From Punctularia strigosozonata HHB-11173 SS5 (Eukaryota; Basidiomycota; Agaricomycetes; Corticiales; Punctulariaceae): DNA of 64,000 nt. Of this stretch, positions 1-64,000 are shown piece after piece. The translations under genes and the position numbers were made by a program. Each line of letters opens with the position of its first letter. The first letter of the stretch is position 1. Below the pieces are notes generated by a model. That model was not told the DNA's origin. It saw only the letters and a program-made list of their open reading frames with translations, and did no database searches. The stretch lies in NCBI RefSeq assembly GCF_000264995.1, contig NW_006767439.1, positions 413,179 to 477,178 of the forward strand, written 5' to 3'.

Positions 1-2625
1 GTTGGACACCATTCAGGTTAAGCCCATCAACGACAAGTTCCGGTCCTTTGCTAAGGGTGCTCGCCTCGCCGTCGATGTGATCCAATACGACCCTGTTGTG
101 GAGCGTGCCATGCATCATGCCTGCGGGAATGCCCTGGTGTGCGACACCATGCAAGTTGCACAGTACGTTTGTTACGAAAAGGGACAAGAGGTCAAAGGTG
201 AATAATCGCATACGTACCTCAGGGTCATTCACTAACCTCTCTGTGAAGCTGTCACTCTGGAGGGCACTATTATCCACAAGAGTGGTTTGATCACCGGTGG
301 GCGCAGCACGCATTCGAGCGGCAAGAAGTGGGAGGAGAAGGATGTGCAGGGTAATAGCCTGACAGTTACTGTTATATGATTGCTGCTTACCTTTGTTAGG
401 CCTTCAACGTGTACGTGACAACCTGATGGGCCAACTTCGAGACCTTGCCAAAGAGAAGCCTCGTTCTAACTCTGATGAGCGATTGTTGTCGGAGATAGCT
501 CGCTTAGAAGCTGCCTTGACCGTTGCACGGGACGATCTAGTATGTACTCCATCTAATCGGACAGCACAGGATATCCGTATTGAAGCTGCGGCGTACAGAG
601 CGCTTGCACGCTGCGCTTGGGTGGCCTGAAAGACGAGTTGAAGCATGTAGACAAAGAAATCAAGTCCATAAAGCCGGAACTCAACAAGGTCACTGCCTCC
701 GTTACTCAACTGAGCCATAACTAACACAATCTCTGCAGGCCGAAAAGGCGCATGCATCGCTCCGTGAACAAATTGAAGAGTTGGCGTCCGTGATCAACCG
801 CGCTGAAGACAGGGTATTTGCGGCGTTCTGCAGGAGCATCAACATCACGAACATCCGGGAGTACGAAGAGCGTCAGCTGAAGGTTGCCCAAGAAGAGAGT
901 AATGCCCGGATGCGCTTCGATACTCAGATTGCTCGCCTGACACATCAGTATGCTACCGATTGTTGTGTGCAGAGGAACTCCGCCTTATTCATGCCCCCAG
1001 GTCTCGGTTTGAGGAAGAACAACTGAAGACGATGCGGGAACGCCTCCTCGCGCTTCAAAACATCGTCAAGAATGAAATCACCAACCTCGAGAAACTTCAA
1101 GCATCAAAGCAGACAACCGAACAGGAGCTAATGGATGCTGAAGAAGCGATCGATAAGTTGAACGAAGAGCTGAAAGCTCTCAAGGATGTGTTGGATACCC
1201 ATACACAGACAGTTGAACAAGCGAAGCGTGCTGCATCCAAGGCCAATAAGACGCTCGAGCAAGCTCTCAAGGAAATCACTACCAAGGTGATTTGTTCTTG
1301 ATAATGTCATGCTCCCCAATACACTCAACTCCGACCAGAATGACGAGATCGAGAAGCTTGGTCTCGAACGTTCGACGATTTACCGCAAGTGCAGGATGGA
1401 GAACATCAAACTTCCCCTGCTACAGGGAAATCTCAAGAATGTTCCAATGGAGGAGGTGAGTTTCCGGGACCTGCCACATGTGACCGCTCTTCAACACCTC
1501 AATAGAACCTCCGCGACGAGATGGCGATGGAAGTCGATGAGGATGAGGACGGTACTCAACCGACGAAAGTAGTATCAGACTATGGCATAGAAGTCGACTT
1601 CGATCTGCTTGACGAGGAGGAACGTGAGGTAAAGTGATGTCTCTCCTCCATTATATGGAGTCTGATTGTGAGTAGGATGGTGACCCGAAGCGTGCGGCTG
1701 AATTTGAGTCCTCCATCGCGAAGCTCAGTGCGGATATCGAGCGCATGACGCCGAACATGAAGGCGGTAGATCGGTACGCTACTCCTTCCATTCACACCGG
1801 CTTCCGCTAATGCATTGTAGCTTGGAAGATGTTGAGGCGAAACTCGCTGAGACCGAGAAAGAAGCCGACAAGACGCGGAAAGAATCCAAGACTGCAAGGG
1901 ACGTTTTCAACGACGTCAAGAAACGCCGGTATGTGGACATTAGCGTTCGAGTGCATTGATGATTGAGTGGCAATTACCAGGTGCGATCTGTTCAATAAGG
2001 CATACAACCATATCTCAGAGAGGATCGACCAAGTCTACAAAGATCTCACCAAAGGGAAAGCCGCTCCGATGGGAGGAGTGGCATATCTCAGTCTGGAGGA
2101 CAGCGAGGTAGGACATTATTTGTCCAAGCCTCTCTTTAAGCGCTAACTCTCGTGGATCGGGCAGGAACCATACTTGGGTGGTATCAAGTATCACGCGATG
2201 CCTCCCATGAAACGTTTCCGTGATATGGAACAGCTGTCCGGAGGAGAAAAAACCGTCGCAGCCTTGGCTTTACTATTCGCTATACATAGGTAATATTCAA
2301 CATAATCCGCACCGTCCAGCACTAATGATCCGTGCAGTTACCAGCCATCGCCTTTTTTCGTCCTCGACGAAGTAGACGCTGCTTTGGACAACACGAACGT
2401 TGCCAAAGTCGCAAATTACATTCGGGCGCACGCTTCCGATACCTTCCAGTTCATCGTTATTAGTCTTAAGGGATCGTTATACGAGCGAGGAAACTCGCTT
2501 GTAGGTATTTACCGAGATCAGGATGTGAACTCGTCCAGAACGCTGACTCTTGACGTGAGTGGTCTCCCAAAGCTTTTCATCCGCTGTATTGAGACTTCCT
2601 GCAGCTCACTCAATACGACGAATGA
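1..2625 (+). CDS. SMC1: Cohesin subunit SMC1, 3' part (5' end outside window)
   Basis: ATPase subunit of the cohesin ring, which holds sister chromatids together in the nucleus. The window opens inside the hinge; the typical hinge exit motif [13 protein letters not shown] is read near 262-300. A long coiled coil rich in Glu, Lys and Leu follows (about 400-2100). The C-terminal ATPase head then carries the ABC signature LSGGEKT (about 2235-2255) and a Walker B with [14 protein letters not shown] (about 2350-2393). The first exons end at 197, 350, 539 and 688; introns are 50-60 nt. The last exon is tiny: after a donor at about 2554 it encodes only LTQYDE and the stop. SMC1 rather than SMC3 is favoured by the hinge motif and by the C-terminus. 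The first residues are missing because of the window edge, not because the gene is broken. Confidence 0.95.
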
Positions 2626-3014
2626 ATGCTGCGCACTATTTTCTGAATCATGACTGTCGCTATCGTTCCCGGCTCTATCTGTATCTCGCGAGTGTATTCT
2701 TGTTATCTCTGTTCGTAGTGTACGTATGCCAGTCAAATTATGCATCGATTGAACCCAAGGGGCTCATTCGTTCAGCACCGGTACCTCGGTAGTCGGTACT
2801 CAGTACTCCTCCCACTCAAGGTGCCTCAAGTTCCGGTTTCAGGCATGCGCGACAGCCATGACCTCCAACCGGTATCAAAGCTACAGGATGTATTACCAGA
2901 TGTACCGACTGTAGGGCAATTAAAGGAAGTGCGCGAAATATACAATGATGAGCAAAGCAGATCCAGAACCGAGCATAAGAATAACAAATACATATAAAAC
3001 AACGGACGTGCGGA
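2626..3014. other. Intergenic, shared 3' region
   Basis: SMC1 and the next gene converge here. I see only short accidental open frames and no conserved element. The region presumably holds both 3' untranslated ends. Confidence 0.6.
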
Positions 3015-6000
3015 TCAAGAAGCGGAACCATCAATAACGAATGCATCCTCTCCAAACGTGGTCCTTCTACTGGCACGAGCATCAGCAGCAGGAGAATGCA
3101 AGTTCTCTGGTATGCGCGGTTCTGCTGGCTGCGGGTCGTTACTTATAGGATCTTCGAGTTCCTGACGCGGGGTGTAGCCGGCGAAGTAAGACTGAATGAT
3201 CGGCATGTGAGCCGGAGTTACATCGGTAGGCGGCGACGGGAAATCCGACAGAGCCGATATGCGGGAGCCGTCGCTGGTGGTTGTAAGGTAGCTGGATCGA
3301 GTGAACGTGGAAGACTGTGGCATAAGACTGGAATGAGTTCTAGCTTGGCTTGTGGGAGAAACGGCGTCTTCTGCCTGCTGCTCTTCAGGGACGACGTCGT
3401 CCTGTACGAGGGACAAATGGCCAGACATCGGACGGGATCCGGTCACGGCAGGAGGCGTTGAAACGGCTTCCACAATTCCAAAGCGCAAAGCTAGAGCGTT
3501 CGTCAGCACAAAAGGTGGGAATATTTGATCGCGATCAACGTACCTCCGAAGGTATCCGCTGGGTTTTCCGGGTTCGAAGGATCCAACGGCGAGGACGCTC
3601 TCGAAGATTCGACATCCTCTGGGACGTTGACCAGGAGAGGGGATCCTTGCGCTGGGGCAACTTTTAAGGGCGCTCGCATGGTCAAGGATTGCGAAGAGGC
3701 GTGTTGCGGATACGACATCTGATCCAGCAGCTCGGCGATGTGGTCTGTAGTATCCTCCTCATGGGGGATAGCACTCCAATCCCACGACGAGGCGTCCGAG
3801 ATCATACTCCTGCCGTTTCGGAGTCTCGTCGCTTCGAGCTCTTCGCTGAGCATCCGCGTCAGGTTTGCAAGCCCGCTGCCGCTCAGGCTACTGTGCTGGC
3901 TGACGTCCACAGGCACAGAGCGACTTGGTTTGCGCGTCAATGAGGGCCGCGCTTCGCTCACCTCCTTCTGTATAGATGGAGCTGCGGATCCATTCTGCTG
4001 CGATCGCGCAGGGCGATAAAAGAGGTCGCGGAAGCGATCGAGGTCCTCTGAACCGGAACTGCCCATGCGTCGCGGGGATAGAGGAGGTGAAGTATTTTCT
4101 GATGCTACGCCGGGCGACGACCCCGAGTGCTCCTGGGAATCCTCCGACGTGGTCCTTAGCAGCTCTGGCCTAGATTCGGGTGGGTTGGCATGGTCGGAAG
4201 GGGAGGATGCCATGGTTCTTTTTGTACGGGGTAGGGAAAGCTGCGTACCCTCGCGGGCCACCGGGGGACTTCCGTCAAGGCCGTCCGGAACAGGCTTTCG
4301 TTGAACACGAGGAGCCTCAGGTGGGGTGGAGTCGTGGGCAATCATACGTGCCGGTTGGCTATGAACATCCACCGGATCCGTACGATCATCCATCGAGCTT
4401 CCATCGTTGCCCTTTAAACGTTCTTTACTCCGCCTCCTCTTTAGTGTCATGCTCAATGCATCCTCCATGCGTAGAGTTGCTCTGTCCTCCTGCCGTAAGC
4501 TGTCTTGCCTATACGCATACACGTGCTCGGCCCAGTTTTCCCCCTCGAACGGCGCGTCTTCCGGTGGCATAGGCGAGTAGCGAATTTCTTCCGGGAGAAT
4601 TTGACGTACATACCCTGCGCCGACCTCCGCGAACATCGTACGAGAGGGGGACACATCGCGCAGATCAGGAGCACCCGCGACTCCGTAACTTGCATACGGA
4701 TGGGAGATGTGCGGCACATTGAGCGTGGTAGAAGGTAGTGTTGCTTGGGGTGGTAAACGGTGCCTCGCCGATATGTCATTAATCAACACGCCGGCGGCCG
4801 GCGGCACTTGAGACTGTACGGCCATGGAGTCTTGGAGGGCACCCTTGCCATCCGATGTCTCGAGACGTTGCGGCCGCGGGTATCGAGATGTCGGCATGGC
4901 GTATGGATGGTTCGGCATGTGTATGGGCTCTTGCGAATGATCGTCCGATGAGGGCGGGATAGGCGACGAGATGGCGATACCCATGCGCACCCCCTCGCCC
5001 GAGCCACTCACTCCCGACGGCGTCGGCGAAGGCGCTAAGCCGGACTGGAAGGTTCCCTCTGCGCTCTGACCCTGTGAACTGGCGACAAGCAGCTCGCCGC
5101 TGGCCTTCGTCCTCTCCTGAACGATTTGGTCTTCTAGATGGATGACCTTCGTCCCGCCGCTACGAAGCACCGCATCAATAGCGGCACCGCGCACACTTTC
5201 TGCATCATACGTATGCTCGGCGCCGGTAAGACCGCACAAAGCTCCCGCGCGCTTGATGCCCCGGCCGAGCGATTCCGCACGTCGGTGCCCGCGCTGAGAA
5301 GCCGACGCATCAGTCTTGGAGTGCGAAGAATGAGAGTGCGAGCGCGTGTGCGACGTCGTGGCGGTTGCCGTGCCGCCGACGCTGGCGCTCTGACGCACAT
5401 GTCCGGCCGCCGAGGAGTCGGCGAACACGACGTGTACCGTAGGCTTTAAGCCCTGAGTGCCCAACAACGTCCGTTCGGCCAAGAAGTCCATCCTGCCGTC
5501 CGCATTGTCTTTGTTCGCGGCCCTGGCCTTGCTCTTCGAAAGCGATTTTGCGCGAGTTCTGGAAATGGAACGAGTGCGGTTGTTGAGTAAAGAGTGCTTC
5601 GCCTGCGCTTGCCAGGCACGTCGATCCCGTTCGAGTCTTTCGCCGTCCTCAAGCACCCTATAGCGACCGCAGATCAGCATCTTCAATTTTAATTGGCTCA
5701 ATGAACACCATCGCTTACTTTGATAAAGACGGTACCGGGCTAGGCAGTGCCATGTCATCCCAGGAGAATCTCTTCGACCTCCCGTTCGCCACGTCGTTCG
5801 CAACCCGGGGATCACGAGGGCTCAGGAATCCTGAAGGCAAGACGTTACCCCTGAACCGGGCCTCTTCGATCTGCTCTTCCCGGATATTGACTGGTGGTAG
5901 TCGTTCAAGCGCGCTCTCATTCACGGTGGCGACAGCTGGGACCGGGGTGGAGGCTGACACGACGTCCAGCGCCCTCGAGACACCGATGTCCGCCTGCGAA

Positions 6001-7409
6001 CGCGATTTGTGCAATCCCAGACCCTTGTTTCCAGTAGGAGTGCGTAAAGAGCCTACTCTGGGACGAGCTCCCGCGACTCTCGCCCGCTCATATTGCTCAG
6101 CGCCAGGTGCAGGCCATATGATGTCCGGGGGCGGGCTGACCACATGGGCTCTTCTAGGCATCGGCGGCGTGCTCGGCCCCTGGCGTACTTTGAACCGCGG
6201 CCGGGGGAACAGCAAAGCGTCGCACCACGTCTCGGCACTCAGCCATCGATCTCGGGCTAATAAATTATAGTCGCCACTGGTTGAAAGCTGCGGAATTGCA
6301 GGTAAATGTGTTTTGGAAGGAGAGCGAAGGTTTGGCGTAGACAGCGAGGTTTTCAACCGAGAGAGTGAGCCGAGGATGGAAGTTTTGGATGCTGCGGCGG
6401 AGGGTTGAAGGTAGGGCGGCACGGGTTCGGACTTGGAGGGAAGGGCGAGGCGGACCGTGTGAGGCTGTGGTGGGGGACTCTGTCGGTCGGGAAAATCGAT
6501 GGCGCGGCCCTTTCCCTTAGCCGTGTAGGTGGGGGTGGTTGGAACAGGAGCGGCGGAAGCATAAGGATGCGAACTCTTGGATGTATGTGTCTGCTGTGAA
6601 GAATGAACATGGGAAGAAGATGTAGGCGTATCAAGCTTGTCGGGCGATGGAGGGTGTGGCACAGAGCTGATGTTGATATCAGGTCGAGAAGCGGTCGGCG
6701 TACGGGACAGGGAGTTGTATTGTATATCGCGGTATTCGTCCTTGGGTGCGGTCGCTTTCGTTGATGGTGCAAGGGTTTTGAGGCCGCTCACTGGCTTCGG
6801 TTGCTCGGAGCCGGCCCGGGGGCGTCCGAAAGAACCAGCGCGGACAAGGGTGGGCATAGACGGCGTCTTGGTCACACCTGAGGAGGCGCCTCCCGATTGC
6901 GGGCTGCCTAGACCGAAGATGCTAGCAAAGCTCATGCGTGCATTACTACCGGGGGAAGTCGGGGAAGTCGGAGAGCGTGTGCGAGGGATCGGCGTTGCAC
7001 CGATACCCCCCGCGTCCATGGATGCGAACGAGGGTACAGGCATGCGAGGAGGGGACGATGCGCGTAAACGAACGGAGGTGGTGAAAGATTTTCGACTTGG
7101 GTCAATGGCGCCGGACGAGCCAGTTTGGTGCGACGTGTGCGAGAAGGCGCGACTACGGCTTTTGCCCTCCGACGGCGAAGACTCGAAGAGGTCCCGGTGA
7201 GCGGCGAACGCGTCCCCGACGATGTCGCCCCATGAATCTCGAATCGGCTTCGGTTGCTCCTTCGGCAGTTCGTATGGGCCGTTGTAAGGGATGTACCACT
7301 CGTCATCGCCGTTGTTGTGTGATGTTCTGGTGGGCGACTTGAGGCCGAATCGTTTGAAAAGAGGAAAGCGCGACGAGGTCGCCGACGCCGGCTGCGTTTT
7401 CGTCGCCAT
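3015..7409 (-). CDS. Large low-complexity protein, function unknown (about 1426 aa)
   Basis: I do not recognise a family. The model has three exons (7409-5719, 5657-3544, 3490-3015) joined by 61-nt and 53-nt introns with good splice sites and kept phase. The in-frame ATG at 7409 gives MATKTQPAS; there is no nearer alternative. Most of the chain is rich in Ser, Pro, Thr, Gln and Arg and looks disordered, with many SP/TP sites. One ordered-looking patch lies near residues 35-70 (DDEWYIPYNGPYELP, then a DSWGDIV segment). A His/Ser-rich run and Arg/Ser repeats occur mid-protein. A basic patch (TLKRRRSKERLKG) falls in the second half. There is no signal peptide or membrane segment. The long uninterrupted frames make coding certain; a signalling or scaffold role would be a guess. 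Confidence 0.8.
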
Positions 7410-8307
7410 TCCAGTTGGTCCCAGCAAATGCAGGGAGAGGAGATTATGGAACTAGATAGCGAAAGTGACCGTGGGTTGACAAGCTCGGGACATGGGGCTG
7501 CGTCGGATGGAGATCAGGACCGCGCCATACGCTGATGTGATGGCTGGAAATACCTGCAACGTCCGTACCTGATCTGCCGGCGGGGCTGTTCTATGCTCGC
7601 CGTCGTCGTGCGCGACGGCGACGAGGGCGGGATGACACGAAAGCAGTTGAAGCGAACAAACGAGGGGAATGCCGCAAGAGCACTGCGCGTGAGTGCGCGC
7701 TTCTGATGATGACACCTCGAGTTAGTCTAAATTTCAAATCTGATCAGCTCACTTCCATTCAAAAGCCACGAGCACTTTCACAACCTGTCAAGGTCTGGCG
7801 TTCAATATATTCAATTTTGAATAGGAGAGGCTCATGCAGTTCAGAGTTCGACATTTATTATGTACATATGTTCAAGAAAGGGACCGCATTCTGGTGTATG
7901 TACGTGAAAAGGAGCGTCGGCACGTTCAACGTTCACTAGCGCATCCTCCTTGCACAGGTGTAGCGCCGATGAATGAAGAGCTCAAATGGAAGGATGCCAG
8001 CAAGGTCAAGCAAGTATCGGTCTGTTTCATGCACCGGGTGACGTCCAGTACTGCACCGGTCATTGTCTTTGGTCATATCATCCGCCACGATCGCTTCCAT
8101 TAGTACTCAGGATTCAATCGTCTCATAGCCTCCTGTCTGTATGCCTATCGCTGCTCTCGTACCACGCTATAGATTCAGGCGAACGAGAGGACTGTCGGCT
8201 GACCTGAGCAAGCCGGACGCAGCGGTGCATGACAATATCATATGATGCGCATACAGAAACACATACGCCATACACAGAGCCGATAAGCCAGAGTTACCTA
8301 TAAACCC
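7410..8307. other. Intergenic, 5' region of the unknown gene and 3' region of RPS13
   Basis: No gene is supported. Open frames here are short and lack splice partners. The part next to 7410 should contain the promoter of the leftward disordered-protein gene; I see no clear TATA box. Confidence 0.55.
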
Positions 8308-8908
8308 TCATGCGATGAGGGTGGAGGCGGTGGCTGAATCGTACTTGAAGGTCGGCGGGATCTGCTGCTTCGACTTGTAGTAGCGAGCGAGGCGGTGGAT
8401 ACGCGACTCGATGAGAATGAGGCGGAACTTCGAGTCCTTGTCCTTGCGGTTGGTCTCAAGGTGCTTACGGACGGCGACCGCCTTTTTTACGAGGTGCCAC
8501 AGGTCCTCGGGAATACCGGGGGCGAGGCCTAGATGAGTAGAACCATCAACACCATCCCATTTGACTCGATCGTGAAGATAAGACTGCTCACCGTGCGACT
8601 TGAGGATACGCAGGATCTTCTGACCAGTCAGGAAGCGGACCTGGGGGACACCATGCGAGTCACGGAGAGTGACACCGATCTGCGACGGGGTAAGACCCTT
8701 GCGGGCAAGCTTGATGATGTGCTCGACAATGTCCTCCGGCGAGGTCTTGAGCCAGGTCGGGGGCGCGCGGCGGTACGGAAGGGCGGAGGACGCTACATAG
8801 CGCCAAATTTCCGAAAGGGAATGCCAGGGTCTGTAAGGACTAATCCTCTGCAGATCTGGACTTGGAGCACGTACAAATGCCCTTGCCGGGAGCGTGCATG
8901 CGACCCAT
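8308..8908 (-). CDS. RPS13: 40S ribosomal protein S13 (uS15)
   Basis: Small-subunit ribosomal protein of the uS15 family, which binds 18S rRNA in the cytosolic 40S particle. Three exons (8908-8875, 8792-8592, 8528-8308) give exactly 151 residues, the usual length of eukaryotic S13. The start [12 protein letters not shown] is diagnostic. It is followed by [14 protein letters not shown], then [21 protein letters not shown], and finally [12 protein letters not shown]. The first coding exon is only 34 nt, a common arrangement in fungal ribosomal genes. The C-terminus reads ASTLIA before TGA. It is divergent from RPS6 across a 329-bp gap, so the two small-subunit genes probably share a promoter region. 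Confidence 0.97.
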
Positions 8909-9237
8909 GGCTACTCTGCGGCAAGTTAGCACGGGATCGAGTGTTTTGAACGAGGCAGAAATTCCACGTACAAGTTTCTTGAATAGAGAAAACTAAGAAA
9001 AGTCTTGAGGATGCGCGGAGGCAGGAGGGGAACAGCGAGAAGTCGCGACGCCAGAATGAGGTGGCTGAACTGTGCAGTCGTTCGCACGGTCACTGTCCTC
9101 TCTCCCCCCACCCTTCCCTCGCCAAAAGTCATTGGACGCCGTTGTCGCCGTCATCAAGGCCGACGACTCCTCAAGGTGCGCACGCTGCTCAGTGTACGCG
9201 CATCGTGCTGCTCACTTCCGCGATAGACTAGCCCAGC
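8909..9237. promoter_or_regulatory. Shared divergent promoter region of RPS13 and RPS6
   Basis: 329 bp separate the two start codons. On the plus strand a C/T-rich tract lies about 9090-9122, typical of fungal ribosomal-protein promoters where transcription starts in pyrimidine runs. The sequence just before the RPS13 ATG (minus strand) reads like a splice acceptor (ccgcag), so a 5'-UTR intron is possible. No TATA box is evident. The regulatory role is inferred from position and composition. Confidence 0.6.
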
Positions 9238-10175
9238 ATGAAGTTGAACATCGCCAGTGCGTTTATGCAATGTCCTCGCGCTAATTGAATATGTCATTGA
9301 TCTCGTCCGCTAGACCCCGCTACGGGCGAAGAGAAGCTCATCGACATCGATGATGAGAAGCGCTAGTTCGTGAACCCGATGATAATACAGTGTCCAGCGT
9401 CCCTGACACCGGATTCCAGCCGCATCTTCTACGACAAGAAAATCTCCCAGGAGGTCCCGGCCGACAGCCTTGGCGATGAGTGGAAGGGCTACATCTTGCG
9501 CATTACCGGCGGCAACGACAAGCAGGGCTTCCCGATGAAGCAGGGTGTCCTCCTCCCGTACCGTGTTCGCCTCCTCCTTTCGACCGGCGACTCGTGCTAC
9601 CGCCCCCGCCGCACCGGTGAGCGCAAGCGCAAGTCCGTTCGCGGCTGCATCGTTGGCCCGGACATTGCCGTTCTTTCCCTCGTCATTGTAAAGCAGGGCG
9701 AGCAAGAGATCCCCGGCTTGACCGACACTGTCCTCCCTAAGAGGCTCGGCCCCAAGCGGGCGACCAAGATCAGGCGGTTCTTCAACCTTTCCAAGGAGGA
9801 CGACGTTCGCAAGTACGTCGTGCGCCGTGAGGTCAAGAGCTCGAAGAAGGAGGACGCCAAGCCCTACCTTAAGGCTCCCAAAATCCAGCGCCTCGTCACC
9901 CCGGCCCGTCTTCAGCGCCGCCGCCACCTCCGCGCCATCAAGCGCCGCCGCATCGAGCACCAGAAGGAGCAGAAGGCGGAATACGAGTGCGTTTCGGCAT
10001 CTACGAGTATAATGACAACGCTCATGTTTCGTCCAGCGCCCTTGTCGCCAAACGTCAAGCGGAGAGGAAGCAGGTTGCTGCCGCCCACAAGGCGTCGCAC
10101 AAGAAGTATGTATCTCTCGCCCACTAGTTAGAATGATGTCAACTGATTCGTGTTGTTCGTAGGGCCACTGCATAA
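9238..10175 (+). CDS. RPS6: 40S ribosomal protein S6 (eS6)
   Basis: Small-subunit ribosomal protein. Five exons (9238-9256, 9314-9365, 9420-9986, 10037-10105, 10163-10175) give 239 residues, within the family range. The start MKLNIANPATGEEK is typical; later landmarks are [48 protein letters not shown] and [16 protein letters not shown]. The second intron uses a gttcgt donor and places Tyr where relatives have Leu. The last coding exon has 13 nt. The C-terminus ends HKASHKKATA and lacks the RRxSS cluster that carries S6-kinase sites in many eukaryotes. It is divergent from RPS13. Confidence 0.96.
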
Positions 10176-10638
10176 GTTCGCGGTTTCCAATTCCCTACGA
10201 AGTCCGGGCATCACACTTCATGCAGACTTACTTAACGTCTATCCTCTCCTGTCCGTACGAACTACTTTCCTTATGCCTGCATGCTTGTATGGCCATTGCA
10301 CACGATATGATGCCTGGAAGAGTCATGGAGTTCTATATGAGATGCGTGAGGGCAAAACGTTGCTTGATTCGTGTATCACTCTAAGTCTCTTTCTGGAGCT
10401 GCGCGACGGAATGTGTTCATTCATAATATGTATACGTTATGCGCAAGTTGCGGTGCGGCTGCATACGGGGAGATGCGGAGATGGTCTCTGAGAGGAAATG
10501 GTCACATTGGACACATCAGACCCTCATAACTGCATAACCCGACTTAGCCGGCCGGAACTACTTCGTCAAGCTCGTGCATGGACTTGTCTCAACAGGACAC
10601 CACTAGAGGACGCTGCTCTTTGAGCTTAGGTTGTTGAT
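10176..10638. other. Intergenic between RPS6 and the dehydrogenase
   Basis: It holds the RPS6 3' end and the upstream region of the DHTKD1-like gene. I see no gene and no clear regulatory motif. Confidence 0.55.
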
Positions 10639-13600
10639 ATGCTCGCTATCCAAGGCGGCGTTCCTGCCAGAGGCACGCTGCGTATAGCTTGTGGCTCGCC
10701 CGTGCCCAAATGCCTCGGAGCGTTCTCGAACAGAAGATACCATGATGAATCGTTCGGGTTTCGTGAGCGTCCCAAGGTTGTAGTAACTGACTGTGAGCTC
10801 CGTAAACCTGCCGCTTGTACGTCTCACCAATGACGATTGACCCGTTCACGCAGATACCCCTGCGCAACTGCAGAACCGCATCGCTAACGCGCCTCTTCTT
10901 CGTTATGTCGACTCTATGCGCTTGCATGGTCATCGTGCTGCGCGAATCGACCCCCTGGATCTCATGCAACGCGTCGAAGTTGCCGCGCTTGACCCTACGC
11001 GCTATGGTCTCACCGATTCATCGCAGAAGTACGACGTCAATGGAATCGTATGGACTCAACCTGTGCAAGCAGGCGACCTGCAGAGCGGAAGTGCTGAAGA
11101 GGCAGGTGAACAATGGATGTTGGAGGACATCACTCGACACCTTCGTGCGGTGTACGTCGGACGCATCGCGTATGAGTATATGCACTCACCTTCGAAGACC
11201 GAACGGCTCTGGTTTTCGCATATTCTTGAGTCCGAAGACCGCAACTCAGCGTTCGTGTCCGGGGACGTGACGAACAAGCGCAGGAAGAGGATACATGGGC
11301 TGCTCGCGAGGAGCGAGACGTTCGACCAGTTTTTGCAAACCAAATTTCCGAACTTGAAACGCTATGGTCTCGAGGGCGGCGAGTCTATGCTGCCTGCCCT
11401 CGACACGCTTTTCCAGGTAGCTTCCCAAGGTGATACCCTAATGTCCATCTTCGCCCGACGGCATCCTCACGAGTTCAACGTATATAGCGGGCATTCAACA
11501 GATCGTCCTCGCAATGCCTCATCGGGGCAGGTTGAATCTGCTCACAGATCCGGAGCTTTTGCAGTACCCTGCCGTTGCGCTGTTCCACAAGATCAAGGGT
11601 GGTAGCGAAATTGCGGAAGAATATGCGGCCAGCGGCGACGTTATCAGTCACCTTGGTATGTGGTAGCAGTTCATGCACATTCTTTTGGCTTTGCTAACCG
11701 GAATTGTTTTATCTAGTTGCTTCTCCTACACTACACTACGAGGGCTCCCCCAATCCCATCAAGATCTCGTTGTTGCCTAACCCATCCCACCTCGGCAAGT
11801 CTCCCGCATATGCGACTGCGACCACGAGCTAACCTGATCACAGAGGCCGTAAGCCCAGTCGCCCTTGGCAAAGCACGCGCAAAGCAGTACTCCCTCCTCA
11901 GGACCTCGCCTCAAGACTGCCAACTAGGCGACCGCGTCATGTGCGTGCAACTACACGGAGACGCAAGTTTCACTGGTCAAGGAGTGGTCATGGAAACGCT
12001 CGGTTTGAGTAAGTGGCAAGGTCTCCCATCCCATCGATACCTTGAACAGAAATATTATAGGCAATTTGCCTCATTTTACCAGTGGTGGGAGCGTCCATAT
12101 AGTGGTCAAGTAAGCACTCATCCATTCTCTCCATTTGCCTTTGCTGATGTCGAGCTTTAGCAACAAGTACATGTCATTTCGGGATTCCAGTTTTTTCTTC
12201 ACTGAGTTGACACATATAGCATCGGATATACGACGCCAGCTGCCAGTGCACGTTCTTCGCTGTACTGCTCTGATATTGGCAAAATGATCAACGCGCCTGT
12301 TCTTCATGTAAACGGAGATTACCCAGAAGGTACATCCACTGAATACGGCTTCCGCACTCAAATTCATGATTCAACCAACCCTAGATGTTGCCCGCGCGGT
12401 GGAGACCGCGTTTAAATACCGCAACCACTTCCGGAAAGACATCATCGTCGATCTCATTGTGTACCGAAGATGGTGCTGACCATTTGTTCTGTACTCTCGT
12501 GGGGTGGCTGACATTCGGCAGGGGCCATAATGAACTGGATGAACCGGCGTTCACTCAGCCTCGCATGTACCAGAAGATTCGGTCTCGCAAATCTGTCCCG
12601 ACTCTATACGAGGAGCGCTTGGTAGTGCGTATATCAAAGTCCCGCTCATGCGCGCGCTGCTCTGCTGGTTCTGACGCATGACTATCATCTAGGATCAGCA
12701 AATCATCTCTCCCGAAGAAGCAACTCGTGTTCGGTCAGGGTACAAGGCGCAACTAGATAGCCAACTTTCTCAGCTTTCGTTTTTCACGCCGCCGGGCGTG
12801 ACTTTCGACGGGCAGTGGAAGGGCATGACATGGCCGAAGTCGAAGGACGCGGCTCGCGACCCGGAAACTGGCGTGGACATCGAAACTCTCACCCGTGTAG
12901 GACAAGCTAGTGTTACCGTCCCGGCTGGCTTTGTCCGTCGTTTCTTGACTTGCCTAAGCCTCACCTTTCTGACCTGTTCTCGTTTCAGGAAATTCACAGC
13001 CGGTTGCGTAGGCACGTCAAGCACAGATTGGAGAGCATCCAAGCTGGGAAGGGGTTGGATTGGGCCACCGCCGAGGTGAGCAATCACTGTGCCACTGTGA
13101 AATGAATGTCGTTCATCGAACTGCCAGGCCATGGCATTCGGGTCCCTTATGCTCGAGGGGTGCGATGTGCGCATATCAGGACAGGACGTTGGTCGCGGGA
13201 CGTTCAGTCACCGGTTGGTTGATGTATTACGACATGAGATCGTGCTCCGTTATTGACTCGAGAGCCGCGCCATCGCTCAGTCATGCCATGTTCGTGGATC
13301 AAAACAACGAGAGCGTTGTCGTTCCCCTCAACGCTGAGTTGGGATCAGAAGGGAAGCTCGAACTTGCCAACAGTAGGTTGAAGCCATCGCATCACCCAAA
13401 TGTCATCTGACCCATGCGCGGCACAGGTTCCCTCAGCGAGATGGCTGTACTTGGGGTACGAACTGCATTCATATGTTATGCGAACTCTCTTTCACGTCTT
13501 GAAATGCAATCTCCCCGCAGTTCGAAGTTGGTGTCAGCTGGGAGCGTCCCAGTCTCTTGCCTATATGGGAAGCGCAAGTACGTATCATTCTAGAAATATA

Positions 13601-14773
13601 GATATTTGCTCGTTGAATAGCCGGTTCTGCGCCTAGTTTGGGGACTTCTTCAACGGAGCCCAGGTTGGTCTATAAGTCGTCGCGACGCGCCATTTGGCTA
13701 ATTGATTTCCCCACACGATAGGTCATCATCGACACCTTTGTGTCATCTGCAGAGAGTCCGTCGTTCACCCTCATCCCTCGCTCGTGTCTGGGCTCACATC
13801 TACAATCGTACAGCGAAATGGGCCAAGCAGAGCGGCCTAGTTATGCTTCTCCCTCACGGGCTGGACGGCGCCGGGCCAGAACACTCGTCCTCTAGGCTCG
13901 AGCGCTTCCTTCAAGTTGGTCATTAACAGCTCATATGTAGCCTCGCCCGCTGAACAGCCTCGCGTCTTCCAGCTGACCAACGATCAATATACGTATGAGC
14001 TCGGCAAGAGCTCCGGTGATGTGAACATGCATGTTGTCTTCCCGACCACCGTATGCCCCTTTAAAACCTGCGTCTTGCGCATCCATCGTGACTCGCTCCG
14101 TCGCACAGCCTGCCCAATACTTCCACCTCCTGAGAAGACAGATTAAACGCAATTTCCGCAAGCCGCTTATTGTCGCCGTACGTCTCTCGGCTACTAAGCT
14201 TGCATGGCTCTTATTCACATACATGGCACCGCCGAGAAGGCCCCGAAAGGTCTTCTACGACTCCCAGTGAGTTGCAAGTAAGACCACGGTTCTTAATCAT
14301 GTTGACGTCTTCTGTAGGCTGCAGCATCCTCGCTTCAAGATCTAGCTCCCGCAACGCGATTCCAAGCTGTGTTGTCGGAGATACATCAGGCACCCGAGGA
14401 CGTACGCAGAGTGGCACTCCTGAGTGGCAAGCTATACTACGAACTTGTCAAAGAGCGTGAAGCACGGAAGCTGTCCAATGTCGTGGCCCTGATCCGCATC
14501 GAGGAGCTCTGTCCGTTCCCCTTTCAAGAGCTGCATAAGACGCTGGAAACCTACAAAAATGTTCGGGACGTTTTCTGGGTTCAGGAGGAACCTAGAAATC
14601 AAGGCGCGTTCGCTCATGTCCAGGGTCGCATACAAGAAGTGCTGCACAAGCTCGGAAAAGAGCCGCTGCTATACAAGGGACGGGCCGAGGACGCCGTACC
14701 TGCACCGGGTGTAGGCAAGGTTTATGGCGCGCAGCAGAAGGCAATCGCAGATTCCGTGTTCGATGGATTGTAA
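10639..14773 (+). CDS. DHTKD1: DHTKD1-type 2-oxoadipate/2-oxoglutarate dehydrogenase E1, mitochondrial
   Basis: Thiamine-diphosphate E1 subunit that decarboxylates a 2-oxoacid for an E2/E3 dehydrogenase complex in the mitochondrial matrix. The model has 23 exons and 967 residues; human DHTKD1 has about 920. Landmarks in order: [13 protein letters not shown] near the N-terminus, [109 protein letters not shown] and [15 protein letters not shown]. The last exon (14318-14773) ends in VFDGL. The motif spacing fits DHTKD1 better than OGDH. The short, basic, Arg-containing N-terminus could be a transit peptide. Unusual structure: a 37-nt first intron (10817-10853), a GC-AG intron (11795-11843) and a 6-nt micro-exon (12161-12166). 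Substrate preference cannot be told from sequence alone. Confidence 0.92.
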
Positions 14774-15097
14774 AGCTACTATGCCGCTGAAAATGACATT
14801 GTATTGCGACAACCACTCAATGGCCTGTACGGATTCTCCCGTTCAACACGATATCATCGTCGAGTCGTAAATCAACCTTCCACCTTGATGCACTTCACGA
14901 TAATGCATACACGATTCGCCATATTTAGTCGGGCGGTGCAAGAAGCTCTATAGCTTTGAAGTTAGTTACACACGCGGCTCAGGGGCGCTCCGGCAGGCTG
15001 AGAACATCCGGGCACTGTGGAGACATGACATGATGACCGAGGTATAAGAGCCGACTCAACAGCGGCGTCAGCCTGCACTTCCTGAAAATTCCCCGCG
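14774..15097. promoter_or_regulatory. Upstream region of the wall-type protein, with TATA-like box
   Basis: A TATAAG element at 15043-15048 lies 50 bp before the proposed ATG at 15098. No other feature is visible in this 324-bp gap. Confidence 0.4.
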
Positions 15098-16164
15098 ATG
15101 CTCGTCCCGTTTATCTCAGACACAGATGCTAGCCGTACCGCCCGGAAACGCAAGCTAGAACGACGGAAGGGGGGCGGCGGTAAAGGCGGCAAGGGAGGGG
15201 GATCTTCGACAGGAAAAGGCGGAAGTAGTGGCTCTGGCTCGAGTGGAAGTTCTGGTTCGAGGGGTACCAAGTCATCCGTGCCAATCTCCGGTTCAGTAGC
15301 GACGAGGAAATCCGCGACGAGCTACGGTAGCGGAGGAGGAAAGGCTATCACCATCCCATCGGGCCAGTTATTCGCTGGTGCGATCTTTACTCTTTCTTGC
15401 CTCTGTATTGAACAATGCTGACATGGTATGCACAGGCCGGACTGCGGGAGGTGGTACTCGCGCACAGACATTTGGCGGCCAGTGAGTTATGTCCTCGATG
15501 AAGTCGGCGGCAGAATGTTAACCCCCTGACTGCCAGACGATATGGTTCCGGCTATCCTGGCTTGGGAAACAACGGTGTCGCTGGTCGAGGATTCCCGTTC
15601 TTCTTCTGGCCGGTTGTTTGGGGAGGAGCCCTAGGTGCAGGGAATGCGCACTACCTAAACGGACGTGAATACGGAGACGAACGCAACACATCTCGTCCTG
15701 GAGGCCCCATGTTCCAGGCAACCTTCGCGTCGAACAGCAGCAACTCTACCTTCCATGTAATCGCGGACAACTCCACCGCGGTATCGCTCTCCGGCTCCAT
15801 TACCGCCAACTGCTCGTCATTCGTATCGACATCGAATTCATCCACGACGCCGAGTGCATACAACTCGACAGCACCGGGCGCCCCCAACCCAGTGCAAGCG
15901 GTGCAGTATTACCGTGCAAGCAGCGTCGTTTTGACGCTTGACGGATATAATGACACGGCTGCTCTTAGCGATGACAATACCACTGCCAACACGCCTTTGC
16001 CTAGCTCTGTGGATCACAACCTTTTGGACTGTTTGAACCAAACTATTGGATTGGCAGTACCTCTGATAAATGGTGCGAGCAGCCAGTGGACCCATTCAGC
16101 GACTGGGATGGGCTTGATGGGCCTCGTTTGGACGATGTGGTTATTATTTGCGACTGTAGCATGA
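15098..16164 (+). CDS. Gly/Ser-rich, N-glycosylated, GPI-type surface protein (about 317 aa)
   Basis: Exons 15098-15377, 15436-15481 and 15537-16164 join in phase. After a basic patch (RKRKLERRKGG) comes a long Gly/Ser/Lys-rich run. A short ordered segment with RYGSGYPGLGNNG and GRGFPFFFWPVVWGG follows. The second half holds more than ten Asn-x-Ser/Thr sequons and few Cys. The C-terminus is a hydrophobic tail of about 18 residues (MGLMGLVWTMWLLFATVA) right before the stop, as in GPI-attachment signals. The weak point is the N-terminus: the first residues MLVPFISDTDAS do not form a convincing signal peptide, so a 5' exon may be missing from my model. I infer a cell-surface protein; a lineage-specific family is likely, with no known activity. 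Confidence 0.75.
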
Positions 16165-16345
16165 TCGTACTTGATGTTATTGGTCGGTTGTCGGCCCTTC
16201 AACGGACATTGTCGATACTTACGATGTTTCTGTAGTTTACTATGCGACACGAGTTGTGATTGCAGATACACTCTGATGTTCTATGAATCATATGAAGTAG
16301 CATGTAAATCGTGGGCGGACAGCCAGCGGTTTCCTTCGCTATCAT

Positions 16346-19300
16346 TCATGCCCACATAGCCTTGAACTTCTCGTTGAACTCGGCATGCGCAGCGTTTATC
16401 ATTTCATAAACCTTCCAATCGAGCTCGGAGACGTCTTTGGGCTTTTGCACCGGCGTCCCAAGGGAGTCCGTTATTTGAGCAACATCCTCCTCGTCGTTGG
16501 AGTCCTCGTCGTCTACCTTTGGATCTTTGGATAGCCACGAGGTCTCAATGGCTTCGTCAGTATTCGCTTCAGCGGGGTCCACACCGCCTAGTTCTTCGTT
16601 CAACATGTCGTCCATGGCCCCGAGGCCTCCACTGGCCGCGGCCGTGAGGAGCTGACCTAGCGTACCCTTGACAATGGCGAGAGTCATGTTGAAATCCTCC
16701 AGGATGTACCAGAGATCGCCTCGACGAATCTTGTTGGCCCGAACCAGGGTTTCGTCTTGTCCATGAACATAGAAATCGTAAATATGGGCGTTGAGCGCGT
16801 ACTCGTAACCTTCTCTGGGTAGTCGGGTGAAATCGCTCATTGAAGGGATCGCGTCTGCATTCAAGTGCAGCCCGCGGGAAGCCGTGGCCGTCAGCTCGGG
16901 AACAGTTCTAAAATCATCGCCGTGTCCCGAGTTGCACACGAAAGGCGAGCGCACGATGGAGCGGATCCTCGTTTCGCGCAAACTGCGGACGAAGGCCGAT
17001 TTGAGGTCATCTGACACTGCGAATTGCTGCTTGCTGAGGGGCAGGCATTGCTCTTGCGACAACTCCTGCGCGTGCTGTTCCGCATAGGTCATCGCATAGC
17101 TCTTGAAGACTCGCAATATCTCTTGATCGTGGTCCACGAGCACCGCCCGAGCGTGCTCCGGAAGTGGCGGCAGCTTCACCACAGATGGATACTTCGTCGT
17201 GATTTCCTTGAAGTATTGCTCTGAGGCGAAGGTGCGCGGCAGGTACCGTCTTTGGAAAAGGTGGCAGAGAATGAGAATGATTTCTCGTTTGGCGGCAACG
17301 CTAGGCATGTCGTGGCAGATCCTGTGGAAGACTCCGGCACGAAGGAGGACGACGAGGGCAAAGTTTGACGGCTCCGTATGGTAAAGGTGCGCCGCTGCGC
17401 TATACAAGTTCATTGGAGTACCATCTTCTTCCAGAAGACCGGACCGCCGCAGGTAGTCAATGCTAAACCGAACATGATGGAGGACTTGTTGGTGTCCAGA
17501 ATCGGACTTCACTGTGATCTGCGGTAATCGCAGCAGAGCGCGGACCGACTTCACAGCTACCTCTGCGTGACCTGATCCGGTCAAGAGGTTGAGGATGCGG
17601 AGGCAGAGGGTGGAAGTGAGCGGGAAGTGTCCGCCGAGAGAAGGCAATTTCGAAAGCACCAGTCGTTGTATCCGATCGAGAGGAATACCGTAGAAGACGA
17701 CCTTTCCTAGGAGGTCGTATCCTCTGCGACCAGCTCTGCCTGCACATTGGCGATACTACAGATCAATTGTACATCAATTACGGCCAGTCAATATAACGAA
17801 TTCCTTACCATCAAAGCGGTCAGAAAGGGAGAATCCCCGCAAAATATCGAAGTTCGTGCTGGCGCATTTATTCCGAGTGCAAGGGTTCCTGGGAGAAATC
17901 GTTGTGAATTAAGATTTAAAAATCCAATACGGGGAAACAAACCTGTCGCAATCATTATTCGAACGAACCCGAGCCGGAACAGACTATAATGGTGATGTCA
18001 GTCACTCATTACAGCACCAAAGAGCCCGTGACAGGATCACCTCTCAACCAGGTTCCGATATCGTTTGTTCATTCCGGCGTGGTGCACCGCGATACCTCGA
18101 CGTAAAGCTTGCACAGCCCATTCCGGGATATGTGTTCGGCTCCTGACCATATCGTCAAGGTCTTCCTTGAGCTCGTTGAACGAATACGCTCGGTTGTTGC
18201 CGGCGAAGCTAAATTGAGGCGATGGGTCGGTGGGGTCAAAGGAGCTTTCCCAAGACACTTGACTTGGTGTTTCGTCCACGCCGGCTTCGGTACGTTGCTT
18301 GTTTTTGCTCATACGCCCGACAGTCCGTTGACGCTGCTTCTCTGTTGCGATCCAGACTTCAAACTGCTTCAACTTCTTCTGCCACTCAGGACTAACTCGC
18401 CGCCACTGGGATTCAGCCTGTTGCAGGTTTTGCACCAGTACCTGGGCCAAGAGTTCGCAGTCATGACGATCAAAGTTGAATGCAATCGCAGGCTGCGATA
18501 AGAGGGTGAGTCGCTCGATAATAGATGAGTTCGAGGGCTACTTACGAGATCTCCGGCGACGTGAAGGTCCGAAACAAGGTAGATAAAATTGTTGAAGAAG
18601 GCGAGACGGCTAGGCTGTGCGTGCAAAATCGCAGGAGAAACTGTGCGAAGTCGCGTAAATTCGGGGTCCTCCAGGTCTCTCGCGATTCGCAGGAGAGGTG
18701 CATGACTGTCATTGACGTCGAACGATGCCATGAGTTCGGAAAGCGTTTTCTTCAACGCTGCTTCGTATTGCAGCACATCGTTCTGCCGCAACAGTCTTGA
18801 AGATGGAAGATATTTGACTGGATCCAGAGAATCTATGTCGACATCAGGAATCGCATCACGGTGGCGTTCAAGTGTCCTGTATAGTGACAGAGTATCCCTA
18901 GCCTCCAACGAAAAGTCTGAAGGCAGTGATCTCGCGCCGAATGCAAGCAAGGATGCCGGGTGAAGAAAACTCAGGCGATCGCTAGCGTTGTACTTGGCGA
19001 GACCTTGGAATTCCTCTTGCCCTGCAGACGAGGAGATCTGGTAGGCAAACTTGCGGAGGTGAGAGTACCGCGTAGCGTGATGCACGAAGGTATGTTTGAA
19101 GCTGTGCGTCCTCTGTACCTGTTCCAGCCACGCGTTGAAGACCTCTGGCTCGCCGATAGTCGCCGATAAACCACTGTGCGAAGAATCTGAGAAACGCAGT
19201 CGAATGGACAGGTAGGGGATACCGACATAATGGGGCAAGGAGCCAGCAGCAGAATTTGCTCCCATACGGCTCCGCCCTACAGCAGGAATGTGTCAAACAT

Positions 19301-22300
19301 CCGCATTGTGACGAACAACGCAATGACATACCTCTTGTTGACCAATAGAGTGTATCTCGTCCAAGATGATCCTATCCATTGTCAGAAGTCTTGACTACAG
19401 TATTGGCAACGAATCACCTCTGAATCCGAGGGGTCCAGTTTCGGGCCTGAGCCGGCGACAGAAGCATAGTAGCTAGGATCTCAGGAACTGTCACCAATAT
19501 CTGGCATTTCTGAGGATCGTGGATCCGGTAGTCCCTATAATTTCCGTAGGTAAGTCAAATGCGTTGGCCATATACGAGGACGGATACCTGGTATGCACAG
19601 CCCAGCAAGCGCCTACAACAGGGTGAGGAAGCTTCGACGACACGGACATGTACTACTCACGATCACTCAAATCCTTACGGAACCGAGCATAGACGTCGGC
19701 TGCCACCTGATTGACCAGCGCTTTGGTAGGGGCAACGAACACGAGGATTCCGTCGTCCGAGTTCCGTAATACTTTCTCCATAGCGTAGTACGAAATGAAG
19801 GTCTTGCCGGCACTGGTAGGTGCTGCGCATACAGTACGTGAGCCGTGTGCCTGATGAGAGTAGTATCGACCACTTACCGACTACCAGAAGGGAATGGTTC
19901 TCGTCAATGCAGTCCAGCACCTTCCGTTGCCATGCATCTGGTTCGAATGAGACGCGGCGATCCGGTGCGCTGTCCATAGAGCGGTCCATGTACTCTCCGA
20001 ACAATCGAAGTTGCCACATCACCGGATGTTCTCTGACGCGCATGGACTTATGCACTAGACTCTTCGTTTTGGACTTGATGAGCTTTATGAATGAGAAAGA
20101 CAAAGACCTGTCAGACGAATGGCAGTCCGCTGCTGTCGTCAGGGCGGGAATATAGTCCTCGAGACCGAGCGAGACCATGACTGAATCAAGGATTGCGATT
20201 GCCTTGGGCCATAGTCCGGGATTTCTATAGAGCTCGACGACCATACGGAAAACGGCGACCGAATATGCATCATGAACCTTGCCCTCCTTGGGATCGGGTT
20301 GCTGCATCCATTGTGTAATCTCCAGGTGGAGACGATATAGCCGCGTCTCTATGGAGAGCCATCCTTGGCTGGTACGATTGCTGCGACATAGATTGACCAT
20401 ATATTCTTTCTGGGCGTCCACGGAGAGCTTGCTAAGGTCGGCGAGATGTCCCTGCCACCAATTCAGGTTTTCAGCGTCGATTTTCTCCTCTTTTCTCCTC
20501 TTGTTTTCTTCTATGATCTTTTCCGCGGCGGTCATCTTCTTCGGCGCACCTTTCTTCCCTTTTGTCTTTGACGAGGCCTGCATATAGATCAGCAAGGCCA
20601 AGGAGCGTATTCAGTCCTAACAACGTACCTCCCGCGAAGGGGCTGCTTGGGCCTTGGATGCCTTGGCTGAAGGGATGGCTGTTGGCTGCAGGATTGCACC
20701 CTGGGCACCGGTGAGCGTGCTTGCCAGGCGATGCACGTTCTTCATGTCGATCTGAGCAAACTTCATACGACGCTGGTGCAGCCAGGCGGCTACTTTTTGA
20801 GGATTCTGGCCGCCTAGCCACTTCGGTAGTATGGTCTTCCGAGTATCGTGCCAGTGCTGTGTGTCCACGAAGGGAACTCCCCGGCCAAAGCTCAGGTAGT
20901 GAGGATCTTCCCCGTCGGAGTCGGAGTCATCGGCAACGGAGACGCGGACATCTGCGAGCTCCTCGTCAAGGACAGGGTTCGTAAAAGGTAGCAAAGCGTA
21001 TTGCAAATCTTCCGGGGGTGTTGGGGATTCGGGCACCAAGGGAACTGAGGCGCAATGCTTCAACAGCGAGGCCACGTTGATTGGGGCCATGCCGCACTCT
21101 TCCCATATTTGATTCACCTTTTCTGCCACTTCAACGCCAATAATTTCGGCGAAGGATGAAGGATGAGTTCGGACGAGGAAGTGAAGAAGAGATGCGAAGA
21201 CCCGTCCATCAAGGTCAACGTCCGAACTTTCGCTCGCGCTGCCCATGATTATGAATATACGCGGAAGGAATTCGTTCAAGATCGGATGTCCAAGGGCGTC
21301 AGGAAGGACCGGTAGCCGTTGTGCACGGCCATCCACACCGATCTCTTGAAGAAGAAGGTAATGCGCGACGAAGGCGTACAAGAGCTCGGGGTGGAGGGCC
21401 GGCAAAGTTTGGTAAGAAGATCGGTATGCCCCGACTATACCTGCAAGCCAATTCCGGCTGTCGGTGGACCCTCGCGAAACTTTGGCAACATCAGAGAGGT
21501 ACGTCGTATACTTCGCAGTTAAAGCAGCTCCAGACGCCTTTGCGATGCCCCATAGCGCATCAGGGTATCGGCGCGCAGCAAGCGGGTCGTAATTCGACGT
21601 ATAGATGAAGGCAAGGATCTGACGCTCGCCGTCAGCACGGAAGAGTTTATAACGTTTGTCCATCGGGCACCGACCTTAGAATCTCGGAACTGAGCACCGG
21701 GAAGTAACGATATGGCCACGCCGCCGTTGAGAAGACCGAATATGAATTTGCGCCTAGTCAGAAGGCGCTCGGCTGCCAGGGGTCGCTTATCTTGCTGGAG
21801 CAAACCACCGTCGTCGAGCATCACGAACATTGGCTAAGAAACCGCTTAGACCCTGCATTGTGATAGAGTGAAGCAGGTCTACCTTGACTCGTTTGTAGTA
21901 CGCAAGCCATTCCGGGTCTTCCAGATCATTGAAGGCATACACATCAACGGGTAATTTGTTCAATTGACGCTTCAGCAAAGCACGAGCAAGATATCGAGAC
22001 GCGAAGACGTATGCCGACGACCCGGTCTGTAACGTGGAATGTTGCAACGCTGAATCGAGGATGATCAGACGTGGGCACCGTGCAGCACACTTGAATGCTT
22101 ACTTTGCCAGAATACAATATCAAAGACGGCATCTCGCTTCAGGAACTTTTCTACGAGAGTTTCCAACGCATATAGAGCATGCACGAGTTGAAAACTGGGA
22201 TCTACACACGATTGTCAAACACGACATGAGTGAAACATGTTTTTCAGATTTGACAGTACCATCGGGACGCCCAAGGGCAAGTAAGGGTTGATCAAGCACG

Positions 22301-22583
22301 AATTGAATCAGGGAATCGCCATCGATGACAAACGGTTCCTTTCCAGCGTAGTCACCTATACCCGCCGCGTTGAGTAGATCCTCCTAGCAACTCGCTCCGA
22401 AGAGTACGTACCAATGAGGTCCATCCACCGACCGCCGCGAGTGAGAGGCGAATACCACTTGTCATCCAAGAACTTGAGCGCTTCCTGCGGCGAGCTAGGA
22501 AGCGCTCGAGTTGCTTCAGGGGGAAGCGTGGACGGCTCGTCGTTGATGAACTCAGCCAACACCTTGATAGCGTGTTCAGGCAT
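16346..22583 (-). CDS. DDX60-like superfamily 2 DExH helicase (about 1795 aa)
   Basis: Ski2-like RNA/DNA helicase of the DDX60 group, whose animal members act in innate antiviral RNA sensing and ribosome surveillance. Seventeen exons sum to 5388 nt in frame. The start is [15 protein letters not shown] at 22583. Helicase motifs occur in order: I APTSAGKT (about residues 795-802), [10 protein letters not shown] (about 898-905), III GLSATIG (about 926-932), [10 protein letters not shown] (about 1270), IVa ALGINAPAR, and [14 protein letters not shown] (about 1328-1339). The roughly 790 residues before motif I and 460 after motif VI match the DDX60 layout and exceed plain Ski2. The C-terminus has an acidic stretch near the last 60 residues. 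Linking exons near motif Ia-II are short (25, 40 and 50 nt). Basal antiviral or RNA-surveillance function in fungi is an inference. Confidence 0.93.
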
Positions 22584-23070
22584 TTCCTATCTCGTTTCAA
22601 GACTCAGAACCCAGCAGTGTCTACAGCTCGACCAGTACGTGGTGAGCAAAAGAGGTGCGGAAAGAACGCCGGGGGCAAAAAATTTCTTTCGAACTTCGCC
22701 TATCTGAGTTGTCCGCCTCGAGGCCGCTAGAGAAGATGTAATACGGATGCTATGACGCCACTACTGCGAACGGGCGCCCAATTGTTGCAAGGCCGTGTCA
22801 ATGGTCATAGTTGTCCTCGTATGAGAATCATGTATGCCGAGGTCAAGCTGGAGTCGATAAGAGAGCGATATAAGTTCTGCAATTGAACTTCAGCTCCGGC
22901 TTCGGTACATACTCTCGTTACTTATTACATAATGATTGCACTTACCTTTTGCACGTCTGTAAATCTACACAGAAATGCTCAACAACTCTGGTTACCACAA
23001 CGGTGTGCTTAACGCGGTGATATCACTACAGTGTACATAGATTCATAGATGCCCTCTATCGAATTCTGCT
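22584..23070. other. Intergenic, helicase promoter side
   Basis: It contains the upstream region of the DDX60-like gene and the 3' end of the leftward HAD gene. No gene is seen. Confidence 0.55.
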
Positions 23071-24205
23071 TTAGTACGCCTTCCCGGCTTCCAATGCCTG
23101 CGCAGCGGTCTTCCTTCCCTCCACTATATCTTTCACTACCGTCAAGGCATGGGAGAAGTCCGGGAAGAGGATGTGCTTGATGCCCTCGCGGTCGCAGTAT
23201 GCGTGGAGGTCATTCTCACCATCCTCCTTAGTCTTGACGAATAAGACGTCTGCGTGCTTGGCGGCGGACATGTCCGAAACGCCATCACCGAAGAAGAATA
23301 GCAACGGCGGTTCAGGGAGGTCTCGGTACGGAAGAATGGCTTGCGACTTGTCGTGGCCATAAGCACTGGTAACCAGGTATCAGAGCATTCGGCGTGGTTA
23401 CGAAACGGATTACCTCGTGGGGTGGCGGTATTTGAGCTCCCAGGAGCCATCTGGGTGAATTTCCACGTCGTTCGAGATGATATCAATATCGTTGGCGGCC
23501 TCCTCTCCGACAAGCGCGGAAAGTACGGCACGAATGGAGGGGGTCATGCCACTGCACAAGCATGACGTGTCTTGAGCCGAAGTGTTCGAATAGGTCTGAG
23601 AGGCGCCCACCTGGAGACAATCACTACGGGGATGTCATGGGCTTTGCACCACGCATAAAACTCCTTGAATCCGGGATCCAGTTTGATGTCTTTGAGGGAA
23701 TTCAAGTCGTGAATTGGGGCCGCAGGTCGATTACGTACTCTTCACCATGGCCTCCTTGCATTCATCAAACGTATGCCCGTTCTTGGAGACGCTGGTGAGC
23801 ATCTCGTGGAAGGCCTCTCTGTCCCGCTGTTAGAGACGTGGAGAATCCACCGAAGCATGCCACATACTTGTATGGTACCTTGCCTGAGAGGATATCCAAG
23901 TTTCCTTGTCGGCGCTTTTCAGCACCATATCCAAGGTTATCCGTCAAGACTGGTTAGAGGGCGACGTCAGCTATGGGCAGCGATCATGGACACATCAGGA
24001 CGGCGAGCGTACAGTCATTCGAGTCCCTCGTCGTGATCGTGCCATCCCTAAGTAATCACGGTGTAAGGGACCGATCAGGACTGCATCGGCCATCGTGCAC
24101 TCGAAGAGAGAGTCGCACCAACCAGTCGGACAGTACGACGAATTTCTTGCCCGTATGAACGGGCGGATAAGGAAGCGTAGACTTTGGAGGTTCGTCTGAG
24201 GACAT
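23071..24205 (-). CDS. HAD-superfamily phosphoserine-phosphatase-like hydrolase (263 aa)
   Basis: Phosphomonoester hydrolase of the haloacid dehalogenase class. Seven exons sum to 792 nt. Catalytic motif I is DWDGT at residues 27-31, with Asp27 as the expected nucleophile. Motif II lies in VVIVSSGMTPS. The motif III/IV segment is GDGVSD near residues 192-197. Other landmarks are FLTDNLGYGAEKRR, KLDPGFKEFYAWCK and IDIISNDVEIHPDGSWELKY. The overall sequence resembles fungal proteins annotated as Pdp3-interacting factor 1 or as phosphoserine or MtnX-type phosphatases; the substrate is unknown. No signal peptide is present, so a cytosolic enzyme is expected. It is divergent from an aldo/keto reductase across 550 bp. 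Confidence 0.88.
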
Positions 24206-24755
24206 CGGAGTGTGAGTTTAGCTCGTTCTTGGCTGCGATGGTGTTGAATTGGTGTTCAAGCTCTCAAGCTGAAGCTAGATCGCGCCTGCAACGTGAGGCA
24301 ACAGACGCTGACGTCATCGTGTTTATTTCCCTATTCCCCTTAGCGAGCATGTATGTATCTGATCTGTACGCCAGAAACGGCCCAGAACCAACAGGGACAC
24401 GTCCTTCAACTCAAAACCCCAAGCATTCGGCCCTCCATACCACCCTTAGTGCGGCCTTTGCGGCAGTTGAGCCGGATGCGTGGGTGGCCTCGACGCTTCT
24501 TGCGTTTTATAATAACTGAAGTCCCCTCATTCTGTCCGAACGTCGCAGTTGTGACTCGTAGCGCACGAAGATATCGCCCACCTGACAAACAACCGTTGAG
24601 TAGAAGTGCAAGATTCCACCCGATGGCGTTCGATGCTTCCCCGTAGCGGGCCGGTTGGTCCGGCCCGATAAGATGCGGGGCGATGGCGTATAAAACTTGA
24701 CCTCGAAGCTACAAACATCAGCGCCCATACCCGCGACGAACATCCCGCAACGAAC
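24206..24755. promoter_or_regulatory. Divergent promoter between HAD phosphatase and aldo/keto reductase
   Basis: Three elements are visible. A perfect CRE/ATF palindrome TGACGTCA lies at 24309-24316. A 7-bp perfect inverted repeat, GGGCCGG and CCGGCCC with loop TTGGT, lies at 24648-24666. A TATAAAA box lies at 24689-24695, about 60 bp before the reductase ATG. A CCCCT stress-type element sits close to 24336. Fungal bZIP factors of the ATF/Gcn4 type bind CRE-like sites; use here is inferred. Confidence 0.5.
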
Positions 24756-25963
24756 ATGACCGTTACTGTCCCAAAGATACAGCTCAACAATGGCGTCGAG
24801 ATCCCGGCTGTAGGGCTAGGTATGCTTCACATGCCTTGCGTTCAAGCTCTATGTACCGAAATATTCTCAAGGGACCTGGCAGAGCAAGCCCGAGGAGGTG
24901 GTGACCGCTGTCTCGTACGCTCTGAAGGAGGCGGGGTACCGTCATATTGATTGCGCCTGGGCGTATGGCAATGAGAAATCGGTCGGCGAAGGCATCCGCC
25001 AATCCGGGGTCCCGCGATCGGAGGTCTTCGTAAGTCTCATTTGTACCGACATGGCTCATGCGTAGGTCCTAATCGTCCATCAGATCACTAGCAAAGTGTG
25101 GTGCACGTGGCATTCTCGTGTAGAACAATGCTTGGACGAGACTCTCGCCAACCTTGGCACGGATTATCTCGATCGTACGTGGAATTGAGTGCTCAAGATC
25201 CTCTCGCGGCTTACGTTGGAATACCCCGCAGTTTATCTCGTACATTGGCCAGTACCTCTGAACCCCAATGGCAACCACCCTGCTTTCCCTACACTTCCTG
25301 ACGGCAAGCGTGACGTGGATCATTCTTGGAAATTGTCGGATACTTGGAAGCAAATGGAAGAGGTCCTCAAAAAGGGTAGGCAGTATCCCGTTCAGAAGGT
25401 ATCTGATACGTGCTGACTCCTGTATTCCTCAGGAAAGGTCAAGGCTATTGGCGTATCCAACTTCTCCGAGAAGAAACTGGAGGAAATCCTTCCTACTGCC
25501 ACCGTTGTCCCGGCAGTGAATCAGCTTGAGCTCCACCTCTACAATCCACAGCACAACCTCCTCAAGTACTTGCGATCGAAGGGAATCGTTCCACAGGCGT
25601 ACTCCCCGCTCGGCTCTACAAACTCGCCTCTATTCTCTGACGAGACGGTCGTCGAATTGTCAAAGAAATACGACCTCCAACCTTCGGATGTTCTCCTAGG
25701 TTACCTACGTAAGCTCCCTTATTTTTGTCGTCCGTCGTCAAAACCGTAACCTCATCTTCTCAGTGGCCAAGGACATCGTGATTCTGCCCAAGTCGATTAC
25801 ACCGTCTCGCGTTGCCTCCAACCTCGTCGGTGCTGTGACTGCCGCCAACAAGTTCTCCAAGGATGACCTGGACAAACTCGACGCCGTGGCAGCCAGCGGC
25901 AAACAGAAGCGATTCATCATGCCTCCGTGGCCCATTGATCTCGGGTTCGAGAACTGGGGCTGA
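24756..25963 (+). CDS. Aldo/keto reductase (310 aa)
   Basis: NADPH-dependent carbonyl reductase of the AKR family, cytosolic. Six exons (24756-24819, 24872-25029, 25084-25174, 25232-25375, 25433-25708, 25764-25963) give 310 residues, the usual length. The catalytic tetrad is present: Asp48 and Tyr53 in [11 protein letters not shown], Lys78 in ITSKVW, His109 in YLVHWP. The cofactor-binding region shows KAIGVSNFS, then [14 protein letters not shown] and LPKSITPSR. It looks closest to yeast Gcy1/Ypr1-type glycerol and aldehyde reductases, but the substrate is not deducible. A TATAAAA box precedes the gene. Two genes to the right are also oxidoreductases. Confidence 0.95.
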
Positions 25964-26092
25964 AACGTGATCGGGATATACCCCAATGTATTATAATATG
26001 AATGCCAGCATTCGTGGTTGCTCGCAATTCACCGGTTTGAACGTGACGTTTCCGATGACACTGGCATGATCGTACAGCAGGGCAGTCGTAGC

Positions 26093-27503
26093 TTACAAGA
26101 GTCCTCCCAGCGCCTCTCGCCTGGATTTTGAGTTCGGATCGAAGTAAGGTCGCTCGCCGATACTCAAAACGCGGTTTCCGACGCGGAGTTCACGACCGTA
26201 GTCACGCCTGAGGCATAATTCAGGGCCCGTAAAAATAAGACAAAGCTGGCGACTCACGTAGCGGTGTGAAACGTGCATCTGGAAAGGCATCGGTTTTAGT
26301 AAGTTGTCGCTTGTCATATGGCGAGTGAAGAAACTTACCGATTGTCCCAGATAGCAACGTCGTTCTGGGTCCAGCGGAAGCGCACCTGGAGATCATGATT
26401 ATCCGACACATGGCGGGTCAAGTAATCAAGCAGTGCATCAGATTCATCCTGGTTGAGCTCTACGATCTTCTTAGTAAATCTTTCCGAAGAATAGTACAAT
26501 TAGTTGCTGCGCGACGAGATAGAATCTAGATGGCATTACACTTTGTTCACGAAGAGCGACTTATATCCCGTGACCGGATGAGTTCGGATTACCGGGCTGA
26601 TGTGGGTTTTACTCTTGAGCTTCATGTCTTAGTATAAGATACTTACTGCACAGCGGTAAGGCCCTCCCCGGAGTTCTCGATGTGCCCTCGGTTGTCAACA
26701 ATCTTGATCCCTACCTTATGGAAGAAGGAGCCGTCATGGATTGCGGTCAGTCCCTCGAGGAAGCTGCGCATCTTGGGCGACAGCCGGTCATATGCCTCGT
26801 ATCCACTGGCCCACTTCAAGGTGGTTGTGAACGATTGAAAGGGACTAAGGAGCGACGCAGACGTACGAGGGTGTCGCCGCCCACTTCGATATGGCAGGCA
26901 ATTGATCAGAATAGGAACCATCATTTTAGGAAGGCAAACATACCTCGGGGAAGAGTATGCAATTTCAGAATCTGCACATTTCGTCAATCTCAATCATGAG
27001 TGGTGATCATGATTTGAGATCACCGCATAGTCCGACGGAATGGGTTCGAAAGTGATGTCAGTATGCCACTGCCTACTCGCACGACCTTCTTGGTAGGAAG
27101 CCCTGGCGACAGAACGTTAAAAAGAGTGGCTGGGCTCTCATCTATGACCGACTGCTCACCTTTCAGAGGTGATCACCAACGTATCATCGCCGAGTTCATC
27201 GGTAGCTTCATGGACCGGGTGCTTGTGTAAACCGCTTTCCTTGGGCTTCCCGCCGGCTTCTCCCAGCAACCTTGCGAGTTCTTTCTGCTGTGCGAGGGTG
27301 ATATCCTGATTGGAGAAGAAGACAACGCCGCGATGCGACACGAGCGTGCCTAGATCTTTGACGAGCTCTCGAGAATTCGGCGCTGTGAGGAATGTTGATA
27401 GCTGAGTGGATGCGGAAGGGAAGCGAGTGCCGATGTGCGGTGTCTCGTCATACGAGTCAAAGTTGGCCAGTGATCCTAGGGAGTACGACGGTGCGGGGGC
27501 CAT
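26093..27503 (-). CDS. TauD/TfdA-family Fe(II)/2-oxoglutarate dioxygenase (322 aa)
   Basis: Non-haem iron dioxygenase of the taurine/sulfonate dioxygenase type. Nine exons sum to 969 nt. The start is MAPAPSYSLG at 27503. The N-terminal half shows RGVVFFSNQDI and GLHKHPVH. The iron triad is His128 and Asp130 in QWHTDITFEP, and a distal His in CTFHTAT near residue 282. The oxoglutarate-binding Arg lies in RELRVGNRVLSIGERPY. The C-terminus reads FDPNSKSRREAL. Exons of 28, 17 and 21 nt (26944-26971, 26867-26883, 26258-26278) are needed to keep the family sequence. It may release sulfite from alkyl sulfonates or oxidise a related substrate; which one is unknown. It lies 129 bp downstream of the convergent aldo/keto reductase. 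Confidence 0.92.
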
Positions 27504-27974
27504 TGCTACGGGCAATCTGAAGTTGTCTTGGCACGAGAGGTTGCAGTGTTTTATATGCTTTCAACGATGTTGCTTATCGTGAATCGAGCACGCAATCCGG
27601 GTTCTTGAATGCGAATCGGAAGGATGAATGAGGACGCTTGAAACTAGACTAGAGCATAACGCCAAGCCGAGAGGCATATGACCGGCGATGAGTGTCTCTT
27701 ACAGGCAGAAGATTACGGTGCTGGAGCAAGCTGAGGAGCTCGCGCCCGGGAGAATGACTCGCATCCCAAACACGCCAGCTGTTGATTCGCACACACTGCA
27801 AGCAAACATTCGATGAGAGAACGCGCGAGGACGAAACGGCTCAAATGTGAAGTAGACAGCAGACAGACATTCAACAGGGCGGGCTCGTGCACTTCGGCAA
27901 GGCAGGCCAATTCAGTCCATTATCAAGTTTGATGTACGCCACATGCATGAAAGCAACCGAACGTAATTTACAAG
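27504..27974. other. Intergenic upstream of the dioxygenase
   Basis: I see no gene here. The stretch should hold the dioxygenase promoter and the 3' end of the MAPEG gene. Confidence 0.5.
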
Positions 27975-28876
27975 CTACAAGCTTTGGAGTCGCAGCTTGT
28001 TTGCGGCCTTGATGAACAACGTCAGGGGAATTGCTGCAGTAATCGTCAGTGGTGGTTGACTCAGTATGTATTGGCGAAGACGAACGTAAAGCGGCGAAGA
28101 ATATGGCACTCCTATTGCCAGATTGCCAATCAATCGAGGGTCTTCGTCAGTACGTTTATGACTTACCTGAACCACGACTGGGCCTCGGTCTTCTGGTTGA
28201 TGTAGAAATAGTTGTAGAGGACGCGCAAGGATATACTAGACCCGACAAGTCAAGAATAGTCCATCATCATCATATCTTGCACCCACAAAGCAGCAGAAGA
28301 TAAGTTGAGAGTTCTGTTTGACAGTCCGGCAAAGTTAGCCGCGAGCTATGAGAGGTATGAGTAAGACAGATTCGCCACAATGCTGAGTTTCGAGCTTACG
28401 ACGGCCCCGATCCACAGAGGCAACATTTCGTTACCGTTCTACGACGGGTGAATGGCCGATTAGCTGAAGATATCAACCATGTGAAAGCACGAACGAGATG
28501 AGCTCCCTCCATTCGTGCAGCGCGAGCTGCAGTTTCTGGCGATACCTTCGGATCGCTAGCTATGACTTGAGTGTTCTGGCGCGGCTTCAGGCTAGGTAGA
28601 TATATGAACGATAGTCGGCGATGACTTCCAATGTTCTTACTTATTGTACCCGATGGTCTTGTTGATGAGAGCGAACTGCGAGGTATCATGAGCACGCGCC
28701 TGATATATGTAAGTCTATCCAGTAGCAGACCTTTGCGTTCATCGGGTAGAACGTAGTGAACCATACCTATGAGTACGCAACGAATGAGTTCCACTTGAAC
28801 CAACAACGACTGCGAGTCTTGCACTTACTACCGGGATGGAGTAGAACGATAGTGGGGTATCAATCGTGAGCGGCAT
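27975..28876 (-). CDS. MAPEG-family membrane protein (155 aa)
   Basis: Membrane-associated eicosanoid/glutathione-metabolism family: small four-helix proteins of internal membranes, often glutathione transferases. Eight exons (48, 36, 35, 97, 39, 59, 69 and 85 nt) sum to 468. The sequence runs MPLTIDTPLSFYSIPVVWF, then INKTIGYNN, RMEGAHLNGNEMLPLWIG, AANFAGLS, RVLYNYFYIN and PLTLFIKAANKL. The NGNE-x-x-PLW segment matches the family's conserved loop. It is a paralogue of the gene at 35716-36446: two internal exons have identical lengths (35 and 59 nt) and several introns sit at the same place and phase. Catalytic competence cannot be judged; transferase function is inferred from family and from the P450 neighbour. 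Confidence 0.88.
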
Positions 28877-29458
28877 CGTGGTTGGTGGTCAAACTGCACT
28901 TGTCCTTGGCCCACGACATGGGCGAAGGCCGTCTGACAGTTTTGCATCGTCATAGAAAGGATCACCCGGCTCATCCCAACCCGGTGAGATTGGATGAGAA
29001 AATCGGATGGGTTTTGACAGTGGAACCACGCATGGCGCCGCGGCGTGACAATCGACGGCAGAAACGAAGCGATCCGCCGTAGGAAATCGCTAATCCACGC
29101 TGGTACGAAAGGACCGGAACAGGTTGGAAGTGCAGCCGGTCTTCCACGGGTCACTGTTGTTCAACGGCATTGGGCCCAACGTCGTACACGTATTGGGCTC
29201 AGGTAAGAAGTTTCACTAGCTCTGCGATATCCTGGGGTACATTCGTGGACGGGCGGAAATGCCGGTATCGTCGTCGATGGGGCCCGCAGTGAGAGAGTTT
29301 GCGTGAGAAAAGCAAGGACGCGCTGACTTGGCTGCATCTCGTGGGTTCTCAACCTTTGGTCATTCCTTGCTCGCTATTCAGGTCGGGCAGAATGACTGAC
29401 ATCAGGTACGCCCTAAAATACATGCTGGTAGTATCTCAGGGACCATAAATCCCTCATA
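28877..29458. other. Intergenic between MAPEG and P450 genes
   Basis: Only short unsupported frames are visible. It contains the MAPEG upstream region and the P450 3' end. Confidence 0.5.
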
Positions 29459-31475
29459 TTACTGCAACAAATTACTGGCAGTGGCGACAGTGTTCACGCA
29501 ACTGTGCGGCGGAACTTCAAGTAACAAGGGTCGCCCAGAGGACGCGCCTGCGACGGACAAAGAGATGAGAAAATCATCGCCTGATGGAAGCTCATGAGCA
29601 CGCACCTCCGAGATATCATTGCGATCCGGTTGCGGGAACGGATCGGGGAACTTGCCCGCAGCATCGACCAGCTCATACTCGTAACCAGCGAGGAAGAGCG
29701 CGACAATCAGCTTCATCTCCAGCTTGGCGACCTTCATGCCTGTGCACGGGTGGCGACCTGCGCTTTCTATCAGCGCACGCCCAGGGTGGGGTCTCAGAGG
29801 ACCATAACGTACCAACACCCCATCCGATGTACGAGAATGTGCCCTTCTTGTCTTCCTCTCGCCCGGAGGTAAACCGACTTGGATCGAATTTGCTGGGTTC
29901 TGTATAAATCTCTGGATTCATGTGCACACTCCCCAACGGGTACGCCATGAAAGCCCCCCGGTCGATCCTCTTGCCTTCAACGTACAGATCCTCCTCCATG
30001 TTCCGGCGGAGCGCGGCCCCCGTAAGTGTGAGCCGGATGGTCTCACGGATCACCAAGTCGAGGACTGGCATCTCATCTTCCCATGCACTGACCGGGATGG
30101 AGGAGAGCCGCTGGTGTAACTTGTCACCCGAAGATTCGTCGCTGTATTTGGCAAGGAGCTGTTTGACCTCTTCGTTCACCTGCGACTTCCAGGAGGGATT
30201 GGCGGCCAGATAGACGAGTACCCAACAGGCTAAGGCAGGGAAGTCAATCGCCGTGTCTCGGCATGCACGTTGATAGTCACACACAATTAACTCGCGTATT
30301 GATCACACCAGCGAAAATCACACCCAGCGTGAACTATAGAAAGCGATGAGCATACCGTATGGTGCGATGATCGCTCCACGTGCTTACGCCGATGATGGTA
30401 GCGTTGTCGCATCCTTCAGCGATCAGTACGTCGAAAGCATCCGACGAAGGGACAGCCTTCCGGCGCATGTCGATATAATCATTGAACTTCATGTACAAAT
30501 CGGTCGTAGCTTGCTGTTTCGTCTTCTTTGCACGACTGGGGAACCAAGGCAGGAGCAACGCGGTTGGAGTGGCACTTCTCTCCATGATGTTGTACAATTG
30601 ACCCAAACGCTTGACCTCCTCCTTGTTCTCGGATAGCTCGCGGCAAGTGGCCATCCGCACGGTCATTTGGAAGACGAGCTGTAAACCAACATAAGCGAAC
30701 CGAGGAATGATATATGTAGTTGACAACGTGCATTATAGACGTTTTCAAAAGGGTTTATCTTGCCTTCTCTACCCCAGGACACCATGTCGCTGTTGACATC
30801 GTCAAATAGAGTGGGAAGCACTGCAACAAGAAGTCACCACGGCCCTGTGCTTATCGCGAGAAGGTGTACTTGCCGTCGGCCAAGCGCTCCTTGCGTAAGA
30901 GGGTAGCAAGATGCTTGTTGAACCATGATACGTCGTCGGTACCCTCTCCGGCCTTGTCGATCTCTTCCAAACGAGGGGCCTAGAAGGGCATTTCGTCAGC
31001 AACAGAACGAATCGGTATCTGACCGGTGCAGATCAGGCTCACCCCGCCCATCAGAATCCTATATCCCTCGGTGAAGTCAAGACTCTTGTCATTGAAGAAA
31101 ACCTTGCGGCCTTCCTCTCCTTGCAAAGCGACGACCTGGTGCTAAACGCGGCAGGACCAAAAGGTTGACTATACACTCCATATTAACGCGAGAAGGGTGA
31201 CGCACATGCAGTACATTGAACTTGAAAATGTTGGATCCTGTCTCGCGGAAGGACGACATGAGGAAGTCATAGCGTTTGCTGAAGAACGTCCACGCGGTGA
31301 CAAGCGGCAAGCGTCCAACGTGGCGGATCGTCTTTGAGTCTTGGGTGAATGACGGGTAGCAGTACGCAGCCAAGGCGAGCGCCGCGATAGACGCTGAGGC
31401 AGTAGTAGTCACACTAGACGATGCCCACCATCGTTCCATTAACTGGACCAAATCCGACGATGAAACGTTCGCCAT
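29459..31475 (-). CDS. Cytochrome P450 monooxygenase (539 aa)
   Basis: Haem-thiolate monooxygenase anchored in the endoplasmic reticulum by an N-terminal helix (about residues 25-45, rich in Ala, Ser and Leu). Eight exons sum to 1620 nt; the start is MANVSSSDLVQ at 31475. The I-helix region reads FTLGVIFAGVINT. The K-helix ExxR is Glu364-Thr-Ile-Arg367. A PERF-like segment is FDPSRFT. The haem loop is GWGVGRHPCTGMK with Cys445 as the expected iron ligand. One intron is a clear GC-AG type (30821-30873, donor gcaagt) and a second is probably GC-AG (30679-30731, gcacgt). The subfamily was not assigned. It is flanked by a MAPEG gene, consistent with oxidative detoxification or a small catabolic group. 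Confidence 0.93.
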
Positions 31476-32315
31476 GACGGGGGATGTCTGCGCACGCAAC
31501 TCAGCTGCGCGGCTGTCTCTTTATGACCCCGCGAATCGCTTCGACTGTGTCCCATGGTGTCCAAAGTAGCATTTCATTTCCACTTCGCCTTGACACCCGC
31601 GCTCTCACGAGTACGGCCACACGTGCCGCGTTTCCTCCCTTGTGGCATGAGGAAGCGGAGCTCGAGCTCTGTATCGTAGGTCAATAATGCTCAGCGTTCT
31701 CGGGAGCTGCAAGTTATCTATCGACTTAAGGTAAACGCCATTGTCAAGGCTAGATGTCGAGCGTGAACGACCTGTGTACGCACGCATGCATGTGGTTCTG
31801 TGTACGCCGAACTGGCGTTCATATGCGCATGTAGTATAGACCACGCTGAGTATCCTTCTGCGCAGAGTAGAACCCATTCCAAACTGGTGACTGTGAGAGA
31901 GGCGTGCGCGCGGGGTAATGAATCTGACCGAGCAATCAACGTTCAACACAAACGGTGACTTACGGCAGGCCATTGCATAAGCGGAGACAATTCGGCAATT
32001 TGAAATCGATACAGATGCCATATCGACAAGGAACTCCAAGCTTCAAGCTTCAAGCCTTGAATGACTATCATTTGTAACAGATTACAGATATATATGTATA
32101 TGCGCAAAGAGGTTCTGGTGGCCTGCGCAACCAGTTGCCTCCGGCTCAATCACCGATCGTGAGTTACGATGCCAAAAGAGATGTGATAGATACAGAAGAC
32201 CGAGAGATGGAGTTCATTGCATTGTTCATAGGCCAAAGTTTGTGCAGAGATAGAAAATGTTGTCAAGGGTATGGCGGCTTCGGCCGGCCTGACGCCGTCC
32301 GCGACCACTCCAAAC
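31476..32315. other. Intergenic between P450 and Polo kinase
   Basis: It contains the P450 upstream region and the 3' region of the kinase. A short direct repeat of AAGCTTC lies near 32038-32055. No gene is supported. Confidence 0.5.
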
Positions 32316-35196
32316 TTACCGCAGCGAGGCCTTGGACGTCCTCGCGCTCACCGTGGGCATGCCATCGTGAGGGCCTAAGCCTTCGGCGTTGCCCTCGCCG
32401 CCCACGGTCAATCCCGAGCTCGCTTGCCGTATGCTGAGCAGAACCTCCTTGCAATACTTGAGCTTGTCCACCAAGCGCTGGTTGAACTTCGCCTTGTCGG
32501 GGTTCGAAGAAGGTTGGAGAGATCCCGCCATGATCTCGGCAAGCGATTGACGGGTCAAGTTGTAGTTCTTGTCGATGTGGGTGACGAGCAAGCCTTGGGA
32601 CGAAAGTATGATCTTCGAATGATCATAGAAGTTGAACTACACGTCGCGTCAGTATGGCGATCTTGATCCCGCAGAATCATGACTAACCTGAAGACTGTCG
32701 TGGCTCATCTTAAAGACAATAACGTGTTTCATCCTTAGGTATTTCTGCACAAAGTCCATTCCTTTGGTGCGCTCGACGTCCTCGAACGTGTAGTCATAGT
32801 CGCCATAGAGGCGGTCCATAATGTATCGTTCAAAGTGCTTGAGGAGGTAGACCTTGCTCTTCAGTTCTTCAGGGTAAACGGAAACGGTGTAGTTCTTTCG
32901 AACGTAAACAGTGCCCTGCCGGCGCGACGAAATATAGTCCAAGTGCCTACGAAGCATAGTTGTCAGGCGTAAGCTCCGACGCGAGCAAGGTTAAGTGCAT
33001 ACACTTTATCGGCGCTCAACACGATGGTCGTGCTGTCATTAAAGTGCACGCCAACCGAACCATCCGTCAACGCGTAGCCCATGCCGTATTTGTTGCAGTA
33101 GTCCACCCATGATACGATGAACACCCGCTCGTGGGGTAATGCCGCATCTACCCGAGGATCACGGAAAACACGACCTAATGCTCGCGCCTCGAACGCGGCA
33201 GTCAGGGTGGCAGCGGCGGCGTCGAAGCCGTTGGGCTTCGCAGTTGGTAAAGGCGCAGGCGCGGGTACTGATGAGGGAGGTGAGAATCACCGATGACTCC
33301 GCTATTGAAGACAATGATCACCTTCAACGCGTTCCTCAGCTTCCCTGACCTTCTCCTTGCCCTTGTCCTTCCGAAGAATACCGACAGGTGGCACATTCTC
33401 GGGCTCTTGCCTGTACTCCGGCGAGTCCGCACGGGCCGGTGCCATCTGGGCAACAATGCGTGCCTTCTGGCTCTCGAGTTCTTTCCGCCTCAGCTCTTCG
33501 TGATCCTTCTCCCTGCGACCCTTTCCCCTCTCACCCGCATCTCGAGGATCCTCATCTTCCTCTCCGATGCCACCCAACGGCTCCTTGCCGAGCTCCATCT
33601 TCAGCGGACTGCCACGGTGATTATCCTTGGCTGCCGCCTGCAGCTTGCGAAACAAAGGTGACTCGCGCGGCTTGTTACCCGTACCAGGCGCGACGACGAG
33701 CGGCTGCTTCGCCGAACGCAGCAGCGCGGAAATTGGGCTGCCAGGTTGCACGGCGTGCTGGAACTCCTTCTCTTGCTGTGCGAGACTCGAGGTGACGTTG
33801 TTCCTGCCTGAACGTCCAGACGCCATGACAGGCTCCGGAGTGGCTATAGGCGCTGCCTGGTCGTCGTCGAGCAATGCGTTCCTGCGAAGCATCGCCAAAT
33901 TGGCGGCAGACTGCGAGCGAGTGATCGTGCTGAAGTCCGGAACCGAATCGTGCGCAGTGACAGGCACGCGAGGGGGTACGCAACCTGAGACGAACCATTC
34001 GTGAGCGAGGACATCTACCAACGAGGGTCGCTCGGCAGGGTTCGGGGTCAGGATGTCCTTAACGAGCGCTTGCACTTCGTACGAGACAGGCCGTTCCGGC
34101 GGGAAGTCGTACTCGTTGTCGCGAATACGCCTGGGACACCATTAGCAACGGAACTAATCACGCCCTGACAAACTCACTTGTAAATAAGCTTGACTTCCTT
34201 AGTTTGAAATGGTGGGCGGCCGATCACGAGAGTGTACAGTATAACACCGATACTCCATGTATCGACCTCGAAGCTGTGACCGTTCGCGGTATCAAACAAG
34301 ACCTCAGGCGCGATATAGTTCGGTGTCCCGCATATGGTCTTCTTCCTCTCCCCGGGGCTCTCGATGAGCGCCGCCAAGCCGAAGTCGCCCACTTTGACGT
34401 TCATCTTTGCGTCGAGGAAGAGGTTTCCTAATTTCAAGTCGCGGTGGATGACCTGGGCATCGTGCATATACCGGCATGCGCCGAGAAGCTGGACCATAAA
34501 TACGCGAGATTCAGGTTCGGTCATTCTTCTCCGCCGGCGAAGAAGGTCCATAAGCGAGCCGTTGGGGCAGAGTTCGAGATTCAGGTAAACGTTGGACTGG
34601 TCTTCGAAACAGTCATGGAAAGCGACGATATTCGGGTGATTCAATGAACGGTGGATTTTGATTTCTGCGTAGAGCTGAGACAGACTTCAATGCCAACGCT
34701 GTCTCGGTGGCGACATTCCATACCTTGGTTTTAGCTTTCTTGGTTTTGAGAGAACTGTTCGTTACAACTTTACATGCTGAACGTTGACCGCGGGCATCCT
34801 TCACTTCATATACCCGGGCAAACCCCCCCTGGAGAATGTTCAGGCACGACCGGTATTTTACCAGACTCAGCAGCTTACCTCGCCCAGAAGACCCACTCGG
34901 ACGTAGTCAATACCTCTATCGAGGTCCCTAATGACCTTCGGCGGCGACGGGGGTGTGGTTTTCGTATTCTGCCTGGGTAAAGGGGGAGAGCTAGGCGCCT
35001 TTTGCTTCGCAGGATCCTGTCTGGGTTCTCGTCCGCCTATGTCAACTTGATGAGCGTAGTTGTCCTTGGGAAGCGCTGGCGGGGGCATGGCTCTGCCGTG
35101 GTTGATCTCCGCGAATGGGTGTCGGCGATGGCTTGACGGGACGTTGGCGGGTACTTGGCCTGGCATAGCGAGAATCGGAGCGTTGCGGGAGTACAT
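32316..35196 (-). CDS. PLK1: Polo-like serine/threonine kinase (857 aa)
   Basis: Mitotic kinase of the Polo/Cdc5/Plo1 family. Seven exons sum to 2574 nt; the start is [13 protein letters not shown] at 35196. The first 100 residues are Pro-rich. The kinase domain has the Gly loop [11 protein letters not shown] (about 105-115), Lys126 in [14 protein letters not shown] (about 218-225), DFG (about 238-240) and [11 protein letters not shown] linker of about 200 residues is rich in charged residues. Polo box 1 begins near residue 625 and contains the key Trp in [11 protein letters not shown], followed by [11 protein letters not shown]. Polo box 2 starts near residue 752, with the His and Lys of the phosphopeptide pincer in DHSKIIL. 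All expected parts are present. It is divergent from the second MAPEG gene. Confidence 0.96.
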
Positions 35197-35715
35197 TGCC
35201 CCAGAAATCTTGCTTTGAACTCGGATATGTCTTGAGGAAGTCGAAGGCCTAACGCCTATGACTTTGGAGCCAGTGCTGGAGGGATAGAACGCCTCGTGTT
35301 CGGGAGACGCGCTTTCAACCACTAGACCACGTGATCGCTCATGCTGTACTCTACAGCCCCGCAAGCTCCCGAGGACCACGGTCAATGGCTGTATAGTACA
35401 CTCGGCAGAGACCATGGGGTGTCGTGCTTTGTTATCCTGATGACACTCGATTTTCAGTCTTGATCTTTGCACGAAGTCCAGCGCGTAACCCATAATATCC
35501 AATACACCTCGACAGCAGACTGTGAGTACATACCACCGACGCTACTTAAGCGCGAAATATCACGCGAAGATGGATCAGCAGCAACCGTGCGAAGATGGGA
35601 TCAGCAACCGTTTGCCGTACGCGTGATAGAGGCGGGAACTGATTTTGAGAATGGTGCCGCTATAATACCGTAGTAACCTAGGTGTTTCCTCAGCTGTACC
35701 CTGCCCTCGACCGCC
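35197..35715. promoter_or_regulatory. Divergent region between Polo kinase and second MAPEG gene
   Basis: 519 bp shared by two start codons. On the minus strand near 35265-35335 a piece resembles the 5' half of a tRNA (a D-arm like box TGGTCTAGTGG), but it does not fold as a full tRNA. The rest shows no recognised motif. Confidence 0.4.
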
Positions 35716-36446
35716 ATGCCTTATACCCTTGCAACCACCGGTCTCTCGCTTTATTCCATCCCTGCGGCATACTTCGCTGCATTATACCCCCATATTTTGA
35801 AGGTACGCACGGTCGCCCTACCTCGCGTGCCGCCGGTATTAACCATAGCTCAGAACATACTCATCCAAAAAACGATTGGTTTGAACAAGTGTGAAAACCG
35901 CTATGCTCTCAGTCTTTTGTCACTGATCGATGTTTAGTGTACACCCTCGCTCTCAACTTAAGCGCCTTGAGGAGAAGAACCCGACAGTCTTCGCCCGCGC
36001 AGACCGTATGTACAGCGCCCACGTCAACGGCAACGAAATATTCCCGCTTTGGGCTGCCGCTGTGGTGCGTTATCTTAAGGACGCCCCCCATTCTGTTTGG
36101 CGGCTGATATCATCGCATTGCTTAGTTGGCCGGCAACTACGCCGGCCTCAGTCCTGAGACCCTTAACACATTCGCGCTGGCGTTGTAAGCTCGTCCGCAT
36201 TCGCGATGCTCCCTCCTTGACGCTTTTGGCTACAGCATCGGCTCCCGAGTGCTTTACAACACGATTTACATTAGCGACTCCTTGAACAGGATAGCAGGTG
36301 GTCGCCTGCGCTCGCTCGTTTGGATGATTAGCGTCGGTACGTTTGCATGTGTCGACCGTATCCTGAGATTGCATTGCTGACATGTTGGGGTTTTAGTGAC
36401 GCCTCTCACACTCCTTTTCAAGGCCGCGAACAAGCTATCCGCCTGA
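35716..36446 (+). CDS. MAPEG-family membrane protein, second copy (152 aa)
   Basis: Six exons (35716-35802, 35854-35888, 35938-36064, 36126-36184, 36236-36336, 36397-36446) sum to 459 nt. The sequence starts MPYTLATTGLSLYSIPAAYF and contains IQKTIGLNN, RMYSAHVNGNEIFPLWAAAV, AGNYAGLSPETLN, RVLYNTIYIS and PLTLLFKAANKL. It is clearly homologous along its whole length to the protein at 27975-28876, and the exons of 35 and 59 nt are the same size. Compared with that copy it lacks two introns, one in the first helix and one before the NGNE loop. The predicted protein has four hydrophobic segments. Function inferred from the family only: membrane glutathione transferase or relative. Confidence 0.88.
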
Positions 36447-36807
36447 TGTGCATTACGTCAGTGGCAGGGACCTACTTAGTCCGTTTCCTTGCGTTGTATG
36501 AAAACATCAGCTTTCAAACGTGTGATTCCGGACGGGCCACAGCACCAAGTACATGCTTTATCATCAGGTCCTGACGGATCGAATCAACTCCTAGCCACTT
36601 TGCGGAGACGGCAAGCCTCAAAGAGAACCGGCGGCGGATATGCTTCATTCTTTTGATCTTATTATATTTGCCCACGTGACCTGAGGGAGACGCGTTCAAC
36701 TGGGGTCGCGCGGTCGCGGGTGGTTTGTTGCATATCGAAGAGCATCTATATACCTACAACCTGATCCCATCTCCATACCCACTGTAATCAACTGGTAGAA
36801 ATTGAAC
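36447..36807. other. Intergenic upstream of Dam1
   Basis: 361 bp without a gene. It should include the Dam1 promoter; no motif stands out. Confidence 0.5.
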
Positions 36808-37951
36808 ATGATGGCATATCCCCCTCCACCACGAACACCTCTCCGACGGGTATCACACGGCTCGCTACTTGCTCTTTCTCGTTCTGGGCATGATCCTGAT
36901 GCGCCTGACGGACTCGGATATCTGGAACCGGCAATATCAGAACTCGCAGACGAAGCGGAGACTCTCCAAACCAACGTAGGACAACTGCAACGACTCAGTG
37001 ACTCGCTAGCGACCTTCAACGAGAGCTTTGCGAGCTGGCTTTACGTGCTGAATATGAACGCACTCACGATGGACTGGCCTCAGGTGTGTTTAACTTGAGA
37101 CTGGCTCCACCGGAACTAGATGAAAACTCAGCGCTACTTAGGCGCCTATCGACGACATCTCATATGAACTTCAGAGGATAAGAGCAGGTATGTGTTGGTG
37201 TTCGCTGGTTCTCGTCGGCAATCTTGACGCGTTAAACAGAAAAGGCGGCGCAACTTAAAAACGAAGCTCGATTGAAGGCCGCTGCGCGCAAACCTTCTCC
37301 TGCGATTCCACAGTCAGAAGATCCACCGGCCCTTGAGGACGAAACCACTATGGCTCACGATACGACTACTATTTCTGTCGGACCTAGTAATAAGTCTATC
37401 CCGTCCACCGGCGCTGGCAAGAAGGTCTCAAAGGGCAAGTCTAAGTTGACCGCGAAGGAAAAAAAGGAGCGCCTGGTACGATGCATCCGCGCTTTTGCAG
37501 TTAGCTGCTCAGTCATGTTGCGTAGATATTGGTGGAGAAGATTGTCGGGCATCTCCCATTGTCATTCCGTGGAAGCGACCCTGTGAGTAGTGGCATAATT
37601 CCAGCTTCATTGGGTTTCCCTTACGGTCCGTGCAGGGATTGCGACGGCATGTTGAGATGGTCATCGATCGCTTCTTAGACAAACCAGATCGTGGTATTCG
37701 GCGTACGTCCATATCACATTCCCGGCATTACTCCGTCTCAGAAGTCGTACTCTTTAGTTATTGATTGTGTCGTACCACCTGATCTCAACGAAGCCAGAGC
37801 TCGGAAGTGTCTTCTAGCGCTCGCGGCCTCCAAACTCATTCAATCGGATAATAGTACGGTTAGTTGATCATGGTCTCTTATGGCTCATATCGCTTACAAG
37901 GCAGCCTAGGGCACTGTTTTATACCATTGGCAAGGCATTCCGCAAAAATAA
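36808..37951 (+). CDS. DAM1: DASH/Dam1 complex subunit Dam1 (274 aa)
   Basis: Outer-kinetochore subunit that couples chromosomes to microtubules in fungi. Seven exons (36808-37083, 37142-37187, 37240-37475, 37526-37582, 37636-37702, 37758-37858, 37910-37951) sum to 825 nt. The Dam1 core lies at about residues 45-95, with LQTNVGQLQRLSDSLATF, NESFASWLYVLNMNA and MDWPQAP, the family's hallmark. A Lys-rich linker follows. The last 90 residues form an ordered-looking segment: HLPLSFRGSDP, then RRHVEMVIDRFLDKPDRGIR, PPDLNEARARKCLLALAASK and GTVLYHWQGI. This part has the rhythm of a winged-helix domain. It joins the core by introns of normal size and in phase, so I treat it as one gene; a split into two genes is the alternative. 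Confidence 0.85.
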
Positions 37952-40900
37952 CGCGCGTTGTCGTCCATATGGCACAATGAACCCAGCTGCATGCCGTTAT
38001 TTTCGGCCGAGACCGAAACTGTAGAGAAGACAATTCCCGCGTGTCAGGTCATTGTGATTGAAATGACCACCGCCATTCCCTTAGTCAAGGATAGAGGCTC
38101 ACCGAAGGCAGCATTCTCGCAGCGATCCTGCCGATGCGTTCACTGGATCCATGCCATGCTGTGTAGCTGACACGTTGATCATCGTACGTTGCAGATTCAC
38201 TATGAGCGACAGTATCTCTGGTTAAACCCCGCTTCCGTTCATCCCGCTGCGTAGCTACGACTCAGCACCGTGAGGAATGTTCCTTTCGTTTCGCAAGCCG
38301 CCGGAAACAGAAGGAGCGGTTTCTACCGCTTTGTTTCAGCTTCTCGCGAGGTTCGGCGTTATCGATGAGCTCCGGCACCTGGACGTCCATAAACGATCTT
38401 CACGTTCGCACCGGTGTTCCAGTCACACCATGGTCCGCTTCCATACAGTGGTTTGTCTGGCTGTGCGGTAGTGACTGAATAGTCGACGGCCCCGGCGTTA
38501 CCTGGACCTGCATTTGAGCCGGCGAACACTGTTTCATGGAATCGTCACAAGATCTTTACGTGCAACGGATCTGCATTGTTGGTCTACTTCAACAAGCACC
38601 CCTCGAGGGTCCATCGCGATAGCGATCTGACCTGTTCATTGCTCCTATTTCCCGATAGGGGCTGAAGCAAATGGCATTTGCCCCCGGCTAGTCGGACAAA
38701 AATATCGAGAGCTGATCAAGGTACAGGCTGATGACACCGCTCCCCTTCTTTCCGTCAAATCTGGTATGACTTGCAGAAGCGCGCCAAGGACACCTCTCAA
38801 CCGAGCTGTCCTTCAGGGGGTTGTCGCTTCGGTCAGAGGTATGCAACGAGAAACACTCGCCTTGTGGTAGTATGTGACATGTTCTAGGCCTAGTTGTTGA
38901 TCTCCACCGAAAGAGAGAGCACAGATTTCGTCGCTCGTTCTTTTCGTGCATGCCTTGGCACAGTACACCGTTTGGAATACGGGTAGATCGACATATAATA
39001 TCGGCGGATCGACTCTTTGACATTGCTTCGTCTGTGGTTTAGAAGTTCATAAATTCTGCGCTTTTCATCGTATACGATTCATAACACTGTCATGGGAAGG
39101 ATGCAGCAGATGATACTTACGATGGATGAATAGTCCTCGCATCGCTCAACCATGTGTTCTCGTCAAAGACAAAGCTGAAAATCATCCGGCATTGACCCCT
39201 ACGCTGGTGGTATTATTGCCATGTCCATGGGGATTGGAGGGGTGTGATTGGCAAAGTCCTTGTGATTAGTAACATGAGCTGACGGGTTCCTAACAGCAGG
39301 GCACAGTCAATCGAATCGGTGTTATCGTGATATTCAAGCACCCGTGTCTTCATTCCTCGTACCGCCAGTCATTCACAGCCGATTCCCGGGTCATCCAGTA
39401 AGATAATCGGAATGGGAAGACGTAGCATTGAATTATCAGACATGGACTGTGATAGTTGATACAACATAATAGACTTTGGCTTTGGCTTTGCATTTGTGGT
39501 TGACCATGTCCGACAACAAATGAAAACACAGGAGGGACTGCCTCATCAATGAGTGAACGATGAAGCAAGATCACAACGTTGGCCCCATGATGTGTTCGGG
39601 CGCATTGGTGATGTCCATTATATTGTCATGTCCCGGCGAGGGTACATATACGGCCCGAGTAGCGTGATTGTGACGTGTGACTGTGACCAGGATGATGTTC
39701 GCTGGCGCGCTCCCGATCACAAACTCCGCCCCCTTCACTCCCAGCGCTCAGCGCCCATCGCGCCGTCTCAATGCTAGCGAACGAACCGTTTGAAAACAGA
39801 ATTGATTGGCAATGGAGCCGCGAATTTGCCGATGGCATGGAGAAGATCGAAAAAACGAGGGTTCTAGATCAGCCTCTCGTTTGTATGGACAGTGTTCGAC
39901 GAAGATCTTCGGGAGATCCGCTCATTCATCTGGCTGGACGCAGATCCCAATCTCGACATCGGGTGGGTGGGTAGGTTGATTATCGGGTCTCATAACGCCT
40001 TGGATCCTACCACGGATCTGAACGTCCGAGAATGCTTCCCGCATTTTACTACCAGCGCCAACTGCGGGCCATTCACAATGTCCTCCGCGCTCTGACTGAT
40101 CATGCATCAGGCTGGGAGTTTTGCGACGGTCGGGCTCATGTTCCGACTGTGGTCAATCATAGCCACCATCCCATCCCTCCGTAGGGACATGATGTTCTGA
40201 TCGGGAAAGAGGGGGAACGGCTGGGCGCCCAAACAAGCACGTTGCCTACCCTCAAGGTTTAACAGTAGGATGGGAAATCATGAATGGTTCAATGATGCTC
40301 ATAGTATGTTTTTCTTTTGGTTTTCATGTCTGGAAGCAGAGGCGTAGGACGTTCTCTTCTCTGATTACTAGAGACAGCGTTTCATATGGAATTCGGAATC
40401 AAGGTGAACAACTCACGATCACCCGAGGCGTTTTCGATTTTGATTAAGACGCTGCGCCCGGTCATTCCCGAATATCGGTCGTCCATCTACCGCAAACCAC
40501 GCTGGTTAGCAATCCCAACAACTGGTGATCAAGAGCTGCGAATATGCCTGTCATGTTCCGGTGATAGTACCCGAATGGACTGTTGCAAGAATAGTTTGAT
40601 GACCGCTTACCCGTGCGGTGCGGTTTGACCCCGGTCCTGCAGGCTAGAGTGCTGGCTACGCCGTCGTGAGTGGCCCTTTTCGGTATGTTCAGCTTGCTTT
40701 TTGAGCGGCACACGCAGTTTCGGCATGTCCTGGTAGCTGATCGTCTTTTTCGGCAGGTCAGGTATACCTCCCTGGCGCTAAAGTAGGAGAAGCAGGTGGC
40801 GCTTCGTTTCAGGGAGCGCATGGCCCGGAAGGTGGACGTCACCTGCATTGCTTTCCCCACACTTCAGGCTGTAGAAGAAGCCCCGCCTTGATTCCTTATA

Positions 40901-41019
40901 TTCTAGTATTCTAACCGCCTTGGTTGCTTTCTCCGCATCAATTGGAGACCACACCCTCCTCCCTTCTCCTTCGGCTGGTTTCATGTAAGGTGCACAGTCT
41001 CGTCAGAAACGGGCTCTTC
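37952..41019. other. Gene-poor stretch with weak coding-like fragments
   Basis: I could not build a gene over 3 kb. Between about 38480 and 38660 (+) a run of some 55 codons looks protein-like (for example SWNRHKIFTCNGSALLVYF), and 38660-38875 (+) holds another open run. They do not join by credible introns and match no family I know. Frames at 39770-40100 and, on the minus strand, 40462-40860 are probably accidental. A short CTTTGG repeat sits near 39474-39490. The stretch may hold a decayed gene or simply long intergenic DNA. Confidence 0.35.
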
Positions 41020-43033
41020 ATGTGGTCTCTGGATTTTGGTGATAATGACTGCACGAGGCATGAGACCGTCGCGTCGCGTGGATTCCCGCAGACGGCAGAT
41101 TCTCATGGCTCGTCCTCGCACGACAACCATTGTAGTAAGCGGTACAAGGAGGTCCGAAATCTGAATCTCACATTATCTCTAGCAGCCGACCTTCCGTGGC
41201 ACGCTCCTGCAGGTCCATGCCGAGAGCCATTCGCAAATGAGATTGGTCTCAATAGCCTTGCAGGTTTGCCCGACCTACCAAATCCCCGTGCAGCGCGGCT
41301 CGAAGCTCAGTCACCCCCCAAAATACCATCAATCTCCGTGCGCTCCCCAGATGGTACTCGGCCTCCCTCTCTATCCCCTGCACTTGCCCAAGGACTTAAC
41401 GGCATGGACGCTGGGCAATCAACCCCCTACATGCACATATCGCGCGGTGCCAGCACTTCAGCCTACATCGAGGATTCACACGCACCGTATCACCCATTTC
41501 TGCCTGCAAATTTGCCGGAGCCATATCTCCCGCACCGACACCGGGAAGGTGAAATCGATCTCATACAAGCCCCGCCCGGTGGTTGGGTTGGACCGACGTT
41601 TCGTCAATATTCCCCAACGAAGTCGGGCACGGATTCTACTCCAAACGAGCTGATCAAGTATCCCCTGTCCCATAGTCGTGAAGTTCCTCATGACTCCATC
41701 TTCAACCGAATACGTGCCCGCAGAGATCGTGGAGTAGATGCAGCAGACAGCGCGTTCTGGATATCCCCAACCAAGCGTTACCGAAAGGCAGGCCCATGCG
41801 CTGGGCAGTCCTCCCCTTCCGCAGCGAATGCACTGCTTCCACATACGTCTCGTTACTCCGTACATCTTGACGATGGCTACGCTTACGAAACTACCGACCA
41901 GTCTGCAGTTCTGGACCCTGGAGAATATTGTACTTCCGAAGTTGATGGAGGTTTAGGGCGCGTGGCAGGGGAGAAGGTCGAATGTCAAGGAAGTGAAGTC
42001 AACTATACTGTGAGTTTTCACATTTCGAATTGAAGCACAATTCTGACTGTAGACATAGGAAGTTGGTGACAGACATCATGTGGTTACCCGCGGGGCTGAT
42101 GCCTGCGCTGAGCCCCCTGAGGATCAAGCTGCATCGTCTGGCAACGCTTACTCCGATCCGAGTCCTGAGCAGGTGTATAGATTGCACGTAGGCGCCAGGA
42201 ATTCCCATAGGTGGTCAAGTACCGTCAATGGGGGGAGCCAATGTGCGTCATCCTTTTGCTTGCCTAGTTCTCATTTTTTCCTGATCCAGCTCGAAATAGA
42301 TGCACCCGGCCATGAACCCATCTCCCCCCCTCACGCATTTCTATCGATGCTAGGCGTTTCATCGAACGGGGCCGGTTCTTCTCCGACTGCAGTCATCCCG
42401 CCTTCCAACCCCGCCCCTTTCCCGGCACAACCAACAATAATCACTGATTACGGAACGTATCCATCGATAGGCGCCGTGGTCGAACCGCTCGACACTGGTT
42501 GCGATGCATTATCTCTTGAATCTCGACTTCCTTCCGGAGGCTCTTGCGTAGCCTCTCCGTTCTCATCGACATACGCTCCCAACGGCGTCAACCAAGGCAC
42601 ACAGGGGACTTCACCTTCGGAAACTCGGAACTCACGTCTAAACGGAGGACCGGTCCCGTACCGAAGACAGAAGCCCGAACATGGCAGTAATGTGGGAACC
42701 GTTTCGTCAGGCAAGGTTCAAGACAAGAAAGGAAATACGGTTGTCGAGAGCGGTATGCATACGCAGAAGGAGTTTTGTTAGCTCACCTCACTGACGTGAT
42801 GAACGGTAGTAGAAGATGGCAGATGTCCCCAGTGCTCGCGGACGTTCGGACGCCGTGCCGATTTGCGACGCCATCTGAGGCTACATAATTCGGAACCTGA
42901 AAAGTTCCGCTGCAATTCCTGCTCGAGGATCTTCTCTCGCAAGGACACTCTGGACAGCCATTACCGGAAACTACACGGAGCTGCGCCCGACGTCGACTCC
43001 CCGGAAGTCTCTCTTACTTTACCCGCCACATGA
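41020..43033 (+). CDS. C2H2 zinc-finger transcription factor (about 634 aa)
   Basis: Three exons (41020-42009, 42059-42752, 42813-43033) join in phase. The first 560 residues are Pro/Ser-rich and look disordered. The C-terminal exon carries two classical fingers in tandem. Finger 1 has Cys566, Cys569, His582 and His586 (CPQCSRTFGRRADLRRHLRL). Finger 2 has Cys595, Cys598, His611 and His616 (CNSCSRIFSRKDTLDSHYRK). The linker NSEPEKFRC is close to the standard TGEKPF type. The tail is about 20 residues long. Nuclear DNA binding is expected; target genes are unknown. The start is uncertain, since an in-frame open region extends upstream to 40924 without an ATG. The second exon contains a 47-nt intron-like piece near 42244, but removing it breaks the frame. 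Confidence 0.82.
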
Positions 43034-43498
43034 TTCATCAACGTTGTGCCCGCCAGTGCGGTTAACGCTACCCACTGGTAAGGGTATATTTATGAATTTT
43101 CTCTTCATACCACCTGCACCGGTGCTGAAGCGGCGTGTCGGCTGTATAACAGCTCACGGGGGCCGTGGATGCACTATGTGCGCCAAGCCGTGCGTATTGA
43201 CGTGCGGTGCGGCAACCGGTTGTTCCGCTATTGGGACCGCGCCGGAAATATACCTACCTACCTACCACCCTTGTCGCTGGCTATCACATATAAGTAGCTT
43301 AGGCGATTTTTGATCATTTGTACTTATGAACGATCCACTTCATTTCGGATGTTTCGGATGTTTCGGATGTTTGAGGATGGATTGTCGGGGTAAATAATTA
43401 GACAGAAAAGCTGTGGTCACTTATCGGACCGATAACTCCCTGCTTCGATTGCAGCTTTCGCGTTCCGGGGGGGGCTTCCTCGCATTCCTGCGTTAGGC
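43034..43498. other. Intergenic upstream of bHLH gene
   Basis: It contains a CTAC/TACC tetranucleotide run near 43250-43266 and a 9-bp tandem repeat listed separately. It presumably holds the bHLH promoter. Confidence 0.45.
43343..43369 (+). repeat. Tandem repeat, unit TTTCGGATG x3
   Basis: Three perfect consecutive copies of a 9-bp unit lie about 130 bp before the bHLH start codon. The cause may be replication slippage; a regulatory role is possible but unsupported. Confidence 0.85.
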
Positions 43499-45736
43499 AT
43501 GGACTCCCGCTTGACCTCGTCTATCCCCTCCGCACATATCTTCGCTGACAACTCTCCTCAAGACACCCTCGGACTCTTAGCATTGACTAACGTCGAGCAC
43601 GCGTTCCCTGGCTGCAATTCGGTCTCCGACCCCATCGTGCCTGCTTTACAGTTGAATGCCATGGATATCCTGAGTTCTTTCATGTCGATGCAAGGGATAG
43701 AGGGCCAGGATAATCAGCAGCAGCCCTCCGAAGTTCAACAAGGACAAGGGCAGGGGCAATCACAGCAGTTTAATGCTCAAACACCTCAGGCATTGCTCGA
43801 ACAGCAGCTGAAGCTCACTCGACTGCAGCAGCTTCAACAGTTGCAAAACCAGATTTTCCAGCAACAGGTAAGGCTTCAGGCTCTTCCATATGGATACCCG
43901 TTAGCATACTTAGCGTCGCATAGATCGAGCTCATTAGCAATGGCGGCCTAGCGAACCCTCTTATTCTACTTAACCAGCAAGGCAACAATTTGTCTGGCGG
44001 ATTCCCCAATCCGTCCCACACGGTTGTTAATGGAGATGTCGGACCTTCGCAGCGGGAAAACCCGTTCCATGGACTTCCTACTCCAGGTGCGCTCCTATTC
44101 TCTGTCGCGACGGGCTAAGTTCTAAATGCGCGCTTGGCCAATCACAGTATCCTCCACTGAATTACGGGCTCAAAATCCTGGAGAGTTCGTCTCCCCCCTT
44201 ATGTTGCAGTACACAGATCCAAATTTACCTCTTCCTGGTCTTCCGCGCTCCTCGAGTCATGGGCAACATCAAGGCCAGATGCACGACTTCCTCGGCGGCA
44301 CCAACCCAGCGAATCCGCGCCATCAAGAATTGTTGCCCCCCATCTTCGGTTCCGGATCTAACCAGCACCATGTCCAACCCTTAACGCCCGATACCTTCGC
44401 CTCGCAAACACACCAAAATGCCTTCAGCGGTGGAAGCCATCATAACTTGCGCCAAAACATGTCCCACTCCGCGCCTGCCGACATCGTCTTTCGTACAACA
44501 CCTCCTGTTCCTGCAGAGATGGAGTACGAGATTGACAATGTTTCTCCGCTTACTTCACCGTGGTTTGGCGCGACACTGTCTTCGGGGTCGGGAACAGTGC
44601 AAGCTGGAGGAAGTGCCACCTCAAAAACTACGATGAAGCGCGGTCCTTCGCCCACTGGCGGGCAGCAGGTCCGTAAGCGTCCTGCGACGCTGAAGAAGGC
44701 CGGCGCTGGCCGTGCAGCTTCGAGCAAATCGGCGGGATCGACGCCACTTTTGCGTTCGCGATCGAGGAAGGGGAGCCTGAGTGTATCTGCTGCCTTCAAC
44801 ATTGGTAGTGGACATGACGCTCCGCAGGATACACCATCTCCCGTCGATTTGTCGATGCCGCCTCCTGCTGCTCCCAACCAGTCCAACAGTAGCAACAGTT
44901 CCGGGAACGGAGACGGGCTCGCGCAGAGCGCGCTTGACAAACCGGTCCTTCCAATCACTCCGTCGACGATGTTGAACATTGGTCGAACATCTAACAGTTT
45001 CGATGACATATCGGCGCTGCCGAGTGGAAGCCAACCCGGTCATGCTCCAATAGGGGGGACTAGCAGGAAAAGGAGGGGTACTTCGGGCGCCAAATCCGTT
45101 ACACATAGTCCTGTCTTTCCAGGCCCCGGTCATGAAAGACAGATACTACCAGGCCAGTATCCAGGACATAACTTCACATTCATCGCCTGACCTTCTACTC
45201 TTGCAGCCGGCGTTCCCCAGCCACCTTCGCCCGTGCTGCCGCTCATGCCGAAAGGCAAGGGTTCGCACAAGTTGGCGGAACAGAAGCGGAGAGACTCGCT
45301 CAAAACATCCTTTGACGATCTACGCGTGCTTCTTCCCCCGATTCCGATGCCCTCCGAGGATGGGTTCGCACCCACCGGTGAACCCATTCTTCCTGGCGCT
45401 CTCCCACCCCGAGGTCCGCCTAAGGGTGGCGGGGAAGGCCCCAACCGCGGCGTGAGCAAGTTGCAGTTGCTTAGGTGCGGCAACGAGTACATCAAGACCC
45501 TCAAGGGGCGTGTTGACCGTCGCGATGAGGAGATCGAAAGGCTCAGGAAGGAGGTCAGGAAGCTGCGGTTGAAAGCCGCAGGATCCGGCGAAGCTCCCAT
45601 CGCGGAAGAGGATGAAGAGGAGGTTGTGGATCTTGAGAAGGATGTTGACGCTGTCGAAAAATTAGGCGGCCTTGGAGTATTCGGGAACGCAATGTCCGTG
45701 GGCGCCGAAGACGGCGAAGACGACGGTGCGGAGTAG
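43499..45736 (+). CDS. bHLH transcription factor (about 680 aa)
   Basis: Four exons (43499-43867, 43924-44086, 44148-45128, 45207-45736) sum to 2043 nt. The N-terminal third is Gln-rich (QQQPSEVQQGQGQGQ, then a Leu/Gln heptad-like run). The middle is Ser/Pro-rich with a basic patch. The bHLH domain lies near residues 520-610. Its basic region SHKLAEQKRRDSLK has His525, Glu529 and Arg533 at the E-box contact positions. Helix 1 is followed by a long Pro/Gly-rich loop of about 40 residues, then helix 2 (SKLQLLRCGNEYIKTLKGRV) and a Glu/Arg-rich leucine-zipper-like extension. The tail is acidic. The long loop resembles fungal INO2/INO4 and related factors. The third intron uses a gtcatg donor, less typical than the others. 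Nuclear regulator; targets unknown. Confidence 0.9.
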
Positions 45737-46184
45737 TAATTGATGGAACCGGTTTGGGGCCTTCCTTTCGTATCATCTCTAGGGTTCATATACATACTTA
45801 TTGGGGGTGCATGTAGGACTTGTATAGACATCCTGTGTAACTCACTATATACTACTATCTAGAAGGACGCTCAAATCATACAACGCAGTAGATAGAATAG
45901 GATCCTGATGTGTCATGCGTCACCCGTCACCGTTTCGATGAAACGACGAATGTCGACCATCCACCTGTTCGTGGCATACGGTACGCATCGCAGGAACGTC
46001 TGCCAAGAGGCAACAATTGCAGACTGATGGCGGATCCATGTGGCTCCTTCCGTGTTGGTACCTGAGGCCTGAGGTCGCAGAGCATCACTGAGGTTGTGTT
46101 GCGTCTTCTCGCATCTCACAACACGATTCCACTCTCTTCTCGTCGACCAAGCTCGTCAAGTTCGTTCGGAGTCGTTCGGTGGCC
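45737..46184. other. Intergenic between bHLH and membrane-protein genes
   Basis: 3' region of the bHLH gene and upstream region of the four-helix membrane protein. No gene is supported on either strand. Confidence 0.5.
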
Positions 46185-46899
46185 ATGTCGCAGCCCGTCG
46201 CTATGCAGAGTCCTTTGTGAGTAGGTTCTCCTCGTGGTATAACTAGGACTGACCGGAATTGATATCCAGGACAGTCGTCTTTCTCTTGCACATCGCTCTT
46301 GAAATACCAGTGGCCATCCAAGGAATATGGTCTCCTCAGAGCCTTCCCTTCCTTGAGCTCAACAATACTACGTTGGTAGTCTTGAAGGTATGACCCTTTC
46401 TTCCCTTCACGTTCACTCCATCCTTGCGACGTGGCATCATGCACTCGTTTGCCGGCTCACTGGACTAACATTACTCCTCATATAGCTCTACTCGGCGTTA
46501 CTACTAGGAACCTGTGTTGCTTCCTTGCTCTGCTTCAGCTTGCCTGGTGTGTCATAGAGCGACTCGGGATGAGTGACCCACTCATCATTCTTTGATGATA
46601 GAGTTTCTACCCGGAAAGCGCGCATTTGCCATCGCCCTCTGCATGTATCATTCGATCTGCTCCACCATACTCTTCCAGTCTCCTCGCTTCATCCCGAAGT
46701 CGATGGGCGCCTTAGCCGAAACGTACGTGCTGTGACGCTCTGCCCGATGCCTACTCGTTCCTTACACGTCCTCGACAGATGGAAATTCACACCGGAGGTC
46801 CTGTGGGGTACTCTGCACGGTCTTCTGGGTCTATTCTTCATGGCGTGGTGGCAGGGAACGGTTGGTTCCGTCACCGCCGCAAAGAGGCTCCAACAGTGA
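46185..46899 (+). CDS. Small four-helix membrane protein, function unknown (150 aa)
   Basis: Five exons (46185-46216, 46270-46387, 46486-46546, 46602-46722, 46779-46899) sum to 453 nt in phase. Four hydrophobic segments are seen: TVVFLLHIALEIPVAIQGIW, LYSALLLGTCVASLLCFSL, AFAIALCMYHSICSTILFQ, and LWGTLHGLLGLFFMAWWQGT. Conserved-looking turns are LPGKRAF, SPRFIPKS and KFTPEV. The C-terminus is GSVTAAKRLQQ. The hydrophobic pattern and the phase-consistent introns argue strongly for this strand, although a long antisense open frame covers 46085-46444. I do not recognise the family; an organelle-membrane protein of basidiomycetes is likely. Confidence 0.75.
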
Positions 46900-47036
46900 T
46901 AGGCAAAAGCCTCCAAGCCCTTATATTTCTAGATGTTTTCCTGTAATCTTCAATTTCTGCCAACGGCCGCGCGCTCAACGCATCCCCTTGTGTCATTTCC
47001 TGTCTCTCGGAGGCGACTACCCGCCGGAAATTATCC

Positions 47037-48277
47037 CTACAGTGCAATGACCGACGCGTTCACCCAATTATTTGACCCGCTCAAGACGCCTGCCCCCACT
47101 ATCATGAGCTCCGTCGAGTTCGGCATCACCCTCAAATGTCTCGTGTACGACCTGGACGCAGGCGTCGATGTCTTGATCCAATGACTTCCATTCGCAGCCA
47201 AACCGGTGTTGAGGAATATCTCGGTGTTGCTGTTAGCGCTGACGGCGATGGTACCGTTCGGGCCACCGACTGGGCTCCAAACGACATACGGCGACGAAGT
47301 GGGCACAGTGCCATCCGTGGCGCGCACAACCTGGCCCGGGGCGGAATTGAACGCGAACGGATCGGCCGAAAGGCGGTAGTAAACAGCGAAACTGGCTTCG
47401 GGTGCACCGAAGAACTCGTACGTGAGGATGAACTGCTTGTTGGGCAGCTTTGCGATGGTGGTCATGCCCGGGCGGAAGTCGAACGTGTCGTAGGCGACAT
47501 CGTCGACGGGATCTTCCCAGTGAATCAAGTCACGAGATACTTGGTGCCTGCGAGATCTGTTAGCAAGGCCCAGACGGACCGCATCATTCACGTACACGAG
47601 TTTCTGACCATGGGCCGGATCGCGTTGGTCGGAGTAGTAGACTACTAGCTTGTTGTTCCACACCAACAGAAAAGGCTCCCAAACGGGTGTTTCACCGTTG
47701 TTGGGGATCGCCCGCCCACCGCTAGCAATCGAACTCTAGAGAAAGATAGCACGCATGAGTTACGGAGCGTGAATCTACATGAGGGAAAGGTAGTACTTAC
47801 GACGAACTTCCACGTCAGACCTTTGTCTGTGCTCGCATAGAGATCAATCTTCGTGAGACTCAAGTCTTCAGGGATCGAATTCCCGGCCAACAAAATGGTG
47901 CCAGCCTTGAACGAGCCGATGTTCTGGGGAAGTTCGTACAAGAATGGTTGATATCGCAGGCCCCAGCCGTTGACTTGATCCGTGGCGTTCGAAATGTGCG
48001 TCCATGTACGTCCAAGGTCTGTGCTTCGGAAGATGGGGAAATAAGGAGGCTCGGGCGAGTAGTTCTCCCATGTTGCTAGGATCACATTGGAGGTCTTGTG
48101 GTTCTGATTGAGTAGGACAGTGCGAGCATACAGCGTACGAGGGATGGTGTATGTCGAGGGAGGCTTGAATATGTCCGCGTTGGTAAAGGTTTCACTGACT
48201 CTGGGTTTCGGCGCGATCGCGCATTGACCCAGTGTGAACAATGAGAGTAGTCCAAGGAGACTGAGAGAAGTCAACAT
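47037..48277 (-). CDS. Secreted Asp-box (BNR) glycoside hydrolase, GH93-like (375 aa)
   Basis: Extracellular carbohydrate-active enzyme with a sialidase-type beta-propeller. Exons 48277-47801, 47735-47596 and 47547-47037 sum to 1128 nt. A clear signal peptide opens the protein (MLTSLSLLGLLSLFTLGQC, cleavage near residue 19). Two Asp-boxes fit S-x-D-x-G-x-T-W: STDLGRTW and STDKGLTW. Other landmarks are RTLYARTVLL, NNGETPVWEPFLL, LVVYYSDQRD, DFRPGMTTIAKLPNKQFILT and TYEFFG, as in fungal family-93 exo-arabinanases. Several N-glycosylation sequons occur near the C-terminus. Activity on arabinan is inferred from similarity. The second intron (47548-47595) is 48 nt without a stop, so retaining it keeps the frame. 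Confidence 0.9.
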
Positions 48278-51200
48278 AGTGCTTGAAGCTTTAATCCTCG
48301 ACAGATCTCGGCGACGCTAGTTACGAGATCTACGACGATGCCCCTTCATGGCTTTTATTTCGAGAATTGTTCTGAGATGTATGGCTTTTGGAGCACGCGG
48401 GAGACCCATCCATCTGGCGAATGACCGGCGCGACACCAGAAGGACCTGACCGGCCCGCGCAAGCCCACCTGGACATAGTCACCTGCTCCGCTGGCACTCG
48501 AACGGAAGCACCTTTCACGCGGAGAGATGCCTGAGATACATCACGCGAATAAGAGCGAGTCTGAGGGATACTGTGCGTATATGAGTCAACGACACCTCTG
48601 CACTTAAGTAGTCAGGTGGTGACCTCCGGCCCGTAAATTGCGACGGAGCGTAAAGGTAGGATTTTAGCGTTGGCTATGCATAGACAGTGGTCGAGGCCTC
48701 CCAGAAAGATCAGGAATAGATCAGTGCGTGTCCTTCAAGCTCTGGTCAATGTTGGTTAGCAAAGTGGACGGAAAGAGTGCGAATCCGGAGAGCAGGGCCT
48801 ACAAGGACGGCCAGTGGCCACGTGCCATCTACTGACCGTTTTTAGTTTTCGACAACAACCATCATGCGGCAAGAATAGCTCGTCTCGCTCAAATCCTTCC
48901 ATCGACTATGTGACTTTCCGGAACTCGAGCATGCTCAAGCGCTCAAGCGCTCGTGAATCAAGTCCGCGGAGAACATGCTTCACTTTATCAGTGTCGCGAT
49001 CTGGCGCCACGAACGAAGCATGGTGACCACGGTTCACAGCATCATCTCTGGCTGCCGTTCCTCATGGGTTCTGCGAAAGCAACTGCTCGGCATTGGGGTC
49101 TGTGGCAATATGATATTCTGCGACCCTCACCCCTCGAAACTCGCTCACGAGAAGCCTTGGGCGTATCCGAGAAAGCCTCTCATCTCTCCGCATGCAGAGT
49201 CGCCACCAAAACGCGCCATGCCCGGGCGTGCCCTGACAACTATCTGCATCCATTGCCGCGATCTTTATTTGGCTCACTAGAGGCTCATGAGGTCGCATAT
49301 TCCTGGTGGCACGGCGACCTTGATCATGCTCAGGCTCCGATACTTATCGTGCAGACACCTCGAGCCAGCTCTCGAGCCTCACCACACCTCAGAAGGAGAA
49401 GTCGGCGTAGCCGGTGTTGCCGGATTCTGAAGCGTGTATGTCCGAACAGAACTGTTTGATACGCATACGGAGGTCTTTATCGACCCAGAATCAGCAAGGC
49501 CCGACGTTTACACGAAAGCCCCGGCGGAGAACTTGCTGCACGAGCGCCACATGATCGCTATCACCAGGTATCCACCATGCTCGACGCCCGAGTGAGCGGC
49601 GGCCAGCCCTTCCTGCCTCGAAACCTATAGAATTCATGACTCATTTCCGCGGGCATGCAAAAAGTCGTGCCAACTAATGTACCCTTGCCTCGGTAACCTC
49701 TGCATCTCAGAGCATCTTTCGCGCCGTGTTTCTGCTTCGTCCAAGTATGTGCCATCAAGAATGCCCTCGTACCAATTCTTCCTGTGGGGAAGTGCATCAC
49801 CAAGCTTTCACAGGACGCGTTCGGTCCAGAAAGCCGACCCTTTTTGGGAAGGTTTGATCAACTATCGGAAGCTTCGAGACGAATCGTGTGCGTCGTGCGA
49901 CAAGACGCAGCCCGAATATGGTGACGCTGTTGTACTCTGTCTAATCGTCTATTCGCGGCCGCGATGGTCACGCTGTGGACATGGATCGACTCGTCAATAA
50001 TGATTAAACCTCGAGTTACGGGCTGGAACCTTCGCAACTCGAGTTTACTTACGCACCGTTACATCGAGGTTTATGCACACCACTTTCATGGTCGATATCG
50101 CACTGATTCCTAACGTCATCAGGCTGCATGTGCCAGAGCGTGGTCGCTAGGACTGTAAGATGATGGTGGTTGTTCTCGACAGCAGAAGCTCCCATATGTC
50201 CTCTCGACTCGAATGTTTCTCTCATGGCAAGCTTGTCTCGGCGCGTTAGGGATTGGGTGATCTCGGTACAAGCACATTGGTATGAAGTGATATCTGGGGT
50301 CATACCAGCGTATCTGTTGACCCTGCATCTGTAGCCCATATGATATCGTCGAATGGCCCCCTTTACTGTCAACACGATGCTCCACGGATATCGTACACCG
50401 GCCACCACATCTGGTCCGGGACCATCAAGGTGTATCTTCATTTACCCCCGCCGCTGGCATCACGGCAAGTTCTGATACGGCCACGGGAATGGCATTCAGT
50501 CGATGACACGTTCTTACGTCTCACCATACGGGACCGCAAGGTGACTTCAAAGTCAGAGGTAAATCCTGCCCGTTCTGTCAATCAACGTTTCGCCCTGGGT
50601 TCTCGTCCTCCTATTGTCTACGCGTAACGCATGTGGAACTTGTCGCGAAAGGGAAGCTGAAGAATCTGTATCTGGGATGCCTCCCACAAACCATTGACAG
50701 GTGCTCGTTCTTGCCTGTACTTACCAGTTCGACTCGCACGTATCCGGGACCGCTGCTTGTTCCATGTCCATTTGAAGGAAGTCATCTGAACTTTCTGATT
50801 GACCAGTATGGGCTAAGGTTTCGTCTTCGTTCGTCTTCGGAACAACATCGGTGAGCGCATCTTCTCCTTTGCTGAGGGAGGTACCGTGAAGACGTGTTCA
50901 GACTGGCCATGGCGCGGAAGGGAGGGGGAGCATGGTGTTATCATACTGCGAGTGTCAAACGAATCGCCAAGCAAAAGCCACGACAACTGTGCGGAATCCT
51001 GCGGCATTGCGAATGCAGGGTAGGTTCTGTTGGCTACATTATTGACCCTCGATATTGCCGTAGGGCTCAGACGAACATCGTCTGACGCACCGGTACCGAG
51101 CGTTGGTCACGTATGTCGAATACCTTTTGCGCAATGCCCACGATTGAATTGGGTTCATAGCACATCTTTGCCGGTGCTTCCGATGTATATCCGTTGGTGG

Positions 51201-52333
51201 GACTATCTCATGGGTTCCCACTCTGGGATATCGAAGGAGCACGACGATCATACGTCTGTATCAGATTCGCGCCGTCCCTGCAGTGTCGGATAGTCAGTGA
51301 GTCCTGGTCGGTTGTGCTTGTCTCTATCTGATTGCGATCCAAGCACCTCAAACTAGCTAGCGTCCAATAACACATCTGCACGAAATATGTACCTGATCGC
51401 CATTTTCACGACAAACAAGACTGCAACACCGATCAATGTCCGTACTTATTGCCCGACGTCAGTCGTACTCTACATAGACTTACCCACCTCGAAGCGCTGT
51501 ACAAAGAACCTGCGCAGTCAATGGTGGTTCTGTCATCATACCTTCGAGAGATGTCGCCATGACGATCACTTTCGAACTAATTTTTGAATCGAGTCTGAGA
51601 TCGTTCTCATAGGAAGGCACTGGGAAGGAAGCCCTCGGGGAGGTCGAGGAGCCCTACCAATTTGGTTACGAATCTCGAAAAGCATAACCAAATTTTTCGT
51701 GAAATCCAGTGCCGCGCATCTCACCCGTTTGGGTTTATTTACGCTTTTCGGATCGCCCACTGCTGCCGAAGTAGGCATCAAATTGGACTCGCGGCGCTCT
51801 CCAAGTTGCTACGGAGCGCCATAGACAAGAATAACTCCACCGTTCCGCCCATCGTGCCTGACGGCGGTGGGGTCGAGCAGCCCGAGAGCTATTCTCAGCT
51901 GGCATACACGACCTGGGATACCATTCTGAAACGGTTGCTGTTGGTGGTGTACTCAGTTCGAGGTCAGAACGGCCAGAAGATGGCTTATCAGGCCGTATAG
52001 CTTCTCAGGGTCCGCAAGCACGGCACAAAGGCCCAAGGGAGCGGGAGATGATTCGGTCATCTACTCCTTCGCGAACCGAAGGACCGTTGATTGCCGCGCG
52101 CGTGTGCGAAGCCAGACCTTGTTTACGCCACCACCATTCACTCCGGTCCTCCGCGTTCTAGAATTTATGAGTACGAGAGGAATTCGCTATGTTCCCGTCC
52201 CTGCGCCCGTCCTACCATACTACTTCTCTGACCGAGCCGTCCACCTCCATATCCCTGCCTACCTGGACCAACCGTACTGCTCCACTCATCCTCTCTCCGT
52301 GTTCCTGTCTCGCTTGTGCCTGATCGAGCACCC
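48278..52333. other. Gene-poor 4-kb stretch
   Basis: No gene model holds up. Several frames of 80-170 codons overlap on different strands (for example 48953-49459 +), but none shows family motifs or frame-consistent introns. Two duplicated CTCAAGCG units lie near 48928-48948. The frame ending near 52000 (+) contains a plausible stretch around SKLLRSAIDKNNSTVPPIVP and TTWDTILKRLLLVV that could be the tail of an unrecognised or decayed gene. The right end should include the promoter of the arrestin-like gene. Confidence 0.35.
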
Positions 52334-54224
52334 ATGATTCCCGGCAAGAGCAGCAAACCGCGTCTTCGGCTCGACCCCACAGCCCAAGGCCATCAACAAG
52401 GTCCTCCGTCGAGCTATGCCACCCCCGCTCCTGAGCAGGAATCTCGCTATCCACACACTTCTGTGTTCAGGTAAGGTATTTCTAAAACGTTCTACGGATG
52501 TCAACTGAATCACCTTCAGGTCGCTGCATATGGAGATGCGAATATTCAGTCCCTCAGTCAAAATACTTCCGTCTGAGGGGAAAGCGGCTCCTCGATCTCT
52601 CCCCATCTACGGAGACCACGATAAACTAGAGGGTGTCGTCACTCTCGATCCGTCCTTACAGACAGCCTCTGGCCATCTCACTGTCTCAGTACGTCAGCGC
52701 TTATATTTCTTGCCCGGGTTCTGATGGTTCTCAGGTCGAGGGCATCTTCACTTACGAGCCCGGAGATACTGAAGCCATTGTTGACGCCTCAGATAGCCCT
52801 CCCCTTGGCAGGCATCGCCACGTATTCTATTCATCGACAGTAACGCCGTCCTCACCGCAAGCTGAGGTTAGCACGCCCCTGTCGGCGTCATTGCGAGATG
52901 CCTTCAAGAGCATCCGACGGAAAGCAAGCTTGCAATCGATGAAATCTCCCAGACGCGAGAACTTCGCCTTCGACATCCCCGCGCTGATGCGACCTGGCGA
53001 GGAGATGCCACCGTCTTTTTCTCTTTCCAAGCTGATGGAAGGGGGCATTCGTGGTCGCGCCTCGGTAGAGGTTGTCGATGTGGCCTACCGCGTCATCGCA
53101 CTGTGGGAGTCGCATGACGGTTCTGAAAATCGGGTAATGTAAGAATGCCTTCAATTTCGGAAGCTAGTGAGATCGTCGTAACGTCGCTGTCATAGGCTCG
53201 AGGCACCGTTCCTCTTTCGTCCGGATACGGAGTTTCACTCTCTCGATGGCGGTTCGTTGGATCCTGAATCTTGGCTGGAGGTTCCGCTTGTATCAGACCG
53301 ACAGATACCATTCCAGTGCGCAGTGAGTGATCACCTTGCCACCAAATAGTCCCTCTCTCATTGACTTCTTAGGTTACCATGCCGAATCCTGCCACCTTTC
53401 CTCGTTCGGCGTCCCTCCCTTATTTTGTCGTGTACACAACGACACCGAAGTCGGTGCCGTTATCTCGCGAGATTGCAGCAGATGCCACCATCGCGGTCTC
53501 GCTTGTACGGCAAATCATGATCAAGCAGGAACATCCTCTCCGGTCGCGGTCATCGTCAAACGCTCCTCGAATACGGACAATATCAAATTTGGAACGTCCT
53601 CGACGGATTCGGAGTCCGTCTGATTCTTCTTCCTCGAGCGGGTTGTCTAGCAATGCCTCTCCGAACGCTAACCCCACTGTCCCGTCGTTCCTACCGTCCA
53701 CCTCGTCACACGACAGCTCAGCCGACGAAGACTCGGATGTACAACTCGTGACTGTTCCTCGCAACAAACTCTACAAGCGGGCAGCTAGTAAAACGGCGCC
53801 TGCTAGATTCCCTACGTTCGGCCGGGTCAACGAGAAGAACACGTTACAAGGTCTCTGCGACCGTCCGCTCCCTCCTCTCCCCGGCGAACAGCGAAAGACC
53901 CGAGGAGCCTTCTCCGAGTCGCGCACACTGCAAACGGATATTTTCGTCGGCTTCCCAAAACGGCCCCGAAATCCCGGGGATCCTCGTGGACACCCGTCTT
54001 TGGAGGAACATATAAGCCTGCCGGACGGCCTCTATAAAGGTCGATTGCCCTTGCATAGGGACATGATTCCGACGATCAGTTGGGGTGGGCTTCAGGTCAA
54101 GGTACGATGATCGCCACGTGCATGCGCTTTTGCTAATCCCGAGTGTAAACAGTATTACCTGGATATCTCTGTCTTGTTCGGTCAGGACGAGTTGCGGGCC
54201 CGCGTACCCATCCGTCTTTTCTGA
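52334..54224 (+). CDS. Arrestin-like protein (545 aa)
   Basis: Six exons (52334-52470, 52520-52688, 52735-53138, 53196-53322, 53373-54101, 54153-54224) sum to 1638 nt. The start MIPGKSSKPRLRLD is followed by an arrestin N-like beta-sandwich: SLHMEMRIFSPSVKILPSE, DKLEGVVTLDP, HLTVSVEGIFTYEPGDTE. The middle shows ASVEVVDVAYRVIALWES and IPFQCAVTMP, then a long Ser-rich insertion (about residues 325-420). The C-terminal part reads YYLDISVLFGQDELRARVPI, the last arrestin-C strands. Fungal arrestin-like proteins recruit ubiquitin ligases to membrane transporters; many have PPxY motifs. The predicted C-terminus stops soon after the last strand with no PPxY, so either it uses another partner or a further 3' exon exists (a PPYY is read in one frame at about 54310). 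Confidence 0.8.
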
Positions 54225-55386
54225 ACGCATTCAAAACACATGTCGCTGCCAAGATATCATCATCAGGAGTGCCATCAGCAAGGCTGACACCATTTTCACT
54301 ACTTATATGGACCACCGTACTACATCCCGGATTTCGTTATTATTATGTATAACTACTACCATGTGAGTATACGCATCGCTTTGAATAGTTGTCCATATCT
54401 CGCTGTCGTCCGTCAGAATACCTCTCGCAATGTGGATACCCAGGCCCCAGTCCAGTCGCGAGTTTACCGAGACTTATGATCGAAGGTGCGTTTTGGGAGA
54501 GCACGAAACCACTGGCTGTTCCCGTTATCGAACTTCTGTCACACAGATGACCGCGTTCCTATGTATTCCTATGGCCTCGAGAACGCGCGTCTGAAACCGG
54601 ATCCAAACGTGGCGAATCATGACCTTGCCGATGGGTGTTCTATTTCCCGCAGACTCGTCGACCGACCTTAGAAGCCTCCTGATGCGCGAGCATCAGAAAC
54701 GAACGGAATCGGACTTTGGCGATTTTGCTCCGCACCGCACCGGAGTGCACACCTACTGGATCCGACAAAATCCCGGCAGGGCCGAACGACTGCGTGTCCC
54801 TGGAAACAACACATGGACCAAGGTGACCGTTGGAGTGGCACAATGTCCCGGCACCTGTCAGGTGGACATCAATACCAGCATCGACTCTCGACGATGTGAG
54901 CATGGATGCATGACCGACGGCGCGCGAGATGGGACGTGGTATGTAATCTTGCTGTGAGAGGCAGGGTCGTCGTTTCAGTGCGAAAAATCCGTTTCTCGGC
55001 TGCGCATCGTGCTCGCAGCTTTTTCTCGAGATCACTAGAAGCCGACGCGAAGAAGCACGGAGGCAGGTCTAGGCAGACGCTCAAGCCTCAGGTAGTAGTA
55101 GTACATAGCAGCATAGCAGCGAACGGTACGCACTTTGGGTATGTACTCATTCAAGTCTGCTCAGCCTCTTCTCCTAGTCCATTTCACGATATTTTGCAGC
55201 TTGAGTCCAGAGTTCTCCCCGGCGCGGCGCAGGATCTCTGGCGGATACGGCTCGGGTGGCCCGACCGTTCCGTATTGATGTGGAGTGTGAGAAAACTCGG
55301 AGGATGTTATCAGCGTGGGAATGTCATGGTTAGGACTGAATTTCGTCATTTCCCGCAACATTCCTTCTCCCCCTGTTCTGCGCGTT
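54225..55386. other. Unresolved region between arrestin-like and RmlD-like genes
   Basis: The plus strand has a 112-codon open frame (54619-54957, containing GVHTYWIRQNPGRAERLRVP). In a different frame, two segments at about 54419-54487 and 54549-54668 join across a normal-looking intron. The two readings exclude each other, and I could not connect either to a start with confidence. A small extra gene or an extended arrestin 3' end is possible. Confidence 0.3.
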
Positions 55387-56891
55387 ATGGGCAATCGATT
55401 GATCATCACAGGTGCATCGGGAGTTCTGGGTACTGCGATATACGATGCTTTCAAGGCAGTGCCTAAGACAGAGGTTCTGGGTCTTGCGTTCACAAATGCC
55501 AAACCGGGGTTGCAGAAACTCGATCTCCAAGATCGCGAGGAAGTAGAACGCGTCTTCACCGAGTTCAAGCCGGACTGGGTCATCCACTGTGCAGCTGAGA
55601 GACGCCCGGATGTGGCGCAGAAGGTGGGTAGCCTTCCGATTGTACAAATCCAGGGTTGATGGTCCGCTGCGTCATCACTGAGCGCTGAGCACTCGGCTGA
55701 CGTCGTACACTAGAACCCTGACGGCACGCGTAACGTGCGTTTCGCAGCTATCGCCATCAAGGCTTTCCGGCTTGTGCTGAAGAACCAATCAGCTCAATGT
55801 GAACGTGTCTGGACATCTCGCGCAACTGGCAAAGACCCTCGGTTACACTCTTGTGTATATCTCCACAGGTAATGTGTTTTAGCCCATATTGCGATCAATC
55901 CGTGGCGGCGGCGGCGTCTTTATCTTTTACTCTGCATTTACGACATGCGATCGAGCTGCTGATACATCCTCATTTTCTGTGCAGATTATGTGTTCGATGG
56001 ACAGTCGCCGCCGTACAGTGTTACATCTCCTACCAACCCGCTGAACCTTTATGGAGAAACCAAGCGCGACGGCGAGAATGCTGTCCTAGGTGTCGATAGT
56101 GCCAAAGTGGTCGTCCTGCGCGTTCCCGTGCTGTGAGTACATTTATATCTTTGTTGCCGTCTTGCGCCTCCGAATCCCATGTTGATATGACATGTTTCGG
56201 TCCGGTGGCAGGTACGGGCCCACTCCTCGTAACTCGGACTCCGCGATCAACATACTCCTCGACGTCGTGCATGATCAGTCCGGAAAGCAATACAAGATGG
56301 ATCACTACCAAACCCGCTTCCCCACGAATGTCATCGACATCGCCCATTTCCTCGTCAGATTGACAGGTTCGGTCCCCCCTGATCGGTTTTCCCCGCACAT
56401 TTTCCTTTCCCCCTCCCTCGCTCCCACTCCGAACCCCTTTCAAAACTCAGAACTCCGGATCGCTGAGATGACCTTCTTCCATACAGCTGTGCCCGAGCCG
56501 CTTCCGCGGATAATGCATTATTCCGCACAGGAACCGTTCACGAAATATGAAATCTGTCTGATTTTCGCGCAATTGCTCGGCCTGCCTCACGCGCACATAA
56601 TCCCCGACGCCGAGCCCCCTAAGGCGAGTGTCAATCTGACATCCTGGTCCCCGGTGAAATCGTCTCTGACAAAGGTCATGGATCACAAAGGACGCCACTG
56701 CTCGTCCGAAGGATACTCAGCTTGACGTGCACGAGACGGAGGAGCTGTTGATGCGTGCTGAAGCGCCTCTCAAGGAATTGAGCTCGAGGATTCCGGACAA
56801 AGGTGGCATTGGTCTGGGATGCAGCGGCTTCGAAGAGTGGTGGGCAGGTTACCTCAAGGTTGGAGAACCTGCGAGCGCGTTTTCCGGATAG
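55387..56891 (+). CDS. RmlD/MAT2B-like NAD(P)-binding protein (324 aa)
   Basis: Extended short-chain dehydrogenase of the dTDP-4-dehydrorhamnose-reductase family; the eukaryotic branch includes the regulatory beta subunit of methionine adenosyltransferase. Seven exons sum to 975 nt. The nucleotide motif GASGVLG spans residues 9-15. Then follow DLQDREEVERVF, WVIHCAAERRPDVAQ, LVYISTDYVFDG and the YxxxK pair Tyr134/Lys138 in NLYGETKRDGE. RVPVLYGPTP and HYSAQEPFTKYE mark the C-terminal half. The intron 56624-56690 appears to be GC-AG (gcgagt); a gtcaat donor 6 nt further gives two more residues. Without dTDP-rhamnose genes nearby, a MAT2B-like role is more likely than rhamnose synthesis. An in-frame ATG also lies upstream at 55321. 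Confidence 0.9.
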
Positions 56892-57163
56892 TTGGGAACT
56901 CCAACTCTCTTCATGTATAGGTATCCACAATTGTATTTTGAATGAGATACAGGCATTTAGTTCGCAATTCTCTAATGCAGCAACTCTCAAACATTTCTAC
57001 ACTGTTACATAGTCTCGCCCTTGTGCAATTGTACATGGTCAGGCTTCGTAACCCACAGCACTCCATACGGTGATGTGGAGTTATGATTGGTGAGGTCGCT
57101 CTTCAGACATGATTTGCTGTTCGGAGATGTCGTCGGTCACCGTCAATGCCTTTGCGAAGGTAA

Positions 57164-57411
57164 CTATCCACTCACACTCTTAGCCTGGCTGCCGGTCCCT
57201 TGAGTCTTCTTGGGCTCTTTCATGTAGTCTGCCACCACCCAGGCTAGTTAGCCTGCACCGCTAGTAAACTGTAGGTTGCGCTACACATACCATGCCTTTG
57301 TTGGGAATCAGATACGACCTCGGGCTTGTTACCGTCAATCGAGCTGACGCCAAGGATGGTTTGCTCGCCAGTGGCCTCGAGAGGAGGAGATTGGGTGCCA
57401 GAGGTAGACAT
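57164..57411 (-). CDS. Small hydrophilic protein, function unknown (about 66 aa)
   Basis: Exon 57411-57291 encodes MSTSGTQSPPLEATGEQTIL through QQRH. A 47-nt intron (57244-57290) leads to WVVADYMKEPKKTQGTG. The reading ends at a TAG after SVSG, but gtgagt within the last codons is a good donor. A third exon beginning near 57126 would then give QIMSEERPHQS as the end. The protein is short, charged and without hydrophobic segments. I do not recognise it. Confidence 0.55.
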
Positions 57412-57857
57412 TGTCGTGTTTATCTGAGGATGTTGCAGGGTTATGGCACCGGAGGATGAAAACAGGATGGCATATAAAGCCCTTGGGCTGAGGCGTGCGA
57501 GCAGCATGATGTCATACCGAATGACGTTACTTAACGCGGAGCTCGAAGTTGGGACGACTTCGCAGCGTGCGAGTCGGCGCAACTTGGGAGGTGAGTATCA
57601 GCCAGGCGGCGCTGGAGCCGATGCGATCCTTGGGCAAAGAAAGCGATTGCAACATATGGTACATGTATTAGTATGTGTAGCTGAGTAGACGAGACACTGG
57701 CGGTGAACACTGGTAAAATGACGTCGAACGGTTGAACACGAACGCGCCGCAAGAATCAGCAGGACAAGGAGTCGGATCTTTGAGCTCTCTCAGAAGATTG
57801 GATGAAGGGAGAAGACGAACTGCCGCGACGGAAGATAGCCACATGTGTGATCGCATT
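57412..57857. other. Intergenic
   Basis: Upstream region of the small gene and 3' region of the RMD1-like gene. No gene is seen. Confidence 0.5.
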
Positions 57858-60119
57858 CTAAGATTGCTCCATCATCCGTTCCAGAATCCGTAATACCTCT
57901 TGCTTGGACACCACCGAGCCGCTTGTGGAGTTCGCAATCTTCTCTGCTGCGGTCTTAACAAGAACCTTCGCAGAGCTATTGCGTGTGGTCGCATGAACGA
58001 TTAATCGCGCTATGACCTCTCCCAGCTCAACGAGAATAGCAGCGACGATGAGCCCTGCATGCGACACATCAGTGTTGCGTTACCGAAGTGTCGCCAGATA
58101 GCGGTCACGCACATATGATGATCCATGTTATGCGTTCCATGGCCGAGTTGTTGAGGTGATCGTGGATCGCGTCCAACTGTACGTAAGGTGGTGAGTCGGA
58201 GCTGGCGGGTCGTATGGTAAGTTACCGACCAGATCGCTTGCGACACCAATCTTCTCGTTCAGCGCTTCAACACGACTCCCTATTTCCATATATTCCCGAA
58301 CGGCGTCATAGAGGTCTTTGAGGCTGGCTTCGGACCAGAAGAGTTCAGGCACGTCTAGTACATTTGATACGAGATTGACGTCCCGGCGTAACTTGAACAG
58401 ACGTCCTGTAGTGAATGCGATGAATTTTACATTGAGATAAGATATGTGGACAGCTCACCGGTTAACTTCAATGCATCTCTCCTCCTTAACGTCAGCTTCC
58501 CGCTTTCAGCGAGCTGTCGTGGTATAGCGACCGTTTCCGGCGAGGATAGCACCGCGCGTGAGTTCGTCTCGTAGTGCGCAAGCAGAGTGGATTGTGCCAG
58601 AGCATGAGCGATGGACAACTTAAGGAGATGCGAGTGAGAGCGGAGGGCTACGTGAACGAACACGCGATAGTCAGAGGAATCGTTCTCGATAGAATGAAGA
58701 TCTGATACTGACTGAAGAAGTCATTGTAGATTCGAGGATACGCAATGTTGGGGTCATGCTGTATTGGATGGATATGAGTATTATACTGTAGTCCTAGGAA
58801 AGAAGAGCAACTGACGACGTAATGACATTCCTCTACTTCCCAGTCATCCTCCTTGATCTTGCGTCGCAGAATGCCGGCGTTCTCGATGTCGTCCAGAATG
58901 CCGCGTTCCTCTCCTTCAGAGAAGCCGAAAAAAACCACAACACCTAACGTACAAGCACTCGTAAGCCGTCATCTTGAAGGCCTATAACATATATCGTTTA
59001 CCATAATCAAAGAAGATAGCTTCTGCGACGTCATCCCCCTGACTCTCTTGACGTGAAGCCTCGTCCTCTACATCAGGTGTGAAGGTTCCTTGGCTTGCTG
59101 CTGACACAGGCGGTTCATGGAGCACAGGTGCACTCTGGGAGAACGAAACCTGAGTGTATGCGCTCGCGAGCGCTGGAGTTCTAATGGTCTCCGGAGAAGA
59201 GGCGAGTTCAACCTCGGAAGCGCTGCGAACGACCAGATCGTGGTCGGAGGTCTCCCCTTCTGTATCGCTGATGCCAACTGGAATGGCGCGGGCTTGCTGT
59301 GGAGACGAAGAGGGTATATATCCTTGGGGATCGAGGAGAGCATCTTGAGACGTTGAGTTGAAGTATGTGCCCTGAATAACTTGTCAGTATGAAGTTACAG
59401 CACGCCAAGACGTATCTAGCAGTACATCATAGCCCGTGTTCTCCGCCTCTGACATGCGACGGATGATCTTGTGGTTGTCGGTCGACTCCGAGAAGGCTGA
59501 TGAACGAACGTTCACATTCGGTCCATACCCTGGCAGCAGAGGCAGTTGGTACATCTAGGATCGACAGTACCTCGTAAACCACTAGTATGATCGATGCACA
59601 TATAATGACCATACTTACTACATACACTGCTTCATCGTATATTCTGGGCACAACGTTATGCTCCCTCTTCAGGAACCCCGCAAGGAGCTTCATCTTCAGC
59701 GCCTCCGCGATGCAATAAGCCGTGATACGCCTGAATCCGGCCTTCTTCCTCTCGCTCTTACTCATCCTCTCCCCTTGGTTCTTGTAGTCCCGAACCCGTA
59801 CACCAGCGTCGGTTTCGTATCCGAGTTCATCGTCGCCCTCTTCTTCGTTGAAGCCATGTTCGTTCACGCGAGGAAGCGGTTTCGTCTGAGGAGCCGAAGG
59901 GAGTAGGACGAGCTTTTGCGAGGTCTTCGAGGTTCGCTGAGCTTTGGGCGCGGTGAGGGCCTGCACCGTGCCAGTCGCGCGTCGGCGAAGGGCTGGAGTC
60001 GCGCCACCAATGCCCGCCGGCGCTGTCAGTCCCGAGAACGAGCGGCGCTTGGTACGTGGGGGGTTTGAGGGCCGTCGAGCGGTCGTCGGTAGTTGGGACA
60101 TGATTGTTGCCGACGACAT
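57858..60119 (-). CDS. RMD1/DUF155-family membrane protein (about 599 aa)
   Basis: Nine exons sum to 1800 nt. The N-terminal 160 residues are basic and disordered, followed by RRITAYCIAEALKMKLLAGF. The conserved DUF155 core shows YGVVVFFGFSEGEERGIL, DDWEVEECHYVHDPNIAYPR, YNDFF, HSHLLKLSIAHALAQSTLL, TLRRRDALKLTGRLFKLRRD and LDVPELFW. One C-terminal membrane helix follows (ITWIIIWLIVAAILVEL), then a short tail with ERMMEQS. Yeast Rmd1 and Rmd8 and S. pombe Sif proteins belong here; human RMND1 is the mitochondrial relative. Exact location is not certain. Two ATGs compete: 60119 (MSSATIM) and 60101. The long insertion between VYV and the core is Ser-rich. Confidence 0.9.
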
Positions 60120-60639
60120 TGAAGACGGATGATGCAATGAATGCGTCGGTTAAGCGCGGGCGCTTATTTCGTGGCTATGTTCTTGTGTGCGCTACGGAAA
60201 GCATTGTTGTTCTCCGACGTGCAAACCACAATAATAACAAGGCACGGCTCCTTCAGCTTCCTACATCCGGACCATCCCTTGTTATTATATCGAACCATGG
60301 GCTCACAGAGGACGCTGCTTGTCTCAGATGTCATCCTTGTATTCCGCGAGAGCGGATGATGTACTAGTAGCTTTGGCTAAAAGGCGCTCGGAAACGGGAC
60401 AGCATCGTCGCCAGGTCTCGGACGTACAATTGTCTCGTTCCAGGAGAAGATAGCCTTGTCTATGCGGTGCTTAAAACGAAGCTGTTGAAGATCCCACCGG
60501 ACCAAAGCTCTCGATACCCTCGACTCATAGCATCGTACGCTCTCTGTGCCGCCGGACGGACTCTACGATCCAAGCTCTTGCTGCACACGATATATACATC
60601 ATCTGATACCACGACAACCTTATTATACCATCTTATAAC
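60120..60639. promoter_or_regulatory. Divergent region between RMD1-like and unknown gene
   Basis: 520 bp between two divergent starts. It is AT-richer near 60590-60640, just before the rightward ATG. No specific motif is recognised. Confidence 0.4.
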
Positions 60640-63271
60640 ATGCTGGACAACATTATTCACCGCAGCAGGAACATGGCTATCAAGGCGGCGGACATAGCGT
60701 TCGCGGAGGGTTACGACGAAGTCCAGTCCATCATCCAGGGCTTGTCCGACCAAAGCCTCTTTCGCAAGATCCTTGAGGATGAGTTATCGAGGTATTTGAG
60801 TGTTCTATAGCCTAGGGGCATGCGGACTAATAGCATATGGTTGCCAGACTGACGTCTTTGCACGACAACCTCAGCAGAGTTCCCAGACGCCGGATCCCCG
60901 TATTCGAACAGGATGTTAAGCGGGTTGTATTCATGTCGAAGGTGTGTCAGAGTCTTCCACCGGTGTCTAGTAAGCTGATTATTGCCTTCCAGGTGCTCGG
61001 AGGCTTTCTCACAGACGAACGAGCCCAAGTGCCCGCGGTTTCATCTTTGATGCGCGTTACAGTCGTGGGGCAGGAACAAGGTATGCGATCTAGGTTATGG
61101 TGATCCATAGAGCTTTTCACACCTCGCTCCGAGTAGATGGGACTCCTGCCCGCACGGATGATATCGCGGACATTCATGTCCAACGCGACGAAACCCCCAC
61201 GACGCCTGTTGAGCCTACCCCCGCGTGTCCGATTGTTCTTGAAATACCTCAACCCCGTGCGAGCTTGCCAAATGCAGAATCGGCGCCCTCTAGCCGTCGC
61301 GCTGCAGCGCCGCGGAGCGAGGAACCATCCCGGGAACTCATGTCCGACGCTCAGGTGGATCAGACACCTGAGCAATCGTCTGCTCCCGCCCACAATGCCA
61401 CTGAAAGCACTCTCCAGCCAGGCCGTACGTACAAGGCCGTTCTATAGGCGCATAAACTATAGCTGACCTAATTCTTCTCTGCAGACGGCTTGTTGCTCGG
61501 AAGTACAAACATAGGCATGTGGATCTTCAACACATCGCAGGAGGCTCGCCCCGTCCGGTCGTTCCGGGACGAGCATGGGCAGGTCATCATGGTCATCGTT
61601 ACTCCGGAGGACAGCCCAGTTACCATTGAAACATCTATACCTCCCCGTCCTCGCGAGCGTTCTCGCGAGCTCGATGAAGCGCGATCGACCCCTTCTCGTT
61701 CTGAAGTTTTGGATAAGATGTTCGACCCTCAAACTAGTGGCTCCCACACTGAGCACCCGCCGGTAATCGACGTCCGCGCTCCTTCTCCCCCGCCCACGCG
61801 ACGCTCTCGCTCACCTAGGGCCCCTCTGCGGCGATACGAGAGCAGCTGCGTATCGCGCTCTTCGTTCCACGAATCAGACTACGGGAGAACGATGAACACT
61901 GCACATATCGCCGGCAACGAGTCAGTCATCTCGCACTCATACGTGCCCGCACCCATCCATGTGGAGGACCCGACTGGGGTGGCATATTCTCGCCGCGATG
62001 ACGCTCGGGCAATTCATGCTCAGAACGGCGATGTTCGGGAAACGTACGGATACCGAGACCAATCTCGCTCCGCGGAAGGCGGCTCGCGCTACGCCATATC
62101 CGAAACTTGGCGATTCCCTGCGCGCGAACAAGAGAGAGCGCCGGTGGGCAGGTCCAGCACGTCTTCAAGTTTTAGCCTTGAATACGCCAGCCCTGATCAA
62201 CCCGTTATCCCTCCTGTCTCCACGCTTGCTTCATCTCGTCCTTCGCGCCTGAGCCTTGCTGCCCCCGCCTCCACCCATGAAGACCGCCACCAATACGCGC
62301 GAGGTGCTTCGCGGATGCACCGCGCTTTCTCTTCCACGGACGCCGGTCGTACCCCGCTACTCCTCAACGAAGCCCAATATCCGTATGGCGGGCACGTGCC
62401 ATCTGTCCACGCTACCGATGCTTCCCCTCGTCCCCACTATGGCCAGCATGTCCGGCACGTCTCCGACACATATGTGTCAGGATCGACTAGTGGCCCGTAC
62501 GCCTTGAATTCCAATTCTCTGCCTGGACATTATACCACGCCGATGACGGCCTGTAACGTATGGGTTGGCGATGAGCTACAACCCGCGCCCGAAGCTGCCA
62601 TGGCCGACTACCCTCACCTCCCAACTCCCGTGCAGCCTCACTTTCAACAATCCGCTGCAGCATCAGCGCAAGCTGTTCCGGCACACTTGCAGGACATCTT
62701 GGCTCCGTCACCGACCATCTACGCGCGCCCACCTGCAATAGCAGGGCATGTCTCGCCCGAGATGACCGCCGCTGACTACCGCGCGCCACGGCCTCAAACT
62801 GACCTGCGAGACTACGGTCATGGCCGCGAGGTTCCGATCCGTACAGAGCTCTCGCCGCTGCAGGGGTATAATCTTCCCAGGCAACGCCTCGGCGCATCAG
62901 GGGCGGGGTACGGGATACGGCCCACCGACGTTTACGACACCCCGTCATCCGCCTTGAACGAGCAGCTACCTGCATGGTCTCCCTCCACTGCGTCTGAGGT
63001 ACTTTCGGATACTCCCCGAAACACCTTGTTCCCGTCGCCTCCTAATACTGCTACGCTTATTCGAGCGCCGAGGTTAGCGCAAATCCCGCTGCCGATGTCG
63101 CCTGGCATAGCAGGTTCGTGGGCGATGCAGTCGACGCCCTCTTCTCACCCATCCGAGGTTGCGAACGCGGGATACGGGCAGCACTCCGGAGGAGGGCAGC
63201 ACGTCTTCCCCGAGCAGCTCGATCATGCACTCCTGAACCCAGATCAAGATTACATGTTCACTTTGGATTAG
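60640..63271 (+). CDS. Large disordered protein with ordered N-terminus, function unknown (803 aa)
   Basis: Five exons (60640-60791, 60848-60941, 60993-61080, 61134-61424, 61485-63271) sum to 2412 nt. The first 110 residues look folded and helical: MLDNIIHRSRNMAIKAADIA, LSDQSLFRKILEDELSR, VFEQDVKRVVFMSK and VLGGFLTDERAQVP. The next 100 are Pro/Ala-rich. A short conserved-looking motif LLLGSTNIGMWIFNTSQ opens the last exon. The remaining 570 residues are rich in Ser, Pro, Ala, His, Tyr and Gln and predicted disordered. There is no signal peptide or membrane span. I do not recognise the family. The fourth acceptor (61133) was chosen because the nearer one breaks the frame. Confidence 0.72.
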
Positions 63272-63837
63272 CGATGTGGCGGACGTCGTGGCGGATGCAA
63301 ATGAGAACATTATATCTGTTTATCGCCGAGCGCGAGAGTAATACTTCTTCCCAAGGATTTCTTGGGCAGCTGTGCCTTGTATAGTTCGCCCATAAGGGCT
63401 CTAAAATTGTACGAACAACGACCGAAATGATTGACGACTGCAAATGTACAATAGATGCTGCGACTCTGTACACGACTAATAACGACAATTCACGATGTAA
63501 TTTGTCATCTATCATCCATCATCTCATGGGGAGAAGGCACCCCGGGATTGTACTTCGTCAGTGAACTTTCCGTGTATGCACGCCAGATTTACATAACCTC
63601 TCCACGACGTCATTAGTTCATTGCACGGGTCACTGCAATACTGTACCAGTTGGTGGTTTGGGTACCCTTGTTATTTTCGTACTTCTCGATATGACCGTGT
63701 CACCATGATCGTGAAAATGATAAAAAGGCGACAGCAATTGCATAGGTTCGATGTGACATGACACCGCTACACAATACGTGAGCCCATGTCCTGTGGTCGC
63801 TAGGTTGAGATCTCCACGAACAATAGCTGCCCCATGC
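63272..63837. other. Intergenic, right part of window
   Basis: 3' region of the unknown gene and, if the next entry is real, of a leftward gene. Nothing else is seen. Confidence 0.45.
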
Positions 63838-64000
63838 TCAGAGCGACCAGTCGACGACCAAGACGGACGCCAGAACCGTCAGCGGAGTTGCAATATCTCT
63901 GCCTCGTCTTTTGTCTCCCTCCACATTGCCCCCATTGTCGAGCCTCACGGCGACCACGAGCGAACGTTGCGCGAGAATTATCTGCGTGATAGGATCGATT
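63838..64000 (-). CDS. Possible 3' end of a leftward gene, cut by window edge
   Basis: On the minus strand the last 163 bases are open and end with TGA at 63840-63838. The frame reads IDPITQIILAQRSLVVAVRL, then a polar part, and closes with a hydrophobic tail ATPLTVLASVLVVDWSL. Such an ending would suit a GPI-type or membrane protein. The piece is too short for a firm call. Confidence 0.3.
   Translation of the reverse strand, partial: IDPITQIILAQRSLVVAVRLDNGGNVEGDKRRGRDIATPLTVLASVLVVDWSL

Follow-up and report, generated by a model that had tools for sequence, protein, structure and literature searches.

Our results suggest that a DHTKD1-like gene of Punctularia strigosozonata contains a coding exon of only six nucleotides, CAACAA, at positions 12161 to 12166 on the forward strand of the window, that is, of the whole stretch of 64,000 nucleotides analysed here. 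We consider it very probable that this is a genuine, constitutively included exon of a gene for a DHTKD1-type 2-oxoadipate dehydrogenase E1, an enzyme of lysine breakdown, and that it is spliced by intron definition. The segment has canonical splice sites in a matching phase, keeps the frame open, fits the protein family and preserves a conserved spacing of active-site residues; its inclusion in the mRNA we infer from the DNA and protein homology only. What appears to be new is the identity of the residue, as the sole complete codon of the micro-exon would encode the equivalent of the ThDP-binding Asn366 of human DHTKD1.

The gene model, with boundaries placed by eye and by homology, extends from 10639 to 14773 on the forward strand and has 23 exons encoding 967 aa. 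The spliced sequence has no internal stop over these 967 residues and is open to its stop. In a search against PDB sequences the protein matched human DHTKD1 (PDB 6u3j) over residues 55 to 960 with an E-value of 1.8e-259 and 867 bits, compared with 631 bits for mitochondrial OGDH (8i0k, 7wgr) and 623 bits for SucA (2jgd). Tyr190, Ser263 and Tyr370 are described as telling E1a from E1o, in which they are Phe, Tyr and Phe (PMC8146983), and the E1a-type residues are found in the fungal protein, within KRYG, ISHL and IGY, in the rows aligned with human DHTKD1, whose numbering was hand-checked via a chain offset of 21. Because DHTKD1 scores above OGDH and SucA and the E1a-type residues are present, we take the product to be most probably a 2-oxoadipate dehydrogenase E1 (E1a), and the DHTKD1 identity proposed in the first-pass annotation is well supported. 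Pfam places the domains E1_dh, Transket_pyr and OxoGdeHyase_C in the protein. NCBIfam, a library built for prokaryotes, names it a 2-oxoglutarate dehydrogenase E1, with both NF006914 and TIGR00239 exceeding their cut-offs, and gave no hit to a DHTKD1 model. Upstream, at 9238 to 10175, lies a gene that by eye resembles one for ribosomal protein S6. A broken frame in that gene was considered and rejected: five open paths were listed, and in one of them a GT donor at 9366 splices out the apparent in-frame TAG and leaves a clean junction.

Exon 6 (12061 to 12109, 49 nt) ends in GTC AA, in phase 2. Intron 6 (12110 to 12160, 51 nt, phase 2) runs from GTAAGC to CTTTAG and has a branch-like CTGAT about 14 nt from its 3' end. 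The micro-exon, exon 7, follows in the context AG-CAACAA-GT, and intron 7 (12167 to 12219, 53 nt, phase 2) runs from GTACAT to ATATAG with branch-like CTGAG and TTGAC at -15 and -10; these branch-like sites are weak evidence, the loose motif being absent from nine of the 22 introns in the range examined. Exon 8 (12220 to 12329, 110 nt) opens with a C that completes the interrupted codon, followed by ATC GGA TAT (IGYTTPA), all these features being on the forward strand. CAACAA thus lies within the 15-nt limit for an internal micro-exon and has a canonical acceptor and donor. The other 20 introns of the gene, with introns 6 and 7 set aside, measure 37 to 71 nt with a mean of 56.4 nt, the value of 37 nt being possibly wrong, as a second donor of intron 1 gives 52 nt. 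Lengths of 51 and 53 nt are therefore ordinary for this gene and a single intron of 110 nt is an outlier. Both the six-nucleotide exon and the normal size and phase 2 of its flanking introns, as proposed in the first-pass annotation, are borne out, the former by the canonical GT-AG introns on either side and by the best protein fit.

The acceptor CTTTAG had also been called perfect, and this was too strong. With a splice-site matrix built from only 20 introns, all of the same gene and placed by homology, the donor of intron 6 scores 6.30 bits and the acceptor of intron 7 scores 3.78 bits, while the acceptor of intron 6 reaches 1.68 bits, bettered by 18 of the 20 other acceptors and the third weakest of the gene's 22. 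Elsewhere in the gene, exons of 29 nt (13427 to 13455), 27 nt (13637 to 13663), 34 nt (13722 to 13755) and 30 nt (14237 to 14266) indicate that it is finely cut in general, and the six-nucleotide exon is therefore the extreme of a trend. Intron 4 (11795 to 11843) has GC-AG ends (GCAAGT to CACAG), whereas the 21 other introns of the model all have GT donors. The donor of intron 1 (10802 to 10853) is ambiguous: GTACGT at 10817 yields the 37-nt intron, and GTAAAC at 10802 yields the 52-nt intron and a protein five residues shorter (962 aa against 967 aa). A tandem duplication of a single intron was considered as the source of introns 6 and 7 and rejected, the similarity of the two ranking only 13th among 231 intron pairs.

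With the micro-exon included the protein reads VVNNNIGY, colinear with human IVNNQLGY and without a gap, so that the equality in length with human DHTKD1 proposed at first pass holds. The six nucleotides supply the last base of the codon equivalent to Asn365, the whole codon equivalent to Asn366 (AAC, 12162 to 12164, forward strand, the only codon lying wholly within the micro-exon) and two bases of the codon equivalent to Gln367, here Asn. In the human enzyme Asn366 and Asp333 are described as belonging to the ThDP-binding fold (PMC8146983). Counting the equivalent of Asp333 as residue 1, that of Asn366 is residue 34 in the fungal protein, and the pair is complete only with the micro-exon, the Asn366 column being a gap without it. 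The pair presumably also holds Mg2+. No paper was retrieved when the literature was searched for this ThDP motif.

Bacterial homologues agree with this spacing. The set comprised 37 loci compared by tblastn, from which five duplicates, one locus whose match did not extend over the motif (L007) and one without a match in the region (L010) were set aside to leave 30 distinct rows. These rows do not count as independent, since a single phylum draw, with matches in 23 of its 79 genomes, supplied 23 of the 30; some loci were found by peptide patterns without the ThDP motif and others by a 141-residue query containing it. The Asn366 position is kept in all 30, as is the 34-residue spacing from the Asp333 position, which is itself Asp in 28 rows and Glu in two. 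The residue before Asn366 is Asn in 29 rows and Asp in one. The third residue of the loop, at the Gln367 position, is Gln in 28 of the 30, Leu in two (L028 and L030, which have NNL rather than NNQ) and Asn in none. The first-pass comparison of V-N-N-N with human V-N-N-Q was thus right about length, with the qualification that the third residue, Asn, is unlike that of the homologues. A scan of prokaryote genome contigs for relatives returned ten loci, all bacterial, and one scan of a viral collection returned no relative.

All paths with GT or GC donors, AG acceptors and one or two introns, none shorter than 30 nt, were enumerated across the region, which gave 121 open paths, eight of them with a single intron. 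Among the 121 the micro-exon path restores the conserved segment best, with a score of 170 against human DHTKD1. Its splice-site sum of 18.1 is also the highest among the 12 best paths and the six best single-intron paths of the 121, four-site and two-site sums not being directly comparable. Against each of the 15 matched PDB sequences inclusion adds 9.6 to 9.8 bits, and in the five alignments printed of these 15 a two-residue gap disappears upon inclusion. The next best paths, scoring 159 and 158, are two that would make the exon 12 nt long, by a donor at 12173 (VNNKYIIGY) or by an acceptor ending at 12154 (VNFSNNIGY). Canonical and open as both are, they have lower splice-site sums (14.8 and 16.4) and would put two extra residues into a loop that is gap-free in 30 of 30 homologues, and we regard a 12-nt exon as extremely improbable. 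A path encoding the usual NNQ was sought and none was found among the 12 best and six best single-intron paths of the 121 open ones. Exon 8 starts on C, so the third codon ends in C, and Gln therefore cannot be encoded via the micro-exon path.

Retention of intron 6 would give V-V-K-stop, with TAA in frame immediately after the first codon. Removal of introns 6 and 7 together with the micro-exon as one intron of 110 nt would, in contrast, leave the path open, and it is the best of the eight single-intron paths, with a score of 152. If this were the sole splice, AG-CAACAA-GT would have arisen by chance and the enzyme would be two residues short or inactive. Chance was gauged with 20,000 dinucleotide-preserving shuffles of 12116 to 12213, the counts allowing any third residue. 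An AG-N6-GT arrangement flanked by two introns that are each 30 nt or longer arose in 2,203 of the 20,000, a six-nucleotide exon coding for Asn-Asn in just 24, and one that in addition had splice sites no weaker than the real ones in a single shuffle. Site strength alone is unconvincing, because 46 of the 472 AG-N6-GT sites on both strands of the whole window, the site itself among them, reach at least its splice-site score; the protein fit decides. Together with the rarity of an Asn-Asn exon in the shuffles, the loss of an Asn that all 30 homologues share, a length far from the 37 to 71 nt of the other introns and the fact that the remainder of the gene is open to its stop make a single 110-nt intron hardly credible as the sole splice.

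Skipping of a real micro-exon in part of the transcripts is a separate matter. It would give VVNIGY, in frame, and the first-pass annotation had proposed that an alternative, in-frame enzyme form would result. The frame is indeed kept, but the equivalent of Asn366 is lost. Because this residue would be deleted and the active-site loop shortened, we would expect the skipped form to be inactive, a dead enzyme rather than a useful second form. One could still suppose that the exon is alternatively spliced and that in the homodimer the V-N-I-G-Y form is an inactive and possibly dominant-negative subunit. The good donor of intron 6 (6.30 bits), an acceptor of intron 7 stronger than that of intron 6 (3.78 against 1.68 bits) and the switch-like micro-exon described in a Trichoderma gene (PMC11121469) are consistent with such splicing, as is the frame, but frame-keeping is a weak argument for regulation because any six-nucleotide exon keeps it, and skipping would require the 110-nt intron, far beyond the 37 to 71 nt seen in the gene. 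We therefore think alternative splicing very unlikely. A bolder form of the same idea, in which the exon is a regulated on/off switch whose skipping yields a full-length, folded E1a subunit without cofactor, poisoning the homodimer and so tuning lysine breakdown at the level of splicing, is highly unlikely.

Constitutive inclusion of the micro-exon, the reading we prefer, has a plausible mechanism. In fungi, introns of about 50 nt are believed to form the units of recognition (intron definition), a view for which a study in S. pombe is cited (PMC11121469), and the genome looks like that of an intron-dense fungus. Each of the flanking introns of about 50 nt would then be recognised as its own unit; under intron definition no recognition spanning the six-nucleotide exon is required, and its tiny size would be tolerable. 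With just 6 nt between them, the two splice sites are probably too close to be occupied simultaneously, and the introns would presumably be spliced in turn. The product would carry V-N-N-N-I-G-Y, its middle Asn, the Asn366 equivalent contributed by the micro-exon, completing the Asp...Asn-Asn ThDP site. The six nucleotides would thus carry a residue that the enzyme should not do without, and the accuracy of splicing could be readable as enzyme activity. An annotation that leaves out exons of this kind would, without any warning, describe an enzyme that is probably dead.

Exons of 6 nt are rare but already known, and tiny exons in intron-dense basidiomycete genes are known as a wider kind. In the literature on fungal, basidiomycete and mushroom micro-exons, none of the titles among the matches listed linked a micro-exon to a gene for DHTKD1 or OGDH. 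Two matches, PMC3990503 and PMC4014442, were set aside as micro-exon reports, the word being used in the relevant passages solely for a read-mapper setting. Human DHTKD1 (PDB 6u3j and 6sy1) and the fungal protein share the family, the Asp333-Asn366 spacing and Tyr190, Ser263 and Tyr370, and differ in that Gln367 of the human protein is Asn in the fungus. A plant survey mapped 2,398 micro-exons no longer than 15 nt, most of them unannotated; conserved micro-exons of 1 to 15 nt are described there as often missed by annotation, and the predicted protein may then be short of a few residues (PMC8831610). The first-pass statement that gene callers usually miss such exons therefore has its demonstration in plants, where that source places it. 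The plant exons resemble ours in being tiny and internal and in that their loss removes few residues; they were established by RNA-seq, whereas ours is proposed from DNA and protein homology. In filamentous fungi, functional micro-exons were presented in a 2024 paper as previously undescribed, together with a glucose-regulated one in Trichoderma (PMC11121469). That case, the Xlr2 switch of Trichoderma virens, also concerns a filamentous fungus, but one that is an ascomycete, and lies in a transcription factor gene with glucose-regulated inclusion (PMC11121469). The P450 genes of Phanerochaete chrysosporium, a white-rot basidiomycete, are described as having exons of 2 to 10 aa, the shortest of 6 bp, and frequent introns of 45 to 55 bp, and alternative splicing and functional diversity are suggested there (PMC1184071). 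These genes share with ours small introns and a shortest exon of 6 bp, but they belong to another enzyme family in which alternative splicing is suggested, whereas here the six nucleotides would encode a conserved cofactor-binding residue.
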